Below, piece by piece: positions 1-64,000 of a stretch of 64,000 bases of DNA. Both the position numbers and the translations under genes were made by a program. Below the pieces are notes generated by a model. The model had not been told where the DNA came from. It did not search any database and saw only the letters and a program-made list of their open reading frames with translations. This DNA comes from Actinocorallia herbida (GTDB lineage: Bacteria; Actinomycetota; Actinomycetes; Streptosporangiales; Streptosporangiaceae). The stretch covers positions 4,154,001 through 4,218,000 of the forward strand of contig NZ_RJKE01000001.1 of the NCBI RefSeq assembly GCF_003751225.1, in the 5' to 3' direction. Numbering within the stretch: the stretch's first letter is position 1; each line of letters starts with the position of its first letter.

Positions 1-36
1 GTCACAGCTGTTTCGCGCTCGAAAGGAACAGAACGC

Positions 37-2415
37 ATGCGAAAGGCCCCCCGGGCCTGGGCGCGCGCGGCCCTCGCAGTATCGGCCGCGACCGCCCTGA
101 CCACTACCCTGCTGACGGCTCCCGCGTCGGCGGCCCCCGGTGGCGACTGGACCGTCGCCGAGGTCGACGGCGGCCACCTGATCACCCTGAGTCTCGACGA
201 GGCCCTGCCCGTCCGGGACGCGGCACCCGAACTCGCCGTCGACGGCGAGTCCCTCGGCCCCGCGATCGAGTCGCAGGACGGCAGGACGCTGACCCTGCTC
301 ACCTCCGACCCGCGCGCCGCCGACCCCGGCAGCGTCCAGGTCGCCTGGAACGGCGAGGTCGAGAGCCCGATCTCCGCCCGCTCCTTCGGCCTGTTGCCGA
401 AGCCCGGCAAGAAGCCGGAGAAGGCCGACGCCGACCCCGCGGAGCCCGGCCGCTACTCGGTCCAGCACGCCGAGTACGACCTCGGCGACGAGGCCATCAC
501 GCTGGAGGGACTCGGCGGCCGTAAAGCCGAGATCAAGGCCTCGGTGTACCTCCCGGTGAACGCCAAGGGCGAGCGGCCCGTCGTCGTCTTCCTGCACGGT
601 CGCCACTCCGCCTGCTACGACCCGGTCACGCGCCGCACCGGCAACTCGGCCTGGCCGTGCCCGACCGGCTACCAGCCGATCCTCAGCGACACCGGGTACA
701 CCGGCCCGGCGGACGTCCTCGCCGGCCACGGCTACGTCGTCGTGTCCGTCGCCGCCAACGGCGTCAACGCGCAGGACGCGAACTACTCCGAGGACCGCGG
801 CGCGCTCGCCCGCGGCGAGGTCGTCATGCGCCACCTCGACCTTCTGGCGGAGGCGAACAGGGGGAAGGGCGACGCCCGGCTCGTCTCTCTGTTCAAGGGC
901 AGACTGGACATGGACGACATCGGCCTCATGGGCCACTCGCGCGGTGGTGAGGGCGTCGTCAAGGCAGCCCTCATGAACGCGGGCCGCAAGCACCCGTACG
1001 GCATCGAGGCGGTCCTGCCGCTCGCCCCGACCGACTTCGCGCGGGCCACCCTGCCCGACGTGCCCATGGCCGTCGTCCTGCCCTACTGCGACGGCGACGT
1101 CTCCAACCAGCAGGGGCAGCACTTCTACGACGACTCGCTCTACGCGGACGCCGACGACACGGCCTTCAAGTCGTCGCTCATGATCATGGGCACCAACCAC
1201 AACTACTTCAACACCGAGTGGACGCCCGGTGTGGCGACCGCCCCGGCCAACGACGACTGGGGCAACCAGAACGACGCGGTCTGTGGCCTGAACGCCTCGG
1301 CGTCCCGGCTGACGGCCGCCGAGCAGTACGCCGTCGGCACCGCCTACATCGCCGGCTTCTTCCGCCTTGTCCAGGGCGGCGAGAACCAGTTCCTGCCGCT
1401 GTTCGACGGCAGCGACGAGGTCCCGGCCTCCGCGGGCCGCGCCGAGGTCCACGGCGTCGCGCAGGCACCGGCCTCCGAGCGCACCGACGTGGCCGCCTTC
1501 ACCTCCGCGGCCTCCTCCGCGAAGGTGTCCGGCAACGCCACCGCCGCCATCTGCGCCTCGATGCTCGACCGCTCCCCGCAGACCGGACTCCCGTCCTGCG
1601 CGACCCGCCTGACCACGTCCCAGGCCCCCTCGTGGACCCCGGCGACCTACGCCCCGAACGTCGCGGCGACCCCGGTCATGCGCTTCTCGTGGGCCGACAC
1701 CACAGGCAGGCTCACCGCTTCGGTGGCCAAGAAGGACCGCAGGGCGGACAGGTCCGACTACCTGACCTTCCGGGTGGCCCGTGACGAGACCGTCGCCGCG
1801 GACGCCGAGCTGGACCTTTCGGTGACCGTCGTGGACGGCCGGGGCAGGACCGCCACGGTGAACGTCGCCGATGTCGGCGACTCCCTCACCGCCTTCCCCG
1901 GTACCGCCTCGCCGCTCGGCAAGACCTGGCTGCGCTCGGTCCGGATCCCGGTCGACGGCTTCGCGAAGGTCGACACCAAGGACATCCGCTCGATCGTCCT
2001 CGGCGGCGCGAGCGCGACCGGCGCGGTCTACCTCGCCGACCTCGGTTTCACCGACCTGCGCGTAGGCAGGGCCACCCTTGACGAGCTGCCCCAGGTCTCC
2101 GTCGAGGGCGCGACCGTCGTCGAGGGCGACGGGCCCGGTACCGCCACCGTGCGGGTCTCCCTGTCCGAGCGCACCCGCGTCCCGGTCACCGTGAACCTCC
2201 AGTCCCTGGCGACCGGCACCGCCCCGGTGATCACCCAGAACACCGCGGTCGTGACGATTCCGGCGGGCAGGACCTCCGGCACCTTCACGATCCCGCTGGT
2301 CGGCAACGACACCGTCGCCACTGCGGCGCAGTCCTACCAGGTCATCGCCACGGTTCCCGCCAACGCCACGATCGGCGCCGGCTTCGCCCGCCTCGTCGTC
2401 ACCGACGACGACTGA
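37..2415 (+). CDS. Secreted alpha/beta-hydrolase with C-terminal Calx-beta-like domain
   Basis: Probably a secreted serine hydrolase; the substrate cannot be told. Residues 1-33 form a signal peptide (basic start, hydrophobic run, ASAA cleavage site). The fold is suggested by an oxyanion-type FLHGRH near residue 185 and the nucleophile elbow GHSRGGEG near residue 300. The last ~100 residues read as a beta-rich Calx-beta/Ig-like module (VEGDGPGTATVRVSLSE), likely for binding or stability. At 792 residues it is longer than a simple lipase because of this module and an extra beta domain before it. The ATG follows AAAGGA at normal spacing. A strong terminator follows, so it is probably monocistronic. 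Esterase, cutinase or PHB-type depolymerase activity are all possible. Confidence 0.8.
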   Translation: MRKAPRAWARAALAVSAATALTTTLLTAPASAAPGGDWTVAEVDGGHLITLSLDEALPVRDAAPELAVDGESLGPAIESQDGRTLTLLTSDPRAADPGSVQVAWNGEVESPISARSFGLLPKPGKKPEKADADPAEPGRYSVQHAEYDLGDEAITLEGLGGRKAEIKASVYLPVNAKGERPVVVFLHGRHSACYDPVTRRTGNSAWPCPTGYQPILSDTGYTGPADVLAGHGYVVVSVAANGVNAQDANYSEDRGALARGEVVMRHLDLLAEANRGKGDARLVSLFKGRLDMDDIGLMGHSRGGEGVVKAALMNAGRKHPYGIEAVLPLAPTDFARATLPDVPMAVVLPYCDGDVSNQQGQHFYDDSLYADADDTAFKSSLMIMGTNHNYFNTEWTPGVATAPANDDWGNQNDAVCGLNASASRLTAAEQYAVGTAYIAGFFRLVQGGENQFLPLFDGSDEVPASAGRAEVHGVAQAPASERTDVAAFTSAASSAKVSGNATAAICASMLDRSPQTGLPSCATRLTTSQAPSWTPATYAPNVAATPVMRFSWADTTGRLTASVAKKDRRADRSDYLTFRVARDETVAADAELDLSVTVVDGRGRTATVNVADVGDSLTAFPGTASPLGKTWLRSVRIPVDGFAKVDTKDIRSIVLGGASATGAVYLADLGFTDLRVGRATLDELPQVSVEGATVVEGDGPGTATVRVSLSERTRVPVTVNLQSLATGTAPVITQNTAVVTIPAGRTSGTFTIPLVGNDTVATAAQSYQVIATVPANATIGAGFARLVVTDDD

Positions 2416-2456
2416 CCCGCCTCCGCCAGGCCCTCCCCCCGGGCCTGGCGATCCGC

Positions 2457-2496
2457 GGCCCGGGTTCGGTACCGACCCTCCGAACCCGGGCCTTTT
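2457..2496 (+). terminator. Intrinsic terminator after the hydrolase gene
   Basis: Perfect 13-bp stem GGCCCGGGTTCGG (2457-2469) and CCGAACCCGGGCC (2480-2492) around a 10-nt loop, followed by TTTTCGTC. A second GC-rich hairpin (CGCCAGGCCC with GGGCCTGGCG) lies just upstream. Confidence 0.85.
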
Positions 2497-2586
2497 CGTC
2501 TCCCTCGCATGAGGGATGTGCACGTTGTTCGACGGACGTTAGCGTCTGGTGATCATGTGGTGCTGAGGCGTTCGGGGGGATGGGCT

Positions 2587-2800
2587 GTGCGGTTCTTCAA
2601 GAAGTTCGCCGTTGGGACGGCGGCAGGTGGCGCGCGGTAGAACTGCCCGCGGTCCCCGCGCCCGCCCCGCTCGACCCGGACGCCGTCGTCGGGGCCCTCC
2701 AGTCAGCCGCCTCCTGGCCCCGCCCGGTCCGAGACCCGATCACTCGCACCGCCGTGCCCTGGTTCCGCCCACCTGGAGGCCCACTCACCTGCACGGGCAT
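2587..2800 (+). pseudogene. Decayed short reading frame
   Basis: A GTG at 2587 sits 6 nt after a run of G that could serve as ribosome binding site and opens MRFFKKFAVGTAAGGAR before a stop at 2641. From about 2610 another frame takes on strong GC3 coding character and reads RRWDGGRWRAVELP and onward to about 2780. A single frameshift would join the two. I do not recognise the product. It may be a dead small gene or chance. Confidence 0.25.
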
Positions 2801-3240
2801 CCCGTCATCCGCATCGAGCGTCCGCCCACCTGCGGGCCGGGTGTTCGGCTTACCCGCATCCTGAGGCGGTCGCGGTGGTGGTCATCGTCGGATCCCAGGG
2901 GCGATGTGACCGGAGCCACCATGATCGCCGCCCTTCGGCCGTCGGCGCGCCGACCGCGCGGCGGATTCTCCCCGCCGGATGGCGGGGTCGGTCGCTGGTC
3001 GTCGCGCGCGATCGTCCGGCGCGGACGCGCCTGCGGGCCCGGCGCGGCTCGGCTGCGCCCGCGCCCGAGGATCGTCGAAGAGGGCCGGTCCACCCGACGG
3101 TGAAGGGCAGGTGCCACTCGGCCACGCCGCGCGGCATCCGGAGACCGTACCCGGGGGCAGGCCGGTGGGCTGCGTCGTTTGGTGGGGGATCGCGGGGGGA
3201 TGGTCGGTGAGAGGACTCGGGGACACGTGAGGGTTCTGCG
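2800..3240. other. Non-coding stretch upstream of the reductase gene
   Basis: About 440 bases with overlapping open frames on both strands, none with consistent codon bias or a recognisable motif. No cytochrome P450 or flavodoxin remnant was found, although the next gene is normally fused to both. The GGGGAGG ribosome binding site at 3244-3250 belongs to the reductase gene. Confidence 0.5.
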
Positions 3241-3254
3241 CTCGGGGAGGGGCC

Positions 3255-4463
3255 GTGGCGGACGTGCTGAGGGACATGGCGCAGGCTGGGGCGGCCCCGT
3301 CGCCGGAGATCGAGTGCGCGGGGGCCGCCCTCGGCTCGGCGGCACGGCTCGGCGTGGGCACCGTCGTGGTGAACCGGGAGCTCGTCGCGAACGGCGCGCG
3401 GTCCAAGCGGCATCTGGAGATCGCCCTGCCCGACGGCGTCTCGTACCTTCCCGGCGACTACCTGGCGGTCCTGCCGCCGAACTCCGCCGCCGTGGTGGAC
3501 CGCGTGCTCGCCAGGTTCGGGCTGGCCCAGGACACCCGGCTCGTGCTGAGCGGCCGGGAGACCCTGACGGCGGGGGAGTTCCTCGCCGGGCACGTCGCGC
3601 TCGCGGAGCCCGCGACCCGCGGCGGGATCACCCGGCTCGCCGCGGCGGCTCCGGCGCACGCGGGAAGGGACGACCTTGCGGCGCTGGCCGCCCGCGAACC
3701 GGAGGCGGGGGAGCGGCGGCCCACGGTGCTCGACCTGCTGGAGCGGCACCCCGGCTGCGCGGTGGACTTCACGGAGTTCCTCGGACTGCACGCCCCGCTG
3801 GTGCCGCGCAGGTACTCGATCTCGTCCTCGCCGCGCTGGAACCCGCGCCGAGTGTCCTTGACGGTCGCCGTGGTGCGCGACCCGTCAGGGGCCTTCGCGG
3901 GGTCGGCGTCGACGTTCCTCGGGGACGCCGCTCCGGGTACGCGGGTCGCGGTGTCCGTGGCCGGGTCGGGGAAGGCGTTCCACCCGCCGGAGTCCCTGAT
4001 GACGCCGATGGTGATGGCCTGCGCGGGCACGGGGATCGCGCCCTTCCGCGGCTTCCTCCAGGACCGTGCCCTGCGCGCGCTCGACGAGGGCGTGGCGCCC
4101 GCGCCGTCGCTGCTGTTCTTCGGGTGCGACCGCCCGGAGGCGGACTTCCTCTACCGTGACGAGCTGGCCGGCTGGGCCGAGGCGGGGATCGTGGACGTCC
4201 GTCCCGCCTTCTCCGCGGCCCCGGAGGACGGTGTCCGCTATGTTCAGGAAAGGCTGTGGCGGGACCGCACCGACGTCATGAACCTCCTGCGGCGCGACGC
4301 GGTCTTCTACGTCTGCGGCGACGGCCGCCGTATGGCCCCCGCCGTCGCCGACACCTGCGCCCGCATATACGCCGAGGCCACCGATGCCACCCCGGGCGAG
4401 GCCGAGGAGTGGCTGACGCTCCGCCTCGACCACGGCGGATACCGCTCCGACGCCTACCTGTGA
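3255..4463 (+). CDS. Stand-alone CYP102-type FAD/NADPH reductase module
   Basis: Corresponds to the FAD- and NADPH-binding half of cytochrome P450 reductase, sulfite reductase flavoprotein and the C-terminus of P450 BM3. It should move electrons from NADPH through FAD to a flavodoxin or similar partner in the cytosol. The order matches: RRYSISSSP FAD motif about residue 190, CAGTGIAPFRGFL NADPH motif about residue 256, and YVCGDGRRMAP near residue 352. The P450 and flavodoxin domains of BM3 are absent; 402 residues is one FAD/NADPH unit plus a short leader. GTG start with GGGGAGG 4 nt upstream, so it is a gene of its own. No P450 or flavodoxin is nearby, so its partner must be elsewhere. Confidence 0.85.
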   Translation: MADVLRDMAQAGAAPSPEIECAGAALGSAARLGVGTVVVNRELVANGARSKRHLEIALPDGVSYLPGDYLAVLPPNSAAVVDRVLARFGLAQDTRLVLSGRETLTAGEFLAGHVALAEPATRGGITRLAAAAPAHAGRDDLAALAAREPEAGERRPTVLDLLERHPGCAVDFTEFLGLHAPLVPRRYSISSSPRWNPRRVSLTVAVVRDPSGAFAGSASTFLGDAAPGTRVAVSVAGSGKAFHPPESLMTPMVMACAGTGIAPFRGFLQDRALRALDEGVAPAPSLLFFGCDRPEADFLYRDELAGWAEAGIVDVRPAFSAAPEDGVRYVQERLWRDRTDVMNLLRRDAVFYVCGDGRRMAPAVADTCARIYAEATDATPGEAEEWLTLRLDHGGYRSDAYL

Positions 4464-4749
4464 CCCACCCCGCCCGCCCGGAACAGCACCGGCCTGCGAG
4501 AAACGCAGCCCTGATTCGTCGACCGCCGGGGCGCGCGGTACAGAGGCCGGAGGGAACCCATCGGAGAGGCGGTCGGGCCCGCACCGACGTCGCTCCCGGC
4601 CGGACGGCCACACCACCGGAAGCCGTGCGCCGGAGGTCCCGATGGGCGGCTTCCCGTGCCGGGGCGGCCGCTTCCGGGTGCGGTGGGAGGTCGCGGGGGT
4701 CCGGCAGAATGGTGGAGATGGGTCGGGAAGTGTGAGAAAGGTGTCGCTG

Positions 4750-5169
4750 ATGCAGGGGTGGATGCCGCCGTCGTTCTCGTACCGGACGTTCGTGGCGTTC
4801 TTCGGGGATCTCGCGGGGCGAGGGGCGCTGCCCGCGCGGTTCGATCTGAGCGCGGTGGCGGAGTATCCGCCGTCGATCGGCCCGCAGCTGCTGGAGTTGA
4901 TGGAGCGGATGGGGCTGCTGGACGCGGACGGCGCGGTGGTGGGCGAGTCGATGCGGGCGGTCGTCGGGGGGGAGGCCCGGTGGCGCGAGTTCCTCACCGG
5001 GTGGGCGCGCGAGGTGTACGCCGAGCAGCTCGGGCTCGCGGCCGCCGGGGCGGGCGAGGAGGAGCTGCGGGCGAGCTTCGCCCGGTTCGGGTACAAGCCG
5101 CACAAGCTGCCGCGGGCCGTCCAGTTCTTCCACGCGCTCCGGGCGGATCTCGGCCTGGTCGGTACCTGA
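4750..5169 (+). CDS. DUF5343-like protein
   Basis: A 139-residue soluble protein resembling DUF5343: FSYRTFVAFFGDL near the start, a helical LLELMERMGLLDADGAV segment, and a C-terminal RASFARFGYK...KAVQFF-like region. The family is helical, possibly winged-helix-like, and of unknown role. I prefer ATG 4750 with GAAAGG 9 nt upstream; GTG at 4732 or an earlier ATG at 4642 would add residues that do not look like the family. It stands alone between the reductase and a degraded region. Confidence 0.65.
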   Translation: MQGWMPPSFSYRTFVAFFGDLAGRGALPARFDLSAVAEYPPSIGPQLLELMERMGLLDADGAVVGESMRAVVGGEARWREFLTGWAREVYAEQLGLAAAGAGEEELRASFARFGYKPHKLPRAVQFFHALRADLGLVGT

Positions 5170-5179
5170 GGCGTCCCGC

Positions 5180-5543
5180 CCCGGACGCCATGATGGGGCC
5201 GGGGACGGGCAGGTCCGCGCGGGCCACGTCCTCGGCGGGCCGGTTCACGCGGGGCGCTTCGGCGCCGTGCTCGTGCGGGTCGTGCTCGTTCGCGGTGGGC
5301 ACCGTAGGCCGGCGGGTCCGGTAGGCGGCGGCCTGGTCGTGGCACGGGACGTCGAGCGCGATCCGTCGGCTCCAGCCGCGGCCCGTCGCGGCACCGGACG
5401 AGGTCGCCGGCCGCCACCTGGGGGAGGGAGCCGGTGAAGGGCAGCAGCTCGGGGCGGGTGCGCGGCGGGGTGCCGTCCCGCGCCGTCGCGCGCCTGCGGG
5501 GCGCGGGAACCGCCGAGTCGTCGCCGGATACCGCGGTACGCAT
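5180..5543 (-). pseudogene. Possible frameshifted small gene
   Basis: On the minus strand an ATG at 5543 is preceded by GGGGGAAG at good spacing and opens about 58 codons with high GC3 (MRTAVSGDDSAVPAPRRR...). Near 5368 coding character moves to a neighbouring frame (IALDVPCHDQAAAYR...) and continues to about 5180. One extra G would explain this. The product is not recognised and could be spurious. Apart from this and the operator at 5614, the 5170-5695 gap holds nothing I can identify. Confidence 0.25.
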
Positions 5544-5613
5544 GCGTCTTCCCCCGTCGTCGCACCGTGGCGCTCCGGTGCGGCGGGACGGGCCCGGCCG
5601 AAGGAAGGCGCGC

Positions 5614-5641
5614 CTACCTACTGCAGGTCTGTAGTAGGTAG
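5614..5641. promoter_or_regulatory. BlaI/MecI-type operator upstream of the M56 peptidase
   Basis: Inverted repeat CTACCTACTGCAG (5614-5626), GT, CTGTAGTAGGTAG (5629-5641), 12 of 13 positions symmetric. The half sites TACTGCA and TGTAGTA match the TACTACA/TGTAGTA half sites of BlaI-family repressors. It lies 55 nt before the M56 start. A blaI-family gene is at 7285-7662. Confidence 0.75.
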
Positions 5642-5695
5642 TGGGCCCCGGGAACTGTGCGAAACTGGCGGCCGCGACCCGCCCGAGAGGTAATG

Positions 5696-6625
5696 ATGTT
5701 CGACCATTTCGCATACTCCGTTCTGGTTGCTCCGGTGCTGGTGCTCCTGGTGACCTGGCCCCTGGCGGACCGGCTGCGGCCCGCGTTCGCCGCGCGGGTG
5801 TTCGCCTGGTCGGCCGTCGCGGCCGCGGTGTGCACCACGACGAACGTCGTGGCGTTCGCGCTGAAGGCGCTGGCGGAACTGCCGGTCGTGGCGGGATGGG
5901 GCGGCTGGTCGGCCGAGGTCGTGAAGGCCGACACCGCGCACGTGCCCTGGGCGACCGGTCTCTCGGTGGTCTGGTTCGCGGTCAGCGTGGTCGCGGTCCT
6001 GCTCGGCTGGCGGCGCTACCGGGCGTCCCTGCGGGGCGCGTGGGAGGAGGTCGACCACCTGGACGCCGGGGAAGGCGAAGGGGACGAGGTCGTGGTCGTC
6101 CCTGACGACCGCGTCGACGCCTTCGCCCTGCCCGGACGGCCCGACGCCGAAGGCAGGGTCGTGGTCACCACCGGGTTGCGCGACGCGCTGAGCGAGCGCC
6201 AGTACGCGGCGGTCCTCGCGCACGAGCGCGCCCACCTCGACGGCGGGCACCACCAGCTCGTGTGGTTCACCCGTCTCGCCGCGTACGCCCAGCCGCTGCT
6301 GTGGCCGCTGGTCAAGAAGGTCGCCTACCTGGTCGAACGCGCGGCCGACGAGGAGGCCGCGCGGGTCACCGGCAGCCGGGCCGACGTCGCGCGGGCGATC
6401 GCGCACGCCGCCCTGGCGGTGAACGGGGCGGGGCCGAGCGCGCGGCCGCCGGGCCTGCTCGCGATGAGCTCCGGCGTCGTGCCGCGGCGGATGGCCGCGA
6501 TGACGGGCCCCGAGGTGCGCCGCCGCTGGCTGCTGGGCATGCCGGTGCTGCTCGCCGCGAGCACGATCGTATGGACGGGCGAGTGCGCCTACGACTTCTA
6601 CGAACTGCTCGCTTACCGCAGGTGA
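5696..6625 (+). CDS. M56/M48-type membrane zinc metallopeptidase
   Basis: Integral membrane protease related to the BlaR1/MecR1 peptidase domain and HtpX. Hydrophobic segments lie around residues 8-30, 37-60 and 80-103, and another near the C-terminus (LLGMPVLLAASTIVW). The zinc motif HERAH with a following GGHH is about residue 181, and ERAADEEAAR supplies the third ligand region. It lacks the penicillin-sensing C-terminal domain of BlaR1. I chose ATG 5696 (GAGAGG 5 nt upstream) over ATG 5693 and GTG 5657. In actinomycetes such peptidases usually pair with BlaI repressors and may cleave them; here the BlaI gene lies 0.7 kb downstream on the other strand. Confidence 0.85.
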   Translation: MFDHFAYSVLVAPVLVLLVTWPLADRLRPAFAARVFAWSAVAAAVCTTTNVVAFALKALAELPVVAGWGGWSAEVVKADTAHVPWATGLSVVWFAVSVVAVLLGWRRYRASLRGAWEEVDHLDAGEGEGDEVVVVPDDRVDAFALPGRPDAEGRVVVTTGLRDALSERQYAAVLAHERAHLDGGHHQLVWFTRLAAYAQPLLWPLVKKVAYLVERAADEEAARVTGSRADVARAIAHAALAVNGAGPSARPPGLLAMSSGVVPRRMAAMTGPEVRRRWLLGMPVLLAASTIVWTGECAYDFYELLAYRR

Positions 6626-6713
6626 CGCGGGCGACGCTCCCCAGCGGCTGACTCGTGTCTTGATACGTCCCGTCTTGACAGGAAGTGCGGGATCGATCCA
6701 AGCTTGATGCGAC

Positions 6714-6732
6714 TTAGCTTAGCCTTACCTAA
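6714..6732. promoter_or_regulatory. Iron box (IdeR/DmdR1-type) before mbtH
   Basis: TTAGCTTAGCCTTACCTAA closely matches the 19-bp actinobacterial iron-regulator consensus TTAGGTTAGGCTAACCTAA. It ends 15 nt before the MbtH start and overlaps the leader. A TTGACA at 6675-6680 could be the -35 element. Binding of iron-loaded IdeR/DmdR1 here would repress the gene when iron is plentiful. Confidence 0.85.
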
Positions 6733-6747
6733 CTGGAGGCCGCGTCC

Positions 6748-6969
6748 ATGTCCACCAACCCCTTCGACGACGAGAACGGCACCTTCCTCGTCCTGGTCAA
6801 CGCCGAGGGCCAGCACTCCCTGTGGCCGGTGTTCGCCGACGTCCCGGCGGGCTGGACCACCGCACACGGCCCCGACTCCCGCCAGGCCTGCCTCGACCAC
6901 GTCGAACGGACCTGGACCGACATGCGCCCGGCGAGCCTCGCCGCCGCGATGGCGGACCGGGCGGACTGA
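6748..6969 (+). CDS. MbtH-like protein
   Basis: A 73-residue MbtH family protein, a small partner that activates NRPS adenylation domains. It carries the family signature: [14 protein letters not shown] and WTDMRP at the expected spacing. ATG with TGGAGG 8 nt upstream. The iron box directly before it implies a role with an iron-responsive siderophore NRPS. No NRPS, siderophore transporter or tailoring gene is in the window, so it is an orphan acting in trans on a cluster elsewhere. Confidence 0.95.
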
Positions 6970-7168
6970 CGCCGCCCGACGGGGCCGGGCGCCGACCGTT
7001 TCAGGTCCCCGAGGGTGGGCGGCACCGACCACGGCCGGTCGCGGGCCCGCGTAACGGCCGCCGAGCACGGAGAGCTCGGCGGCCTCGGCGCGTGTCGTGT
7101 TCGGGGAGCCGTGGCTGACGGCCCGGTTGCGGGCGACGCCCGCGCGCTCGGCCGGTTCGCGCGAGCGG

Positions 7169-7198
7169 CCGGATCCCGCCGAAGAGGGCGGGATCCGG
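7169..7198. terminator. Hairpin between convergent mbtH and blaI genes
   Basis: Perfect 12-bp stem CCGGATCCCGCC (7169-7180) and GGCGGGATCCGG (7187-7198) with loop GAAGAG. There is no U tract, so termination is likely but not certain. The rest of the 6970-7284 gap shows nothing recognisable. Confidence 0.5.
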
Positions 7199-7284
7199 AA
7201 GCCGGTCATGGTCACGCGCCGGACATCGGCGGCCGCGATGCCGGTGGGGGTCCGCGGACGAGGGGCCCGTCCGGCGATTTCGGG

Positions 7285-7662
7285 TCAGGTGTCGGGGTCT
7301 TCGGTGTCCAGGTCGTGGAGCATCCGGCGGAGGAGCTGTTCGTCGTCGTCCGACAGGGAGCCGAGGAAACGGGTGAGGACGACCTCTCGGTCGGGGCGCT
7401 CGTCGAGCAGTTGGTGCATCCGCCGGACGGCGAGGCCCGGATCGTCGGCGACCGGGCGGTAGGCGAAGGCCCGGCCGCGCCGCTCACGTTCCAGGACGCC
7501 CTTGCCCTCCAGCCGGACGAGGATCGTGAGCACCGTCGTGTAGGCCAGGGACTCGCCGAGGGCCGAGCGGACCTCGCGCGGTGTCAGCGCTCGGTCGGCG
7601 GCGTGCAGCGCCGCCGTTATCTCCCGCTCCAGATCCCCGGGCGCCCGTTTCGCGCCGCCCAT
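7285..7662 (-). CDS. BlaI/MecI-family transcriptional repressor
   Basis: A 125-residue winged-helix repressor. The N-terminal half has the family pattern LTPREVRSAL...LAYTTVLTILVRLEGKGVLERERRGRAFAYRP; the helical C-terminus (LLDERPDREVVLTRFLGSL) is for dimerisation. I chose ATG 7662 because GGGAGGT lies 5 nt upstream; the longer frame to 7746 adds an unrelated leader. BlaI proteins bind TACTACA/TGTAGTA sites, and two such sites exist here, before the M56 gene (5614) and at 7877 between this gene and terB. It probably represses both units and perhaps itself, and would be inactivated by cleavage by the M56 peptidase. Confidence 0.9.
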   Translation of the reverse strand: MGGAKRAPGDLEREITAALHAADRALTPREVRSALGESLAYTTVLTILVRLEGKGVLERERRGRAFAYRPVADDPGLAVRRMHQLLDERPDREVVLTRFLGSLSDDDEQLLRRMLHDLDTEDPDT

Positions 7663-7876
7663 GCGCACCTCCCGCACCACATCCGATCGCAGCAGTGTGC
7701 CACGGCGATTCTCCTGGTTCGACCGTTCCGGGTTCCCGATCTCCATGTGACTTCCGGCTCATTCACGCCATGCGTCCGTGGAAACCCGTTCTCCCGCCGA
7801 TTCGTTGTCACCCTGAGCGCGTGGACCGTTCTCATCATGGAACGGTCCGTCGGGGCGGACCGCCCCGGGCAGTATC

Positions 7877-7892
7877 TACTACAAATGTAGTA
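7877..7892. promoter_or_regulatory. BlaI operator upstream of terB
   Basis: TACTACAAATGTAGTA is a perfect palindrome of the BlaI half sites with a 2-bp centre (flanks extend it by one pair). It lies 48 nt before the terB start and 214 nt upstream of the divergent blaI start, so it could govern both. Confidence 0.85.
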
Positions 7893-7940
7893 GTAATCTG
7901 GGCGCGAGGTCGTCCACCAACGAGAGAGGCGGACCCGGCA

Positions 7941-8396
7941 ATGGCGCTGTGGGACCGGATCAGGCAGTCCACCCTGACGATGCAGGACCAGCTCGTCGCC
8001 AAGAAGAACGACCTGAAGAGCGGTGCGTTCCGCGACGCGAGCATGGCGATGTGCGCGTTGGTGGCCGCCGCGGACGGCAGTGTCGACCCCGCCGAGCGGC
8101 AGCGGGTCGCCGCCCTCATCACCGGCAACGACGTGCTCTCCGACTTCCCCGCCGACGACCTGCGCCGCAGGTTCGAGGACAACTGCGCCCGGCTCGCCGC
8201 GGACTTCGCGTTCGGCAAGGTGACCGTCCTCCAGGAGGTCGGCAAGGCGCGCAAGAAGCCCGCCGAGGCCCGCGCCGTCATCCAGATCGGCATCGTCATC
8301 GGCGGCGCCGACGGCGACTTCGACGCGGCCGAGCGGGCCGTCGTCCGGGAGGCGTGCTTCGCCCTCGGCCTCGACCCCGCCGAGTTCGACGTCTGA
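7941..8396 (+). CDS. terB: TerB-family tellurite-resistance/stress protein
   Basis: A 151-residue cytosolic TerB homologue. The acidic metal-binding motifs AADGSVDPAER (about residue 49) and GGADGDFDAAER (about residue 122) are both intact, with helical surroundings as in Klebsiella TerB. ATG 7941 follows GAGAGAGG. It precedes a terD homologue by 71 bp and the two probably form one transcript under the BlaI operator. Other ter genes (terA, terC, terZ) are absent. Family members act in tellurite, phage and envelope stress responses; the exact biochemical role is unsettled. Confidence 0.85.
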   Translation: MALWDRIRQSTLTMQDQLVAKKNDLKSGAFRDASMAMCALVAAADGSVDPAERQRVAALITGNDVLSDFPADDLRRRFEDNCARLAADFAFGKVTVLQEVGKARKKPAEARAVIQIGIVIGGADGDFDAAERAVVREACFALGLDPAEFDV

Positions 8397-8467
8397 TCCA
8401 GATCTCATCGGTTCGCCGCGGGGGAAGCCCGCGGCGAGAGAACCACCCCTACGAAAGGTGCCGCAAC

Positions 8468-9040
8468 ATGGCCGTGTCGATGGTCAAGGGCCAGCGGATC
8501 TCGCTGGAGAAGCCGGGCGGAGGCGGCCTCACCAAGGTCAGGATGGGCCTCGGCTGGGACGCGATCAAGAAGAAGGGCTTCTTCGGCTCGCGCGAGCAGG
8601 AGATCGACCTCGACGCCACGGTCGTCGTCTACGCCGGCGACCAGATCGCCGATGTCGTCTACTTCGGCCAGCTCACCAGCCGCGACGGCTCGATCCGGCA
8701 CACCGGCGACAACCGGACCGGCGCGGGCGACGGCGACGACGAGACCATCCAGGTCGACCTCGCCCGCCTGCCCGTCCACGTGACGTCGCTGGTCTTCGTC
8801 GTCAACTCCTTCCAGGGCCAGACGTTCAACGAGGTCGCCAACGCCTTCTGCCGCCTCGTCGACGACCAGACCGGCGCCGAGCTGGCCCGCTACACCCTCA
8901 CCGGGGGCGGCTCCCACACGGCGATGGTCATGGCCCGCATCTACCGCAACGGCGACGCCTGGAAGATGAACGCCATCGGCGAGCCGGCCATGGGCCGCAC
9001 CTTCCAGGACATCCTCCCCACGCTGTCCGCGCACGCTTGA
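8468..9040 (+). CDS. terD: TerD-family stress protein
   Basis: A 190-residue TerD homologue: MGLGWD motif near residue 27, EIDLDATVVVY beta strand, TGDNRTGAGDGDDETIQVDL calcium-binding acidic loop near residue 80, and the closing GGSHTAMVMARIYRNGDAWKMNAIG block. TerD proteins bind calcium in the cytosol and work with TerB at the membrane. ATG with GAAAGG upstream. Second gene of the terBD unit and followed by a bidirectional terminator. Confidence 0.9.
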   Translation: MAVSMVKGQRISLEKPGGGGLTKVRMGLGWDAIKKKGFFGSREQEIDLDATVVVYAGDQIADVVYFGQLTSRDGSIRHTGDNRTGAGDGDDETIQVDLARLPVHVTSLVFVVNSFQGQTFNEVANAFCRLVDDQTGAELARYTLTGGGSHTAMVMARIYRNGDAWKMNAIGEPAMGRTFQDILPTLSAHA

Positions 9041-9048
9041 CGGCCTCC

Positions 9049-9078
9049 GCGGCGGCTCCCCTTCCCCGGAGCCGCCGC
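9049..9078. terminator. Bidirectional terminator between terD and the oxidoreductase
   Basis: 11-bp perfect stem GCGGCGGCTCC (9049-9059) and GGAGCCGCCGC (9068-9078) with a C-rich loop, between convergent gene ends. Confidence 0.6.
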
Positions 9079-9084
9079 GCGTCC

Positions 9085-10047
9085 TCAGGGCAGGAGGAGG
9101 GTCTTGCCGACGGTCGCCCGCGCCTCGAGCGCGCGGTGCGCGTCGGCGGCCCTCTCCAGGGGGAGGAGCTGTCCGATCACCGGACGCAGCCGTCCTGCGG
9201 CGCCCTCGGCGAAGGCACGCCGGACCAACGCGCGGATCTCCTCCGGGGTGAACTGCACGTCGGCGATCCCGCGCAGGGTGATGCCGCGCCGTGCCGCCTC
9301 GGCCGCGTCCACTTCGGCGAACCCTCCGCTCGGCGCGCCGTGCGCGGAGAACCTCCCCCCGTCGGCGACGACGGCGAACGCGGCACGTCCCACGGAGGTG
9401 CCCGCCCCGTCCAGCACGACGTCGGGCCGCCCGCCGAGTGCCTCCACCGCTCGCTCGGCCCAGTCCGGCGGGGAGTAGTCCACGGCGTAGGCCCCGAACG
9501 ACTCGATGAGGCGCAGTTTCGCCCCCCCTCGCGCGGCGCCCACGACCACCGCGCCGGCGGCCACCGCGCGCTGGACGGTGAGGATCCCCATCCCGCCCGC
9601 GGCCGCCGTCACCAAGACCCGCTCACCCTCCGTGATCCGGGCTGCGTCCAGGACGCCCAGCGCCGTCACCCCGTCGTGGAGCAGTGCGGCGGCTTCGCGG
9701 ATCCCCAGCCCGTCGGGTACCGGAATCAGATCCTGAGCGGGTGCCGCGACCTGGTCGGCGTACCCGCCGCCGTCCGTCCGGACGCAGACCCGGCGCCCCT
9801 CCCAGGCGCGGTCGACGTCCGCGCCCACCCGTTCCACCCGGCCGGAGACACCGCCGCCCGGCACGTAGGGCGGGGTGAAGGAGAAGTGATCCGTCGCCAG
9901 GCCGTATCTGATGACCGCCTCCACGAACAGGACGTCCACCGCCTCGACCCGCACGACGACCTCACCCGCGCCGGGCCGGAGGTCGGCTCCCTCCGCCGGC
10001 TCCAGGACCTCCGGGCCCCCGAACTCCTTGACCTCGATCTTCCGCAT
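9085..10047 (-). CDS. Zinc-independent quinone oxidoreductase (MDR family)
   Basis: A 320-residue medium-chain dehydrogenase/reductase of the quinone reductase (QOR) group, using NADPH to reduce quinones or enones. The N-terminal GroES-like domain is followed by the Rossmann motif AAAGGMGILTVQRA near residue 150. Zinc-ligand cysteines are missing, as usual for QOR. ATG 10047 has GGGGAGGCGG just upstream; the longer frame from 10074 lacks this. It stands alone, divergent from the IclR gene with 123 bp between. Confidence 0.85.
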   Translation of the reverse strand: MRKIEVKEFGGPEVLEPAEGADLRPGAGEVVVRVEAVDVLFVEAVIRYGLATDHFSFTPPYVPGGGVSGRVERVGADVDRAWEGRRVCVRTDGGGYADQVAAPAQDLIPVPDGLGIREAAALLHDGVTALGVLDAARITEGERVLVTAAAGGMGILTVQRAVAAGAVVVGAARGGAKLRLIESFGAYAVDYSPPDWAERAVEALGGRPDVVLDGAGTSVGRAAFAVVADGGRFSAHGAPSGGFAEVDAAEAARRGITLRGIADVQFTPEEIRALVRRAFAEGAAGRLRPVIGQLLPLERAADAHRALEARATVGKTLLLP

Positions 10048-10170
10048 GCCGCCTCCCCTTTCCGCCGCCGTCACGACGATCCTCCGACCTCAAGTGACGT
10101 TGAGGTCAAGGGCTCGGCGGGCACGTCCATAGACTGCGAGGGAAAGGCGGCAGGGGAGAGGCGGGGTGCG

Positions 10171-10950
10171 GTGGCGGGGGCGCCGGAGATCGGGACCAAG
10201 TCCGTGCTGGGCAAGGTCGCGGCGGTTCTTTACGCGTTCACGGCGGACGACCACGGGGTGAGCCTCGCGGAGCTGGGGCGGCGGACCGGGATCCCCAAGG
10301 GGTCCCTGCACCGGATCGTGGGCGACATGGTGGAGGTGCGGCTCCTGGAGCGGGCCGGACGGGGGTACCGGCTGAGCGGGCAGGTGTTCCAACTCGGCAT
10401 GCGGGCCTCGGTCGAGCGGGGGCTCGTCGAGGTCGCCACGCCGTTCATGGAAGATCTCTACGAGCGGACGCACGAGACCGTCCACCTGGGGGTGCTGGAA
10501 GGCGCCGAGGTCGTCTACGTGTCGAAGCTGGGCGGGCACCGGCAGGCGACGTCGCCGTCCCGGATCGGCGGGCGGATGCCCGCGCACTGCACCGCGATCG
10601 GCAAGGCGATGCTGGCGTTCTCCCCGCCCGACGTGCTCGCCGGGGTCCTCGACGGCGAACTCGTCCGCAGGACGCCCCGGACGATCACCGCGCCGGGGCT
10701 GCTCCGGCGCCAGGTCGAGCGGATCGCCGAGACCCGGGTGGCGTTCGAGTACGAGGAGTCGGCCACCGGGATCGTGTGCGTGGCGGCACCCGTTCTCGAC
10801 CCCTATGACCGGCCCGTCGCTGCGATCAGCGTCACCGGGCCCGTCGCGCGGTTCCGGCCGGAGGCCCACCAGGTGTCGGTGAAGGCCGCCGCCGCGGGCA
10901 TCGCCGGGACGCTCGCGCGCCGCGCCGCGCTGATCCCGCACGCGGACTGA
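10171..10950 (+). CDS. IclR-family transcriptional regulator
   Basis: A 259-residue IclR regulator. Winged helix at residues 10-70 (VSLAELGRRTGIPKGSLHRIVGDM), then the effector domain (ETVHLGVLEGAEVVYVSKLGG, MPAHCTAIGKAMLA). GTG 10171 with AGGGGAGAGG 9 nt upstream. It lies 116 bp before the hydratase/dehydrogenase/aldolase operon, with a perfect palindrome in the gap, so it most likely controls that operon in response to an aromatic or steroid-ring intermediate. Confidence 0.9.
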   Translation: MAGAPEIGTKSVLGKVAAVLYAFTADDHGVSLAELGRRTGIPKGSLHRIVGDMVEVRLLERAGRGYRLSGQVFQLGMRASVERGLVEVATPFMEDLYERTHETVHLGVLEGAEVVYVSKLGGHRQATSPSRIGGRMPAHCTAIGKAMLAFSPPDVLAGVLDGELVRRTPRTITAPGLLRRQVERIAETRVAFEYEESATGIVCVAAPVLDPYDRPVAAISVTGPVARFRPEAHQVSVKAAAAGIAGTLARRAALIPHAD

Positions 10951-10982
10951 CGCCAGGCGGCGCGGGGTCGCACGTGAAGAGG

Positions 10983-10999
10983 GTTCCACTGAGTGGAAC
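10983..10999. promoter_or_regulatory. IclR-type operator
   Basis: GTTCCACTGAGTGGAAC is a perfect 17-bp palindrome. It lies 32 bp after the iclR gene and 67 bp before the hydratase start. IclR regulators bind short palindromes with TTCC/GGAA arms, so this is the likely site of the adjacent regulator. Confidence 0.8.
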
Positions 11000-11066
11000 A
11001 TGAGGGTGCGTGTTCCGGGGGGCCATCGGTGAAGGTGGAGTCACGCCCACCTAACCGAGGACCGTG

Positions 11067-11879
11067 ATGACGACCGACGCACCCTTGACCGGCCAGGACC
11101 GCGAGGCCGCCGTGACCGCCGCCGCCGCGCGCTTGGAGAACGCCCAGGAGACGCTCTCCCCTTGCGCTCCCGTGCGCGACCTGCTCGGCACGACCGATCT
11201 GGCCCTCGCCTACGCCGTCCAGCAGCGCCTCGCCGAGCACCGTCTGGCCCAGGGCGCGGTCGTCTCCGGCCGCAAGATCGGGCTGACCTCCCCGGCCGTG
11301 CAGAAGCAGCTCGGCGTGGACCAGCCCGACTTCGGCGTCCTGTTCGCCGACATGGACGTCTCCGGCACCGAGGTCGACACCGCGAACCTGCTCCAGCCCA
11401 AGGTCGAGGCCGAGGTCGCGTTCGTGCTGAAGGCCGACCTCGACGGCGAGATCAACGGCGTCGAGGACGTCCGCCCGGCCGTGGACTACGCGGTCGGCGC
11501 CCTGGAGATCGTCGCCAGCCGGGTCGCGAACTGGGACATCACGATCACCGACACGATCGCCGACAACGGCTCCAGCGCGCTTTACGTCCTCGGCGACAAG
11601 AAGCTCACCCTTGACGAGTTCGAGCCGATCGAGACCGTCATGGAGCTGTACGACGGTGAGGTCCTGGTCTCTCAGGGCAACGGCGCCGCCTGCCTCGGCG
11701 ACCCGCTGGAGGCCCTGGTGTGGCTCGCCCGCACCGCCCGCGACCTCGGCGAGCCGCTGCGCGCGGGCCAGGTGATCCTGTCCGGCGCCCTCGGCCCGAT
11801 GGTCCCCGTCACCCCCGGCACCGTGGTCCGCGCCGAGCTGTCCGCGTTCGGCACCGTGACCGCAGTTTTCGCGAAGTAG
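11067..11879 (+). CDS. hsaE: 2-hydroxypenta-2,4-dienoate (2-keto-4-pentenoate) hydratase
   Basis: A 270-residue enzyme of the MhpD/TesE/HsaE family that hydrates 2-hydroxypenta-2,4-dienoate to 4-hydroxy-2-oxovalerate. Family features include [25 protein letters not shown], the metal-binding [12 protein letters not shown] segment near residue 112, and the C-terminal [15 protein letters not shown] 11067 follows CCGAGG; GTG 11064 is an alternative. First gene of a three-gene meta-cleavage tail. The ring-cleavage and hydrolase genes that would feed it are not here. The symbol follows the steroid pathway; tesE or mhpD would be equally valid. Confidence 0.9.
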
Positions 11880-11890
11880 AGGAAACCCTG

Positions 11891-12865
11891 ATGAGCGACG
11901 TCAAGAATCCCACCGGGAAGAGCCCCTCCGGGGAGAAGACGAAGGTGGCGGTGATCGGCTCCGGCAACATCGGAACCGACCTGATGATCAAGGTCATCCG
12001 GCTGTCGAAGACCCTGGAGATGGGCGCGATGGTCGGCATCGACCCCGACTCCGACGGCCTGGCCCGCGCCCGCCGCATGAAGGTCCCCACGACCCACGAG
12101 GGCGTCGACGGCCTGATCGCGATGGACGGGTTCGACGAGATCGACATCGTCTTCGACGCCACGTCGGCGAAGGCCCACGTCGCGAACGCGGCGAAGCTCG
12201 CGCCCTACGGCAAGAAGCTCGTGGACCTCACCCCCGCGGCGATCGGCCCGTACGTCGTCCCGGTCGTGAACCTCGAGGAGCAGCTCGCGGCGGACGCCAG
12301 CAACGTCAACATGGTGACGTGCGGCGGCCAGGCGACCATCCCGATCGTGCACGCGATCTCCCAGGTGACGCCGGTCGCCTACGCCGAGATCGTCGCCTCG
12401 ATCTCGTCCCGCTCCGCCGGTCCCGGCACCCGGGCGAACATCGACGAGTTCACCGAGACCACGTCGAAGGCGATCGAGCAGGTCGGCGGCGCGGGCCGCG
12501 GCAAGGCGATCATCGTCCTCAACCCGGCCGAGCCGCCCATGATCATGCGCGACACCGTGTTCGCGCTCATCGGCGACGCCGACCAGGGCGAGATCCGCGC
12601 GTCGATCGAGAAGATCGTCGGTGAGGTCGCCGAGTACGTCCCGGGCTACCGCCTCAAGCAGGACGTGCAGTTCACGCCGATCCCGGCCGACGAGCCGGTG
12701 CACACCCTCCTGCCGGAGGGCGCGCCGGCCGTCACCACCAAGGTCCAGGTGTTCCTGGAGGTCGAGGGCGCGGCCCACTACCTCCCCGCTTACGCCGGGA
12801 ACCTGGACATCATGACCTCCGCCGCGCTGCGCGCCGCCGAGCGGTTCGCCGAGGTGTCGAAGTGA
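11891..12865 (+). CDS. hsaG: Acetaldehyde dehydrogenase (acetylating)
   Basis: A 324-residue MhpF/DmpF/HsaG homologue that turns acetaldehyde, NAD and CoA into acetyl-CoA. The Rossmann motif [13 protein letters not shown] is at residue 20, the catalytic Cys in [11 protein letters not shown] near residue 143, and [12 protein letters not shown] is typical of the family. It works as a channelling complex with the aldolase encoded next. Starts 11 nt after the hydratase stop and overlaps the aldolase start by 4 nt (GTGA), indicating coupled translation. Confidence 0.95.
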
Positions 12866-13917
12866 GCGCGGAGACTGTGAGCACGGAGAACACGAAGATG
12901 AGCCCGAAGCTGTACATCCAGGACGTCACCCTGCGGGACGGCATGCACGCCGTCCGCCACCGCATCGACCCGGAGAACGTCGCGAAGATCGTCGCGGCCC
13001 TCGACGCGGCGGGCGTCGCCGCGATCGAGGTCGCGCACGGCGACGGCCTCGCGGGCGGCTCGGTGAACTACGGCCCCGGATCCCACACCGACTGGGAGTG
13101 GATCGAGGCGGCCGCGGCGAACATCTCCCGCGCGAAGCTGACGACCCTGCTGCTCCCCGGCATCGGCACGATCGAGGAGCTGAAGCACGCCTACAGCCTC
13201 GGCGTCCGCTCGATCCGGATCGCCACCCACTGCACCGAGGCCGACATCTCCGCCCAGCACATCGCGGCCGCCCGCGACCTGGGCATGGACGTCTCCGGCT
13301 TCCTGATGATGAGCCACATGGCCCCGGCCGAGAAGCTCGCCGAGCAGGCGAAGCTGATGGAGTCCTACGGCGCCCACTGCGTGTACGTGACGGACTCGGG
13401 AGGCCGCCTGACCATGGACGGCGTCCGCGAGCGCGTCCGGGCCTACAAGCAGGTGCTGAACCCGGAGACGGAGATCGGCATCCACGCCCACCAGAACCTG
13501 TCCCTGTCGGTGGCGAACTCCGTCGTCGCCGTCGAGGAGGGCGTGACCCGGGTGGACGCCTCCCTCGCCGGGCACGGCGCCGGCGCGGGCAACGCCCCGA
13601 TCGAGCCGTTCATCGCGGTCGCCGACCTCCAGGGCTGGGACCACGGCTGCGACCTGTTCGCCCTCCAGGACGCCGCGGACGACCTCGTCCGCCCGCTCCA
13701 GGACCGGCCCGTCCAGGTGGACCGGGAGACGCTGACGCTCGGCTACGCGGGCGTCTACTCCAGCTTCCTGCGCCACGCCGAGGCCGCCTCCGCGCGATTC
13801 GGCATCGACGTCCGGACCATCCTCGTCGAGGTCGGCCGCCGCAACCTCGTCGGCGGCCAGGAGGACATGATCATCGACATCGCCCTCGACCTGAAGGCCC
13901 AGGCCGCGTCCGCCTGA
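12862..13917 (+). CDS. hsaF: 4-hydroxy-2-oxovalerate aldolase
   Basis: A 351-residue DmpG/MhpE/HsaF aldolase that splits 4-hydroxy-2-oxovalerate into pyruvate and acetaldehyde, which is passed to the dehydrogenase. The metal and substrate motif [14 protein letters not shown] is at residue 21, [13 protein letters not shown] carries the metal-binding histidines near residue 208, and the C-terminal communication domain is complete. GTG 12862 overlaps the previous stop; an internal ATG at codon 13 is an alternative start. Ends the operon. Confidence 0.95.
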
Positions 13918-13938
13918 CCCTTCCGGCCGCCCAGAGCT

Positions 13939-13980
13939 CCGCACCGCCCCGGCATCCGCTACCGGGAGCGGTGCGGTTCC
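13939..13980 (+). terminator. Probable terminator of the meta-cleavage operon
   Basis: Stem CCGCACCGC (13939-13947) with GCGGTGCGG (13968-13976), followed by TTCC. The internal CCGG pairs may extend it. No long U tract. Confidence 0.5.
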
Positions 13981-14086
13981 CTGTCCGGCGGCGCAAGGCG
14001 CCGCGAACCCTAGGATTTCGGTGGACCGGTCCCGGGCGAGGCGGCCGTGCCGGTCATCAGGGAAATCGCGATGAGGGGAGACGGCG

Positions 14087-14548
14087 TTGGCGAGTGCGGA
14101 GGACGGTCCCGGACTGCGGATCGGCGGGGAGGTGCGAGCGCCGGGCGTCCTGCGGATGGCGGACCTGCGTGATCTGCCGCAGCGGACGGCGGAGGTCGTC
14201 TTCTCCTGCGGGAGCAAGGGGATCCGGCGGCACACCTTCACCGGGCCGCTGCTGCGCGATGTCGTGGCCGCCGCCGATCCCGAGCCCGCGCACGGCGACC
14301 GCATGAACCGGCTCCGCTTCCGCCTGGTGCTGGAGGCCGTCGACGGGCACCGCGTCGTCCTGTCGTGGGGCGAGCTCGACCCGGACTTCGGCGCCGCCCC
14401 CCTGCTGCTCGCCGTCAGCCGGGACGGCGCCTCCCTGGACGCGGAAGGCCCTCAGCTCGCCGTTCCCGGCGACCGCTGCGGCGCCCGCAGTCTCGGCCGC
14501 GTCGCCGCGGTGACCGTCAGGTCCGACGGCCGACCCGCGCGCCGCTAG
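14087..14548 (+). CDS. Molybdopterin-dependent oxidoreductase domain protein
   Basis: A 153-residue protein resembling the oxidoreductase molybdopterin-binding fold of sulfite-oxidase-like enzymes, but carrying only one domain. Recognisable parts are the LRMADLRDLPQRTAEVVFSC segment with the Cys near residue 42 and the FTGPLLRDVV segment typical of the family. No signal peptide is seen. TTG start, chosen for AGGGGAG 6 nt upstream. Its last 4 nt overlap the end of the convergent SARP gene. Single-domain homologues of unknown substrate are common in actinomycetes. Confidence 0.65.
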   Translation: MASAEDGPGLRIGGEVRAPGVLRMADLRDLPQRTAEVVFSCGSKGIRRHTFTGPLLRDVVAAADPEPAHGDRMNRLRFRLVLEAVDGHRVVLSWGELDPDFGAAPLLLAVSRDGASLDAEGPQLAVPGDRCGARSLGRVAAVTVRSDGRPARR

Positions 14549-17316
14549 CCCGTCTGGGCGGTGTGCGAGGACTCGGCGAGGGCGCGGAGCTGGGCTCGGG
14601 TGAGGGAGCGGCCGCGGGCGTACCACGTCTGGAACTCGTCGGCGGGCAGGCCCTCGCGGACGATCGCGGCCTGGCGGGGCGCGTCGAGGGGGTCCATCTC
14701 GGCGGGGGAGAAACCGACCCGGGAGCCGTGGTGGTCGGCGGCGCCGAGCAGGGTCGCGCCGTCGGTGGGCCGCCCGGACAGGGTGAGCGCCGCCGCGAGG
14801 GTGTGCACGGCCACCACCCATGAGGTGACGTCACCGTTCTCGTCGAGCCGCAGCAGCATGTCCCAGCTGCCGGTCAGCGCCTTCTCCGGCGCGCCGAGAT
14901 CCATGTCGATCTTGGCGAGCAGCCACAGCGACGAGCAGTGGATGAACACGTAGCCGCACCCGTCCGCGACCGTGACGGACTCGGCGAGATGCGCGCGGGC
15001 CTCGGTGATGAGCCCGGCGAACCGGAGCAGCATGCCGGTGATCATCAGCCCTTCGGCGACCAGCCAGTCCTCGTGCTGCTCACGGGCCAGTTCGAGGCCC
15101 GCCCTGGCGAGGTCGAGGAAGTCGGTCTCGCCGCACAGCGCGTCGAACAGGGCGCGGTGCAGCATCGCCTCGGCGATGACCTCGGGGTCCTCCAGCGCGT
15201 GGCCCGCGCGGATCGCGTCGTCGGCGGCGCGCCGGGCGTTGGCGAAGTCGCCCGCGAGGTAGGACAGCCGGGCTTCGGCGAGGAGCGTCGGCGCCCGCAG
15301 GTCGGGTCCGGCCGACGGGCTCAGCTGGATCGCCGACTTGATCCAGCCGAGTCCCTCGGCGACGATGCCCTGCGCGTACCAGAACCAGCTGAGCAGGCCC
15401 GCCAGCCTGAGCGCGTAGTCGCCGTCGCCGACGAGCAGCGCGGACGTCAGCGCCACCCGGTGCTCGGGCTGCTGCGCGTGCAGCCGCCGCACGATCGCCG
15501 CCGACCGGTGCCCGCGCAGCTGCGGCGCCGCGGCCGCGGCCTCGGCCAGCACCCAGACCCGGTGCGCGGCCTGGACGTCCGGGTCGTGCCGGCCGCCGGT
15601 GAACTCGCGGATGGTCTCCAGCAGCCGGTAGCGGCGCGGCGCGGTGCCCGCCTCGACGGTGACCAGCGACTTGCGGACGAGCCCGCTCAGCTCGGGCATC
15701 ACCTGCCTGCCGCAGACCGCGATCGCCGCGTCGAGGTCGAAGGCGGAGGCGAACACGCCGAGCCGGTGCAGCACGGTCTGCTCGGCGGGGGAGAGCAGGC
15801 CGTAGCTCCACTCGACCGTGGCCTGGAGGGTGCGGTGCCGGTCGGGGCCCGGCCCGTCGCGCAGGATCGCGAACCTGTCGTCGAGCGCTTCGGCGATCTG
15901 CCGGACCGACAGCATCCGGCACTGGGCGGCGGCCAGCTCGATCGCCAGCGGCAGCCCGTCGAGCTCCCGGCAGAGCGCGCGGACCAGACGTTCCTCGTCG
16001 GCGTCGGGCGCCCAGCCGGGCAGGGACGCCGCGGCGCGGGCGACGAACAGGGCACGGCCGTCGTCGGCGGGCAGCGGTCTGACCTCGTAGACCGCCTCGC
16101 CGGGAAGATTCAGCGTCTCCCGGCTGGTGGCGAGGACCCGGAGACCGCCCGCGCGCGCCAGCAGCGTTCCGACGGCGGCGCGCGCCTCGGCGACGAGGTG
16201 CTCGCAGTTGTCGAGGACGAGGAGCAGTTCGCGGTCGCCGAGCACCTCCCCGAGGCGGTCGGCGGTGGTGGCCCCGGCGACGCCGAGGACGCCCGCGAGC
16301 GTCACCGCGAGCAGCGCCGGGTCCTCCAGTTCGGCGAGTTCGACGAGCCAGGGCCCGTCGGCGTCGGTACGGGCGCGGGCGGTCTCCAGCGCGAGCCGGG
16401 TCTTGCCGATGCCGCCGGGCCCCGTGAGAGTGACGAGCCGGTGCTCGGCCAGGAGCGCCTCGATCCGGGCGGACTCCCCGCCCCGTCCGACGAACCGGGA
16501 CAGCGCGTGCGGCAGGTTGCGGCCGCGCGGCTTCGGCGCGGCGACGGGCAGGGCCTCGATCTGCTCCTCCTGCGCCAGGATCGACGCCTCCAGACGGCGT
16601 AGCGCGGGACCGGGGTCGATGCCCAGCTCCTCGGCGAGCACCGCCCGCGCCCGGCGCAGCGCCGCGAGGGCGTCCCCCTGCCGTCCGGCCCGGTACAGCG
16701 CGGTCGCCAGCAGCTCCCAGCCGCGCTCGCTGAGCGGCTGCTCCAGGGTGTGCTTCTCCAGGTCCCCGATGAGGGAGCCGTTCCCGCCCTGGGTGAGCCG
16801 CGCCTCGTACAGGTATTCGGCGGCCGTCAGGCGCAGCCCCTCCAGCCGCGCCCGCTCCGGCGCCGCGAACCCCAGGTCCCCGAACTCCGCGTACGGCTCG
16901 CCCCGCCACAGCGCGAGAGCCTTCCGGAGCACCGGCACCGCCTCGGCGGCGTTCCCTCCGGCCAGCAGCTCCGCGCCCCTGCCGACGAGGTCCGCGAACA
17001 CCTCGGCGTCGACCTCGGCCGACCCCGCCCGCAGTAGGTAGCCGTTGCCCTCCCGCACGATCGTCCGCGCCTCGCCCGGCGCCTTCCCCGGTTCCAGGAT
17101 CCGGCGCAGCACCGACACGTACGACTTGAGCGTCCCGCTTCCCGGAGCCTCGCCGTCGGCCCACACGTCCGCGAGGATCCGCTCCTCCGACACCGCCCGG
17201 CCGCCGGCCGCCACCAGCACCGCGAGCACCGCCCGCTGCCGCGGCCCGCCGAGCGCCACCCGCTCCCCGCCCACGGTCGCCGTCATCGGCCCGAGGACCC
17301 CGATCCCCACCACCAC
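14545..17316 (-). CDS. AfsR/SARP-family regulator with NB-ARC ATPase
   Basis: A 923-residue regulator. Residues 1-97 form the OmpR-type winged helix, followed by the bacterial transcriptional activation domain to about 250 (DGEAPGSGTLKSYVSVLRRIL; EELGIDPGPALRRLEASIL). The NB-ARC/STAND ATPase has the P-loop TGPGGIGKTRLA near residue 305 and a Walker B ELLLVLDNCEHLV near 370. The rest is helical and TPR-like. Such proteins activate secondary-metabolite or developmental genes, but no biosynthetic cluster is adjacent. Start GTG at 17316; one of the next two GTG/ATC-region codons could be used instead. Convergent overlap of 4 nt with the preceding gene. Confidence 0.9.
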   Translation of the reverse strand: MVVGIGVLGPMTATVGGERVALGGPRQRAVLAVLVAAGGRAVSEERILADVWADGEAPGSGTLKSYVSVLRRILEPGKAPGEARTIVREGNGYLLRAGSAEVDAEVFADLVGRGAELLAGGNAAEAVPVLRKALALWRGEPYAEFGDLGFAAPERARLEGLRLTAAEYLYEARLTQGGNGSLIGDLEKHTLEQPLSERGWELLATALYRAGRQGDALAALRRARAVLAEELGIDPGPALRRLEASILAQEEQIEALPVAAPKPRGRNLPHALSRFVGRGGESARIEALLAEHRLVTLTGPGGIGKTRLALETARARTDADGPWLVELAELEDPALLAVTLAGVLGVAGATTADRLGEVLGDRELLLVLDNCEHLVAEARAAVGTLLARAGGLRVLATSRETLNLPGEAVYEVRPLPADDGRALFVARAAASLPGWAPDADEERLVRALCRELDGLPLAIELAAAQCRMLSVRQIAEALDDRFAILRDGPGPDRHRTLQATVEWSYGLLSPAEQTVLHRLGVFASAFDLDAAIAVCGRQVMPELSGLVRKSLVTVEAGTAPRRYRLLETIREFTGGRHDPDVQAAHRVWVLAEAAAAAPQLRGHRSAAIVRRLHAQQPEHRVALTSALLVGDGDYALRLAGLLSWFWYAQGIVAEGLGWIKSAIQLSPSAGPDLRAPTLLAEARLSYLAGDFANARRAADDAIRAGHALEDPEVIAEAMLHRALFDALCGETDFLDLARAGLELAREQHEDWLVAEGLMITGMLLRFAGLITEARAHLAESVTVADGCGYVFIHCSSLWLLAKIDMDLGAPEKALTGSWDMLLRLDENGDVTSWVVAVHTLAAALTLSGRPTDGATLLGAADHHGSRVGFSPAEMDPLDAPRQAAIVREGLPADEFQTWYARGRSLTRAQLRALAESSHTAQTG

Positions 17317-17480
17317 GCGCAGCCTTCGCCTTCTTCACTTTGCCCGGATCAGCCAAGAATGCCATCGGAGATCGACACCAGTCCACCGCGAAGCAGGCCG
17401 CCACCCCCTGACCCGGCAGCGAACGGGCCGAGGCCGGCGGACTCCGGGAGTTCCGCGGACCTCGGGCCTTCGGGAGGCGG

Positions 17481-18440
17481 TCAGGCTCCCGCCTTCACCA
17501 GGTCGGCGGCGGGCCGGACGGGCGGGCTCACCGGCTCCGCTTCCGGCGCGTCTCCGCGGGAGGCCTTCCGGGGGCGTGCCATGGCGGCGGAGGCGGTCGC
17601 GGCCAGGAGGACGAGGAGGACGGCGGCGCAGGTGGCGGGGGTGAGGGGCTGGGCGAGGAAGAGGGCGCCGACGAGGGCGGCCACGGCGGGTTCGAGGGCG
17701 AGCAGGACGCTGAAGGTCTTCTTGGGGAGGCGGGAGAGGGCGGCCATCTCGGCGGCGTAGGGGATCGCGGAGGCCATGACCGCGATGACGACGCCGAAGG
17801 CGAGGATCCCGGGGGAGAGGAGGGCGGGGCCCGCGCTCACGGCGCCGAAGGGGAGGGCGACCAGGGCGGCGACGCCCATGGCGACCGCCACACCGCCCGC
17901 GCCCGCGCCGGTGGCGGCCATGCGGGAGCCGGCGAGGATGTACAGGGCCCAGAAGACGCCGGCGGCCGCGGCGAAGGCGACGCCGACGGGGTCGAGCGGG
18001 CCGGTGGGCGGGTGCTGGAGGCCGAGGAGGGCGACTCCGGCGATCGCCGCGGCGACGGGCACGAGGTCGCGGGCCCGGCGGGACAGGAAGGCGGCCAGCG
18101 CGAGGGGCCCGACGAACTGGATCGTCACGGACGTGCCGAGGGGGATCCGGGAGATGGACTCGTAGAACAGGCCGTTCATCCCGGCCATCGTCACGCCGAG
18201 GAGCGCGACGGACCTCAGGCGGTGGGCGTCCCAGCGGAGGACGGCGGGACGGGTGAGGGCCAGGAGCAGCAGCGACGCGAGGGTCAGCCGCAGGACCGTG
18301 GTCCCGGCCGCGCCGACGCGCGGGAAGAGCGACGCGGACACGACCGCGCCGACCTGGAGGGAGGTCGCCGACGTCAGCATGAGGGCGACGCCGATGGCGG
18401 ATCCGGCTCGCGGGACACGGACGGGCGCGGAGAGGGTCAC
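17481..18440 (-). CDS. EamA-family (DMT) transporter
   Basis: A 319-residue inner-membrane protein with ten predicted transmembrane helices in two EamA repeats, like RhtA-type amino acid or metabolite exporters. The segments SISRIPLGTSVTIQFVGPLALA and RLPKKTFSVLLALEPAVAAL are characteristic of the family. GTG start with AGGAAG upstream. It is divergent from a LysR regulator 118 bp away, an arrangement that usually means the regulator controls the exporter. The cargo is unknown. Confidence 0.85.
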   Translation of the reverse strand: MTLSAPVRVPRAGSAIGVALMLTSATSLQVGAVVSASLFPRVGAAGTTVLRLTLASLLLLALTRPAVLRWDAHRLRSVALLGVTMAGMNGLFYESISRIPLGTSVTIQFVGPLALAAFLSRRARDLVPVAAAIAGVALLGLQHPPTGPLDPVGVAFAAAAGVFWALYILAGSRMAATGAGAGGVAVAMGVAALVALPFGAVSAGPALLSPGILAFGVVIAVMASAIPYAAEMAALSRLPKKTFSVLLALEPAVAALVGALFLAQPLTPATCAAVLLVLLAATASAAMARPRKASRGDAPEAEPVSPPVRPAADLVKAGA

Positions 18441-18558
18441 GGCGGTGCTTCCTGATCGAGGGGTGCTGCGAACATCGTCTGACGCGGCATTAGTTCAGGT
18501 CCAGCGATGGTTTCTGCGCGATATCGTTAAGTTGTGCTGATGAATTGAAGGAGGCGCC

Positions 18559-19470
18559 GTGCTCGATCTGCACCGGCTCCGGCTGCTGCGGGAACTGCGC
18601 CAGCGGGGCACCCTCGCGGCGGTCGCCGAGGCGCTGTCCTACAGCCCGTCGGCGATCTCCCAGCAGCTCGCCCAGCTGGAGACCGAGACCGGGGTCGTGC
18701 TGCTGGAGCGGGCCGGTCGGCGGGTGCGGCTCACCGAGCAGGCCGAGATCCTCGTCCGGCACACCGAGAAGGTGCTCGGCCAACTGGAGCTCGCCGAGGC
18801 CGAGCTCGCCGCCTCGCTGCGGGAGATCACCGGACGGCTCAGGATCGCCGTCTTCCAGACCGCCGCGCTGGCGCTCATCCCGGCGGCGGTGACGGAGCTG
18901 GCCGCCGCCCACCCGGGGCTGCGGCTGCGCGTCCGCCAGATCGACGCCGAGGAGGCGCTGCCCGCGCTCCAGGCCCGCGACTTCGACCTCGTGGTGGGCG
19001 AGGACTACCCCGACGAGTCGCAGCCCCGGCTGCCCGGCCTGTCCTGGAGCCCGCTGGGCCGGGATCCGCTGCGCCTCGCCGTCCCCGACTCCTTCGCCGT
19101 CGAGGGCCTCGCGGATCTCGCCGGCCTCCCCATGGCCATGGAGCCGGACGGGACGGTGCCGAGCCGCTGGGCGCGGAGCGTCTGCCGCAAGGCGGGGTTC
19201 GAGGCGGATGTCAGGTTCGAGTCCATGGACATGCTGCTGCACGCCAGGCTGGTCGAGACCGGCCACGCCGCCTCGATCCTGCCCGACCTGCTGTGGGCGT
19301 CGGTCCCCGCCCCGTCCTGCCTGCTCACCCTTCCCGGCGCGCCGGTCCGCACGATCTTCACCGCGGTCCGCGAGGGCGCCGAGCGCCACCCGGCCGTCAC
19401 GGCGTGCCGGGCCGCGCTGGCGAACTCCCTGGCTGCCCTGCGCGGCTCGCTGACGCTCGACGGAGCGTGA
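18559..19470 (+). CDS. LysR-family transcriptional regulator
   Basis: A 303-residue LysR regulator: N-terminal HTH (LRELRQRGTLAAVAEALSYSPSAISQQLAQLE), linker helix, then a periplasmic-binding-like effector domain. GTG start with an optimal AAGGAGG 5 nt upstream. It is divergent from the EamA exporter, and the shared 118-bp gap (with CGATATCG at 18522-18529) probably holds its binding sites. Likely an activator of the exporter. Confidence 0.9.
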   Translation: MLDLHRLRLLRELRQRGTLAAVAEALSYSPSAISQQLAQLETETGVVLLERAGRRVRLTEQAEILVRHTEKVLGQLELAEAELAASLREITGRLRIAVFQTAALALIPAAVTELAAAHPGLRLRVRQIDAEEALPALQARDFDLVVGEDYPDESQPRLPGLSWSPLGRDPLRLAVPDSFAVEGLADLAGLPMAMEPDGTVPSRWARSVCRKAGFEADVRFESMDMLLHARLVETGHAASILPDLLWASVPAPSCLLTLPGAPVRTIFTAVREGAERHPAVTACRAALANSLAALRGSLTLDGA

Positions 19471-19533
19471 ACGCCTAGAATTTCCGGGCGACGGCCTCCG
19501 CCCGGAGGCGGCGAGGACGGGGGGAACACGATC

Positions 19534-20520
19534 ATGCCCCGTCCCGCGCGCATCCAGGACGTCGCCGCCGCGGCGGGCGTCTCGGTCTCGACCGTCTCCA
19601 ACGTGCTGAACCGGCCCGAGCGGGTGAACGCCGGGACCGTCGAGAAGGTCCTCGCGATCGTCGCGGAACTCGACTACGTCCCGCATCCGGGGGCGGCCGG
19701 GCTGCGCGCGGCGCACGCCCGCTCGATCGGCCTCGTCCTGCCCGACATCGCCAACTCCTTCTACGCGCGGATCGCGCGCGGCGCGTCCGACGCGGCCTTC
19801 CGGCAGGGCTACGCGCTGTCCCTCTGCCACAGCGGCGACGACCCCGAGCGGGAGGCCGAGTACTTCTCGATGCTGGTCGCGCAGCGGGCCAGCGGCGTCG
19901 TCGTGGCCCCGCTGGGCGCCGACCCGGGACGGCTGGAGCGGCTGCGGCGGCGGGGCGTGCCGCTGGTCCTGGCCGACCGGACCAGGCCGACGGCCGAGGG
20001 CTGCTCGGTCTCCGTGGACGACGTCGCGGGCGGCGCCCTGGCCGTCGCGCATCTGCTGGAGGGCGGGGCGCGCTCGGTCCTCGTGGTGAACGGCCCGCGC
20101 GAGATCCGGCAGTGCGCCGACCGCCACCAGGGGGCCAGACAGGCGGCCCGGAGGGTCCGCGGGGCGGTCCTGGAGCAGGTCGTGACGCCCCGGATGACCG
20201 TCGAGTGCGGGTACGAGGCCGGGCTGGCGATCGAGACGGCGCCCGACGCCGTGTTCTGCACGAACGACTTCCTGGCCGTCGGGGTGCTGCGCGCCTTGAC
20301 CGAGCGGGGCCTCGCCGTCCCCGGTGACGTCCGCCTCGTCGGCTACGGGGATCTGGACGCCGCGGGAGTGGCCGCCCTGACGACGGTCCGCCAGCCCGTC
20401 GAGGATCTCGGCGCCGCCGCGATCGAGCTGCTGCTCGACGAGGTCGAGGCGGGTCCCGATCACATCCACGAGGCCCGTGTCTTCGCACCCTCCCTCGTCG
20501 TCCGCGCCAGCGCCCCCTGA
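19534..20520 (+). CDS. LacI-family transcriptional regulator
   Basis: A 328-residue LacI regulator: HTH IQDVAAAAGVSVSTVSNVLNRPERVN at the start, then a sugar-binding type-1 periplasmic-like domain (IGLVLPDIANSFYARIARGA; VFCTNDFLAVGVL; VGYGDLD). ATG with GGGGGGAA upstream; TAGAAT near 19476 could be its -10. The two AAACGTT-centred sites in the 410-bp gap after it make the downstream isomerase gene its likely target. Confidence 0.9.
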   Translation: MPRPARIQDVAAAAGVSVSTVSNVLNRPERVNAGTVEKVLAIVAELDYVPHPGAAGLRAAHARSIGLVLPDIANSFYARIARGASDAAFRQGYALSLCHSGDDPEREAEYFSMLVAQRASGVVVAPLGADPGRLERLRRRGVPLVLADRTRPTAEGCSVSVDDVAGGALAVAHLLEGGARSVLVVNGPREIRQCADRHQGARQAARRVRGAVLEQVVTPRMTVECGYEAGLAIETAPDAVFCTNDFLAVGVLRALTERGLAVPGDVRLVGYGDLDAAGVAALTTVRQPVEDLGAAAIELLLDEVEAGPDHIHEARVFAPSLVVRASAP

Positions 20521-20562
20521 CGCGGCCCGCCGACCCTGTCCGGGGCTTCCTCCGGCCTCGGC

Positions 20563-20580
20563 AGAAAACGTTTTACATCA
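20563..20580. promoter_or_regulatory. LacI-type operator 1
   Basis: The core AAAACGTTTT (20565-20574) is a perfect palindrome. On the minus strand it reads TGTAAAACGTTTTCT, closely resembling the second site 255 bp downstream. CG-centred palindromes of this form are typical LacI/GalR sites. Confidence 0.75.
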
Positions 20581-20820
20581 GGTGGCGGACCGTCCGAGTA
20601 CCGCACTGAGCAGGGGAGGTGTCGCCACATCGGGACCACCGGGAGTCTTGGATCATGGAACATCGGGTCGGCACCTTCACCCAAGGTCAGGTGACGGCTT
20701 GCGCCCCGCCCTTCCCGAGCTCCGAGAACATCCCGTGAAATCGATGAATCCGCAGCTCCAATGCCCTTCCCTCGGTCCATCGGCCTTCTGGAGAACGCAG
20801 ACCCCGCCCCGTCTCCGGCT

Positions 20821-20837
20821 TGTAAAAACGTTCTACA
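20821..20837. promoter_or_regulatory. LacI-type operator 2
   Basis: TGTAAAAACGTTCTACA, 95 nt before the isomerase start, shares the TGTAAAA and ACGTT parts of operator 1. The rest of the 20521-20931 gap shows no convincing gene. Two sites 255 bp apart could allow looping by a tetrameric regulator. Confidence 0.7.
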
Positions 20838-20931
20838 CCGCCTATCGTCCCTCGAACCGGAGCTCGGTGTCCGAAAAGTCGGTTCCCCTGCCCCGGTGCC
20901 CGCCCGCCCCGCACGAAAGGGACCCGTCTCG

Positions 20932-22377
20932 ATGACCTCCCCCGCCCGTACCCCGGTCCTCGACCTCCTCGCCCCGGTCACCCGCCGCAAGACCCGCATC
21001 GGGCTCGTCGCGGGCGGCCTCGGCACCTACTGGCCGCAGTTCCCCGGCCTGCTCCCGCAGCTCCAGGAGAGCGCCCGGTACGTCGCCGAGAGGTTCCAGG
21101 AGATGGACGCCGAGGTGACCGACGTCGGGTTCATCTCCGACGCGAAGGAGGGCGCGGCGGCGGCCGAGCAGCTCCGCAAGGCGGACTGCGACCTCATCGT
21201 GCTCTTCCTGACGACCTACCTGACCTCGTCGATGGTGCTGCCGATCGCCCAGCGCGCGAACACCCCGGTGCTCGTCATCGACCTCCAGCCGACCGAGAAG
21301 ATGGACCACACCGCGTTCGACACTGGTGCGTGGCTCGCCTACTGCGGCCAGTGCCCGGTGCCCGAGGTCGGCAACGTGTTCCGCCGCGCGGGCGTCCCGT
21401 TCCGCTCGGTCTCCGGCTGGCTGAAGCAGGACTCGGCCTGGGCGCGGATCGGCCAGTGGATCCGGGCCGCGCACGTCCGCGCGGCCCTCCGGCACGCCCG
21501 CCACGGCCTCATGGGCCACCTGTACCCGGGCATGCTCGACGTCTCCACCGACCTGACCCTGCTGCCCGCCACGTTCGGCTCGCACGTCGAAGTGCTGGAG
21601 TTCGACGACCTGCGGCACCGCGTCGAGCAGGTGACCGAGGCCGAGACCCGCGCCCGGATGGACCTCGCCCGCCAGATCTTCGCCCTCGACGACACGGTCG
21701 TGGAGGAGGACTTCGCCTGGGGCGCGACGGTCTCGGTCGCGCTGGACCGGCTGGTCGAGGACTTCGAGATCGACACCCTCGCCTACTACCACCGCGGCCT
21801 CGACGGCGAGCAGCACGAGCGGCTCGGCGCCGGCATGATCCTCGGCGCGTCCCTGCTGACCGCGCGCGGCGTCCCGGCGACCGGCGAGTACGAGCTGCGG
21901 ACGACGGTCGCCCAGCTCGCCTCGCAGGCCGTGGGCGCGGGCGGCTCGTTCACCGAGATCCAGGCGCTGAACTTCGCCGACAACGTGGTCGAGATGGGCC
22001 ACGACGGCCCCGCCCACCTCGCCGTCAGCGCCCGCGACCCGCTGCTGCGCGGCCTCGGCGTCTACCACGGCAAGCGCGGCTGGGGCGTCAGCGTCGAGTT
22101 CGACGTCCAGCACGGCCCCGTCACCGTGCTCGGTCTCGGCCAGGACGCCGACGGCACCCTGTCCTTCATCGCCTCAGAGGGCACCGTCGTCCCCGGCCCC
22201 CTCCTGGAGATCGGCAACACCACGAGCCGCGTCGACTTCGGCCGCGACCCCGGCGAGTGGGTCGACGCCTGGTCCGCCACCGGCGTGGGCCACCACTGGT
22301 CCCTGTCCATCGGCCACCGCGCCGCCGACTACCGCGCCGCCGCCGACCTCCTCGGCATCCCCTACCGCGAGGTCTGA
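20932..22377 (+). CDS. L-arabinose/L-fucose isomerase-family protein
   Basis: A 481-residue protein of the AraA/FucI-like fold (COG2160 type), expected to interconvert an aldose and a ketose using Mn2+. Family features are RIGLVAGGLGTYWPQFPGLL at the N-terminus, LFLTTYLTSSMVLPIAQRANTPVLVIDLQPT, GHLYPGMLDVSTD, and a C-terminal WGVSVEFDVQHGPVTVLGLGQ. ATG with GAAAGG 11 nt upstream. The usual partners (araB, araD, ABC transporter) are absent, so the substrate is uncertain. Predicted to be controlled by the LacI protein encoded upstream. Confidence 0.75.
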   Translation: MTSPARTPVLDLLAPVTRRKTRIGLVAGGLGTYWPQFPGLLPQLQESARYVAERFQEMDAEVTDVGFISDAKEGAAAAEQLRKADCDLIVLFLTTYLTSSMVLPIAQRANTPVLVIDLQPTEKMDHTAFDTGAWLAYCGQCPVPEVGNVFRRAGVPFRSVSGWLKQDSAWARIGQWIRAAHVRAALRHARHGLMGHLYPGMLDVSTDLTLLPATFGSHVEVLEFDDLRHRVEQVTEAETRARMDLARQIFALDDTVVEEDFAWGATVSVALDRLVEDFEIDTLAYYHRGLDGEQHERLGAGMILGASLLTARGVPATGEYELRTTVAQLASQAVGAGGSFTEIQALNFADNVVEMGHDGPAHLAVSARDPLLRGLGVYHGKRGWGVSVEFDVQHGPVTVLGLGQDADGTLSFIASEGTVVPGPLLEIGNTTSRVDFGRDPGEWVDAWSATGVGHHWSLSIGHRAADYRAAADLLGIPYREV

Positions 22378-22426
22378 CCCGGGAAGATCCACCGAATTCT
22401 CGAAGATCGTTCTAAGATGCGTCGCC

Positions 22427-23257
22427 ATGTCCGACGCATCACCTCCCGCCCGTCGCCGGTCCCGCCTCGCCGCCCTTGCCGCCCTCGTGGCCGGCGCGTG
22501 CCCGTTCGGGACCGGCGCCGTCCTGCTCACGCTGGAACCGACCCGAGAGCCGACCGCCGCGGAACTCGCCGGTGCCAAGGAGCGGGAGCGACACGAGCGC
22601 CGGCGGTTGTGGACCGCCGACGAACTGTTTCCTCCCGAGGTCTCCTATGGGGGTGGCGCGCAGGGCGGGGGTGCGCAGACGGCGCGTCGCGTCGGGGTCG
22701 CGCCGGAGGCGGACTGCAAGGAAGGGCTCGATGGCGGAGCCCTCAAAGCCGTCGCGGGGCGGGGCTGCGAGACGGTTCTGCGGGCCGGCTATGTCGACGC
22801 GTCGGGCACCGAGGTGACGACCGTCGGCGTCCTGCCCCTGCGCGACGCCGACGCGGCGCGGGAGGCGGCCGACGCGCTGGACGGGAAGGGCGGCGTGCGC
22901 GCCGCGGCCTTCCCGAGGACGGCGGCGGCGGTCACCGACGCGGCCCGCCACCCGAAGGGCGGCTACACCACGACGGTCGGCCATGGCCCCATCGACCCGG
23001 CCGCCGCCCTGGCCGTCGCGCCGGACCAGGCACTGCCCGAACCGTCGGCGTCCGGCGGGACGGCGACCTTCGGCACCCCGCCCGTCCCGATCACCGCGGT
23101 CCGCCACGCCCGGGCCGCGCTCCTGCCACCGGCCGCCCTGCTCGGCCGGGGCGCGGGCGTCCTCGTCGCCGCCTTCCTCCTCCGCAGGCGCGCCTCCCGC
23201 CCGTCGCCGCCGGCTCCGGTGGCGGACGCGGTCCCGGCCGACGGAGCGGCCGCGTGA
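22427..23257 (+). CDS. Chimeric membrane protein, fused remnant of the 24033-25861 gene pair
   Basis: A 276-residue protein with two origins. Residues 1-172 are homologous to the start of the protein encoded at 24033 (MSDASPPARRRSR; LTLEPTREPTAAELA; GRGCETVLRAGYVDASGTEVTTVGVLPLRDAD). Residues 173-276 are homologous to the end of the subtilase-like protein at 24755 (ARHPKGGY; IDPAAAL; C-terminal membrane helix and basic tail). The whole protease fold is missing. The join is near 22931-22948, where the parents share a short GCG/CGCCA similarity. The reading frame is intact, with an N-terminal anchor near residues 15-37 and a C-terminal helix near 228-250. TAAGAT 8 nt before the ATG suggests a leaderless transcript, as in the sister copy. 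Function unknown. Confidence 0.75.
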   Translation: MSDASPPARRRSRLAALAALVAGACPFGTGAVLLTLEPTREPTAAELAGAKERERHERRRLWTADELFPPEVSYGGGAQGGGAQTARRVGVAPEADCKEGLDGGALKAVAGRGCETVLRAGYVDASGTEVTTVGVLPLRDADAAREAADALDGKGGVRAAAFPRTAAAVTDAARHPKGGYTTTVGHGPIDPAAALAVAPDQALPEPSASGGTATFGTPPVPITAVRHARAALLPPAALLGRGAGVLVAAFLLRRRASRPSPPAPVADAVPADGAAA

Positions 23258-23324
23258 GACTTCCGTGCGCGGTGGTGGCGCGGACGGGCTGACAGGAAGG
23301 TCCGGACGTGGTGGAGTCGGAGGC

Positions 23325-23948
23325 ATGGGGGAGGACGCGGTTTTCGATGTGCGGGGACCGTGGGCGCCGCTGACGCCGGGTGAGGCCGCCGAGCTGCTGC
23401 GCGGCGCGGGCTTCCCGTGGTGGATCGCGGGCGGTCACGCGATCGAGCTGGCGGTCGGGGAGGCGTTCCGCGCGCACGCGGACCTCGACGTGCTGGTGCT
23501 GCACCGGGACCACGCGGAGCTGCGGCGTCGGCTCGGCGGGTGGGAGGCCGGGCTCGCCGATCCGCCCGGAACGCTGCGGGCCTGGCCGGAGGGCGGACAG
23601 GTGCCGGAGGGTGTGCACGACGTGTGGTGCCGCCGTGCGCCGGGCGAGCCCTGGGCCGTGCAGTTCATGCTCGACGGGGCCGATGGCGCCGACTGGGTGT
23701 CCCGGCGTGATCCCCGGATCAGGATGCCGCTGGCCCACCTCGGGCGGGTCACCGGGGACGGCATCCCTTACCTGCGGCCCGAGGTGCAGCTCTACTACAA
23801 GGCGAAGGCCGTCAGGGAGAAGGACGCGCTCGACTTCGCCCGGGTCTCGCCCCTGCTCGACGCCGAGGCCCGCACCTGGCTTTCCGCCGCCCTCGCCCTC
23901 TCCTCACCGGGCCACCCGTGGCGCGACGGCCTTTCGCGGTGCACCTGA
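23325..23948 (+). CDS. Nucleotidyltransferase-fold protein, AadB-like
   Basis: A 207-residue protein resembling aminoglycoside 2''-nucleotidyltransferase and related domains: WWIAGGHAIELAVGEAF followed by HADLDVLVL carries the GG and D-x-D metal-binding pair at residues 34-58. A later LYYKAKAVREKDALDF matches the helix that closes such small transferases (KAKD-x-x-DF). It may modify an aminoglycoside-like compound or be a generic nucleotidyltransferase. ATG chosen for GGAG upstream. It sits between the two copies of the membrane/subtilase unit. Confidence 0.65.
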   Translation: MGEDAVFDVRGPWAPLTPGEAAELLRGAGFPWWIAGGHAIELAVGEAFRAHADLDVLVLHRDHAELRRRLGGWEAGLADPPGTLRAWPEGGQVPEGVHDVWCRRAPGEPWAVQFMLDGADGADWVSRRDPRIRMPLAHLGRVTGDGIPYLRPEVQLYYKAKAVREKDALDFARVSPLLDAEARTWLSAALALSSPGHPWRDGLSRCT

Positions 23949-24032
23949 CCCGAAGAGTCACGGTCGGTGCAGTATCGGGAACAGGCCGGCCGTCTAGATC
24001 ATTCGGCGGGTTCGCGGCTAGGATTCCGCCCC

Positions 24033-24761
24033 ATGTCCGACGCCCCACCCCCCGCGCGTCGCAGGTCCCGTCACGTCCCGGCCGCGGCGCTCGCGCTCGT
24101 CGGCCTGGCCGCGCTGGGGACCGGCGGCGTCCTGCTCACCGGGGAACTGACCCGCGAGCCCACCCGCGCCGAGCTGGCCGCGGCCGCCGAGCGCGAAACC
24201 CACGAGCGCTGGCGGCTGCGCCCCGTCGGCGAGGTCTTCCCGGCCGAAGTGCCCTACGGCGACGCGGCGGACGGGTCGGTGAAGCCCATCGCACGGCGCG
24301 TCGGCATCGCGTCCGCCGCGTCGTGCGCGGAGGCCCTCGACACCGACGCCGCGCGGGCCCTCGCCGCGCACGGCTGCCGGACGGTATTGCGCGCCACCTA
24401 CGTCGATGCCACGGGCACCCAGGTCACCACCGTCGGCCTCGTGCCGCTGCGCGACGCCGACGCAGGGCGGACGGCGGTCCGGGAGATGTCCGGCCGCGAA
24501 CGCGAGGGCCTGCGCGCCGTCGGCTTCCCCGAGACCGCGAGCGCGCCCTTCACCGACGCGACGCGCCAGGCGTTCGTCGCCGGAGGCACCGGCAGGTACC
24601 TGCTGCTCCAGACCAGCGGATGGCTGGACGACCGCCCCGCGCTCCCGCCGGAGGCGGTGGTCTCCCGGTTCGGGCACGGGAGCGCCGTGCTGGCCGCCCT
24701 GTCGGCGTTCCTCGGCGACCCCGCCGCGTCGGTGTGCGAAGCGGAGCGCGTCGCATGCTGA
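24033..24761 (+). CDS. Membrane-anchored extracytoplasmic protein, unknown family
   Basis: A 242-residue protein with a basic N-terminus (ARRRSRH), one hydrophobic anchor at about residues 15-37, and an outer domain. Two cysteines (SCAEAL and HGCRTVLRATYV), both kept in the chimeric copy at 22427, could form a disulfide. I do not recognise a named family; similar proteins adjoin subtilase genes in other actinomycetes by my recollection. TAGGAT lies 8 nt before the ATG and there is no ribosome binding site, suggesting leaderless expression. Its stop overlaps the next gene's start by 7 nt, so the two are translationally coupled. Confidence 0.7.
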   Translation: MSDAPPPARRRSRHVPAAALALVGLAALGTGGVLLTGELTREPTRAELAAAAERETHERWRLRPVGEVFPAEVPYGDAADGSVKPIARRVGIASAASCAEALDTDAARALAAHGCRTVLRATYVDATGTQVTTVGLVPLRDADAGRTAVREMSGREREGLRAVGFPETASAPFTDATRQAFVAGGTGRYLLLQTSGWLDDRPALPPEAVVSRFGHGSAVLAALSAFLGDPAASVCEAERVAC

Positions 24762-25861
24762 TCAGTCTCGCGGCCTCCGTCGCCGCTCTGACGCTCCTGG
24801 CCCCCGCGCCCGTCCTGGCCGCCGCCCCGGTCGACGACGACCTGCGCGCGTCCTTTGAGAAGGCTCGGCGATCCTCTCGGGGAAAGGGCGTCACCGTCGC
24901 CGTCCTGGGGTCCGGGGTGGCCCGCGACCTGCCCGCGCTCGGGGACCGCGTGCTGCCAGGCAAGAGCTTCGTGAAGCCCCATGGACGCCCGGTGCACGGC
25001 ACCCTCATGGCCTCGATGATCCACTCGCTGGCCCCCGAGGCGAAGATCCTGCCCGTCCAGATCACGTGTGACGGCGGTGCGCCTTTGGACGTGACCCACT
25101 GCGGCGGCGTCGGAACCCCTTCGGACGGGCTCCGGTGGGCCGCGGAGAAAGGCGCGGACGTGATCGTGGTGAGCCGCGCATGGAGAGGGATCGACTCCGG
25201 CCGCGAGATCTCCTACGCGCTGTCGAAGGGCGCGGTGGTCGTCGCCCCCAACGTGCGGCTGCGGCCGAGCGGCGGGAGCCTGCCGGGACGCCGGGAGCCC
25301 GTGGTCCCCGCACGAGATCCCGGCGTCGTCGGGGTCGCCGTCGTGGACGCGCAGGGCAGGCCGGACAGGGACTCGGCGCTGACCAGTGCCTCGCTCGTCG
25401 CCGCCCCCGGCCACCGGCGGGCGGCCACCGGCCCGGACGGACGGACCTGGACGTTCTGGGGTGAAGGCCCCGCGGTCTCCCTCGTCGCCGCGGCAGCCGC
25501 GCTGGTCAGGTCCGAGCACCCCGATGCCGGCCCCGCCGAGGTCGCCGCCGCGCTCGCCGCGTCCGCCCGCCACCCGAAGGGCGGCTACGACCCCTCGGTG
25601 GGATTCGGCCTGATCGACCCCGCCGCCGCACTCCGCGCGGTCCCGGAAAGGACATCGACCGAGACGGAGGCCGGACTGGATCCCGCCTCCTTCCCCGCAG
25701 GGGAGCCGCCCGTCATCGCCGCGGTCGGGCACCGGCCCGTCGCCTTCGCCGTGCCCGCCGGGGCCCTCGGCGGCGGACTCGTCCTGCTCGGCGCGGCCGC
25801 CGTCCTCGGCCGCCGTGGACGGACGCGCCCGGAGGCCCCCGCCGTGGAGCCCGCGCCCTGA
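24755..25861 (+). CDS. Subtilase-like (S8) membrane protein lacking catalytic residues
   Basis: A 368-residue secreted protein with a signal peptide (about 1-23), a subtilase-like fold and a C-terminal membrane helix with basic tail, the layout of type VII secretion-associated mycosins. The usual catalytic Asp motif (VAVIDSGV) reads VAVLGSGV, Asp to Gly at residue 52. The His in VHGTLMASMI (residue 81) is kept. The GTSFAAP serine motif is replaced by GEGPAVS near residue 236. With Asp and Ser lost it is probably an inactive pseudoprotease. The order and tail (HPDAGPAEVAAALAASARH; GFGLIDPAAAL) confirm the family. No WXG100 or Ecc gene is near. Coupled to the preceding gene. Confidence 0.8.
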   Translation: MLISLAASVAALTLLAPAPVLAAAPVDDDLRASFEKARRSSRGKGVTVAVLGSGVARDLPALGDRVLPGKSFVKPHGRPVHGTLMASMIHSLAPEAKILPVQITCDGGAPLDVTHCGGVGTPSDGLRWAAEKGADVIVVSRAWRGIDSGREISYALSKGAVVVAPNVRLRPSGGSLPGRREPVVPARDPGVVGVAVVDAQGRPDRDSALTSASLVAAPGHRRAATGPDGRTWTFWGEGPAVSLVAAAAALVRSEHPDAGPAEVAAALAASARHPKGGYDPSVGFGLIDPAAALRAVPERTSTETEAGLDPASFPAGEPPVIAAVGHRPVAFAVPAGALGGGLVLLGAAAVLGRRGRTRPEAPAVEPAP

Positions 25862-25949
25862 TCCCGTGCCGCCGCGCGGAGGGCGGGGGCACGGGAGAGG
25901 CTCACCGCGGGCGATACTGGGCGGGATCGCGGCGGTGAGGAGGACTTGG

Positions 25950-27170
25950 GTGAGGGTCGGACGGACGCAGGAGGAGATGCGCCAAAGGCACCTTTCGGAG
26001 GTGCTGCGGCGCGTGCACGTCGAGGGGCCGCTCACCCGGGCGTCGCTCGGCGAGCGGCTCGGCCTGAACCGCAGCACGATCATGAGCCTCATCGCGGATC
26101 TGGCCGGCGCGGGGCTCGTCAGCGAGGAGAAACCCGCCGAGACGGGCCGGGCCGGACGGCCGTCCCTGGTCGTCGCACCCGAGCCGGAGCGGATCCACGC
26201 GCTGGCCTTCGACGTCGCCGTCGACGGTGTGACCGCCGCAAGGGTCGGGCTCGGCGGCCGGATCCTCGCCCGGCGCGAGGCGGTCCGGCCCCGCGCGGTC
26301 CTCGACCTCGACGACGTGGTGGGCGTCCTCGCCGAGTTCGGCAGGGACCTCGTCGCCGAAGCGGGCCCGGACACGGTGTGCGCAGGGGTGGGCGTGTCCT
26401 ACTGCGGGATGGTCCGCCCCGACGGGACGGTCCGCTACGGCCCGTTCCTCGGCTGGGCGGACCAGCGTTTCGGCCCCGACCTCGCCGAAAGGCTCGGTCT
26501 CGGCCTGCCGGTCGGGGTCGGGAACGAGGCTCATCTCGGCGCGGTCGCCGAGCACGTCCGGGGCGCGGGCACCGGCCTCGACGATCTCGTCTACCTGCAC
26601 GGCGACGTCGGGGTCGGCGGCGGCATCATCGTCGGCGGCAAGCTGCTGGACGGCGCGGGCGGCTACGGCTGCGAGGTCGGCCACATGGTGGTGAACCCGT
26701 TCGACGGGCGGCCCTGCCTGTGCGGGTCGCACGGCTGTCTGGAGGCCGAGGTCGGCGAGGGCGCCCTGCTCGACTACGCGGGACGCGCCCACGACCTCGT
26801 CGGACGGGCCGGGATCCGCGAGGTCGTCGCGCTCGCCGAGGCCGGGGACACCCGGGCCGTCGAGGCGATCGACAGGATCGGCGACTGGCTCGGCGTCGGC
26901 GTCGTCAACCTGATCAACCTGTTCAACCCGGCGGTCGTCGTCTTCGGCGGGATGCTCCGCGACCTGTTCGACGGGACCGCCCCGCGCGTCCGCGCCAGGA
27001 TCGAGGCGCACGTCCTGCCCGTCTCCCGGGAACGCGTCCGCCTCGCCACCGCGGCCCTCGGCGACGACACCACCCTCGCCGGAGCCGCCGAACTCGCCTT
27101 CGCCGCCCTCCTCGCCGACCCCTTGACGATCCTGGAGGCCCGCAGGGCGCACGCCGTCAGACCGGCGTGA
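25950..27170 (+). CDS. ROK-family transcriptional regulator
   Basis: A 406-residue ROK regulator (NagC/XylR type). The N-terminal winged helix (LTRASLGERLGLNRSTIMSLIADL) is followed by a sugar-kinase-like domain with the zinc-binding CLCGSHGCLE near residue 255 and GDVGVGGGIIVGGKL. It probably senses a sugar or sugar phosphate. GTG 25950 with GAGGAGG 6 nt upstream; GTG 25935 is a less likely longer start. No sugar transporter or kinase adjoins it. Confidence 0.9.
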   Translation: MRVGRTQEEMRQRHLSEVLRRVHVEGPLTRASLGERLGLNRSTIMSLIADLAGAGLVSEEKPAETGRAGRPSLVVAPEPERIHALAFDVAVDGVTAARVGLGGRILARREAVRPRAVLDLDDVVGVLAEFGRDLVAEAGPDTVCAGVGVSYCGMVRPDGTVRYGPFLGWADQRFGPDLAERLGLGLPVGVGNEAHLGAVAEHVRGAGTGLDDLVYLHGDVGVGGGIIVGGKLLDGAGGYGCEVGHMVVNPFDGRPCLCGSHGCLEAEVGEGALLDYAGRAHDLVGRAGIREVVALAEAGDTRAVEAIDRIGDWLGVGVVNLINLFNPAVVVFGGMLRDLFDGTAPRVRARIEAHVLPVSRERVRLATAALGDDTTLAGAAELAFAALLADPLTILEARRAHAVRPA

Positions 27171-27331
27171 CACCCGGCCCCACCTGGTCCTCTCCCGAGG
27201 GGACGGGCCGTGGCCGTCCCGGGAGCTGGGCGGAATCGCCCGCAAGGGGTGAGCGGAGGAAACGGCGCGAGGAGGCGGCCGGGTCCCTTAGGCTCGTTGC
27301 GAACAAACGAGCGAAAGGGTGAAAGAGCACA

Positions 27332-27700
27332 GTGGCAACCAAGACCATAGTGGTGGACGACATCGACGGGTACGACGGCGAGGACGTCACCCGGAGAGAG
27401 TTCGAGCTGGGCGGCTCGAAGTACGCCATTGATCTGGGCGACGCCAACTTCAAGCTGCTCACCGACCTGATGGCCTCCCTCGCGCCCTTCGTGGAACGTG
27501 CCGTCGAGGTCAAGCAGGCGGGGCGGTCCCGCAAGTCGGCCGCCGACACCGCGCCGCGCCTCCAGGGCTACACCAACACCGACGTGCGCGAGTGGGCGAC
27601 CGCTCAGGGCATCGAGGTGAGCGTCCGCGGCAAGATCGCGGACGAGGTGTACGAGCAGTTCGTCGTCGCACACCCCGACGCCAGGCCCGACCAGGCCTGA
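27332..27700 (+). CDS. lsr2: Lsr2 nucleoid-associated protein
   Basis: A 122-residue Lsr2: N-terminal dimerisation domain (TIVVDDIDGYDGEDVTRREFELGGSKYAIDL), linker, and a C-terminal DNA-binding domain. The usual AT-hook-like RGR tripeptide appears here as VSVRGKIADEV, RGK instead of RGR. Lsr2 bridges DNA and silences AT-rich, often horizontally acquired genes. GTG start. The upstream AAACGAGCGAAAGGG gives a usable binding site. Followed by a strong bidirectional terminator. Confidence 0.95.
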   Translation: MATKTIVVDDIDGYDGEDVTRREFELGGSKYAIDLGDANFKLLTDLMASLAPFVERAVEVKQAGRSRKSAADTAPRLQGYTNTDVREWATAQGIEVSVRGKIADEVYEQFVVAHPDARPDQA

Positions 27701-27723
27701 TCGCGGTCCCACGGGACCGCGGC

Positions 27724-27757
27724 GAGGCGGCACGGATCTTCCGTGCCGCCTCGTTCG
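27724..27757. terminator. Terminator between convergent lsr2 and add
   Basis: Perfect 12-bp stem GAGGCGGCACGG (27724-27735) and CCGTGCCGCCTC (27741-27752), loop ATCTT, then GTTCGTCTTT. A smaller GGTCCC/GGGACC hairpin lies just before it. Confidence 0.85.
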
Positions 27758-27771
27758 TCTTTCCCGGCGCC

Positions 27772-28752
27772 TCAGCCCGCGAGCCAGCCGTCGATCCCGG
27801 AGAGCGCCGCCTCCTTGACGGCCTGGGGCGCCGCGCTCGCGGTGATCGAGCTCCGGGCGCAGGAGGCGAGTGCGGCGTCGTCCAGGCCGAGCCCGGTCCG
27901 CGCGGTGGTGTACTCGGCGAGCAGGCCGGGGCCGAACAGGGTCGGGTCGTCGGCGTTGATCGAGCAGGCCACGCCCGCGGCGAGCAGGGCGGGCAGCGGA
28001 TGGTCGGCGAGCGACGGGAAGACGCCGAGCAGGACGTTCGAGGTGGGGCAGACGTCCAGGCAGGTGCCGCGCGCGGCGAGCTCGGCGACGAGCGCGGGGT
28101 CCTCGACCGCCCGGACGCCGTGCTGGATCCGGTCGGCGCCCAGCACGTCGAGCGCCTCGCGGACCGACTGCGCGCCGACCAGTTCCCCCGCGTGCGGCAC
28201 CGCCAGCAGCCCGGCCTCGCGGGCGAGGGCGAACGGCGCCCCGAAGCCGGCGGCGGGGAAGCCGCGCTCCTCCGAGTGCAGGCCGAGCCCGGTGACGCCG
28301 CGCCCGGCGAACTCCACCGCGGTCCCGGCCATGGTCATCGCGTGCTCGGGCCCCAGCGTCCGGTCGATCGCGACGATCACCCCCGTCCACACCCCGTACC
28401 GGCCGGCCGCCTCGGCCGCGTACCCGCAGACCGCCTCGACGGCCGCCTCCACCGACCCGTACAGGTCCGTGTACCAGGTCGGCGTCGTGGCCAGCTCGAT
28501 CACCACGGCCCCCTCGGCGGCGGCGTCCCCGACGGCCTCCGCGACGACCCGGGCCAGCCTCGCGGGGGAGTCGATGAGCGCGGCGAGCGCGAGGTACGCC
28601 TCGATGAACTCGGTGAAGTCCGCGAACACGAGGGTCTTCGGTACGGCCACACCGGACTCCGCGGCGAACTCCGCCAAGGTGCCCGGCCGTACGGTCGCCT
28701 CCAAGTGGATGTGCAGGTGCGCTTTCGGAAGGGCGCGCAGGTCGCGGGTCAT
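27772..28752 (-). CDS. add: Adenosine deaminase
   Basis: A 326-residue cytosolic enzyme deaminating adenosine to inosine in purine salvage. All hallmark residues are present: zinc-binding KAHLHIHLEA at residue 10, HAGE with the catalytic Glu near 187, the later His of DRIQHGVRAV near 210, and NADDP near 268. Of usual length. Runs convergent to lsr2. An adenine or aminofutalosine deaminase role is possible but less likely from HAGE and chain length. Confidence 0.85.
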   Translation of the reverse strand: MTRDLRALPKAHLHIHLEATVRPGTLAEFAAESGVAVPKTLVFADFTEFIEAYLALAALIDSPARLARVVAEAVGDAAAEGAVVIELATTPTWYTDLYGSVEAAVEAVCGYAAEAAGRYGVWTGVIVAIDRTLGPEHAMTMAGTAVEFAGRGVTGLGLHSEERGFPAAGFGAPFALAREAGLLAVPHAGELVGAQSVREALDVLGADRIQHGVRAVEDPALVAELAARGTCLDVCPTSNVLLGVFPSLADHPLPALLAAGVACSINADDPTLFGPGLLAEYTTARTGLGLDDAALASCARSSITASAAPQAVKEAALSGIDGWLAG

Positions 28753-29208
28753 AGCGGACTCCTAAGGTCGGACGTGCAGGGCCGGGGTTCAGGGGATGCG
28801 GACGGGCCTGGAAGCGACGGCTGGGTCCGGGTCTCCGTCGTAGGGGCTGTGGATTCTTCGGTGATCTGCTCCACGCCCACAAAGAACACCGGCTCCATGG
28901 CGGAAACCGAACCGGGACGTTTCGGAGAGGTAACGTGATCGAGCCGGCGGTCCTCGGCCGTCCCGTCGTCTACCTCGTGAGCCTGCGCGTCGGACCTACA
29001 GCGCCACCGCCTCGCCTGGACGACCGGTCCCGTCGAGGAGGAGCTCGCCCCGTGACCCCGGGTGACCTTACTGCGTAAAGGCGCCGGGCCGGTGCGTCTC
29101 GCGGTTTGCCGAGATCAAACGAGGGGATTTCCAGCGGTTTGTCTGATCTCGGGTACCTCCCGAAGGAAGCGGTGCCGTCTGGCGCCGGGTAGGGAAAGGG
29201 GAGTGCCC
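28753..29208. other. Intergenic region with decayed frame and repeat copy
   Basis: About 455 bases between add and the DUF2255 gene. A GTG near 28935 follows GAGAGG at 5 nt and reads MIEPAVLGRPVVYLVSLRV, after which the coding signal shifts frame to DLQRHRLAWTTGPVEEELAP and a stop at about 29054; this looks like a small gene broken by one indel. Just after it is repeat copy A (29067-29088). Nothing else is recognised. Confidence 0.35.
29067..29088. repeat. Intergenic repeat, copy A (short)
   Basis: CTTACTGCGTAAAGGCGCCG shares TTAC-N3-GTAAAGGC and CCGG with the copies at 36868 and 43193. The second conserved block of those copies is not present here. Confidence 0.55.
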
Positions 29209-29586
29209 ATGGCCGGGTGGACGAAGGACGAACTGCGCAAGATCGGGGAGGCCGAGGAACTGCACCTCCAGCCACAGCTGGCCGACGGATCCCTGCGCGA
29301 GCCCACGACGATCTGGGTCGTCCGGCACGGTGAGGACGTCTACGTCCGGGCCGTGAACGGGCCCAACGGCAACTGGTACCGGAGCACCCAGGAGAGTCAC
29401 GAGGGGCACATCGAGGCCGACGGGATGGGCAAGGACGTCGAGTTCGCACACGCCGACCACGCCATCGACGACAAGCTCGACGCCGAGTACCGGCTCAAGT
29501 ACCGCCGCTACCCGGAGGAGATCGTCGGCTCGGTCATCAGCGACAAGGCCCGCGCGTCGACCCTCAAGCTGGTCCCGCACGGCTGA
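29209..29586 (+). CDS. DUF2255 family protein
   Basis: A 125-residue soluble protein of DUF2255: [37 protein letters not shown] and [24 protein letters not shown] follow the family pattern, which resembles a nitroreductase or flavin-binding split-barrel. Role unknown. ATG 29209 is chosen for GGGGAG 6 nt upstream over GTG 29203. Lies upstream of metH but separated by the metH promoter and riboswitch. Confidence 0.8.
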
Positions 29587-29686
29587 TCGCCGATCGCGCG
29601 CCGGGCGTCCGCGAGAGGCCCGGCCCGCCCTCGCGCACCGGCCGCACATTGCACGATCCGATTACTGCGAGCCCGTGTGAACGCGG

Positions 29687-29692
29687 TAAGAT
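29687..29692 (+). promoter_or_regulatory. Probable -10 element of metH
   Basis: TAAGAT, placed so that transcription would start around 29699, directly at the 5' edge of the riboswitch. No clear -35 element at ideal spacing. Confidence 0.5.
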
Positions 29693-29702
29693 CGGGGGCG
29701 GG

Positions 29703-29770
29703 CCGAGAGGCGCTGCAACGGGCCACATGCCCGCCACGCTCGACCTGACCGACGGACAAGGGCGCCTCCC
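29703..29770 (+). promoter_or_regulatory. S-adenosylhomocysteine (SAH) riboswitch
   Basis: The leader has the SAH aptamer core in order: CGAG, then AGGCGCTGCAAC, a CGGGC/GCCCG hairpin with loop CACAT, CCACGCTCG, and finally AAGGGCGCCT. GGCGC pairs with GCGCC (P1) and CGAG with CTCG (P2). The reference motif has GCGCUGCAA and CCAGGCUCG; only one conserved base differs. SAH riboswitches raise expression of SAH-recycling genes such as metH or ahcY when SAH builds up. It ends 22 nt before the metH start. Confidence 0.85.
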
Positions 29771-29792
29771 GACGAGCTGGGAGGACACCCGA

Positions 29793-33428
<3,636 letters not shown>

Positions 33429-33452
33429 CCCGCACGACCCAGCGCGACCCAG

Positions 33453-33490
33453 AAAGGCCCGTTCCGGCACCGCCGGGGCGGGCCTTTTCC
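33453..33490 (+). terminator. metH terminator
   Basis: Stem AAAGGCCCG (33453-33461) with CGGGCCTTT (33479-33487), followed by TCC, with a GC-rich apical hairpin. Confidence 0.8.
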
Positions 33491-33556
33491 GTGTGACGGG
33501 GCTGGGGAGATAAGCAACAGGTGTGGATTACCCCAGGTCAGAGGTACTATCTTGAG

Positions 33557-34201
33557 GTGAAGGTAACTCGCCCCGATCCCGCGGACCTCCGCGTCGTGCA
33601 GACCCGCGCCAAACTGCGCGCGGCGGTGCTCGATCTCGCGTCCAGGGCCCCGGTCGAGGAGATCACCGTCTCCGACCTCACCAAGAAGGCCGGGATCAAC
33701 CGCTCGACCTTCTACAAACACGCCTCCAGCCCGGCCGACCTCCTGCGCCGTGTCATCTGGGACGAACTCGACGGCCTCCGCGCGGAGATCTTCGCCCTGG
33801 CGGCGCCGGGGACGGCCCTCTCCGAGGCGCTCGAACACGGTCTGCACGGCCTCGCCGAGCACGTCGTGCGGTTCTCCGCGCTCTACACGACGGGCCTGGT
33901 CGACCACTCCAGCGGCGCACTGCACGCCCTGCTGAACGAGCACTCCATCGCCTCGTTCACCGCACTGCTGGAAGGCCGCGCCGACCGCATGCCGCCCGGC
34001 GCGTCCGGGGACGCGGTCTCCGTCGCGATGTACAGCGCGTTCCTCGCGCACGGCGTCACGGGGGTCATGGAGTCATGGCTGCGCACGACGGGGACCGGCG
34101 ACCCCGGCCTGTTCGTCGCGACGGTCCTGGCCGTGCTCCCGCCGTGGCTGACCGGAGCTGAAGGCACCTCCCATAGATCGCAAGAAAGAAGCACGTCATG
34201 A
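33557..34201 (+). CDS. TetR-family transcriptional regulator
   Basis: A 214-residue TetR regulator: HTH in residues 13-60 (TRAKLRAAVLDLASRAPVEEITVSDLTKKAGINRSTFYKH), then a helical ligand domain. GTG 33557 is preceded by TACTAT at 33545-33550 with a 6-nt gap and no ribosome binding site, so a leaderless transcript is likely. The upstream frame from 33521 would start before that promoter. Its stop overlaps the alcohol dehydrogenase start (ATGA), so both are on one transcript, and it probably represses its own operon. Confidence 0.85.
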   Translation: MKVTRPDPADLRVVQTRAKLRAAVLDLASRAPVEEITVSDLTKKAGINRSTFYKHASSPADLLRRVIWDELDGLRAEIFALAAPGTALSEALEHGLHGLAEHVVRFSALYTTGLVDHSSGALHALLNEHSIASFTALLEGRADRMPPGASGDAVSVAMYSAFLAHGVTGVMESWLRTTGTGDPGLFVATVLAVLPPWLTGAEGTSHRSQERSTS

Positions 34202-35286
34202 AGGCATCGGTCACCAAGGGGCTCGGCCAGGGATTCGTCATCGAGGACGTCGACCTCGCCGCCCCGATCGGCCACGAGGTCCGCGTAGAGGTCAAGGCCT
34301 CGGGTCTGTGCCACTCCGACCTCAGCGTCGCGACCTTCCTCGGCCAGGACTTCCCGATCGTGCTCGGCCACGAGGTCGCGGGCGTCGTCGCCGAGGTGGG
34401 TCCGGAGGTCACCCAGGTGAAGGTCGGCGACCATGTCGTCGGCAGCCTCATCCAGTACTGCGGCTCGTGCGTCGCCTGCCTGTCCGGCAGGACCTGGATC
34501 TGCCGGCGTCCCGAGCGGACCGTCCGCGGCGCCGACGAGGCCCCGCGCCTGTCCTGGCGGGGCAGGCCCGTCGCGCAGGGGATGGGGCTAGGCGGGTTCG
34601 CCCAGCAGGCCCTCATCCACGAGAACCAGCTCGCCATCGTCCCCGACGCGATGCCGTGGGCGCCCGCCGCCCTCCTGGGCTGCGGCGTCCTCACCGGCGC
34701 GGGCGCGGTGCTCAACAGCGCCGAGGTGCGGCACGGAGACTCGGTCGTCATCATCGGCGCGGGCGGCGTCGGCATGAACGCGGTCAGCGGCGCCCGGATC
34801 GCCGGGGCCGAGACGATCATCGTGGTGGACCTCGAGGACGCCAAGCTGGAACGTGCCAAGACGTTCGGCGCGACCCACCTCGTCAACTCCCGCACGACGG
34901 ACCCGGTCGCCGAGGTGCGCCGGATCACCGGCCGCGGCGCCGACCACGTCTTCGACTTCGTCGGGATCCGGGCGGTCACCGCGCAGGCCATGGAGATGCT
35001 CGCGTTCGGGGGCGGCCTCTACCTGATCGGCGTCGGCAGCGCCGACGCGGGCATCGAGGTGAACTCCGTCGCCGCCCTGACCGCCTCCCAGAAGGTGCAG
35101 GGCGTCTACATGGGCTCCTCCAACCTCAAGCGCGACATCCCCCTGTACGCCTCCCTCTACCTCCAGGGTCGCTTCCACCTCGACGAGCTCGTCTCCCGCG
35201 AGATCGCCCTCGCCGACATCGACGAGGGCTACGAGTCCCTCAAGGACGGCAAGACCGCCCGCGTCGTCATCACCGACCTCGCCTGA
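34198..35286 (+). CDS. Zinc-dependent alcohol dehydrogenase (MDR, class III-like)
   Basis: A 362-residue NAD(P)-dependent dehydrogenase. Catalytic zinc ligands are in GLCHSDLS (Cys 38) and GHEVAGVV; the structural zinc site is YCGSCVACLSGRTWIC near residues 88-103. The cofactor motif GAGGVGMNAVSGARIAGA is near 190. It resembles class III / NDMA-dependent-like alcohol dehydrogenases that oxidise alcohols or mycothiol/glutathione adducts; the substrate is not certain. Coupled by ATGA to the TetR gene and followed by a terminator. Confidence 0.85.
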   Translation: MKASVTKGLGQGFVIEDVDLAAPIGHEVRVEVKASGLCHSDLSVATFLGQDFPIVLGHEVAGVVAEVGPEVTQVKVGDHVVGSLIQYCGSCVACLSGRTWICRRPERTVRGADEAPRLSWRGRPVAQGMGLGGFAQQALIHENQLAIVPDAMPWAPAALLGCGVLTGAGAVLNSAEVRHGDSVVIIGAGGVGMNAVSGARIAGAETIIVVDLEDAKLERAKTFGATHLVNSRTTDPVAEVRRITGRGADHVFDFVGIRAVTAQAMEMLAFGGGLYLIGVGSADAGIEVNSVAALTASQKVQGVYMGSSNLKRDIPLYASLYLQGRFHLDELVSREIALADIDEGYESLKDGKTARVVITDLA

Positions 35287-35299
35287 CCCCACCTTCCCC

Positions 35300-35327
35300 G
35301 AGGCGCCGCGTCCCCGCGCGGCGCCTC
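35300..35327 (+). terminator. Terminator after the alcohol dehydrogenase
   Basis: Stem GAGGCGCCGCG (35300-35310) with CGCGGCGCCTC (35317-35327), then CGCCTTTCCC. The rest of the gap to 35563 holds nothing I recognise. Confidence 0.75.
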
Positions 35328-35563
35328 CGCCTTTCCCGTCTCCCGCGGAGTGCGCCGGACCGGTCCGGGACGCGTGACCGACGGAATCGACACCGCCCTC
35401 CCCGACGACGGCGCACCCTTTCCCCCTCGCGCGGTTTCCCTGGGCCGTGGCCCGAAGTCCGACGGCCGCCGTCGCGCGGGTGCGGGCTCCGCCCGTGTTC
35501 TGGACGGGTACCTCGCCGGGGTGCCGGCGCCTTGCCGGGTGAAGGCGCGGGTCGGGCGCAGCG

Positions 35564-35923
35564 TCACCCGGCCGGCCGGACGATGCTCGCACCGAGGCGT
35601 CTGGGGGCGATGAGGCGGTAGGAGTCCTCGATGAGGTCGGCGATCTCGGCCCAGTCCTGGGGAACGTCCAGGCGGGCGCCCACCCAACCCTTCGAGCCGA
35701 CGTAGGGCGGCACGAAGAACTGCTCAGGGGCGTCGGAGACCAGCGCCTCCTGGACGCCTGGGCCGGCCTTGAAGGTCATGCTCAGACCGTCCTCGCTCGT
35801 CATGACGAACAGTTTGTTCCGCACCCGGAAGGCGGGAGAGGTGTGCCCGCCGAACGGCTTCTCCAGGGCCTCGGGCAGGCGCAGGCAGATCTCCCGGATC
35901 CGTGTGATCACCGTCTCGTCCAT
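35564..35923 (-). CDS. MmcQ/YjbR family DNA-binding-fold protein
   Basis: A 119-residue MmcQ/YjbR protein (CyaY-like fold): LPEALEKPFGGHTSPAFRVRNKLFVM, FFVPPYVGSKGWVGARLD and WAEIADLIEDSYRLIAPRRL match the family closely. Its role is uncertain, although a DNA-binding function has been proposed. ATG start. Divergent from the DUF4253 gene, with a 10-bp inverted repeat in the shared 95-bp promoter gap. Confidence 0.85.
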   Translation of the reverse strand: MDETVITRIREICLRLPEALEKPFGGHTSPAFRVRNKLFVMTSEDGLSMTFKAGPGVQEALVSDAPEQFFVPPYVGSKGWVGARLDVPQDWAEIADLIEDSYRLIAPRRLGASIVRPAG

Positions 35924-35944
35924 GCGGCAAGCCTAGAACGCGGG

Positions 35945-35997
35945 TCCGACAGAATCCGGGTCACGCGGGAGGGACCCTGACCTCGTGTTCTGTCGGA
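35945..35997. promoter_or_regulatory. Inverted repeat in a divergent promoter
   Basis: TCCGACAGAA (35945-35954) and TTCTGTCGGA (35988-35997) are a perfect 10-bp pair separated by 33 bp, with a smaller GGGTC/GACCC pair inside. The right arm overlaps the likely -35 region of the DUF4253 gene (TACCTT at 36007-36012 as -10). Could be paired operator half sites or a cruciform. Confidence 0.5.
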
Positions 35998-36018
35998 TCC
36001 CTGCTCTACCTTGCTCGC

Positions 36019-36858
36019 ATGATCTCCGACGCCCGGCTGGAAGCCGATCTCATGTCCCTGGCCGGCCCCGAGGCCGACATCGCCGAGCTGCTCTCCCTCC
36101 TGCCCGGCGGCGGGCTCATCGCCACCGAAGAGGGCGACCCGGTGCTCTGGCTGTCGGGGGAGCGGGCGACGGACGGGCTGTGGGCATCGGTCCGGGCGCT
36201 GCACGCCCGGACCGGGCTGTGGCCGCTGCTCCTGGAGCCGCTGGCACGCGATGACGATTTCCGGCCGTGGGCGTCCGGTGAACTGGCTCCGGATCGCATG
36301 GGCGCGCCCTCGTCCTATGACCCCGAACGGGTCCTGTCGGCGTCGTGGGAGGGTTGCACGGCGTCCGGCGATCCCGATGACCACCTTTCGGAGTCCGAAC
36401 GCGAGGCGGTGACGGCGCCGTACGGACGCCGATGGCCGGGGCTCGCACCGGGCTTGAAGGGGGCGGACCCCGTCCTCGCGGCGGAGGAGTACGCCTCCCA
36501 CTTGATGACCCTCGGCCGTGAGTGGCGGCTCGGCCTCGTCGCCACCGGCAGGGGCGCGGACTCGGTCGCGGCGGCGGGGTGGATCGGGCCGGTGAACCAT
36601 GTGGAGGACACCGCGGAGATCGCGGCGGTCGTCCGCTCCTGGGAGGACCGGTTCGGCGCGATCGTGGTGGGCGTCGGGTTCGCGGACCTGTACCTCAGCA
36701 TCGCGGCGCCGCCCACGACGCCGACGGAGGCCCTTCCCATCGCCGCCGAGCACTTCGCGTTCTGCCCGGACAGCGTCTGGCAGGGGCGCCACCACGACCT
36801 GAGGAGCTACGCGCGGGAACTGGTCGATCTCCATGAGTGGCGCTTCTGGTGGGATTGA
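36019..36858 (+). CDS. DUF4253 domain protein
   Basis: A 279-residue cytosolic protein. The C-terminal third matches DUF4253 (AAVVRSWEDRFGAIVVGVGFADLYLSIA; AAEHFAFCPDSVWQG; SYARELVDLHEWRFWWD). The family is widespread in actinomycetes, with no known activity. TACCTT at 36007-36012 ends 6 nt before the ATG, suggesting leaderless expression. Followed by repeat copy B. Confidence 0.85.
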   Translation: MISDARLEADLMSLAGPEADIAELLSLLPGGGLIATEEGDPVLWLSGERATDGLWASVRALHARTGLWPLLLEPLARDDDFRPWASGELAPDRMGAPSSYDPERVLSASWEGCTASGDPDDHLSESEREAVTAPYGRRWPGLAPGLKGADPVLAAEEYASHLMTLGREWRLGLVATGRGADSVAAAGWIGPVNHVEDTAEIAAVVRSWEDRFGAIVVGVGFADLYLSIAAPPTTPTEALPIAAEHFAFCPDSVWQGRHHDLRSYARELVDLHEWRFWWD

Positions 36859-36867
36859 ATGAGAAAC

Positions 36868-36949
36868 TTACTTTGTAAAGGCCCCGGGTCGAGAGTGCGG
36901 AACGCCACCGACGAAGATCCGGAAGATCCAAAGGACTGAAGACTCATCA
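36868..36949. repeat. Intergenic repeat, copy B (long)
   Basis: Begins CTTACTTTGTAAAGGCCCCG and ends AAAGGACTGAAGACTCATCA, 82 bp in all, between two convergent genes. Copy C at 43193 has both blocks in the same order and orientation; copy A at 29067 has only the first. The first block contains the palindrome TTAC-TTT-GTAA. Confidence 0.65.
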
Positions 36950-36980
36950 AAGGGCTTCAGAGCGGGAGGAAACGGCGGCG

Positions 36981-37571
36981 TCAGACGATGTTCTGGGCGT
37001 AGCGGGCGGCCAGGGGAGCCAGGTCGGGGTCGCCGACGGTGTCGCGGAGGTGCTGGAAGAGGGCGACCTTGTCGTCGCCGAAGCGGGCGACCCGGGCGGC
37101 GTAGGACTCGGGGGAGACGAAGGCGGGAGGGGCGGACTTGGAGTGGAACTTGTCCGCGTACATGACAAGGCGCTCTTCCGGGGTGCCGGGCACGTAGTCG
37201 GCGACGGGGATCGGCAGGCCCTGGCCCGTCACGTCGGCCCGGGTGACGCCCATGCCGGTGTGGCAGGAGCAGAACCGGCACAGTTCCTCGGGGAAGCCCT
37301 CCTCGGCGAGGATCTCGTGGCCGAGCACCCCGTGCCGGATGTACCGCTTGTAGTCCAGGACGCCGTCGCGGTACAGCCGGTAGACGCCGAGGTCGTGCAG
37401 CAGGCATCCGGCGCGGACGAGGGCGGCGTCGACCGGTTCGGGGAACCGGGGGAGGAGCTGCTCGGCGATCGCGCACACGATCCGGCAGTGCGTGTAGACG
37501 GCCTCGAACGCCTCGGGCGTGGGCGCGTGCTTCTCGTGGAGTGCGCGGATGTCCTCGTCGGAGGGGATCAT
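36981..37571 (-). CDS. HD-domain metal-dependent phosphohydrolase
   Basis: A 196-residue HD-superfamily hydrolase: His near residue 28 (YTHCRIVCAIAEQLL), the defining GCLLHDLGVYR near 53, RHGVLGHEIL near 77 and a later metal-binding Asp (MYADKFHS). It may act on nucleotides or phosphate monoesters. ATG 37571 is preferred to the longer frame from 37622. Its upstream region, shared with csoR, carries a G-tract palindrome (37631) like the CsoR site, so copper control is possible. Confidence 0.8.
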   Translation of the reverse strand: MIPSDEDIRALHEKHAPTPEAFEAVYTHCRIVCAIAEQLLPRFPEPVDAALVRAGCLLHDLGVYRLYRDGVLDYKRYIRHGVLGHEILAEEGFPEELCRFCSCHTGMGVTRADVTGQGLPIPVADYVPGTPEERLVMYADKFHSKSAPPAFVSPESYAARVARFGDDKVALFQHLRDTVGDPDLAPLAARYAQNIV

Positions 37572-37630
37572 GGCCTGCCTTGCGGGAGAGCGAACGGACG
37601 GCGTCAAGCGTACGGCCCGCACCGGTCCGG

Positions 37631-37647
37631 ATACCCCTGAGGGGTTC
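37631..37647. promoter_or_regulatory. CsoR-like G-tract palindrome near the HD gene
   Basis: ATACCCCTGAGGGGTTC resembles the CsoR operator at 37696 (T-A-CCCC...GGGG-T-A arms) but with a shorter central spacer. It lies 60 bp upstream of the HD-domain gene start. Confidence 0.45.
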
Positions 37648-37695
37648 CGGCGCGGTCGGCGTTCTGGATCTCGGGCGGGGCGCCCCTCGCGTGGA

Positions 37696-37712
37696 ATACC
37701 CTACGGGGGTAT
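37696..37712. promoter_or_regulatory. CsoR operator
   Basis: ATACCCTACGGGGGTAT is a typical CsoR site: near-perfect palindrome with CCC/GGG arms. It lies 41 bp before the csoR start and overlaps a possible -10 (TATGGT at 37710). Apo-CsoR bound here would silence the copper operon until Cu(I) is present. Confidence 0.85.
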
Positions 37713-37753
37713 GGTGTTGCACAGACGTGGGGACAGGGGAGGAGGACAAGGCC

Positions 37754-38035
37754 GTGCACGGATACAGCGACACCGCCGAGCAGCACTTGAAGCGGCTGCG
37801 GCGGATCGAGGGCCAGATACGCGGCCTGCAACGGATGGTCGAGGAGGACAAGTACTGCATCGACATCCTGACGCAGGTCTCCGCCGCGACGAGCGCGTTG
37901 CGGTCCTTCTCCCTCCAGCTCCTGGAACAGCACCTCGTCCACTGCGTCGCCGAGGCGACCGCGAAGGGCGGGCCGGAGGCGCAGGCCAAGGTCAAAGAGG
38001 CTACCGACGCCATCGCCCGGCTCGTCCGGTCCTGA
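37754..38035 (+). CDS. csoR: CsoR copper-sensing repressor
   Basis: A 93-residue CsoR. The Cu(I) ligands are visible: Cys in DKYCIDIL (about residue 36), His and Cys in EQHLVHCV (about residues 61 and 65), with the RLRRIEGQIRGLQRMVEED DNA-binding helix before them. GTG 37754 with GGGAGGAGG 8 nt upstream. Heads csoR-copZ-envelope protein-copA. Binds copper and then releases the operator at 37696. Confidence 0.95.
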   Translation: MHGYSDTAEQHLKRLRRIEGQIRGLQRMVEEDKYCIDILTQVSAATSALRSFSLQLLEQHLVHCVAEATAKGGPEAQAKVKEATDAIARLVRS

Positions 38036-38061
38036 TCACCGTTCTGAAAGGAGTCTTCGCC

Positions 38062-38274
38062 ATGACCACGACCACGACCCTCACCGTCAAGGGCATGACC
38101 TGCGGGCACTGTGTCAGCTCCGTCCGCGAGGAGGTCGCCGAGGTGCCCGGGGTGACCGGCGCGGAGGTCGATCTCGCGAGCGGTCTGCTGACCGTCACCA
38201 GTGACGGCCCCGTGGACCTCCAGGCGCTCGGCACCGCCGTCGCCGAGGCCGGATACGCCCTGGTGGAGCCCTGA
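38062..38274 (+). CDS. copZ: CopZ-like copper chaperone
   Basis: A 70-residue heavy-metal-associated (HMA) domain with the Cu(I) motif GMTCGHC at residues 11-17, the typical beta-alpha-beta-beta-alpha-beta length, and a closing EAGYALVEP. It delivers Cu(I) to the ATPase encoded two genes downstream. ATG with GAAAGGAG upstream. The stop overlaps the next start by one base. Confidence 0.93.
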   Translation: MTTTTTLTVKGMTCGHCVSSVREEVAEVPGVTGAEVDLASGLLTVTSDGPVDLQALGTAVAEAGYALVEP

Positions 38275-39200
38275 TGAACACCCCAGTCAAGGTCGGCGCC
38301 TACGTCGCCGGTCTCGTCGCGGTCTTCGCCGCCGCCTATGGTCTCGGCGGCATGGTCGGCGACGGAGGCCCGCCGGACGACGCGCCCGCCCACCACAACG
38401 CGGCGGCCCCCGGAGCCGCCGCGGACACCCCCGGGGGGCTTCAGGTGTCGGGGGGCGGCTACACCCTCGACCTGGCGACGACCAGGGCGGCCGCGGGCAC
38501 GCAGAGCCCGCTCCGCTTCACCGTCCGGGACGCCGAGGGCGATCCCGTGACCGCGTACGAGACCGTCCACGACAAGGAACTCCACCTGATCGTCGCCGAC
38601 CGCGATCTGACCGTCTTCCGGCACCTGCACCCCTCCCGGGACGCGGCGGGCGTCTGGAGCACGACCGTGGATCTCCCGTCCGCGGGCAGCCACCGGGTCT
38701 TCGCGGACTTCACCCCCGAGGGCGCGGCCCAGGCCCTCGTGCTCGGCGCCGACCTCGCCGTCCCGGGCGACTACGAGCCCGCCGATCTTCCGGAGCCGTC
38801 GGCGACGGCGGAGGCGGACGGCTATACCGTGGAGATGCGGGGTTCCGTGGTGGGCGGCGCGTCGAGCACGCTGACGTTCGCGGTGCGCCGCGATGGGAAG
38901 CCCGTAGCGGGTCTGGAACCTTATCTGGGCGCCTACGGCCATCTGGTCGCGTTGCGTTCCGGGGACCTCGCCTATCTGCACGTCCACCCCGCCGAGGAGG
39001 CGGGGGAGGGGGTCTCGGCGTCTTCCGAGGTCGGGTTCGCGGTGAGCGCCCCGAGCGCGGGCGCCTACCGGCTCTTCCTGGACTTCAAGATCGACGGTGT
39101 GGTGCGGACCGCGGCGTTCACCGTGCGGGCCGGCGACGCTCCGGCCGCCCCCTCGCCGCTACCGTCGGTGTCCACCGACGACCACGGCCACACCCACTGA
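38274..39200 (+). CDS. Envelope copper-associated protein with duplicated HxHP domains
   Basis: A 308-residue exported or membrane-anchored protein (hydrophobic N-terminus, residues 8-28). The mature part holds two tandem copies of one beta domain: YTLDLA...HLIVADRDLTVFRHLHP about residues 62-165, and YTVEMR...HLVALRSGDLAYLHVHP about 182-290. Each copy has a histidine pair, and the C-terminus is TDDHGHTH. Placed between the chaperone and the copper ATPase, it probably binds copper outside the membrane. Homologues are annotated only as heavy-metal-binding or hypothetical. The start overlaps the copZ stop (TGATG). Confidence 0.7.
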   Translation: MNTPVKVGAYVAGLVAVFAAAYGLGGMVGDGGPPDDAPAHHNAAAPGAAADTPGGLQVSGGGYTLDLATTRAAAGTQSPLRFTVRDAEGDPVTAYETVHDKELHLIVADRDLTVFRHLHPSRDAAGVWSTTVDLPSAGSHRVFADFTPEGAAQALVLGADLAVPGDYEPADLPEPSATAEADGYTVEMRGSVVGGASSTLTFAVRRDGKPVAGLEPYLGAYGHLVALRSGDLAYLHVHPAEEAGEGVSASSEVGFAVSAPSAGAYRLFLDFKIDGVVRTAAFTVRAGDAPAAPSPLPSVSTDDHGHTH

Positions 39201-39233
39201 CCGCGCGGACGAGATGAGAGGAAAGGAGAGGTG

Positions 39234-41471
39234 ATGTCCTCCCTCACCGACGCGCCGCCGAATGGCTCGGTCGAGCTGCTGATCGGCGGCATGACCTGCG
39301 CGTCCTGCGCGAACCGGATCGAACGCAGGCTGAACAAGCTCGAAGGGGTCGCCGCGACGGTCAACTACGCGACCGAGAAGGCGAAGGTGACCTTCCCGGC
39401 GGAGCTCGACCCGCAGAGGCTGATCGAGACCGTCGAGCAGGCCGGGTACACCGCGGCGCTGCCCGAGCCGCCGCGCGCGGCGGCCGGGCCCGCCGAGCCC
39501 GCGGACGAGTCGCGGCCGCTGCGGCAGCGGTTGGTCACCGCGGTGGTGCTGAGCGTTCCGGTGATCGTCCTGGCGATGGTTCCGGCGCTGCAGTTCACGT
39601 ACTGGCAGTGGCTCTCGCTGACGCTCGCGGCGCCCGTCGTCGTCTATGCGGGCTGGCCCTTCCACAAGGCGGCGTGGACGAACCTGCGGCATGGCGCGGC
39701 GACGATGGACACCCTGGTGTCGCTGGGCACCCTCGCGGCGTTCGGCTGGTCGCTGTGGGCGCTGTTCTTCGGGACGGCGGGCGAGCCCGGCATGACGCAC
39801 CCGTTCGAGTTCACGATCTCGCGCGGCGACGGCGCGGGGATGATCTATCTGGAGGCCGCGGCGGGCGTCACGGCGTTCCTGCTGGCGGGCCGGTACTTCG
39901 AGGCGCGGTCGAAGCGGCGCGCGGGTGCGGCGCTGCGGGCGCTGATGGAGCTCGGCGCGCGGGACGTCGCGGTGCTGCGCGATGGGCGTGAGACGCGGAT
40001 CCCGACGGATCGGCTGCGAGTCGGGGATCGCTTCGTGGTCCGTCCGGGCGAGAAGATCGCGACGGACGGGGTCGTGGAGGACGGGTCGTCGGCCGTGGAC
40101 GCCTCGATGCTGACGGGCGAGTCGGTGCCGGTCGAGGTCCGCCCCGGTGACGGGGTGACGGGCGCGACGGTGAACGCGGGCGGCAGGCTCGTGGTCCGGG
40201 CCACCCGGGTGGGCGCCGACACGCAGCTCGCGCAGATGGCGCGGCTGGTGGAGGAGGCGCAGACCGGGAAGGCCGAGGTCCAGCGGCTGGCCGACCGGAT
40301 CTCCGGGGTGTTCGTGCCGATCGTGATCGCGCTGTCGCTGGGTACCCTCGGGTTCTGGCTGGGCGCGGGCGCGGGCGCCACCGCGGCGTTCACCGCGGCG
40401 GTGGCGGTGCTGATCATCGCGTGCCCGTGTGCGCTGGGTCTGGCGACGCCTACGGCGCTGCTGGTCGGCACCGGGCGGGGCGCGCAGCTCGGCATCCTGA
40501 TCAAGGGCCCTGAGGTGCTGGAGTCGACCCGTGCGGTCGACACGATCGTGCTGGACAAGACGGGCACCGTCACGGAGGGCCGGATGACCCTCGTGGAGGT
40601 GCACCTCGCCGAGGGTGAGTCCGAGGAGGAGGTGCTGCGGCTGGCCGGCGCGTTGGAGCACGCCTCGGAGCATCCGATCGCGCGGGCCGTCGCACGGGGT
40701 GCGGCGGAGCGGGCGGGGGAGCTGCCCGTGCCGGAGGACTTCGCGAACGTCGAGGGCCTGGGCGTCCAGGGCATGGTGGAAGGCCACGCCGTTCTGGTGG
40801 GCCGGCCGCGGCTGCTCGAAGAGTGGTCGCAGCGGCTCCCGGCGCGCCTTCAGGACGCGTTGGAGCAGGCGCAGGCGGGCGGCCGTACCGCGGTGGCGGT
40901 CGGCTGGGACGGCGCGGCACGGGCCGTGCTGGTCGTGGCCGACACGGTGAAGCCGACCTCGGCCGAGGCGGTCGCGCGGTTCCGGGAGCTGGGCCTGACG
41001 CCGGTGCTGCTGACGGGCGACAACGAGGCGGTGGCGAAGTCCGTCGCGCGTGAGGTCGGGATCGACCGGGTGATCGCGGACGTGCTGCCGCAGGACAAGG
41101 TCGCCGAGGTCGCCAGGCTCCAGGAGGAGGGCAGGGTCGTGGCGATGGTCGGCGACGGCGTCAACGACGCCGCGGCGCTGGCCCGCGCGGATCTCGGCCT
41201 GGCCATGGGCACCGGGACGGACGCGGCGATCGAGGCGTCGGATTTGACGCTGGTCCGGGGTGATCTGCGGGCCGCGGCCGACGCGCTGCGGCTGTCCCGC
41301 AGGACGCTGCGGACGATCAAGGGGAACCTGTTCTGGGCGTTCGCCTACAACGTCGCGGCGTTGCCGCTGGCGGCGGCGGGCCTGCTCAACCCGATGATCG
41401 CCGGCGCGGCGATGGCGTTCTCCAGCGTCTTCGTCGTCTCGAACAGCCTGCGGCTCCGCTCGTTCGAGTAG
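39234..41471 (+). CDS. copA: Copper-exporting P1B-type ATPase
   Basis: A 745-residue Cu(I) ATPase. N-terminal HMA domain with GMTCASC near residue 20; eight membrane helices including the ion-binding CPC of [11 protein letters not shown] near 397; phosphorylation site DKTGTVTEG near 443; ATP-binding HP motif SEHPIARA near 480; hinge [10 protein letters not shown] near 643. Exports Cu(I) from the cytosol. ATG 39234 with GGAAAGGAGAG just upstream (GTG 39231 also possible). Last gene of the csoR operon and followed by a hairpin. Confidence 0.95.
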
Positions 41472-41483
41472 CGGTTCTTCTCC

Positions 41484-41513
41484 GGCCCCCGTCTTCGCAG
41501 GAAGGCGGGGGCC
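41484..41513. terminator. Hairpin between convergent copA and the SMP-30 gene
   Basis: 13-bp stem (GGCCCCCGTCTTC with GAAGGCGGGGGCC, one G-U pair) and loop GCAG. No U tract, but its place between converging ends suggests termination both ways. Confidence 0.65.
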
Positions 41514-41521
41514 TCGCCGTG

Positions 41522-42532
41522 TCAGGGCGTCTCGGACAGGTGGACGCGCAGGAGAGCGGTGCCGGGGAGCCCGGCGAGGTAGAGGTCGCCGTCGTGTTCG
41601 GCGACGCCGGTGACCATGGGGTAGGCGGCGTCGGGGGTCTGGAGGTCGTGCAGGACGGCGCCGTGCTCGTCGACGGCGAGGATCCAGGTGGTGGCGCGGC
41701 CTGCGGGGCGCAGCCGGTCGGGCAGTGCCCACAGGGCGCGGGCGGCCCAGGCCGGGGCGGAGGCGAGGCGGTCGAGTGCGGGGTCGCGGGGGTTGGTGAG
41801 GGCGACCCAGGCGCGGCCGTCGGTGAAGCGCGAGAGGTTGTCGGGGTAGCCGGGCAGGTTGGGTGCCACGACGTCGCGGACGCCCGCGCGGTGGCCGGTG
41901 AGGGCGACGCGGCTGAGGGTCGGTCCGATGGTCTCGGCGAGGAGGAGCGCTGCGCCGTCGGGGGTGAGGGAGAGGCCGTTGGCGAAGTACAGGGCGTCCA
42001 GGACGACGTCGACCTCGCCGGTGGGGGAGCGGCGCAGGAGGCGGCCGGACGGGCGGTGCTCCAGGATCGCGCCCATGTAGTGCGCGAAGGCGAACCGGGT
42101 GGTGGACTCGGTGAACCAGACGGTCCCGTCGGCTTCGGCGACGGCGTTGGAGCAGAACCGCAGAGGGACGCCCGCGACGTCGGCGACGAGGGTCTCGGCG
42201 TGTCCGGTCTCGGGGTCGAGCCTGAGCAGTCCGCGATCGGCGTCGCACACCAGGACCCGTCCGTCGTCGAGTGTCTCGAGGCCGAGCGGCCGTCCGCCGG
42301 TGTTCCCGACCTCCTCCTGCGCCCCGCTGAGGGGGTCGACCCGGAGGACCGCGCCGCCCTCGACCCCGCACAGCAGCCTTCCGTGCCCGTCCACGACGAC
42401 GTCCTCCGGTGCCCGCCCGCGCAGCGGCAGCGCCGACGTCCGGGGGAACGGCGTGGGCCCGCGCTCTTCTCTGCTGCGCGGCGGAGCCGCCGGGATGCGC
42501 CGCTGGAACGGGTCGAGCGCGGGCTTGGTCAT
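41522..42532 (-). CDS. SMP-30/gluconolactonase/strictosidine synthase-like protein
   Basis: A 336-residue six-bladed propeller-type protein: repeating segments such as PEDVVVDGHGRLLCGVEGGAVLRVD, RPLGLETLDDGRVLVCDADRGLLRLD, FCSNAVAEADGTVWFTEST and YPDNLSRFTDGRAWVALTN. The family hydrolyses lactones or related esters with a bound metal; substrate unknown. No signal peptide. ATG 42532 with GGAGGC upstream replaces the longer frame. Stands alone. Confidence 0.85.
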   Translation of the reverse strand: MTKPALDPFQRRIPAAPPRSREERGPTPFPRTSALPLRGRAPEDVVVDGHGRLLCGVEGGAVLRVDPLSGAQEEVGNTGGRPLGLETLDDGRVLVCDADRGLLRLDPETGHAETLVADVAGVPLRFCSNAVAEADGTVWFTESTTRFAFAHYMGAILEHRPSGRLLRRSPTGEVDVVLDALYFANGLSLTPDGAALLLAETIGPTLSRVALTGHRAGVRDVVAPNLPGYPDNLSRFTDGRAWVALTNPRDPALDRLASAPAWAARALWALPDRLRPAGRATTWILAVDEHGAVLHDLQTPDAAYPMVTGVAEHDGDLYLAGLPGTALLRVHLSETP

Positions 42533-42733
42533 CGCTGCCTCCGATCGGTGTGCCGATCGTCGCACAGGGCGTCGAGGGGAGCAGAGGAACGCGGGAGGCT
42601 TCGGTGGGATCCGGGTGCCGCGGATTTCGGGCGGCCGTTAACCGGTGAACCGGTGAGGGTGAGGAGCGGAGTGATCCTTGGGCGGGGATCGGGTGGCTAT
42701 GATCGGCGGGATCTGTGCGGAAGGGTGTGGCGC

Positions 42734-43153
42734 GTGGGCGTGTTCCGGCGTAGGCGGGGAAAAGGCGGTCAGGATCTTATGGCCGCCGCGTGGCGGCGCG
42801 TTGACGAGATGGCCGCCGAGTTCTGGGCGGAGGCACCGCGGAGCCTGGTGGAGGATCCACTCGATGCCAGGTCTCGTTATGACGGTGTCGTCGGGGTGGC
42901 GAAGACGGTCATCGCCTCGCCGCTGGCCAACGCGGACGAGCTCACCCGGTTCTGTGTGAAGGTCCTCGCGCTCTACGCGGCCGCCGATGAGCCGCCGCGG
43001 ATGAGCCTCGCGGTCGAGGCGCCCGTGGTCCGGGAGATGCTCATCGAGGCGGGAATGCCGGAGGAGGAGCGCGCTCTGTCGGAGGCGGTGCTGTGGCTTG
43101 CCGACTATCACTCGCGGGTCGGCCATGAACTGGTGATGGATCTCGATCGGTAA
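42734..43153 (+). CDS. Hypothetical protein, unrecognised
   Basis: A 139-residue protein that I do not recognise. It has a basic start (FRRRRGKGG), then a soluble, mostly helical acidic body (RRVDEMAAEFWAEAP; AKTVIASPLANADELTRFCVKVLALYAAADEPP; ADYHSRVGHELVMDLDR). High GC3 shows it is real. TATGAT at 42698-42703 is a probable -10. GTG 42734 is chosen, with GGAAGG 9 nt upstream; GTG 42725 is an alternative. Followed by repeat copy C. Confidence 0.55.
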   Translation: MGVFRRRRGKGGQDLMAAAWRRVDEMAAEFWAEAPRSLVEDPLDARSRYDGVVGVAKTVIASPLANADELTRFCVKVLALYAAADEPPRMSLAVEAPVVREMLIEAGMPEEERALSEAVLWLADYHSRVGHELVMDLDR

Positions 43154-43192
43154 AGCGACCCGTTCGCCTTCTTTCTCCTCACCCGCATTAAC

Positions 43193-43266
43193 CTTACTGT
43201 GTAAAGGCGCCGGTCGGGACAAGCCCGAGAACCCCCTCAAAAACACAAAGGACTAAAGACTCATCA
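43193..43266. repeat. Intergenic repeat, copy C (long)
   Basis: Starts CTTACTGTGTAAAGGCGCCG and ends AAAGGACTAAAGACTCATCA, about 74 bp. It matches copy B (36868-36949) in both end blocks, while the middle differs in length and sequence. It lies between the unknown gene and the metallophosphoesterase gene. Confidence 0.65.
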
Positions 43267-43283
43267 TCGGTTAAACCGATGAT
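43263..43283. promoter_or_regulatory. 21-bp perfect palindrome
   Basis: ATCATCGGTT, a single A, AACCGATGAT. It overlaps the end of repeat copy C and lies 84 bp before the metallophosphoesterase start. It could be an operator or a terminator-like hairpin for the preceding gene; there is no U tract. Confidence 0.55.
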
Positions 43284-43366
43284 CGGTGTGGTCGTCTCGT
43301 CGCTGTTCGTAGGGTTCGCGGGGTGGGTGAAGCTGCGGGATACTGCACCTGGCTTGGGGGAATCGT

Positions 43367-44695
43367 GTGGTGTCGCCCTTCGTGAGCCGTGCGCTGAACG
43401 TCGGGGAGGGCTGCGCCGTGGGTGTCGTGTTCGTTCTGGTCCTATTGGTGATCTTGGGTGTGCTGGGTGGGCTGCACCGGTACGTGTGGCGCAGGGTCGT
43501 CAGGGAGACGACCTCGGCCGGGACGCCGTGGCGACGCCTAGGCACCGCGGTGTTCGTGGCGGGTCCCCTGCTCATGCTCGCGACGTTCATCGGCTCCCGG
43601 GCGGGGCTGCCGTTCTGGCTGGTGAAGGTCCTCGCGTGGCCGGGGTACCTGTGGGTGGCGGTCGCCCTGTATCTGCTGCTCGGCGTGCTCGTCGGCGAGG
43701 CGGTCCGGCCCGCGCTGCGGTGGTGGCTGCGCCGGCGGGCGGCGCGGGAGACCGCGGGTGCGCAGGCTCCGGCCCCTGTCCCGATCACCGTGCCCGGCGA
43801 GGCGTCGGCCGTCGCCCTGGCCGCGGAGCCTGCCGCGGAGTCCGAGCCCGGCGCGGAGGTCCCTGCGGACCCGTCGCGGCGGGTGTTCGTGGCGCGGGTC
43901 GTGGGCGGCGCCGCGGCCGCCGTGGCGGTCGGCACGGCCGGATACGGGACGTACGGGGTGCTGCGCGGGCCGCGGGTGAAGCGGGTGACGGTACCGCTGG
44001 CGCGGCTGCCCCGGTCGGCGCACGGGTTCCGGATCGCGGTGGTGAGCGACGTCCACCTGGGTCCGATCCTGGGGCGCGGGTTCGCCGAGCGGGTCGTGGC
44101 GACGGTGAACGCGACGCAGCCGGATCTGATCGCGGTGGTCGGTGACCTGGTGGACGGGACGGTCGACGACCTGAGGTCGGCGGTGGAGCCGATCGGCGGG
44201 TTGCGGGCGCGTCATGGGGCGTTCTTCGTGACGGGCAATCATGAGTATTTCTCTGATGCGGACGCGTGGGTGGGCCACGTGCGGGAGTTGGGGCTGAGGT
44301 TGCTGGCGAACGAGCGGGTAGAGCTGCCCGGGTTCGATCTGGCGGGTGTGAACGACGTGGCGGGCGAGGACTACGGGGACGGTCCGGATCTGGCGGCGGC
44401 GCTGGCGGACCGGGATCCTTCGCGGACGTCGGTGCTGCTGGCGCATCAGCCGGTGTTCGTGCATGAGGCCGTGGCGCACGGGGTGGACCTGCAGCTGTCG
44501 GGGCACACCCATGGCGGTCAGCTGTGGCCGATGAACTTCGTGGCGGGGCTGGCGAATCCGACGGTGGCGGGGCTCGACCGTTTCGGGGACACGCAGTTGT
44601 ACGTGTCGCGGGGTGCGGGCGCGTGGGGTCCGCCGACCCGGGTGGGGGCGCCTTCGGACGTGACGGTCGTGGAGTTGGCGTCGCGTCAGGCGTGA
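43367..44695 (+). CDS. Membrane-anchored metallophosphoesterase
   Basis: A 442-residue protein with four predicted membrane helices (about residues 18-38, 60-82, 85-110 and 178-198) and an outer calcineurin-like phosphoesterase domain. All metal-binding motifs are present: SDVHLGPI, GDLVDG, GNHEY and SGHTHGGQLWP. This resembles YaeI/YkuE-type phosphodiesterases, possibly acting on UDP-sugar or lipid substrates. GTG start following TTGGGGG. It converges with the DUF6790 gene with a 10-nt overlap. Confidence 0.85.
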   Translation: MVSPFVSRALNVGEGCAVGVVFVLVLLVILGVLGGLHRYVWRRVVRETTSAGTPWRRLGTAVFVAGPLLMLATFIGSRAGLPFWLVKVLAWPGYLWVAVALYLLLGVLVGEAVRPALRWWLRRRAARETAGAQAPAPVPITVPGEASAVALAAEPAAESEPGAEVPADPSRRVFVARVVGGAAAAVAVGTAGYGTYGVLRGPRVKRVTVPLARLPRSAHGFRIAVVSDVHLGPILGRGFAERVVATVNATQPDLIAVVGDLVDGTVDDLRSAVEPIGGLRARHGAFFVTGNHEYFSDADAWVGHVRELGLRLLANERVELPGFDLAGVNDVAGEDYGDGPDLAAALADRDPSRTSVLLAHQPVFVHEAVAHGVDLQLSGHTHGGQLWPMNFVAGLANPTVAGLDRFGDTQLYVSRGAGAWGPPTRVGAPSDVTVVELASRQA

Positions 44696-45198
44696 CGCCG
44701 GGGCCGCTGGAGGGCGTCGCCGCCGTGTTCGTGTGAGATCCGGTAGAGGATCCAGGCGAGGATGGGTTCGAGGAAGTCGAGGTAGAGCGGGGCGCCGATG
44801 TTGCCGGGCCGGGTGTTGTCTTCGGCGAACCAGTAGTAGAGGTGGCCTGCGGCGTCGCCGAGGTACTGGATGGACATGATGATGATGACGGCGAGCCAGA
44901 AGTTGCCGCGGTACCAGATGCACAGGACGCCTGCGATGCCGATGGAGAGGTCGCCCATGGCGTTCTCGTACTGGAAGCCGCCGTTGCCGCGGGTGTAGCC
45001 GATCATTTCGGCGGTGCCGGGGCCGTCGAAGAGGTGGGCGCAGGCGCCGAGGATGCCGCCGATGCCGATGGCGACGGCGAGCCACCAGACGAGGAAGGTG
45101 TCGGCGGCTTCGCCGGGGCGGGTGGGGGTGCGGCGTTTGCGGGTCCAGTGGATCGCGGCGCCGATGAGGGCGATGGCCGCGATGGCGACGAGTTGCAT
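44686..45198 (-). CDS. DUF6790 family membrane protein
   Basis: A 170-residue protein with four or five membrane helices. It matches the DUF6790 pattern: GIGGILGACAHLF, ENAMGDLSIGIAGVLCIWYRGNFWLAVII and DAAGHLYYWF. Function unknown. ATG 45198. Begins 28 bp after the DUF817 gene and likely shares its transcript, although a perfect AGTGATCACT palindrome (45222-45231) in the gap could be a separate control site. Confidence 0.75.
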   Translation of the reverse strand: MQLVAIAAIALIGAAIHWTRKRRTPTRPGEAADTFLVWWLAVAIGIGGILGACAHLFDGPGTAEMIGYTRGNGGFQYENAMGDLSIGIAGVLCIWYRGNFWLAVIIIMSIQYLGDAAGHLYYWFAEDNTRPGNIGAPLYLDFLEPILAWILYRISHEHGGDALQRPRRHA

Positions 45199-45226
45199 GA
45201 CCACCCCTGAGTGTTCACAGTAGTGA

Positions 45227-46117
45227 TCACTGTACGTTCTGTGGTTGGTGCTGGTCGGTGCGGGGTTCGGGGGTGGGTTCGGCAGTGGTTTCGGGTGCTG
45301 GTTCGGTGAGTCGGCCGTGGCGGGCTTGCCAGGCGGCGACGAGGACGAAGGCGACGGAGACGAGGAGGGCCCAGGCGCCGAATTTGTCGGCGTGGACGAG
45401 GTTCCAGGTGTCCTGTTGGTAGGGGTAGCGCCAGGCGCCGAGGTAGGTGGCGATGTTCTCGGCGATCCAGAGGAAGAAGCCGATGAGGACGAAGGAGAGG
45501 GCGAGGGGCATGCGGTAGCGGGCTTGGCCGACGGTGAAGTGGACTGCGGTGCGCCGGGTGGCGGCGATGAGGAGGAGGGCGAGGGGAAGGCGGAGGTCGG
45601 GGAGGAAGTGGTGGGTGAGGAAGTTGAGGTAGATGGCGGCGGAGACGGTGGCCGTCGCGGTGGTGCGGTAGCCGGTGAGGCGGAGGTCGAGGGTGCGCCA
45701 GGCGCGGCAGACGTAGCTGCCGACGGCGGCGTAGAGGAAGCCGCTGTAGAGGGGTACTCCGCCGATCTTGGTCCAGGCGTCGCCGGGGTAGCTCCAGGAT
45801 CCGAGGTGGACTTTGACGATTTCGAAGATGAGGCCGACGAGGTGGAATCCGCCGATGACGGCGACTTCGCCTGCGGTCTCCCAGCGCAGGAGGTAGAAGA
45901 GTCCGGTGATGGCGAGCGCGTAGAGGAGGAGTGCGTCGTAGCGCGGGAGGGGTGTGTCGATGATGGAGAAGAGGGCGAGCCCGAGGAAGAGTGCCACGGC
46001 GAAGGCGCAGGCCCGGGCCTCGGCCCAGGCGAAGCGCAGGAGTTGCGCGATGAAGTACCCCACGCTGTGTGCGACCGCCGCACCTATCGGAAAGTTCGTT
46101 TTGTGGTGGTCGGTCAT
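45227..46117 (-). CDS. DUF817 family membrane protein
   Basis: A 296-residue polytopic protein with about eight membrane helices and a hydrophilic Pro/Glu-rich tail. It contains the DUF817 pattern FEIVKVHLGSWSYP...GVPLYSGFLYAAVGSYVCRAWR and NFLTHHFLPDLR, with conserved histidines in the membrane region. Role unknown. ATG 46117 has no clear ribosome binding site. Upstream partner of the DUF6790 gene. Confidence 0.85.
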   Translation of the reverse strand: MTDHHKTNFPIGAAVAHSVGYFIAQLLRFAWAEARACAFAVALFLGLALFSIIDTPLPRYDALLLYALAITGLFYLLRWETAGEVAVIGGFHLVGLIFEIVKVHLGSWSYPGDAWTKIGGVPLYSGFLYAAVGSYVCRAWRTLDLRLTGYRTTATATVSAAIYLNFLTHHFLPDLRLPLALLLIAATRRTAVHFTVGQARYRMPLALSFVLIGFFLWIAENIATYLGAWRYPYQQDTWNLVHADKFGAWALLVSVAFVLVAAWQARHGRLTEPAPETTAEPTPEPRTDQHQPQNVQ

Positions 46118-46137
46118 GTTTATGGGGGTGCGAGCGT

Positions 46138-46557
46138 TCAGGCTTCGGTTCGTCCGGCCGCGCGAACGTCGGCCCGGCCCGTGTGCAGGTAGCGCGCGCG
46201 GCCCTGGCCGTCGTCCCCCAGGAACGCGACGGGCCTGTGGCCGGGCTCGGCGGGCAGCAGGGAGTCTCCTCGCCAGGCGAGCAGTTCCGTCCGGTACGGC
46301 TCGTCGCCGGTCTCCGCCGCGAGACCGAGGGGGATCTGCTCGAGCCAGAGCCGTCCCTGTTCGTCTTCGTGCACGGTGGTCTGGCTCGTGCTCGAGCGGT
46401 AGACGCCCGCGCAGCGCCGGGTGTCGGGGCGTGCCGTGGGATCCGGGACGGGGTCGGCGGGTGACTCGACGACCCTGCTGAGGATCTCCTTCATCAGGGG
46501 CTTGCGGTCGCCGCCGTTGGTGAAGATCGACCCGGCGGGTGCTTCTGCGCGCGGCAT
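46138..46557 (-). pseudogene. Truncated serine hydrolase (beta-lactamase family), C-terminal part
   Basis: About 139 residues matching only the tail of class-C beta-lactamase/D-Ala carboxypeptidase-like hydrolases: NGGDRKPLMKEIL, then RRCAGVYRSSTSQTTVHEDEQGRLWLEQ, PYRTELLAWRGDSLLPAEPG and AFLGDDGQGRARYLHTGR. The catalytic SxxK and YxN region is absent. The break lies at about 46557, directly against a decayed permease on the other strand. Probably not functional. Confidence 0.65.
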
Positions 46558-46562
46558 CGCCC

Positions 46563-47764
46563 ACCTCGGATGGGAACGCGCTCTCCCACATGATGAACCT
46601 GAAGTCGGCCGACCCGGACGGAGCGGGGGCTTGCGCCGACCGGTACGGCGACGACCTCATGACGCGGATCTGGCAGGGCATCCGCGCCGATGCCACCGAC
46701 TTGGCCAAGGGCTCCGAGATCCTGCTGATCGGCGCCTGGCTGCTCGGCCTTCGCACCGTGGCGGGTCTCGCGGTGCCGGTCGGTGGCCGGATGGCCGGCC
46801 AGACCCGGCGTGTCGGACTTCTGAAGGCCGTCGGCGGTACCCCGGGCCTGGTCGCGGCGGTGGCGCTCGCGGAGTATCTGCTCGTGGCCGTCGTGGCGGC
46901 CGCGGCCGGGCCGGCGATCGGGGCGCTGACCGCTCCGCTGCTCACCGAGTCCAGCGCCGGTCTCGTCGGTGGTGTGGGGACGGCGTCGTTGAGCTGGTCC
47001 ACGATCGGCCTGGTGACGGCCGTCGCGCTCGGCGTCGCGGCGGCGACCTCGGTGCCGGAGGTGTGCGCGGTCCGGTCCGGCACGGTCGGCGCGCGCTGGC
47101 CGACGCGGCACGCCCGCCGCACCGCACCGGCCGGCTGATCGCCGTCTCATGGCGGCTGCCGTCCCGCTGCTGCTCGCCGTGCGGGTCACCGCCCGCAGGC
47201 CGCGGCGGGCGGTTGCCGGGCGTGGTCGGTGTCGCGGTCGGCGGGTTCTACGTTCTGCTGGTGCTGAACACGTTCCTGGGGGCCTAGACGGCACCGGTGG
47301 CTACACCGGGACCAGGTCGAGACGCTCCGGCGGGTCCTGCCGGTCTGGACGGTCGTCCTGCTCGCCCTGGCGGCGGTCCACGTCATGGTGTCGTTACCTG
47401 GGTGACGGTGCTCGGCGACCGGCAGGTGTCGGTGCTGGCGCGAAGTGCTCGGTGCCACTCCGTGGAGGTGACCGGGGTGCTGGCGGCGGTGCAGGTGCTG
47501 TCCGTGCTCGGTGGCGCAGTTCTGGGCGTCTTCCCGGCCGGGTGGATGCTCCTCACCGGCGTCAACGTCACGCTTCCGGTGCCCTGGCGGCTCGTCGGCC
47601 TGATCGTGGCGATGGTGCTGGTGGTGGCCGCGCTGACCGCCGTTCGGTCCGTCCCCGGTGGCCGCCGCCTTCTGGAGCGGGTGCGTCGACGGGGGCGGCC
47701 GTGCCGGAGCGGTGCCCGGGCACCGCTCCGGGCTGCGGGGTGTCGGGTGGTCAGTCGTTGGTGA
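46563..47764 (+). pseudogene. Decayed FtsX-like ABC transporter permease
   Basis: Pieces of one FtsX/MacB-type permease appear in order but in changing frames: DLAKGSEILLIGAWLLGL...GRMAGQTRRVGLLKAVGGTPGLVAAVALAEYL in one frame to 47138, then MAAAVPLLLAVRVTARRP from 47149, GVAVGGFYVLLVLNTFLGA near 47220-47287, DQVETLRRVLPVWTVVLLALAAVHVM near 47310-47395, and VTVLGDRQVSVLAR...GVLAAVQVLSVLGG after 47400. At least four frameshifts separate them and the N-terminus is missing. It overlaps the end of the following minus-strand gene. Confidence 0.75.
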
Positions 47765-49178
47765 TGCGGAGGACGCCGGTGGTGGTGCCCTGCCAGTAGA
47801 CGCCGGGGGTGATGGTGCCCGCCATTTGGAGGGAGTCGTAGATGAAGCCGACGCCGAGGTTCTTGGTGCGGACGGTGGCGCCTGTGGCGGGGTCTATCTC
47901 GGTGTAGGCGAAGGTGTCGAAGATGCCGGTGGAGGTGGAGCCGGAGATGACGGGTTTGCGGATGACGGTGCGCAGGAGGCCGTCGGCGAGGGAGAGACGG
48001 GGTACCGCGGCGGAGCGGAGGACGATGTCCCAGGCGACGGTGCAGCCGGTGGCGGTGACGTCGACGCGGGTGAGGCCGCCGGGGAAGTCGGCGGAGGCGG
48101 GGACGCTGGTGCCGGCGTCGTCGGGGAGGGCGGGGTAGGGGTAGCCGTAGGTGCTGGCGAGGAAGACGGCGCTGCCGGAGGCGAGGGGGGAGTTCTCGCT
48201 GCCGCTGCCTCCGGCGGACAGGACGGGGAGTTTGCAGATCTGGGCGCCGGTGGCGGCGTTGTAGACGATGAGGCTCACTTTGGGGTTGGCGTTGTCGACG
48301 ATGGTGACGTAGTCGGTGCCGGTGGGGCCGAAGAAGGTGGGGGTGGAGCCGGATCCCCAGCTGAGCTGGCCGGGCTTGCGGCCGGGGCCGCGGTCGTAGG
48401 TCCGGCGCCAGATGACGGTGGGGGTGCCGGTGGTGTCGGCGCGCAGGAGGTAGGTGGCGTGGGTGGTGACGACGGCGGTGCCGTCGGGGACGGTGGAGAT
48501 GCTGTTGGCGATCTTCTCGCCGGCGGGGAGGGTGGTGGTCTTGATGGTGCCGGTGGCGTCGTCTGCGGTGCCGACGACGCCCTTGCTCGTGGCGAACCAG
48601 ACGCGGCCCTGCCAGTCGGGTGAGATGCCGATGACGGCGTCGTCTTCGGCGATGACGGAGTCGAGGGGGAGGCGGGAGGCGATGTGGAGCTCCCAGTCGC
48701 CGGAGGCGTTCTTGCGGTGGCCGACGCGCAGGAGGTCGCGGCTGCCGTCGATGACGACGAGGCGGTCGAGGTCGTCGAGGTAGGCGTAGACGCCGCCGAG
48801 GAGGGAGCCCTTGGTGAGGCCGAGGTCGGTGATGGACTGCCCGTCGGTGGGGTCGAGGAGGTGGACGGTGGGGTTCTGGCCGAAGATCTCGGTGCACAGG
48901 GCGACGGGGTGGCCGTCGGAGCCGACGAGGACGGTGGGGCAGGCGGAGGCGAGGGCGGCGCGGCTGGAGGTGAGGTCTCCGGCGGCGGGTCCGGCGTGGG
49001 GTGAGGTCTTGGAGGAGGCGGTGTCGCCGTGCATGGTGGCGGTTCCGGCGGGCCCGGCGTAGGGGTTGGCGGGCGGTCGGGGGTCGAAGGGTCCGGCTGC
49101 GGCGGCGGGTGTGGCGGTGGCGATGAGGAGGGTGCCGAGGGCGAGGGCGGCGGCGCGGGTGATGCCGGTGGGGCGCAA
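47751..49178 (-). CDS. Secreted beta-propeller-like protein, unknown function
   Basis: A 475-residue exported protein. After a signal peptide (TRAAALALGTLLIATATPAAAA) it consists of repeated beta segments that read like propeller blades (VHLLDPTDGQSITDLGL; VIGISPDWQGRVWFATSKGVVG; SLADGLLRTVIRKPVI). No catalytic motif is recognised. I chose TTG 49178 with GGAG 5 nt upstream: a TATGAT -10 on this strand (49216-49221) overlaps the longer ATG starts at 49214 and 49220, which would therefore precede the transcript. Homologues are annotated as hypothetical or PQQ-like. Confidence 0.65.
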   Translation of the reverse strand: MRPTGITRAAALALGTLLIATATPAAAAGPFDPRPPANPYAGPAGTATMHGDTASSKTSPHAGPAAGDLTSSRAALASACPTVLVGSDGHPVALCTEIFGQNPTVHLLDPTDGQSITDLGLTKGSLLGGVYAYLDDLDRLVVIDGSRDLLRVGHRKNASGDWELHIASRLPLDSVIAEDDAVIGISPDWQGRVWFATSKGVVGTADDATGTIKTTTLPAGEKIANSISTVPDGTAVVTTHATYLLRADTTGTPTVIWRRTYDRGPGRKPGQLSWGSGSTPTFFGPTGTDYVTIVDNANPKVSLIVYNAATGAQICKLPVLSAGGSGSENSPLASGSAVFLASTYGYPYPALPDDAGTSVPASADFPGGLTRVDVTATGCTVAWDIVLRSAAVPRLSLADGLLRTVIRKPVISGSTSTGIFDTFAYTEIDPATGATVRTKNLGVGFIYDSLQMAGTITPGVYWQGTTTGVLRITND

Positions 49179-49417
49179 GGTGACTCCGCTTGATCGTGGG
49201 GGCGATGCGCCCATGATCATAAGTCATACTTTGCCGACTGATCTAGTCGGAATCATGCGGCTTCTCGGGACCCGCACCTCGGGGCCGCCGTCCGGGCCCT
49301 GTCCCGCGGTTTCGCACGGGTGTGGGCGCCGGTCGCGGCTGTGCGTGGTTTTCCGGGTGGGGCGGGGGGTTTTGCGCTAGCGTGACGGGGTCGTCACGGA
49401 GCGGAAGGGTACACCGG

Positions 49418-51010
49418 ATGTTTGATTACGTGGTGGTAGGTGCCGGTTCGGCGGGGTGCGTGCTCGCGGCGCGCCTGTCGGCGGATCCGAAGGTGAGCGT
49501 CCTGCTGGTCGAGGCCGGCGGGTCGGACCGCAACCCGATGTTCCACATCCCGAAGGGGTTCGGGCTGGCGATGACCGATCCGAAGGCGGCATGGCTGTAC
49601 CCGACGGCGCCGTTCGGGCCGCGCGCGACGAACGAGGTCTGGCCGCGGGGGCGGGTGCTGGGCGGGTCGAGCGCGATCAACGGGATGGTCTACAACCGGG
49701 GGCAGCGCGCGGACTGGGACGCCCTGGTGGAGCTGGGGAACAAGGAGTTCGGGTGGGACGCGGTGCTGCCGGCGTTCCGGGCGATGGAGGACCACGCGCT
49801 GGGCGGGTCGCAGACGCGCGGTGCGGGCGGGCCGCTGAAGGTGGGGGGCCCGGCGGGTCCCGAGCCTCTGTGCGAGGAGATGATCGCGGCGGGGGCGGCG
49901 CTGGGGCTGCGGGTGACCGACGACGCGAACGACGCCGACGACGAGCGGATCGGGTACTCGATCGCGACGATCCACAAGGGGCGGCGGGTGAGCGCGGCGC
50001 GGGCGTTCCTGCGTCCGGCGATGGGGCGGCCGAACCTGAAGGTGGCGACCGGTCAGACGGCCACGCGGCTGCTGCTGGAGGGCGAGCGGGCGGTCGGGGT
50101 GGAGGTGCGGGACCGCAAGGGGGCGGTGCGCGAGCTGCGGGCGCGGCGCGAGGTGGTGCTTTCACTGGGCAGCCTGAACACGCCGCGGCTGCTCCAGCAG
50201 TCGGGGATCGGCCCGGCCGCGGTGCTGAAGGAGGCCGGGGTCGAGGTCAGGGTCGAGCGGGAACTGATCGGCGCGGGCCTGCGTGAGCACCGGTGCCTGG
50301 TCGCCAAGTACCGGCTGCGCGACGACGTCGGCTACAACCGGCACCTGTCGTCACCGCTGCGCCAGGCGGTGACGGGCATGCGGTACCTGGCGACGCGCAA
50401 GGGCCCGCTGGCGACGCCGGCGTACGACGTGATCGCGTTCGTGAAGTCCGACCCGTCACTGGAGCGGCCGGACGGGCAGCTGCTGCTGGGGCCGATGTCG
50501 CCGCGGACGTTCGAGGCCGGCGAGAAGGTCGCGGTGGAGAGCGAGCCGGGGCTGAGCTGCGTCGGCGTGGTGCTGCGGCCCGAGGCGACCGGCCGGGTCG
50601 CGATCACGTCCGCCGACCCGGACGCTCCCCTGCTGGTGGATCCGAACTACTTCGGCGACGCGCGCGACCGTGCCACGGGCGCCGCGGTGTTCCGGCGGAT
50701 GCGCGAGCTCTTCGAAGCCGAGCCGATCGCGTCGCGGATCGCGTCCGAGACGCTGCCGGGCCCGGCCGTCGCGACGGACGAGGAGATCGTGGAGGCGTCC
50801 CTGGACCGGGGGTACTGCGGGTACCACGCGGTCGGGACGTGCGCGATGGGACCCGAGGAGGAGGCCGTGGTGGATCCGCTGCTGCGGCTGCGGGGCGTCG
50901 AAGGGGTCCGGGTGGTGGACTGCTCGGTGCTGCCGACGATGGTCGCGGGGAACCTGAACGGTCCGATCATGGCGATCGCGTGGCACGCCGCCGACCTGAT
51001 CCGCGGGTAG
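49418..51010 (+). CDS. GMC-family FAD oxidoreductase (choline dehydrogenase-like)
   Basis: A 530-residue flavoenzyme. FAD site VVVGAGSAGCVLAARLS at residue 5, GMC signature GRVLGGSSAINGMVYNRG near residue 77, second signature GSLNTPRLLQQSGIG near 250, and the catalytic His in GYHAVGTCAMG near 470. It oxidises an alcohol in the cytosol; it resembles choline/alcohol dehydrogenases but the substrate is not certain. No BetB or transporter adjoins. ATG with GGAAGGG upstream. Confidence 0.88.
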   Translation: MFDYVVVGAGSAGCVLAARLSADPKVSVLLVEAGGSDRNPMFHIPKGFGLAMTDPKAAWLYPTAPFGPRATNEVWPRGRVLGGSSAINGMVYNRGQRADWDALVELGNKEFGWDAVLPAFRAMEDHALGGSQTRGAGGPLKVGGPAGPEPLCEEMIAAGAALGLRVTDDANDADDERIGYSIATIHKGRRVSAARAFLRPAMGRPNLKVATGQTATRLLLEGERAVGVEVRDRKGAVRELRARREVVLSLGSLNTPRLLQQSGIGPAAVLKEAGVEVRVERELIGAGLREHRCLVAKYRLRDDVGYNRHLSSPLRQAVTGMRYLATRKGPLATPAYDVIAFVKSDPSLERPDGQLLLGPMSPRTFEAGEKVAVESEPGLSCVGVVLRPEATGRVAITSADPDAPLLVDPNYFGDARDRATGAAVFRRMRELFEAEPIASRIASETLPGPAVATDEEIVEASLDRGYCGYHAVGTCAMGPEEEAVVDPLLRLRGVEGVRVVDCSVLPTMVAGNLNGPIMAIAWHAADLIRG

Positions 51011-51013
51011 CGG

Positions 51014-51784
51014 CTACCGGTCGGCGCGGCCGGGGTGCGGCCAGGGGTTCGGGTCGCAGCCGTAGAGCGACTTGGTCTGCTGGACCATGACGGGGGCGGC
51101 GCGGCCGGGTCCCGGGCAGGTGGTGTGCCCGTGGCCCAGGCCGTGGCCGACCTCATGGCTGATGAGGTACTCGCGGTAGGTGGCGATGTCGCGGCCGTAG
51201 GACGGGGCGCCGGTGTTCCAGCGGTCGGCGTTGATGACGGCGCGGCCGCCCTGGAAGCAGGACAGGGCGAGGCCGACGTCGAGGGGCAGGCAGCGCTGCC
51301 GGGCTTCGGCCGGGCTGGTGAGCGAGACGCGCAGGTCCACGGGGCCTTCGGCGACGCGAACGAAGCGGTGGCCCCAGCCGCGGGGGTCGTTGAGGATCAG
51401 GTGAACGGCTTCGGCGAACTCGGCGGGGGTGTAGGGCAGGCCGCGTTCGACTTCGACGAGGTAGCGGACCGTGGTGCCGTCGCCGTCGTGCGCCTTGGCG
51501 GTGCCGGGGGCGGTCTTGTAGGCGCCGTCGGCGTGCGTGGGGACCATGCGCGGGAGCGGCTGGAGGCGTCCTGCGGCTTTCGTGGGCGTCGGGGTGGGAC
51601 CGGGCGCGGGCGTGGATGCCGCGGTCGGGGTCGCCGACGGCGTCGTGGGCGCTGCGGCCGGGGTGCGCGCGGGATCGCCGGGTCGGGCGATGAGGGCCGC
51701 GGCGACGGTGGCGGTGATGACGATGGCGATTCCGGCCGGAACCCGCAGGGAGCGCACGAGGGGTCGTTCTTTCTGGTTGATCAC
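51014..51784 (-). CDS. DUF3152 zinc-protease-like secreted protein
   Basis: A 256-residue membrane-anchored or secreted protein: basic start, hydrophobic helix about residues 15-33, a Pro/Thr/Ala-rich linker to about 75, then the DUF3152 domain. The domain ends in HEVGHGLGHGHTTCPGPG, an HExxH-type zinc motif, and conserved cysteines. The family is predicted to be zinc proteases, unproven in activity. It runs convergent with the GMC gene. Confidence 0.85.
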   Translation of the reverse strand: MINQKERPLVRSLRVPAGIAIVITATVAAALIARPGDPARTPAAAPTTPSATPTAASTPAPGPTPTPTKAAGRLQPLPRMVPTHADGAYKTAPGTAKAHDGDGTTVRYLVEVERGLPYTPAEFAEAVHLILNDPRGWGHRFVRVAEGPVDLRVSLTSPAEARQRCLPLDVGLALSCFQGGRAVINADRWNTGAPSYGRDIATYREYLISHEVGHGLGHGHTTCPGPGRAAPVMVQQTKSLYGCDPNPWPHPGRADR

Positions 51785-51894
51785 TGAGCGTAAGCGATCT
51801 TACCCGTGCCGATGGGGTGCGCGAGCCGGGAATACACGGGTGGGTCCGGTGTGCCCCGCGCCGCCCGCCTCCCGGCGGGCGGCGCGGCGGCGGG

Positions 51895-53451
51895 TCAGCC
51901 GGAGTGGGCGGCGCGCAGCTCGTGCTTGAGCACCTTGCCCGAGGCGTTGCGGGGCAGGGCGTCGACGACGACGAGCGCGGTCGGCTTCTTGTAGGAGGCG
52001 AGGCGGTCGCGGCAGAAGTCGGTGAGGCTCTCCAGAGTGGGGGCCGGTGCTCCGGCGCGGGTGACGACGACGGCCAGGGGCGTCTCGCCCCACTTGGGGT
52101 GGGGGACGCCGATGACGGAGACCTCGCCGACGCCCGGGTGGGCGGCCAGGACGTTCTCGACCTCGGCGCAGTAGATGTTCTCCCCACCGGAGATGATCAT
52201 GTCCTTCTTGCGGTCGACGACGTAGAGGAAGCCCTCCTCGTCGGCGCGCACCAGGTCGCCGGAGTGGAACCAGCCGCCCGCGAAGGCCTCCGCGGTGGCG
52301 GCGGGGTTGTTCCAGTAGCCCTGCATGGTGGAGGGGCCGCGGTAGACGATCTCGCCGACCTCGCCGGGGGCGACGTCGTTCATGTCGCCGTCGACCACCC
52401 GGGCGGACACGGTGGGGATGGGCCGGCCGATGGAGCCGATCTTGCGGAGGGCGTCGGCGGCGTCGAGGGCGCAGGTGACCGGGGACATCTCGGTCTGGCC
52501 GAAGACGGCGACGTTGGCGGCCTGCGGGAACGTCGCGGCCATCCGTTCCAGGAGGGTGACGGTGGCGGGCGCGGCGCCCCAGCTGATGATGCGCAGGCTC
52601 CCGGCCCGGCTGGACGCCGAGGGGTCGTCGCACAGGAGCTGCCACTGGGCGGGGACGAAGAACGCGTTGGTGACGCCCTCGCCGTCGATGAGGTCCAAGG
52701 TGGCGGCGGCGTCGAACGCGCCGCTGGGAACGATGACGGTGGTGGCGCCGATGAGCAGGTGGGGGGCGAGGCAGCCGACGGCCGCGATGTGGAACAGGGG
52801 CGAGGCCAGGAGGCCGACCTCGTCGTCGCCGAACAGCCGCCAGTGGCGGATGACGGTGAAGGACTGCATGAGCAGGTTGAGGTGGGTGAGCATCGCGCCC
52901 TTGGGGGCTCCGGTGGTGCCGGAGGTGTACATGATGAGGGCGGTGTCGGTGTCGGCGACCTGGACGGTGGGCGGCAGTGCGCCCTCGGCGAGCAGGGTCG
53001 CGTAGTCGAGGGTGCCGGGGACGTCGGTGGGCCCGGCGACGACGAGCGCGGCGACCGGCGCGGAGGCGCGGGCCTCGGCGGCGAGGGGCGCGAGGGCCGC
53101 TTCGGTGATGAGGGCCTTGGCGCCGGAGTCGGTGATGATGTGCACGACTTCGGGGGCGGTGAGCCGGAAGTTGACGGGCACGCCGATGGCGCCGAGGCGG
53201 CTGATCGCCAGGAGGGTCTCGGCGAACTCGGGCCGGTTGGTCATGAGGATGGCGACCCGGTCGCCGTGGGTGACGCCGCGTGCGTGGAGGGCGCCGGCGA
53301 GGGCGGTGAGGCGGGTGTGGAGGTCGCGGTAGGTGGTGGAGGCGCCTTCGAAGCGGAGGGCGATCCGGTCGGGGCGGCCGTGGGCGTGGCGGGCGACGCT
53401 GTCGACCCAGTGCGTTCCGGCCCCGTCGGGGCGCTGCGCGGTGGAGGTCAT
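51895..53451 (-). CDS. Acyl-CoA synthetase (AMP-forming), FadD-like
   Basis: A 518-residue ANL-family ligase forming acyl-CoA from a carboxylic acid, ATP and CoA. Core motifs are intact: P-loop MYTSGTTGAPKGA near residue 180, FGQTEMSP near 330, GWFHSGDLVRADEEGFLYVVDRKKDMIISGGENIYC near 400 and the closing lysine RNASGKVLKHEL near 505. Chain-length preference cannot be read. ATG start. An operator-like TGCATGATGCA palindrome lies 85 bp upstream and recurs before the MFS gene at 55439, so both may be co-regulated. Confidence 0.9.
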   Translation of the reverse strand: MTSTAQRPDGAGTHWVDSVARHAHGRPDRIALRFEGASTTYRDLHTRLTALAGALHARGVTHGDRVAILMTNRPEFAETLLAISRLGAIGVPVNFRLTAPEVVHIITDSGAKALITEAALAPLAAEARASAPVAALVVAGPTDVPGTLDYATLLAEGALPPTVQVADTDTALIMYTSGTTGAPKGAMLTHLNLLMQSFTVIRHWRLFGDDEVGLLASPLFHIAAVGCLAPHLLIGATTVIVPSGAFDAAATLDLIDGEGVTNAFFVPAQWQLLCDDPSASSRAGSLRIISWGAAPATVTLLERMAATFPQAANVAVFGQTEMSPVTCALDAADALRKIGSIGRPIPTVSARVVDGDMNDVAPGEVGEIVYRGPSTMQGYWNNPAATAEAFAGGWFHSGDLVRADEEGFLYVVDRKKDMIISGGENIYCAEVENVLAAHPGVGEVSVIGVPHPKWGETPLAVVVTRAGAPAPTLESLTDFCRDRLASYKKPTALVVVDALPRNASGKVLKHELRAAHSG

Positions 53452-53535
53452 GGGACGTCTCCCTTTCTTCGGCTGACGGGTGCGGCGTCAGGTGGTGCGT
53501 GCTGGTCGTGCGCTACCGGGTCGGTAAGTGCTTAC

Positions 53536-53548
53536 GTGCATGATGCAC
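53536..53548. promoter_or_regulatory. Palindromic operator GTGCATGATGCAC (copy 1)
   Basis: A perfect 13-bp palindrome, GTGCAT-G-ATGCAC, between the acyl-CoA synthetase and the GNAT gene. The core TGCATGATGCA recurs at 55484-55494. Resembles sites of MarR-type regulators; no such regulator gene is in the window. Confidence 0.7.
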
Positions 53549-53638
53549 CCATGGCTCGGGAGACGGAAATGCGAGGTGCCCGCAGAACAGGCAAAATGTC
53601 CCCGCAAGCCTTATCTGTGATCTTTGTGAGGAGCCCCC

Positions 53639-53944
53639 GTGGCCGAACCCGTCATCACCGACGCCCCCGAACGCGAGCGGTTCGAAGTCCACCTCGACGG
53701 CGTCCTCGCCGGATTCGCCGAGTACATGCGCGGCCCGTCCCTCGTCGTCTACCCGCACACCGTCGTGCACCGCGAGCACGAGGGCCGCGGCCTGGGCTCC
53801 GCGCTGGCCCGCGCCGTCCTGGACGACGCCCGGGCGCGCGGCCTGAAGGTCCTGCCGACCTGCCCGTTCATCGCCGCCTACATGGCCGCCCACCCCGGGT
53901 ACTCCGACCTGCACTACCGGGCCCGCAGCGTCGTCGTGGACTAG
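53639..53944 (+). CDS. GNAT-like N-acetyltransferase (YjdJ type)
   Basis: A 101-residue short GNAT: FEVHLDGVLAGFAEYMRGPSLVVYPHTVVHREHEGRGLGSALARAVLDDARARGLKVLPTCPFIAAYMAAHP-type sequence with the acetyl-CoA loop HEGRGLGSALA near residue 48 and CPFIAAYM near 78. This is the compact YjdJ/GNAT_like family, which may act on small molecules or proteins. GTG start with GAGGAG upstream. The first operator (53536) is in its promoter side too. Confidence 0.85.
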   Translation: MAEPVITDAPERERFEVHLDGVLAGFAEYMRGPSLVVYPHTVVHREHEGRGLGSALARAVLDDARARGLKVLPTCPFIAAYMAAHPGYSDLHYRARSVVVD

Positions 53945-53996
53945 CGGGCCCGATCCGCCCGGCGGCCGGCCCCGCCGGGCGGATTGGAAACGCGGA

Positions 53997-55439
53997 CTAG
54001 CCCTCGGCGGGGACGGGCGCCGCGGCCGGAACCGCGGCCTCGGGCACGGGGCGGGAGCGGCGGGGGACGGCCAGGACGGTCAGGGCCGCGGCGGCGCCCG
54101 TGCACGCCGCCATGATCAGCACGGTGCGCAGGCCCTCCTCGGACGGGACGGACAGCGGGCCGACCCGGGTGGTCATGTGGGCCAGGACGACGCCGACGAC
54201 GGCCGAGCAGGTCGAGGTGCCCAGGGAGCGGGCGAGGGAGTTCAGGCCGTTGGCCGCGGCGGTCTCGGACACCGGGACCGCCGCCATGATGAGCGCGGGC
54301 ATCGCGGCGAACGCGAACCCGACCCCGATACTGATCACCAGCGAGAACACCACCACGCCCCACGCCCACGCCATCAGCGGCAGCGCCAGCAGGTACCCGG
54401 CGCTGATGATCAGCGCGCCGGCGAGCAGGGACGTGCGGGGGCCGTGGCGGCGCGAGACGCGGGCGGCGAACGGCGAGACGGCCATCATGCCGAGCCCGCC
54501 GGGCGCCATCCACAGGCCCGCCTCGGTCATCGACAGGCCGAGGCCGTAGCCGGTGGACGGGGGGAGCTGGAGGATCTGCGGGGTGACCAGCGACATCCCG
54601 TACATGGTGAAGCCGATGAGGATGGAGGCCAGGTTCGTCACCAGGACCTGGCGGCGGGCGGTGGCGCGCAGGTCCACCACGGGCGCGGCCACCCGCAGCT
54701 CCCACCAGGCCCACACGGCGAACGACACGGCGGAGAACGCGAACAGGGCGAGGGTCAGTGGCGCGTTCCAGCCCCAGTCGCCGCCCTTGGAGATCGCCAG
54801 GAGGAGCGGGAGGAGCCCCGCGGTGAGGCCGAGCGCGCCCAGGTAGTCGAAGCGGCCGCCCGCGCGCAGCGGGGACTCCGGGACGAGGAACGCCACGAGG
54901 CCCGTCATGATCGCGCCCGCGCCCGCCGACACCCAGAACAGGGCCTGCCAGCCGGTGTGCTCGGCGATCACCGAGGCGATCGGCAGGCCGAGCGCGCCGC
55001 CGACGCCCAGGGAACTGCTCATCAGCGCGATGGAGGTGCCCAGACGCTCGGGCGGCAGCACGTCGCGCATGACGGAGATGCCGAGGCCGATCACGGGCAG
55101 GCCGAGGCCCTGCAGGGTGCGGCCGATGACGACGGGCCACAGGGACGCACCGATCGCGCACACCAGGGACCCCGCGGTGAGCAGGAACGTGCAGGCCAGG
55201 AGGATGCGGCGTTTGCCGTAGAGGTCGCCGAGGCGGCCGGCGACCGGGGTGGCGACCGCGCCCGCCAGGAGGGTCGCGGTGATCGCCCAGGAGGCGTTGG
55301 CGGCGCTGGTGTGCAGGATGCGCGGCAGCTCGGGCAGGATCGGCACGACGAGCGTCTGCATGAGGGAGACGGTGATCCCCGCTCCGGCAAGGACGGCGAC
55401 GACGACCCGCGGGCGCGCCGCGGCGGTGGACTCGCTCAA
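53997..55439 (-). CDS. MFS drug/metabolite exporter (DHA2-like)
   Basis: A 480-residue transporter with about 14 membrane helices. The MFS motif A region GRLGDLYGKRRILLA near residue 68 and motif C-type LGVGGALGLPIASVIAEHTGW near 150 support a proton-driven multidrug efflux protein. The C-terminus is a soluble Pro/Ala tail. TTG start with GGAG upstream. The promoter has a TGCATGATGCA site also found before the acyl-CoA synthetase. Substrate unknown. Confidence 0.85.
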   Translation of the reverse strand: MSESTAAARPRVVVAVLAGAGITVSLMQTLVVPILPELPRILHTSAANASWAITATLLAGAVATPVAGRLGDLYGKRRILLACTFLLTAGSLVCAIGASLWPVVIGRTLQGLGLPVIGLGISVMRDVLPPERLGTSIALMSSSLGVGGALGLPIASVIAEHTGWQALFWVSAGAGAIMTGLVAFLVPESPLRAGGRFDYLGALGLTAGLLPLLLAISKGGDWGWNAPLTLALFAFSAVSFAVWAWWELRVAAPVVDLRATARRQVLVTNLASILIGFTMYGMSLVTPQILQLPPSTGYGLGLSMTEAGLWMAPGGLGMMAVSPFAARVSRRHGPRTSLLAGALIISAGYLLALPLMAWAWGVVVFSLVISIGVGFAFAAMPALIMAAVPVSETAAANGLNSLARSLGTSTCSAVVGVVLAHMTTRVGPLSVPSEEGLRTVLIMAACTGAAAALTVLAVPRRSRPVPEAAVPAAAPVPAEG

Positions 55440-55482
55440 GTTCGCTCCACGAGTGGGGGGATCACGCGGACCGCGCCATCAT

Positions 55483-55495
55483 ATGCATGATGCAC
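55483..55495. promoter_or_regulatory. Palindromic operator ATGCATGATGCAC (copy 2)
   Basis: The same TGCATGATGCA core as at 53536, 44 bp before the MFS gene. Placement over the promoter is consistent with repression. Confidence 0.7.
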
Positions 55496-55615
55496 ATCCG
55501 GCCCCGCGGGCGGCCCCCGCCCGAGGCGGGCCCCGTCGGACGGGCAGGTCGGGGCGGAGGGGCGCGACGGGCACGGGGCCGCCGCGCGGGTGAAACCGGA
55601 GGTTGCGGGGTGCCC

Positions 55616-55621
55616 TACACT
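55616..55621 (+). promoter_or_regulatory. Possible -10 of the GDT1 gene
   Basis: TACACT, from which transcription would start at about 55628, just at the 5' edge of the riboswitch. The -35 is not clear. Confidence 0.4.
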
Positions 55622-55628
55622 GGATACC

Positions 55629-55733
55629 GCGAAGGGGAGTAGTCCCGCGATACCGGTGTGTCGACATACTGGCCGTCTTTGGCGGCCCGGCCATCGGGCC
55701 ACCCGCTCAGGGTGGTGGACGAGACCTTCGGCA
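55629..55733 (+). promoter_or_regulatory. yybP-ykoY (manganese) riboswitch
   Basis: The conserved elements appear in order: CGAAGGGGAGTAG at 55630, ACCGGTGTGTCGACATACT, a GC-rich variable hairpin region, and GACGAGACCTTCG. CGAAGG (55630-55635) pairs with CCTTCG (55725-55730) to close P1, and GGTGTGTCGACATACT is typical of actinobacterial members. This aptamer senses Mn2+ and turns on manganese efflux genes. It precedes the GDT1 gene by 110 nt. Confidence 0.9.
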
Positions 55734-55842
55734 AGGCATGACCGGCGCCCGCCGTTCGACGGGCGTCATCGTCGTGCCGGGCCGAACGGTGTCGTCTCCC
55801 CCGGGGGTTCCGTGAGGTCCGGCACCTCCGGAAAGACAGCGC

Positions 55843-56430
55843 ATGTCCTTCGATTTCCTCGCGATGTTCACCGCGTTCGGCCTGATCTTCCTGGCCGAAC
55901 TCCCGGACAAGACGATGTTCGCGTCCCTGGCCATGGGCACGCGCATGAAGCCCCTGTACGTGTGGTTCGGCACGTCGACGGCCTTCATCGTGCACGTGGC
56001 GATCGCCATCGGCGCGGGCAGCCTCCTGGGCCTGCTGCCCGAACTCCTGGTGAAGCTGGTGTCGGCGGCCCTGTTCGGGTTCGGCGCGTTCCTCCTGCTG
56101 CGCGGGGACGGCGGCGGCGACGAGGCCGACGAGGCGGGCGGCGGCAAGATCGTCACCGGGTTCTGGCCCGTCTACACGACCGCCTTCATGGCGGTGTTCA
56201 TCAGCGAGTGGGGCGACCTCACCCAGATCACCACGGCCAACCTCGCCGCCACCAACCCCGCCCTGCCGACCGCGATCGGCGCCGCCGCCGCCCTCATGAC
56301 GGTCTCGGCGCTGGCCCTGCTGGTCGGCAGGTTCATCGCCAAGCGGGTGCCGCTGAAGGTCGTGCAGCGGATCGGCGGCGTGTGCATGCTCGGCCTGTGC
56401 GTGTGGACCCTCATCGAGGCGTTCGTCTGA
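55843..56430 (+). CDS. TMEM165/GDT1-family (UPF0016) manganese transporter
   Basis: A 195-residue membrane protein with six predicted helices in two halves, each with the family E-x-x-D-K/L-T motif: ELPDKTMFASL near residue 19 and EWGDLTQITTANLA near 125. Family members export Mn2+ (or move Ca2+) from the cytosol. The Mn2+ riboswitch directly upstream supports manganese. ATG start following GGAAAG. Likely monocistronic. Confidence 0.9.
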   Translation: MSFDFLAMFTAFGLIFLAELPDKTMFASLAMGTRMKPLYVWFGTSTAFIVHVAIAIGAGSLLGLLPELLVKLVSAALFGFGAFLLLRGDGGGDEADEAGGGKIVTGFWPVYTTAFMAVFISEWGDLTQITTANLAATNPALPTAIGAAAALMTVSALALLVGRFIAKRVPLKVVQRIGGVCMLGLCVWTLIEAFV

Positions 56431-56471
56431 TCCGGCCCGGGCGGCGCCCGGCGTCGGCCGCCCGGCCCCTG

Positions 56472-57239
56472 CTACAGCAGGGTGAGGATCTGTGGGCCGT
56501 CCTCGGTGACGGCGACGGTGTGCTCCACATGGGCGGCCCTGGACCCGTCGGAGGTGCGCAGGGTCCAGCCGTCGGGGTCGGTGCCGTAGAAGTCGGAGCC
56601 GCCCGCCATGAGCATCGGCTCGATCGCGAGGGTCAGGCCCGGCTTGAGGGGGTAGCCGCGGCCCGGCTTGCCCCGGTTGGGCACGTGCGGGTCTTCGTGC
56701 ATGGTGCGGCCGATGCCGTGGCCGCCGAAGTCGCGCGGCATGCCGCAGCGGGCGTCCTTGGCGACGGCGCCGATCGCGGCGGAGATGTCGCCGATCCTGG
56801 CGCCCGCCACGGCCGCCGCGATACCGGCGTGCAGTGCCGCCTCGGTGCGGGCGATGAGCTCGACGTCCTCGGGGCGGGGCGTGCCGACGGTGAAGCTGAT
56901 GGCGGCGTCGCCCGTCCAGCCGTCCAGGTGGGCGCCGCAGTCGAGGCTGACGAGATCGCCGTCGCGCAGCCTGTAGGCGGTGGGGATGCCGTGCACGATC
57001 GCGTCGTTGACCGAGGTGCAGATCACCGCGGGGAACGGGGTGGGCGCGAACGACGGCCGGTAGCCCAGGAACGGGGAGGAGGCCCCGGCGTCCTGGAGCA
57101 CGGCGCGGGCCGCCTCGTCGAGTTCCAGGAGGGACACGCCGACCGCCGCGGCGTCCCGGGCCGCGGCCAGGGCCCGCGCCACGACCCTTCCGGCCTCCCG
57201 CATCCGCGCCAGATCCGCCCGGCTCTTCATCTCCACCAT
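56472..57239 (-). CDS. map: Type I methionine aminopeptidase
   Basis: A 255-residue MetAP. Metal ligands: DCGAHLDGWTGDAAISF near residue 97, GHGIGRTMHEDPHVPNRG near 165, and the glutamates of IEPML and VEHTVAVTEDG. It removes the initiator Met. ATG 57239 with GGGAG upstream replaces the longer frame from 57269. Divergent from the HTH gene at 57298, with 58 bp between. As an orphan map it could be a second copy besides that in the ribosomal-protein cluster. Confidence 0.93.
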   Translation of the reverse strand: MVEMKSRADLARMREAGRVVARALAAARDAAAVGVSLLELDEAARAVLQDAGASSPFLGYRPSFAPTPFPAVICTSVNDAIVHGIPTAYRLRDGDLVSLDCGAHLDGWTGDAAISFTVGTPRPEDVELIARTEAALHAGIAAAVAGARIGDISAAIGAVAKDARCGMPRDFGGHGIGRTMHEDPHVPNRGKPGRGYPLKPGLTLAIEPMLMAGGSDFYGTDPDGWTLRTSDGSRAAHVEHTVAVTEDGPQILTLL

Positions 57240-57274
57240 CGCGACACTCCCGCCACTCGACTGGACCAATAGTT

Positions 57275-57284
57275 ATACCGGTAT
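57275..57284. promoter_or_regulatory. ATACCGGTAT palindrome in a divergent promoter
   Basis: A perfect 10-bp palindrome between map and the HTH gene. TAGTAT at 57285-57290, 7 nt before the ATG, looks like the -10 of a leaderless HTH transcript, so protein bound here would block it. Probably the HTH protein's own site. Confidence 0.5.
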
Positions 57285-57297
57285 TAGTATCACGTCC

Positions 57298-57564
57298 ATG
57301 GTGCGACCACCCCTGACCCCGCAAGAGCGGCTCCGCGGCGAACTCCTCGGCGAACTCCTGCGCCGTGCCCGCGGCCCCCGGCCCATGACCGAGATCGCCG
57401 CGCGCGCCGGCATCTCGCCCGAGACCCTCCGCAAGATCGAGACCGGCCGCGCCCCCACCCCCGCGTTCTTCACCATCTCCGCCCTCGCCGGAGCCCTCGA
57501 CCTGTCCCTCGACCAGATCGCCGAGGCGACCGGCACGCCTGCCGTCCAGCCCCGCGCCTCCTGA
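57298..57564 (+). CDS. XRE-family HTH protein
   Basis: An 88-residue helix-turn-helix protein: MTEIAARAGISPETLRKIETGRAPTPAFFTISALAGALDLSLDQIAE spans residues 30-76 and is a full XRE domain. No effector domain. TAGTAT 7 nt before the ATG and no ribosome binding site suggest a leaderless transcript. Divergent from map. Likely autoregulated and may control map. Confidence 0.8.
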   Translation: MVRPPLTPQERLRGELLGELLRRARGPRPMTEIAARAGISPETLRKIETGRAPTPAFFTISALAGALDLSLDQIAEATGTPAVQPRAS

Positions 57565-57656
57565 CCCGCGCCACCGCCGTGACCACGGGCACGGGACGTC
57601 CGCGCGGGCACGGCGGGCCGCCCCGTAGCCTTGCCGGGACCTGACAAGGAGGAGCG

Positions 57657-58385
57657 ATGCCGCTCAACGCCCACGGGCAGCCCATCGGCGATCCGCTGCC
57701 CGGCTGGGAGCCGCGCCGGCCGCCCGGACCCGTCGTCCTGGAGGGGACCCGGTGCCGGGTCGAGCCCCTGGACCCCGCGCGGCACGCCGCGGATCTGCAC
57801 GCGGCCTACCGGAGCGCGCCCGACGACCGCGACTGGACGTACCTGACGGCCGGCCCGTTCGCGACCGCCGCCGACTACCGGGCCTGGGCCGACGGCGCCT
57901 CCCGCAGCGCCGACCCCCGCCACTACGCCGTGGTCGCCACGGACTCCGGCCAGGCCGTCGGCACGCTCGCGCTGATGCGGCAGGACCCCGCACACGGCGT
58001 CATCGAGGTCGGCGGCATCGCGTTCTCCCCGCCGATGCGCCGGTCGCCCCTGTCCACCGAGGCTCAGTTCCTTCTGATGTCCTACGTCTTCGACACGTTG
58101 GGCTACCGCCGCTACGAGTGGAAGTGCGACAGCCTCAACGCCCCCTCCCGCGCCGCCGCCGAACGCCTCGGCTTCACCTTCGAGGGCGTCTTCCGGCAGG
58201 CCGTCGTCTACAAGGGCCGCAACCGCGACACCGCCTGGTACTCCCTCCTGGACCGTGAATGGCCCGCCGCGAAGCGCGCCTTCCGCACCTGGCTCGCCCC
58301 CGCCAACCACACCCCCGACGGCCGCCAAATCCAGCCCCTCGCCGCCCTGCGCACACCCGGCACCCGGACGGCCACCGAAGGCTGA
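57657..58385 (+). CDS. RimJ/RimL-type GNAT acetyltransferase
   Basis: A 242-residue GNAT of the RimJ/RimL-like group with an extra N-terminal stretch (HGQPIGDPLPGWEPRRPPGP). Core: GRRVEPLDP-like start, AVGTLALMRQDPAHGVIEVGGIAFSPPMRRSPLSTEAQFLLMSYVFDTLGYRRYEWKCDSLNAPSRAAAERLGFTFEG is characteristic. It would acetylate a protein N-terminus or small molecule. ATG with AAGGAGG 7 nt upstream. Confidence 0.88.
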   Translation: MPLNAHGQPIGDPLPGWEPRRPPGPVVLEGTRCRVEPLDPARHAADLHAAYRSAPDDRDWTYLTAGPFATAADYRAWADGASRSADPRHYAVVATDSGQAVGTLALMRQDPAHGVIEVGGIAFSPPMRRSPLSTEAQFLLMSYVFDTLGYRRYEWKCDSLNAPSRAAAERLGFTFEGVFRQAVVYKGRNRDTAWYSLLDREWPAAKRAFRTWLAPANHTPDGRQIQPLAALRTPGTRTATEG

Positions 58386-58559
58386 CGGCCGCGGCGTGGG
58401 GCGCTCGTCGACCGCTGACGCGGCCTTCGCCCGGCAGCGCCTTCCGCGCGCCGCGCCCTCCCCGGTGGGGCGTCTCCGTGGGGGTGCGCCGGGGATCTTG
58501 CGGGAATCTTGGCGGGGTCCGGGGCGTAGCGGGGTGCGGGTCCGGCGAGGGAACCGGAC

Positions 58560-60989
58560 ATGAGCGAGCGGGACGAGTCGGGCAAGCGCGACGAATTCGG
58601 GATCGGCACGGCGGGGGAGCCGAATCCCGGGCGGGGGCCGCACCGGGGCGGCGGGTTCACGTTCCGGCCCGACACGCACCCGACCGCCGGATGGGGCGCG
58701 GCCCGCAGCGTCGGCGAGGTCCTGTACCGCACCCGCGAGCCCCTCGCCGGTACCGGGGCGATCCTCAAGATGAACCACGAGGACGGCGGGTTCGACTGCC
58801 CCGGCTGCGCCTGGCCCGACGACCAGCACGGCCTGAGACTCGACATCTGCGAGAACGGCGTCAAGCACGCCACCTGGGAGATGACCCATCACCGGGCGGG
58901 CCGCGAGTTCTTCGCCGCGCACACCGTCACCGAGCTGCGCGGCTGGAGCGACCACGCGCTGGAGGCCGCCGGGCGCCTCACCGAGCCGATGGCCTACGAC
59001 CCCGCCACCGACCGGTACGTCCCGATCGGGTGGGATGCGGCGTTCGCGACCGTCGGCGAGACCCTGCGCGGCCTCGCCTCCCCGGACGAGGCCGCGTTCT
59101 ACACCTCCGGGCGGCTGTCGAACGAGGCGTCGTTCCTGTACCAGCTGTGGGTGCGCGAGTTCGGCACGAACAACCTGCCGGACTGCTCCAACATGTGCCA
59201 CGAGGCCAGTGGAAAAGCCCTGGAGGCCTCCATCGGCACCAACAAGGGCACCGTCGACCTCGACGACTTCGACAAGGCGGAGGCGATCTTCGTCATCGGC
59301 GCGAACGCCGCTTCGAACGCGCCCCGCATGCTCACCGCGCTCGCCAAGGCCTACCGCAACGGCGCCGACATCGTGCACGTCAACCCGATGGTCGAGGCGG
59401 CCTCCCGCAAGACGATCGTGCCGCACGAGTTCGTCGCCATGGGCACCCTGCACGCCACCCCGACCGGCACGATGTCGATCCAGCCGCGGATCGCCGGGGA
59501 CCAGGCGTTCCTGCGCGGCCTCGCCAAGGCCCTGCTGGAGATGGCCGCCGCCGACCCCGGCGCGCTCGACACCGAGTTCCTCGCCCGCCACACCGACGGC
59601 CTGGCCGCCTACCGGTCCCTGGTCGAGTCGACCCCGTGGGCGCTCATCGTGGACGAATCCGGCGTGCCCGAGGCCGTCATCCGCGCCGCCGCGCGCGTCT
59701 ACCGCGCCTCCAGGCGGACGGTCATCGCGTGGTGCCTCGGCATCACCCAGCAGGAGCACGGCGTCGACACCATCCGGGAGATCGCCAACGTGCTGCTGCT
59801 GCGCGGCAACATCGGCACCGAAGGCGCCGGAGCCTGCCCCATCCGCGGGCACAGCAACGTGCAGGGAAACCGGACCTGCGGCATCGACCACCACCCCGGC
59901 GCCGACTTCCTCGACCGGCTCGCCGAGGTCTGCCGCATCACCCCGCCCCGCACGCCGGGCCTCGACGTCGTCCGGACCCTCCAGGCCATGGGCGAAGGCC
60001 GCGTCAAGGCGTTCGTGGCGCTCGGCGGGAACTTCGCGCTCGCCGTCCCCGACACCGTCCGCAGCGCGGAATCCCTGCGCGGCCTCGACCTGACCGTCCA
60101 GGTCAGCACCAAACTCAACCGCAGCCACCTCGAACACGGGCGGCGCGCCCTCATCCTGCCGTGCCTGGGCCGCACCGAGCGCGACATGCGGCCCGGCGGC
60201 GTCCAGGGCGTCACCGTCGAGGACTCCATGAGCATGGTCCACCTGTCGATCGGCCGGCGCGACCCCGCCTCGCCCCATCTGATGTCGGAGCCCGCGATCC
60301 TCGCCGGGATGGCCCGCGCGACCCTCCCGCACAGCGCCACCCCCTGGGAGGACTACGCCGACGACTACGACCGCATCCGCGACACCATGTCCCATGTCCT
60401 GTACGGGTTCGAGGACTTCAACCGGCGGGTCCGCCGCCCCCACGGGTTCCGGCTCGCCCAACCCGCCCGCGAACGCGTCTGGCGCACCCCCACGGGCAAG
60501 GCCGAGTTCGCCAGCGCGCCGCTCACCCCTGCCGTCCCGCCCGCGGGACACCTCGTGCTGGCCACCGTCCGGTCCCACGACCAGTGGAACACCACCATCT
60601 ACACCGACCACGACCGCTACCGCGGCCTGGCCAACCTGCGCACCGCGCTGTTCCTCAACCGCGCCGACATGGCCGAACGGAACCTCGCCCCGCACACCCT
60701 CATCGACATCACCTCCATCGCCCGCGACGGCACCCGCCGCACCGTCCACGGCTACACCGCCCTGCCCTACGACCTCCCCCGGGGCAGCGCCATCGGCTAC
60801 ATGCCAGAACTCAACGTCCTGTGCGCCACCGGCGACTTCAGCACCCAGAGCGACCAGCCCCTGACGAAACACCTCCTCATCACCATCGCCCCCTCCCACC
60901 CCGCCGCCGCCCCCGCCGACCTGACGGCCGAACCGCTGTCCGCCCCCGCCGACCGAACCGCGGCCCACGTCCACGACAACCCCGGTTGA
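58560..60989 (+). CDS. FdhF/YdeP-family molybdopterin oxidoreductase
   Basis: An 809-residue molybdoenzyme of the FdhF/YdeP group. N-terminal segment with CPGC (FDCPGCAWPD near residue 79), the molybdopterin domain (SGRLSNEASFLYQLWVREFGTNNLPDCSNMCHEASG near 183-215), and C-terminal dinucleotide-binding domain (HDQWNTTIYTDHDRYRG). The CxxC pattern does not complete the usual 4Fe-4S set, as in YdeP. No signal peptide and no partner subunits, so it acts alone or with unlinked partners. Substrate unknown. ATG start with GGGAACCGGAC before it. Confidence 0.85.
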   Translation: MSERDESGKRDEFGIGTAGEPNPGRGPHRGGGFTFRPDTHPTAGWGAARSVGEVLYRTREPLAGTGAILKMNHEDGGFDCPGCAWPDDQHGLRLDICENGVKHATWEMTHHRAGREFFAAHTVTELRGWSDHALEAAGRLTEPMAYDPATDRYVPIGWDAAFATVGETLRGLASPDEAAFYTSGRLSNEASFLYQLWVREFGTNNLPDCSNMCHEASGKALEASIGTNKGTVDLDDFDKAEAIFVIGANAASNAPRMLTALAKAYRNGADIVHVNPMVEAASRKTIVPHEFVAMGTLHATPTGTMSIQPRIAGDQAFLRGLAKALLEMAAADPGALDTEFLARHTDGLAAYRSLVESTPWALIVDESGVPEAVIRAAARVYRASRRTVIAWCLGITQQEHGVDTIREIANVLLLRGNIGTEGAGACPIRGHSNVQGNRTCGIDHHPGADFLDRLAEVCRITPPRTPGLDVVRTLQAMGEGRVKAFVALGGNFALAVPDTVRSAESLRGLDLTVQVSTKLNRSHLEHGRRALILPCLGRTERDMRPGGVQGVTVEDSMSMVHLSIGRRDPASPHLMSEPAILAGMARATLPHSATPWEDYADDYDRIRDTMSHVLYGFEDFNRRVRRPHGFRLAQPARERVWRTPTGKAEFASAPLTPAVPPAGHLVLATVRSHDQWNTTIYTDHDRYRGLANLRTALFLNRADMAERNLAPHTLIDITSIARDGTRRTVHGYTALPYDLPRGSAIGYMPELNVLCATGDFSTQSDQPLTKHLLITIAPSHPAAAPADLTAEPLSAPADRTAAHVHDNPG

Positions 60990-61199
60990 GCGCCCCCGGA
61001 CGGCCGCTTCACGGCCTGTCCGGATGCCTCTCGTCCCGTGCTCGTGCCACCAGGAGACGCAGCGCCTCGGTGAGGTGGCCGACGGCGTGATCGGGGCCGC
61101 GTTCGGGAAGCGGCCAGGGGCGCCCCCGGCCGATCCAGCCGGTCGGGGACGCGCAGCAGCGCGGCGTCCGACCGAGCGCGCCCGTTCCGCCCGCGCAGC

Positions 61200-61590
61200 C
61201 GTCGGCAGGGCGACGAAGCGGGGCGCGGGCCGGCCAGGACATCGGCCGGCCGGTACAGCGCCGCGCTCCGGACCGAGGGGACCCAGTTCGTGGCGTGCAC
61301 CGCGAACAGCGGCAGGAGGTCCTCTTCCTTCGGCAGCAGCCGGACCGCCCGCTCGTGGACCCTTCCATCGGAGGCGCAGGCGCTGATCGCCAACGCCGGC
61401 GGAGTCTCGGCCCGCCCGGCGGCCCGCACCACCACGTCGAGCGCGAGTCGCCGGCGCGGCTCGGCCAGCGGGTCGAGCGCCGCGCGGGCCGTCGTCGGCT
61501 CGGTGGCGGCCTCTCGCAGGAGATCCAGGGCCGCTCGCCGTCCGCTCGCCGCCCCGTCGGGCCTTCGGTCGTCACCGGCCCGGTGTCCCG
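61200..61590 (-). pseudogene. Decayed HEAT-repeat-like fragment
   Basis: On the minus strand an open stretch from about 61590 to 61200 has coding GC3 and reads ALDLLREAATEPTTARAALDP, PRRRLALDVVVRAAGR, FAVHATNWVPSVRSAALYRPADVL, similar in style to HEAT/armadillo repeats. After about 61200 the coding signal moves to other frames and no start is seen. It looks like the remains of a larger gene. The rest of the 60990-61604 gap has nothing recognisable. Confidence 0.35.
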
Positions 61591-61604
61591 GACGCCGCGG
61601 GGCG

Positions 61605-62252
61605 TCAGGTGGACAGGGGGCAGCCGCCGGTGAGGTTGCCGAGGAAGGAGTTGGGGTCGTAGTAGTGCTCGACCTCTTCCAGGCGGAGGTCGGCGCTGAC
61701 GCGGGCCACGCTCATGCCGAACATCTCGATGGTCTCGCCGGTGGGCTGGCGGCCTTTGTATTCGCCGGTGAAAGCGCCCCAGTGCCGCCATTTGAAGGCG
61801 ATGACGGGAGGGGGTGAGAGGACTTCGAGGACTTCCCAGTAAAAGCCGGTGGGAAATGCGGTGTGGAAGACGTGATGGGAGGACTCGAAGGTCTCGGCGG
61901 CGTAGAAGGGGCTGTCGCCGATGAGGATGTTGTAGCTGCCCTGGTCGGCGATCGCGGCGGGGTCGGCCCACGGGCCGCCGTTGACGTTGGTGCGGAACCG
62001 CTCGGTCACCATGGACACCCAGGTGGCGGGCTCCTTCTTGTAGGACACCTCCATCTCGAAGACCTGGACGATGCTTTCGACGATGGCCTCCAGGGAGCCT
62101 TCCGAGGGGAAGGACGTCCGCTGGCCGGGCATGATCTCATGCGACAGGTGGTAGTCGGGGGTCTCCCCGTCCCGCCAATGCTCGGCGGGGGTCGCGGCGA
62201 TCACTGCCTCGCGGCCCCGCAGCCACAGCGGGGTCTCGGGCGCTGAAGTCAT
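61605..62252 (-). CDS. SnoaL-like/ester cyclase family protein
   Basis: A 215-residue soluble protein with a SnoaL/NTF2-like fold pattern: SPPPVIAFKWRHWGAFTGEYKGRQPTGETIEMFGMSVARVSADLRLEEVEHYYDP is the closing hallmark of the polyketide-cyclase-like ester cyclase group. Its ligand is unknown. ATG 62252 with GGAAAGGA upstream. It lies downstream of the ABC transporter genes on the same strand but 371 bp away. Confidence 0.75.
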   Translation of the reverse strand: MTSAPETPLWLRGREAVIAATPAEHWRDGETPDYHLSHEIMPGQRTSFPSEGSLEAIVESIVQVFEMEVSYKKEPATWVSMVTERFRTNVNGGPWADPAAIADQGSYNILIGDSPFYAAETFESSHHVFHTAFPTGFYWEVLEVLSPPPVIAFKWRHWGAFTGEYKGRQPTGETIEMFGMSVARVSADLRLEEVEHYYDPNSFLGNLTGGCPLST

Positions 62253-62623
62253 CGTTCGGTCCTTTCCGTGGGCGAAAGAAGAGCGTTTCCGTGTTCCGGT
62301 GCGACGACCGCCGCGAAGACAAGGAGTGATCATGCCGGTGGAATGGAAAGCGGGGCAAGGCCCGGCGGCTTTGTTTCTTCCGCATTTACTGCGGCGGAAC
62401 GGTCCATTCATGGAGAGGGTGCGCCGAATGCGCGGAATTCCGTGCCGTTCACTCATCAAGATCACGGGCGGTCCGGCCGGGGCGCGGCGGAAAGGGCTTC
62501 GCGGTGACCTTCGTGCGGGGATTCCGGCGGTCGGGCGGCGGCGCGCCCGCGTCCTGGTGTGGCCGCGCGGGGCGCGGCGCCGGGATCGCGGGCCGCCCCG
62601 CGATCCCGGCGCCCGCAGGAGGC
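62253..62623. other. Intergenic stretch
   Basis: About 370 bases between the SnoaL-like gene and the ABC ATPase gene, both on the minus strand. Locally lower GC around 62280-62420. No gene, terminator or operator recognised; it presumably holds the SnoaL gene promoter. Confidence 0.4.
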
Positions 62624-63436
62624 CTAGCCCCGCGCGGTCTTGGCGAGCCTGGCCGCCTGGATGCGCTCGTAGACGTGGGTGCGCAGCCGGGTGAACTCCG
62701 GGAGGGCGCGGGTGGTGAGCTGGTCGCGGTCGTCGGGCAGGCCGATCGCGACGTCGTCCTGGACCCGGGTGGGCGACGCCGACAGGATGAGGACCCGTTC
62801 GCCCAGGTAGACGGCCTCGTCGATGTCGTGGGTGACGAACAGGATCGTCATGTCCAGTTCCCGCCACAGCCGCCGGATGAGGTCCTCCAGATCGGCGCGG
62901 GTCTGCGCGTCGACCGCGGCGAACGGCTCGTCCATCAGCAGGACCTGCGGCTCGTAGGCGACGGCGCGGGCGATCGCGACGCGCTGTTGCATGCCGCCGG
63001 ACAGCTGCCACGGGTAGGCGGCGTGCGCGTCGGGCAGGCCGACCGCGGCCAGGGCCCGGTCGACGAGTTCACGGCGCCGGCCCTTGGCGATCTTCTTGTG
63101 CTTGAGCGGCAGTTCCACGTTGTCGCGGACGGTCATCCACGGGAACAGGCTCCGCCCGTACTCCTGGAACACCACCGCCATGCCGGGCGGCGGGCCCGTC
63201 ACCGGCCTGCCGTCCAGGAAGACGGACCCGGCCGTGGGGGCGAGCAGGCCCGCCACGCACCGCAGCAGGGTGGTCTTGCCGCAGCCCGACGGGCCGACCA
63301 GGCAGGCCAGCTCCCCCTGGCGCAGCGCGAACGTGAGGTCGCCTACCGCCTCCACCGTGCGGTGCCGGTCGGCGTAGACCTTGTTGAGGCCGCGGACGTC
63401 GAGCATCGCGGAGCCCTTCCTTGCTTGGAGACTCAT
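62624..63436 (-). CDS. ABC transporter ATP-binding protein (nitrate/sulfonate/taurine type)
   Basis: A 270-residue ATPase of the SsuB/TauB/NrtD group. Walker A GPSGCGKTTLL near residue 49, Q-loop FQEYGRSLFPW near 90, ABC signature LSGGMQQR near 144, Walker B VLLMDEPFAA near 164 and H-loop THDIDEAV near 203. It powers import of a sulfonate, nitrate or similar anion. The start at 63436 overlaps the permease stop by 4 nt (ATGA); MLDVRGL at 63406 is an alternative. Confidence 0.9.
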   Translation of the reverse strand: MSLQARKGSAMLDVRGLNKVYADRHRTVEAVGDLTFALRQGELACLVGPSGCGKTTLLRCVAGLLAPTAGSVFLDGRPVTGPPPGMAVVFQEYGRSLFPWMTVRDNVELPLKHKKIAKGRRRELVDRALAAVGLPDAHAAYPWQLSGGMQQRVAIARAVAYEPQVLLMDEPFAAVDAQTRADLEDLIRRLWRELDMTILFVTHDIDEAVYLGERVLILSASPTRVQDDVAIGLPDDRDQLTTRALPEFTRLRTHVYERIQAARLAKTARG

Positions 63437-64000
63437 TGCGCCCTCCGGGTGCGGCGGTGGCCGTGGTACCAGGCCAGGGCGCGGGATTCGCCCAGGCGGA
63501 ACAGCAGGGACAGCGCCACCCCGAGCAGGCCGAGGACGAGGGTGCCGCTCCACATCTCCGGGATGGCGAACGACCGCTGGAACTGCACGATGGTGAAGCC
63601 GAGCCCGGAGGACGCGGCGAACATCTCGCTGATGACCATCAGGATGATGCCGATCGACAGGGCCTGGCGCAGCCCCGCGAAGATCTGCGGCGACGCCGCG
63701 GGCAGCACCAGGCTGCGCAGCAGCGCCGGGCCGGTGATGCCGTAGGAGCGGGCGGTCTCGCGCTGCACGGAGTCGACCGCGCGGACCCCCTCGACGGTGT
63801 TGAGCAGGACCGGCCAGACGCAGCCGGACACGATCACGAACACCTTCATGCCGTCGCCGATCCCGGCGAACAGCATGATGACCGGGACGAGGACGGGCGG
63901 CGGCACCGCCCGCAGCAGCTCCAGCGCCGGTTCGGTGAAGGACCGGATCGTCGGCGACGAGCCGATCGCCAGGCCCGCCGCGACGCCGATGATCGCGGCG
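63433..64000 (-). CDS. ABC transporter permease (SsuC/TauC type), partial at window edge
   Basis: The C-terminal 189 codons of an inner-membrane permease; the gene continues beyond the right edge. The EAA-like loop ARSYGITGPALLRSLVLPAASPQIFAGLRQALSIG is typical of the nitrate/sulfonate/taurine family, followed by the last two helices. The same frame stays open upstream of the internal methionine, so that Met is not the start. Forms an operon with the ATPase (ATGA overlap). The substrate-binding protein is presumably upstream, off-window. Confidence 0.88.
   Translation of the reverse strand, partial: AAIIGVAAGLAIGSSPTIRSFTEPALELLRAVPPPVLVPVIMLFAGIGDGMKVFVIVSGCVWPVLLNTVEGVRAVDSVQRETARSYGITGPALLRSLVLPAASPQIFAGLRQALSIGIILMVISEMFAASSGLGFTIVQFQRSFAIPEMWSGTLVLGLLGVALSLLFRLGESRALAWYHGHRRTRRAQ

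Follow-up and report, generated by a model that had tools for sequence, protein, structure and literature searches.

The DNA analyzed here (the window) is a stretch of 64,000 nucleotides from the genome of Actinocorallia herbida that contains three related open reading frames on its forward strand (Table 1). Two of them, which we call A and B, form a tight pair in which the stop codon of A overlaps the start codon of B. The third, called F, precedes this pair and is separated from it by a nucleotidyltransferase-like gene. It joins the beginning of an A-type protein to the end of a B-type protein, with the middle of the pair missing.

Table 1. Features of the locus, in positions of the window.
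Feature	Positions	Strand	Properties or basis
TAAGAT, hexamer resembling a -10 box, 8 bases ahead of the F start codon (ATG), arranged as for leaderless messages	22413..22418	+	TANNNT motif
F, fused ORF, 276 aa	22427..23257	+	Open frame; alignments to A and B
Head of F, residues 1-172, A-type origin	22427..22942	+	Membrane helix and beginning of the ectodomain, with Cys97 and Cys114 retained
Tail of F, residues 173-276, B-type origin	22943..23254	+	Final part of the subtilase domain, then a linker and a weak membrane helix at the C-terminus
Nucleotidyltransferase-like gene between F and the surviving A-B pair	23325..23948	+	PF10706, 34.5 bits; outside the pair
TAGGAT, hexamer resembling a -10 box, 8 bases ahead of the A start codon (ATG)	24019..24024	+	TANNNT motif
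A, membrane-anchored ectodomain protein, 242 aa, four invariant Cys	24033..24761	+	Family remotely like PknH_C
B, degenerate mycosin of 368 aa with a membrane helix at its C-terminus and other residues in place of the catalytic Asp and Ser	24755..25861	+	TIGR03921, residue columns

The product of A was predicted by AlphaFold2 (61 sequences, pLDDT 91.9) to have a membrane helix at residues 14-40 and an ectodomain of alpha/beta type, whose strands lie at residues 86-97, 117-124, 130-138, 178-186, and 189-197 and which ends in helices. The four cysteines are invariant across 61 A-type proteins. At E-values up to 1, the PknH_C family (PF14032) matches 24 of these 61 proteins (best 4.6e-07), and DUF7373 also matches 24 of them (best 0.00019), whereas profile searches with the A of the window matched nothing in Pfam or NCBIfam, PknH_C included. 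A fold search of the PDB with A gave nothing under E 0.001; the highest probability among the 50 fold matches shown belongs to the PknH ectodomain 4esq, though without significance (0.41, E 0.07, TM 0.28/0.34), and a profile search of the PDB returned no match. Unlike PknH, A is far too short for an additional kinase domain. We thus describe A as a probable membrane-anchored ectodomain protein that is remotely like PknH_C, a link that is suggestive only. The PF14032 profile had no match in the A. herbida genome, with control genomes likewise giving none, and a single-sequence scan of a collection of genome contigs with A found no relative. Elsewhere in the same genome (around 1.56 Mb of contig C1), two adjoining genes are weakly A-like with 25.8 bits each (ORFs starting at 6925 and 6945 of locus L077; also L004), and 17 kb around them hold no B-type match.

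The earlier note on this DNA had called B subtilase-like, which holds insofar as B resembles the mycosins (MycP) of type VII secretion. Its match to the mycosin model TIGR03921 spans positions 2-350 out of 353, Peptidase_S8 scores 32 bits, and, like mycosins, B has a hydrophobic N-terminal end and a membrane helix near its C-terminus (hydropathy 1.95 over 19 residues). However, the score against TIGR03921 (160 bits) stays below the curated cut-off of 278.75, and catalytic Asp and Ser are absent. In place of the Asp-His-Ser triad, B has G-H-G with R or S for the oxyanion Asn, i.e., G-H-R-G at the four catalytic columns in one alignment and G-H-S-G in another, alignment at lost catalytic sites being less certain. 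B is hence not a normal protease, and it belongs to a clade that already lacks the catalytic residues. The best mycosin of this genome lies elsewhere (C1:8633345, 285.6 bits). EccC, the one core secretion gene that we searched for, has no match in the window, and its best match in the genome (C1:8478003, 346 bits) is below the cut-off of 509.

Pairs of this kind are widespread in the family. With F as query, matches were found in at least 197 of 250 family genomes (E up to 0.001) and in at least 263 of 345 genomes (E up to 1e-6); the latter search was aimed at the order, and every genome among the matches listed belongs to the same family. In 20 fetched loci, a full B lies behind every A-type ORF except the last one of locus L045, after which the fetched stretch soon ends, and 13 of the 20 carry tandem arrays of two or three A-B pairs. 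A larger sample of 79 named loci from species genomes, drawn from the best 80 of 161 relatives, contains 134 near-complete A genes (leaving out one incomplete gene from locus L109, described below), and B starts 400-1200 bases downstream of 131 of them. The remaining three are the A genes of L126 and L136, with no B in the fetched stretch, and the first A of L143, which is followed by a B split into two pieces. In one metagenome-assembled genome (L156:3762-5744), a single ORF encodes a complete A joined to a B that is nearly complete and has all four catalytic residues, and this natural fusion suggests that the A and B proteins work together or side by side. A plasmid search found none.

Loss of the catalytic residues is not confined to the B of the window. 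Among 133 B proteins (131 from relatives, the B of the window, and the standard mycosin of the same genome), the four catalytic columns (Asp, His, Asn, and Ser) are intact in 107 and not in the other 26. In the partly overlapping set of 37 B proteins from the 20 fetched loci, one or more of these residues are missing in 15. On a tree of 133 A rows (FastTree, with several long branches flagged), the 26 A genes whose B is degenerate require only 4 changes, against a mean of 24 in shuffles. Fifteen of them, including the A of the window, group with F (support 88), while the other 11 fall inside a second group of pairs together with 19 intact ones; 10 of these 11 come from Microbispora, Sphaerimonospora, or Microtetraspora. 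The family consists of membrane-anchored, perhaps sensor-like proteins that are nearly always paired with mycosin-like subtilases, and whole branches without the catalytic residues keep the pair.

Both halves of F are clearly homologous to the surviving pair, as the earlier note had proposed together with the pairwise alignments that bear it out. The head scores 460 against A (300 shuffles: mean 42, best 86) with 104 of 172 aligned residues identical, and F from residue 166 onward scores 197 against the end of B (300 shuffles: mean 49, best 76), with 48 of 96 aligned residues of the tail identical. The frame is open across all 276 codons. Absent from F are residues 177-242 of A (ca. 27% of the protein) and residues 1-269 of B (ca. 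73%), close to the last third and first two thirds estimated earlier, and, counted from the alignments, the missing middle corresponds to 1001 bases of the present A-B pair. Of the mycosin model, the tail of F keeps positions 259-347 only (21.2 bits).

A trivial origin of F from an assembly error that joined reads of A and B is not credible, since F shares only 60% and 50% protein identity with A and B, respectively, and the genome is a single contig of 9.8 Mb. The tail of F is likewise no copy of the present tail of B, for it keeps residues that are changed in B. Instead, the head of F is sister to A (support 100/99 in a tree of 38 rows and 99 in that of 133 rows), and its tail is sister to the tail of B (support 96, 133 rows). 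Divergence by the NG86 method is similar for the two halves (head against A: dS 0.65, dN 0.32; tail against B: dS 0.83, dN 0.44), which makes them of similar age. Since the trees and the dS values agree, both halves descend from one extra copy of the pair, and F looks like a real, open-frame remnant of that copy. The scenario of tandem duplication followed by internal deletion offered in the earlier note fits these trees and the tandem pairs of relatives, except that the duplication is old: a dS of 0.65-0.83 rejects a recent event. Because A and B are thus diverged paralogues of F whose own parents are lost, the short GCG/CGCCA stretch shared at the join, which had been read as the breakpoint, is uninformative on its position.

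The setting of F also differs within the genus. In one congener (G001), the genes preceding F, which we take to be a regulator and an isomerase, are present with 80% and 90% identical DNA and are followed by other genes, by eye presumably a peptide transporter. Compared with positions 19534-22377 of the window, the corresponding stretch of this congener (L073:9447-16187) shares these two genes and then carries different ones, so that the block from F to B sits at a break in gene order. In two of six relatives inspected, the array lies near what we take to be a MoeZ-like gene, and stretches of 14-18 kb around this gene in three genomes of the genus contain no A- or B-type sequence. On this evidence, the block from F to B is peculiar to this genome within the genus sample of three. 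An undeleted form of the copy that gave rise to F is absent from the A. herbida genome, and the two congeners yielded one weak match (G001, 26.3 bits) and none (G002). Neither an undeleted second pair of this lineage nor, among the matches listed, a second genome with F was found, which leaves the deletion undated.

A search for the same fused form in relatives, as the earlier note had suggested, turned up no second intact case among the matches listed from 345 family genomes. The best foreign score with F among these matches is 93.6 bits, while F against itself reaches 566 and the A of the window 168. As a full orthologue of F would rank at the top, the weak end of the matches matters little. 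Fourteen of the matches listed run past residue 205 of F (8 stop-free, 6 with internal stops), and all of them proved upon opening to be complete ordinary A genes with separate B genes. One broken counterpart was found in Microbispora rosea ATCC 12950 (L109, ca. 5947-6640), where, just as in F, the middle is gone and a B-type tail stands behind an A-type head (171 bits over profile positions 5-169). However, its join lies elsewhere (by eye), and its tail (positions 338-381, 15.5 bits, E 0.0003) is in another frame and reaches a stop before the helix (by eye). The different join, together with a head that by eye resembles another branch of the clade, probably means that this remnant arose independently of F.

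The earlier note had also pointed out that the arrangement of -10 hexamer and ATG is preserved in F, and the two hexamers indeed stand at the same distance from the starts of F and A (Table 1). The motif is typical of the family. Among A genes whose B is degenerate, 20 of 25 have a TANNNT hexamer 5-10 bases ahead of a candidate start codon (11/11 in the second group, 9/14 in the group of the window), as do 66 of 103 A genes whose B is intact, compared with 323 of the 27,389 start triplets that these loci contain. More than one candidate start was allowed per gene (44 and 294 in all), for which chance alone would predict about 0.5 and 3.5 genes, respectively. Scans for sigma-70 promoters and terminators found none. 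Judged by its conserved motif, F is probably transcribed as a leaderless message.

What such a message would encode is less reassuring. F has no Pfam match in profile searches and lacks a subtilase domain, in line with the earlier proposal of a new two-helix membrane protein without the protease fold, but a stable protein is doubtful because the fold is incomplete and the second helix weak. Of the predicted fold of A, F is without the final helix, the two strands at 178-186 and 189-197, and two of the invariant cysteines (Cys235 and Cys242). An AlphaFold2 model of F (21 sequences covering the heads only, the tail being without alignment) reached a pLDDT of 70 and a pTM of 0.52, with ca. 80-94 in the kept ectodomain, below 50 for residues 174-240, and ca. 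67-76 in the second helix. This helix has a mean hydropathy of 1.59 over 19 residues and contains PP and Arg, compared with 1.95 in B and 2.51-2.53 in three relatives. F has also evolved faster than A, with branch lengths of 0.67 vs. 0.19 in the 38-row tree and 0.63 vs. 0.29 in the 133-row tree, i.e., 2.2 to 3.5 times as long. If dS is taken as equal on both branches, omega on the branch of F is estimated at ca. 0.68-0.77.

Other features speak for some constraint. Of 25 columns with 90% or more conservation across 60 other sequences at which A matches the consensus, F has changed only 2, compared with 25 of all 84 columns with the consensus in A (P 0.003), and with all columns counted it changed 4 of 27 conserved ones vs. 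69 of 170 (P 0.002). An FG.PP..I.AVRH-like motif before the second helix is kept in F and altered in B. These signs of conservation may, however, predate the deletion. Gap lengths were discarded as evidence for selection, as the protein alignment shows whole codons only; in the DNA alignment of F with the pair, local gaps are not multiples of three.

One way to read these features is that F is a maintained new protein, a part of the A ectodomain that is membrane-held at both ends and has taken over a function of the pair independent of the dead protease domain, e.g., as competitor or partner of A and B. Conserved residues that are preferentially kept, the promoter-like motif, and a membrane-near tail motif better preserved than in B would all be expected then, and the single A+B ORF of L156 suggests that both proteins may act side by side. 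We consider a maintained F possible though on the unlikely side, given the two missing strands, the missing last helix and two invariant cysteines, the weak second helix, the fast branch, and the failure to find F in any second genome among the matches listed. The opposite view, that F is a silent and recent pseudogene whose frame is open by chance and whose conservation is older than the deletion, would agree with this fast branch and with the broken case in M. rosea. Nor is it rare for an unselected frame to stay open for a short while: simulations with substitutions only left it open in 71% of cases after 5% of sites had been redrawn, in 15% after 30%, and in 6% after 50%. Yet third-position GC content is still high in F (GC3 0.895; head 0.866, tail 0.942) next to that of B (0.897) and A (0.938), and the promoter-like motif is intact, so that we regard a silent F as unlikely.

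The verdict on F is therefore mixed, with motif and conserved columns on one side and the fast branch, incomplete fold, and weak helix on the other. Our preferred reading, to which we assign a probability of roughly 0.6, is that F is what remains of an additional A-B pair, a remnant that is probably transcribed and weakly constrained and that would have no firm function. A whole A-B pair would have been duplicated in this lineage, or the pair of a near relative would have come in, at a time when the B clade had already lost its catalytic residues. One copy would then have lost ca. 1 kb from around residue 176 of its A to around residue 270 of its B, a length that kept the reading frame. The fused gene would have retained the promoter of its A, from which it is probably still transcribed into a leaderless message, and the predicted product would be a membrane protein that begins with a helix and continues through an incomplete ectodomain and a disordered linker to a weak helix at its C-terminus. 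Most likely, F has no more than a weak residual role and is being lost.

As such a remnant, F is a clear small case of a tandem gene pair that collapsed into a single in-frame gene, with a broken counterpart in another genus. A bolder version would hold that, in an old lineage of dead mycosins paired with membrane-anchored, sensor-like proteins, the dead protease domain has become dispensable and the pair can collapse to a doubly anchored membrane protein that works and is made from the leaderless promoter of the pair, making F the living example of this collapse and the remnant in M. rosea a failed one. We deem this generalization distinctly doubtful.

The wider interest may lie in the dead mycosins themselves. 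Mycosins are reported to stabilize ESX complexes, and secretion requires MycP but not its protease activity, as described for MycP1 (PMC5082899, PMC5156307). They are described in another report as tail-anchored, with paired arginines absent in almost all of 100 examined proteins (PMC10924467). If dead mycosins are scaffolds, this would fit the reported need of mycobacteria for MycP in complex stability apart from proteolysis (PMC5082899), and the scaffold idea would become testable outside mycobacteria. Bacterial subtilase-like pseudoproteases are represented by CspC and CspA of Clostridioides difficile, which are reported to sense signals instead of cutting (PMC6636752, PMC12880746). Their likeness to B is one of description, and they differ in being called soluble, whereas B has a membrane helix and an A partner. 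A literature search with a few wordings, covering few subscription papers, found nothing that joins mycosins with pseudoproteases or mycosins with PknH and an extracellular domain.

The triad-less mycosin-like subtilases of several loci (the B of the window, L091, L133, L150, and L118) appear as an old group, each with an A-type partner. In several arrays, the triad-less pair comes last after pairs that keep the triad, and the degenerate pair is the last of the array in L078, L091, L133, L145, L150, and L153. Locus L045 (8728-12669) displays a further arrangement with three consecutive degenerate B-type genes behind one A-type gene.
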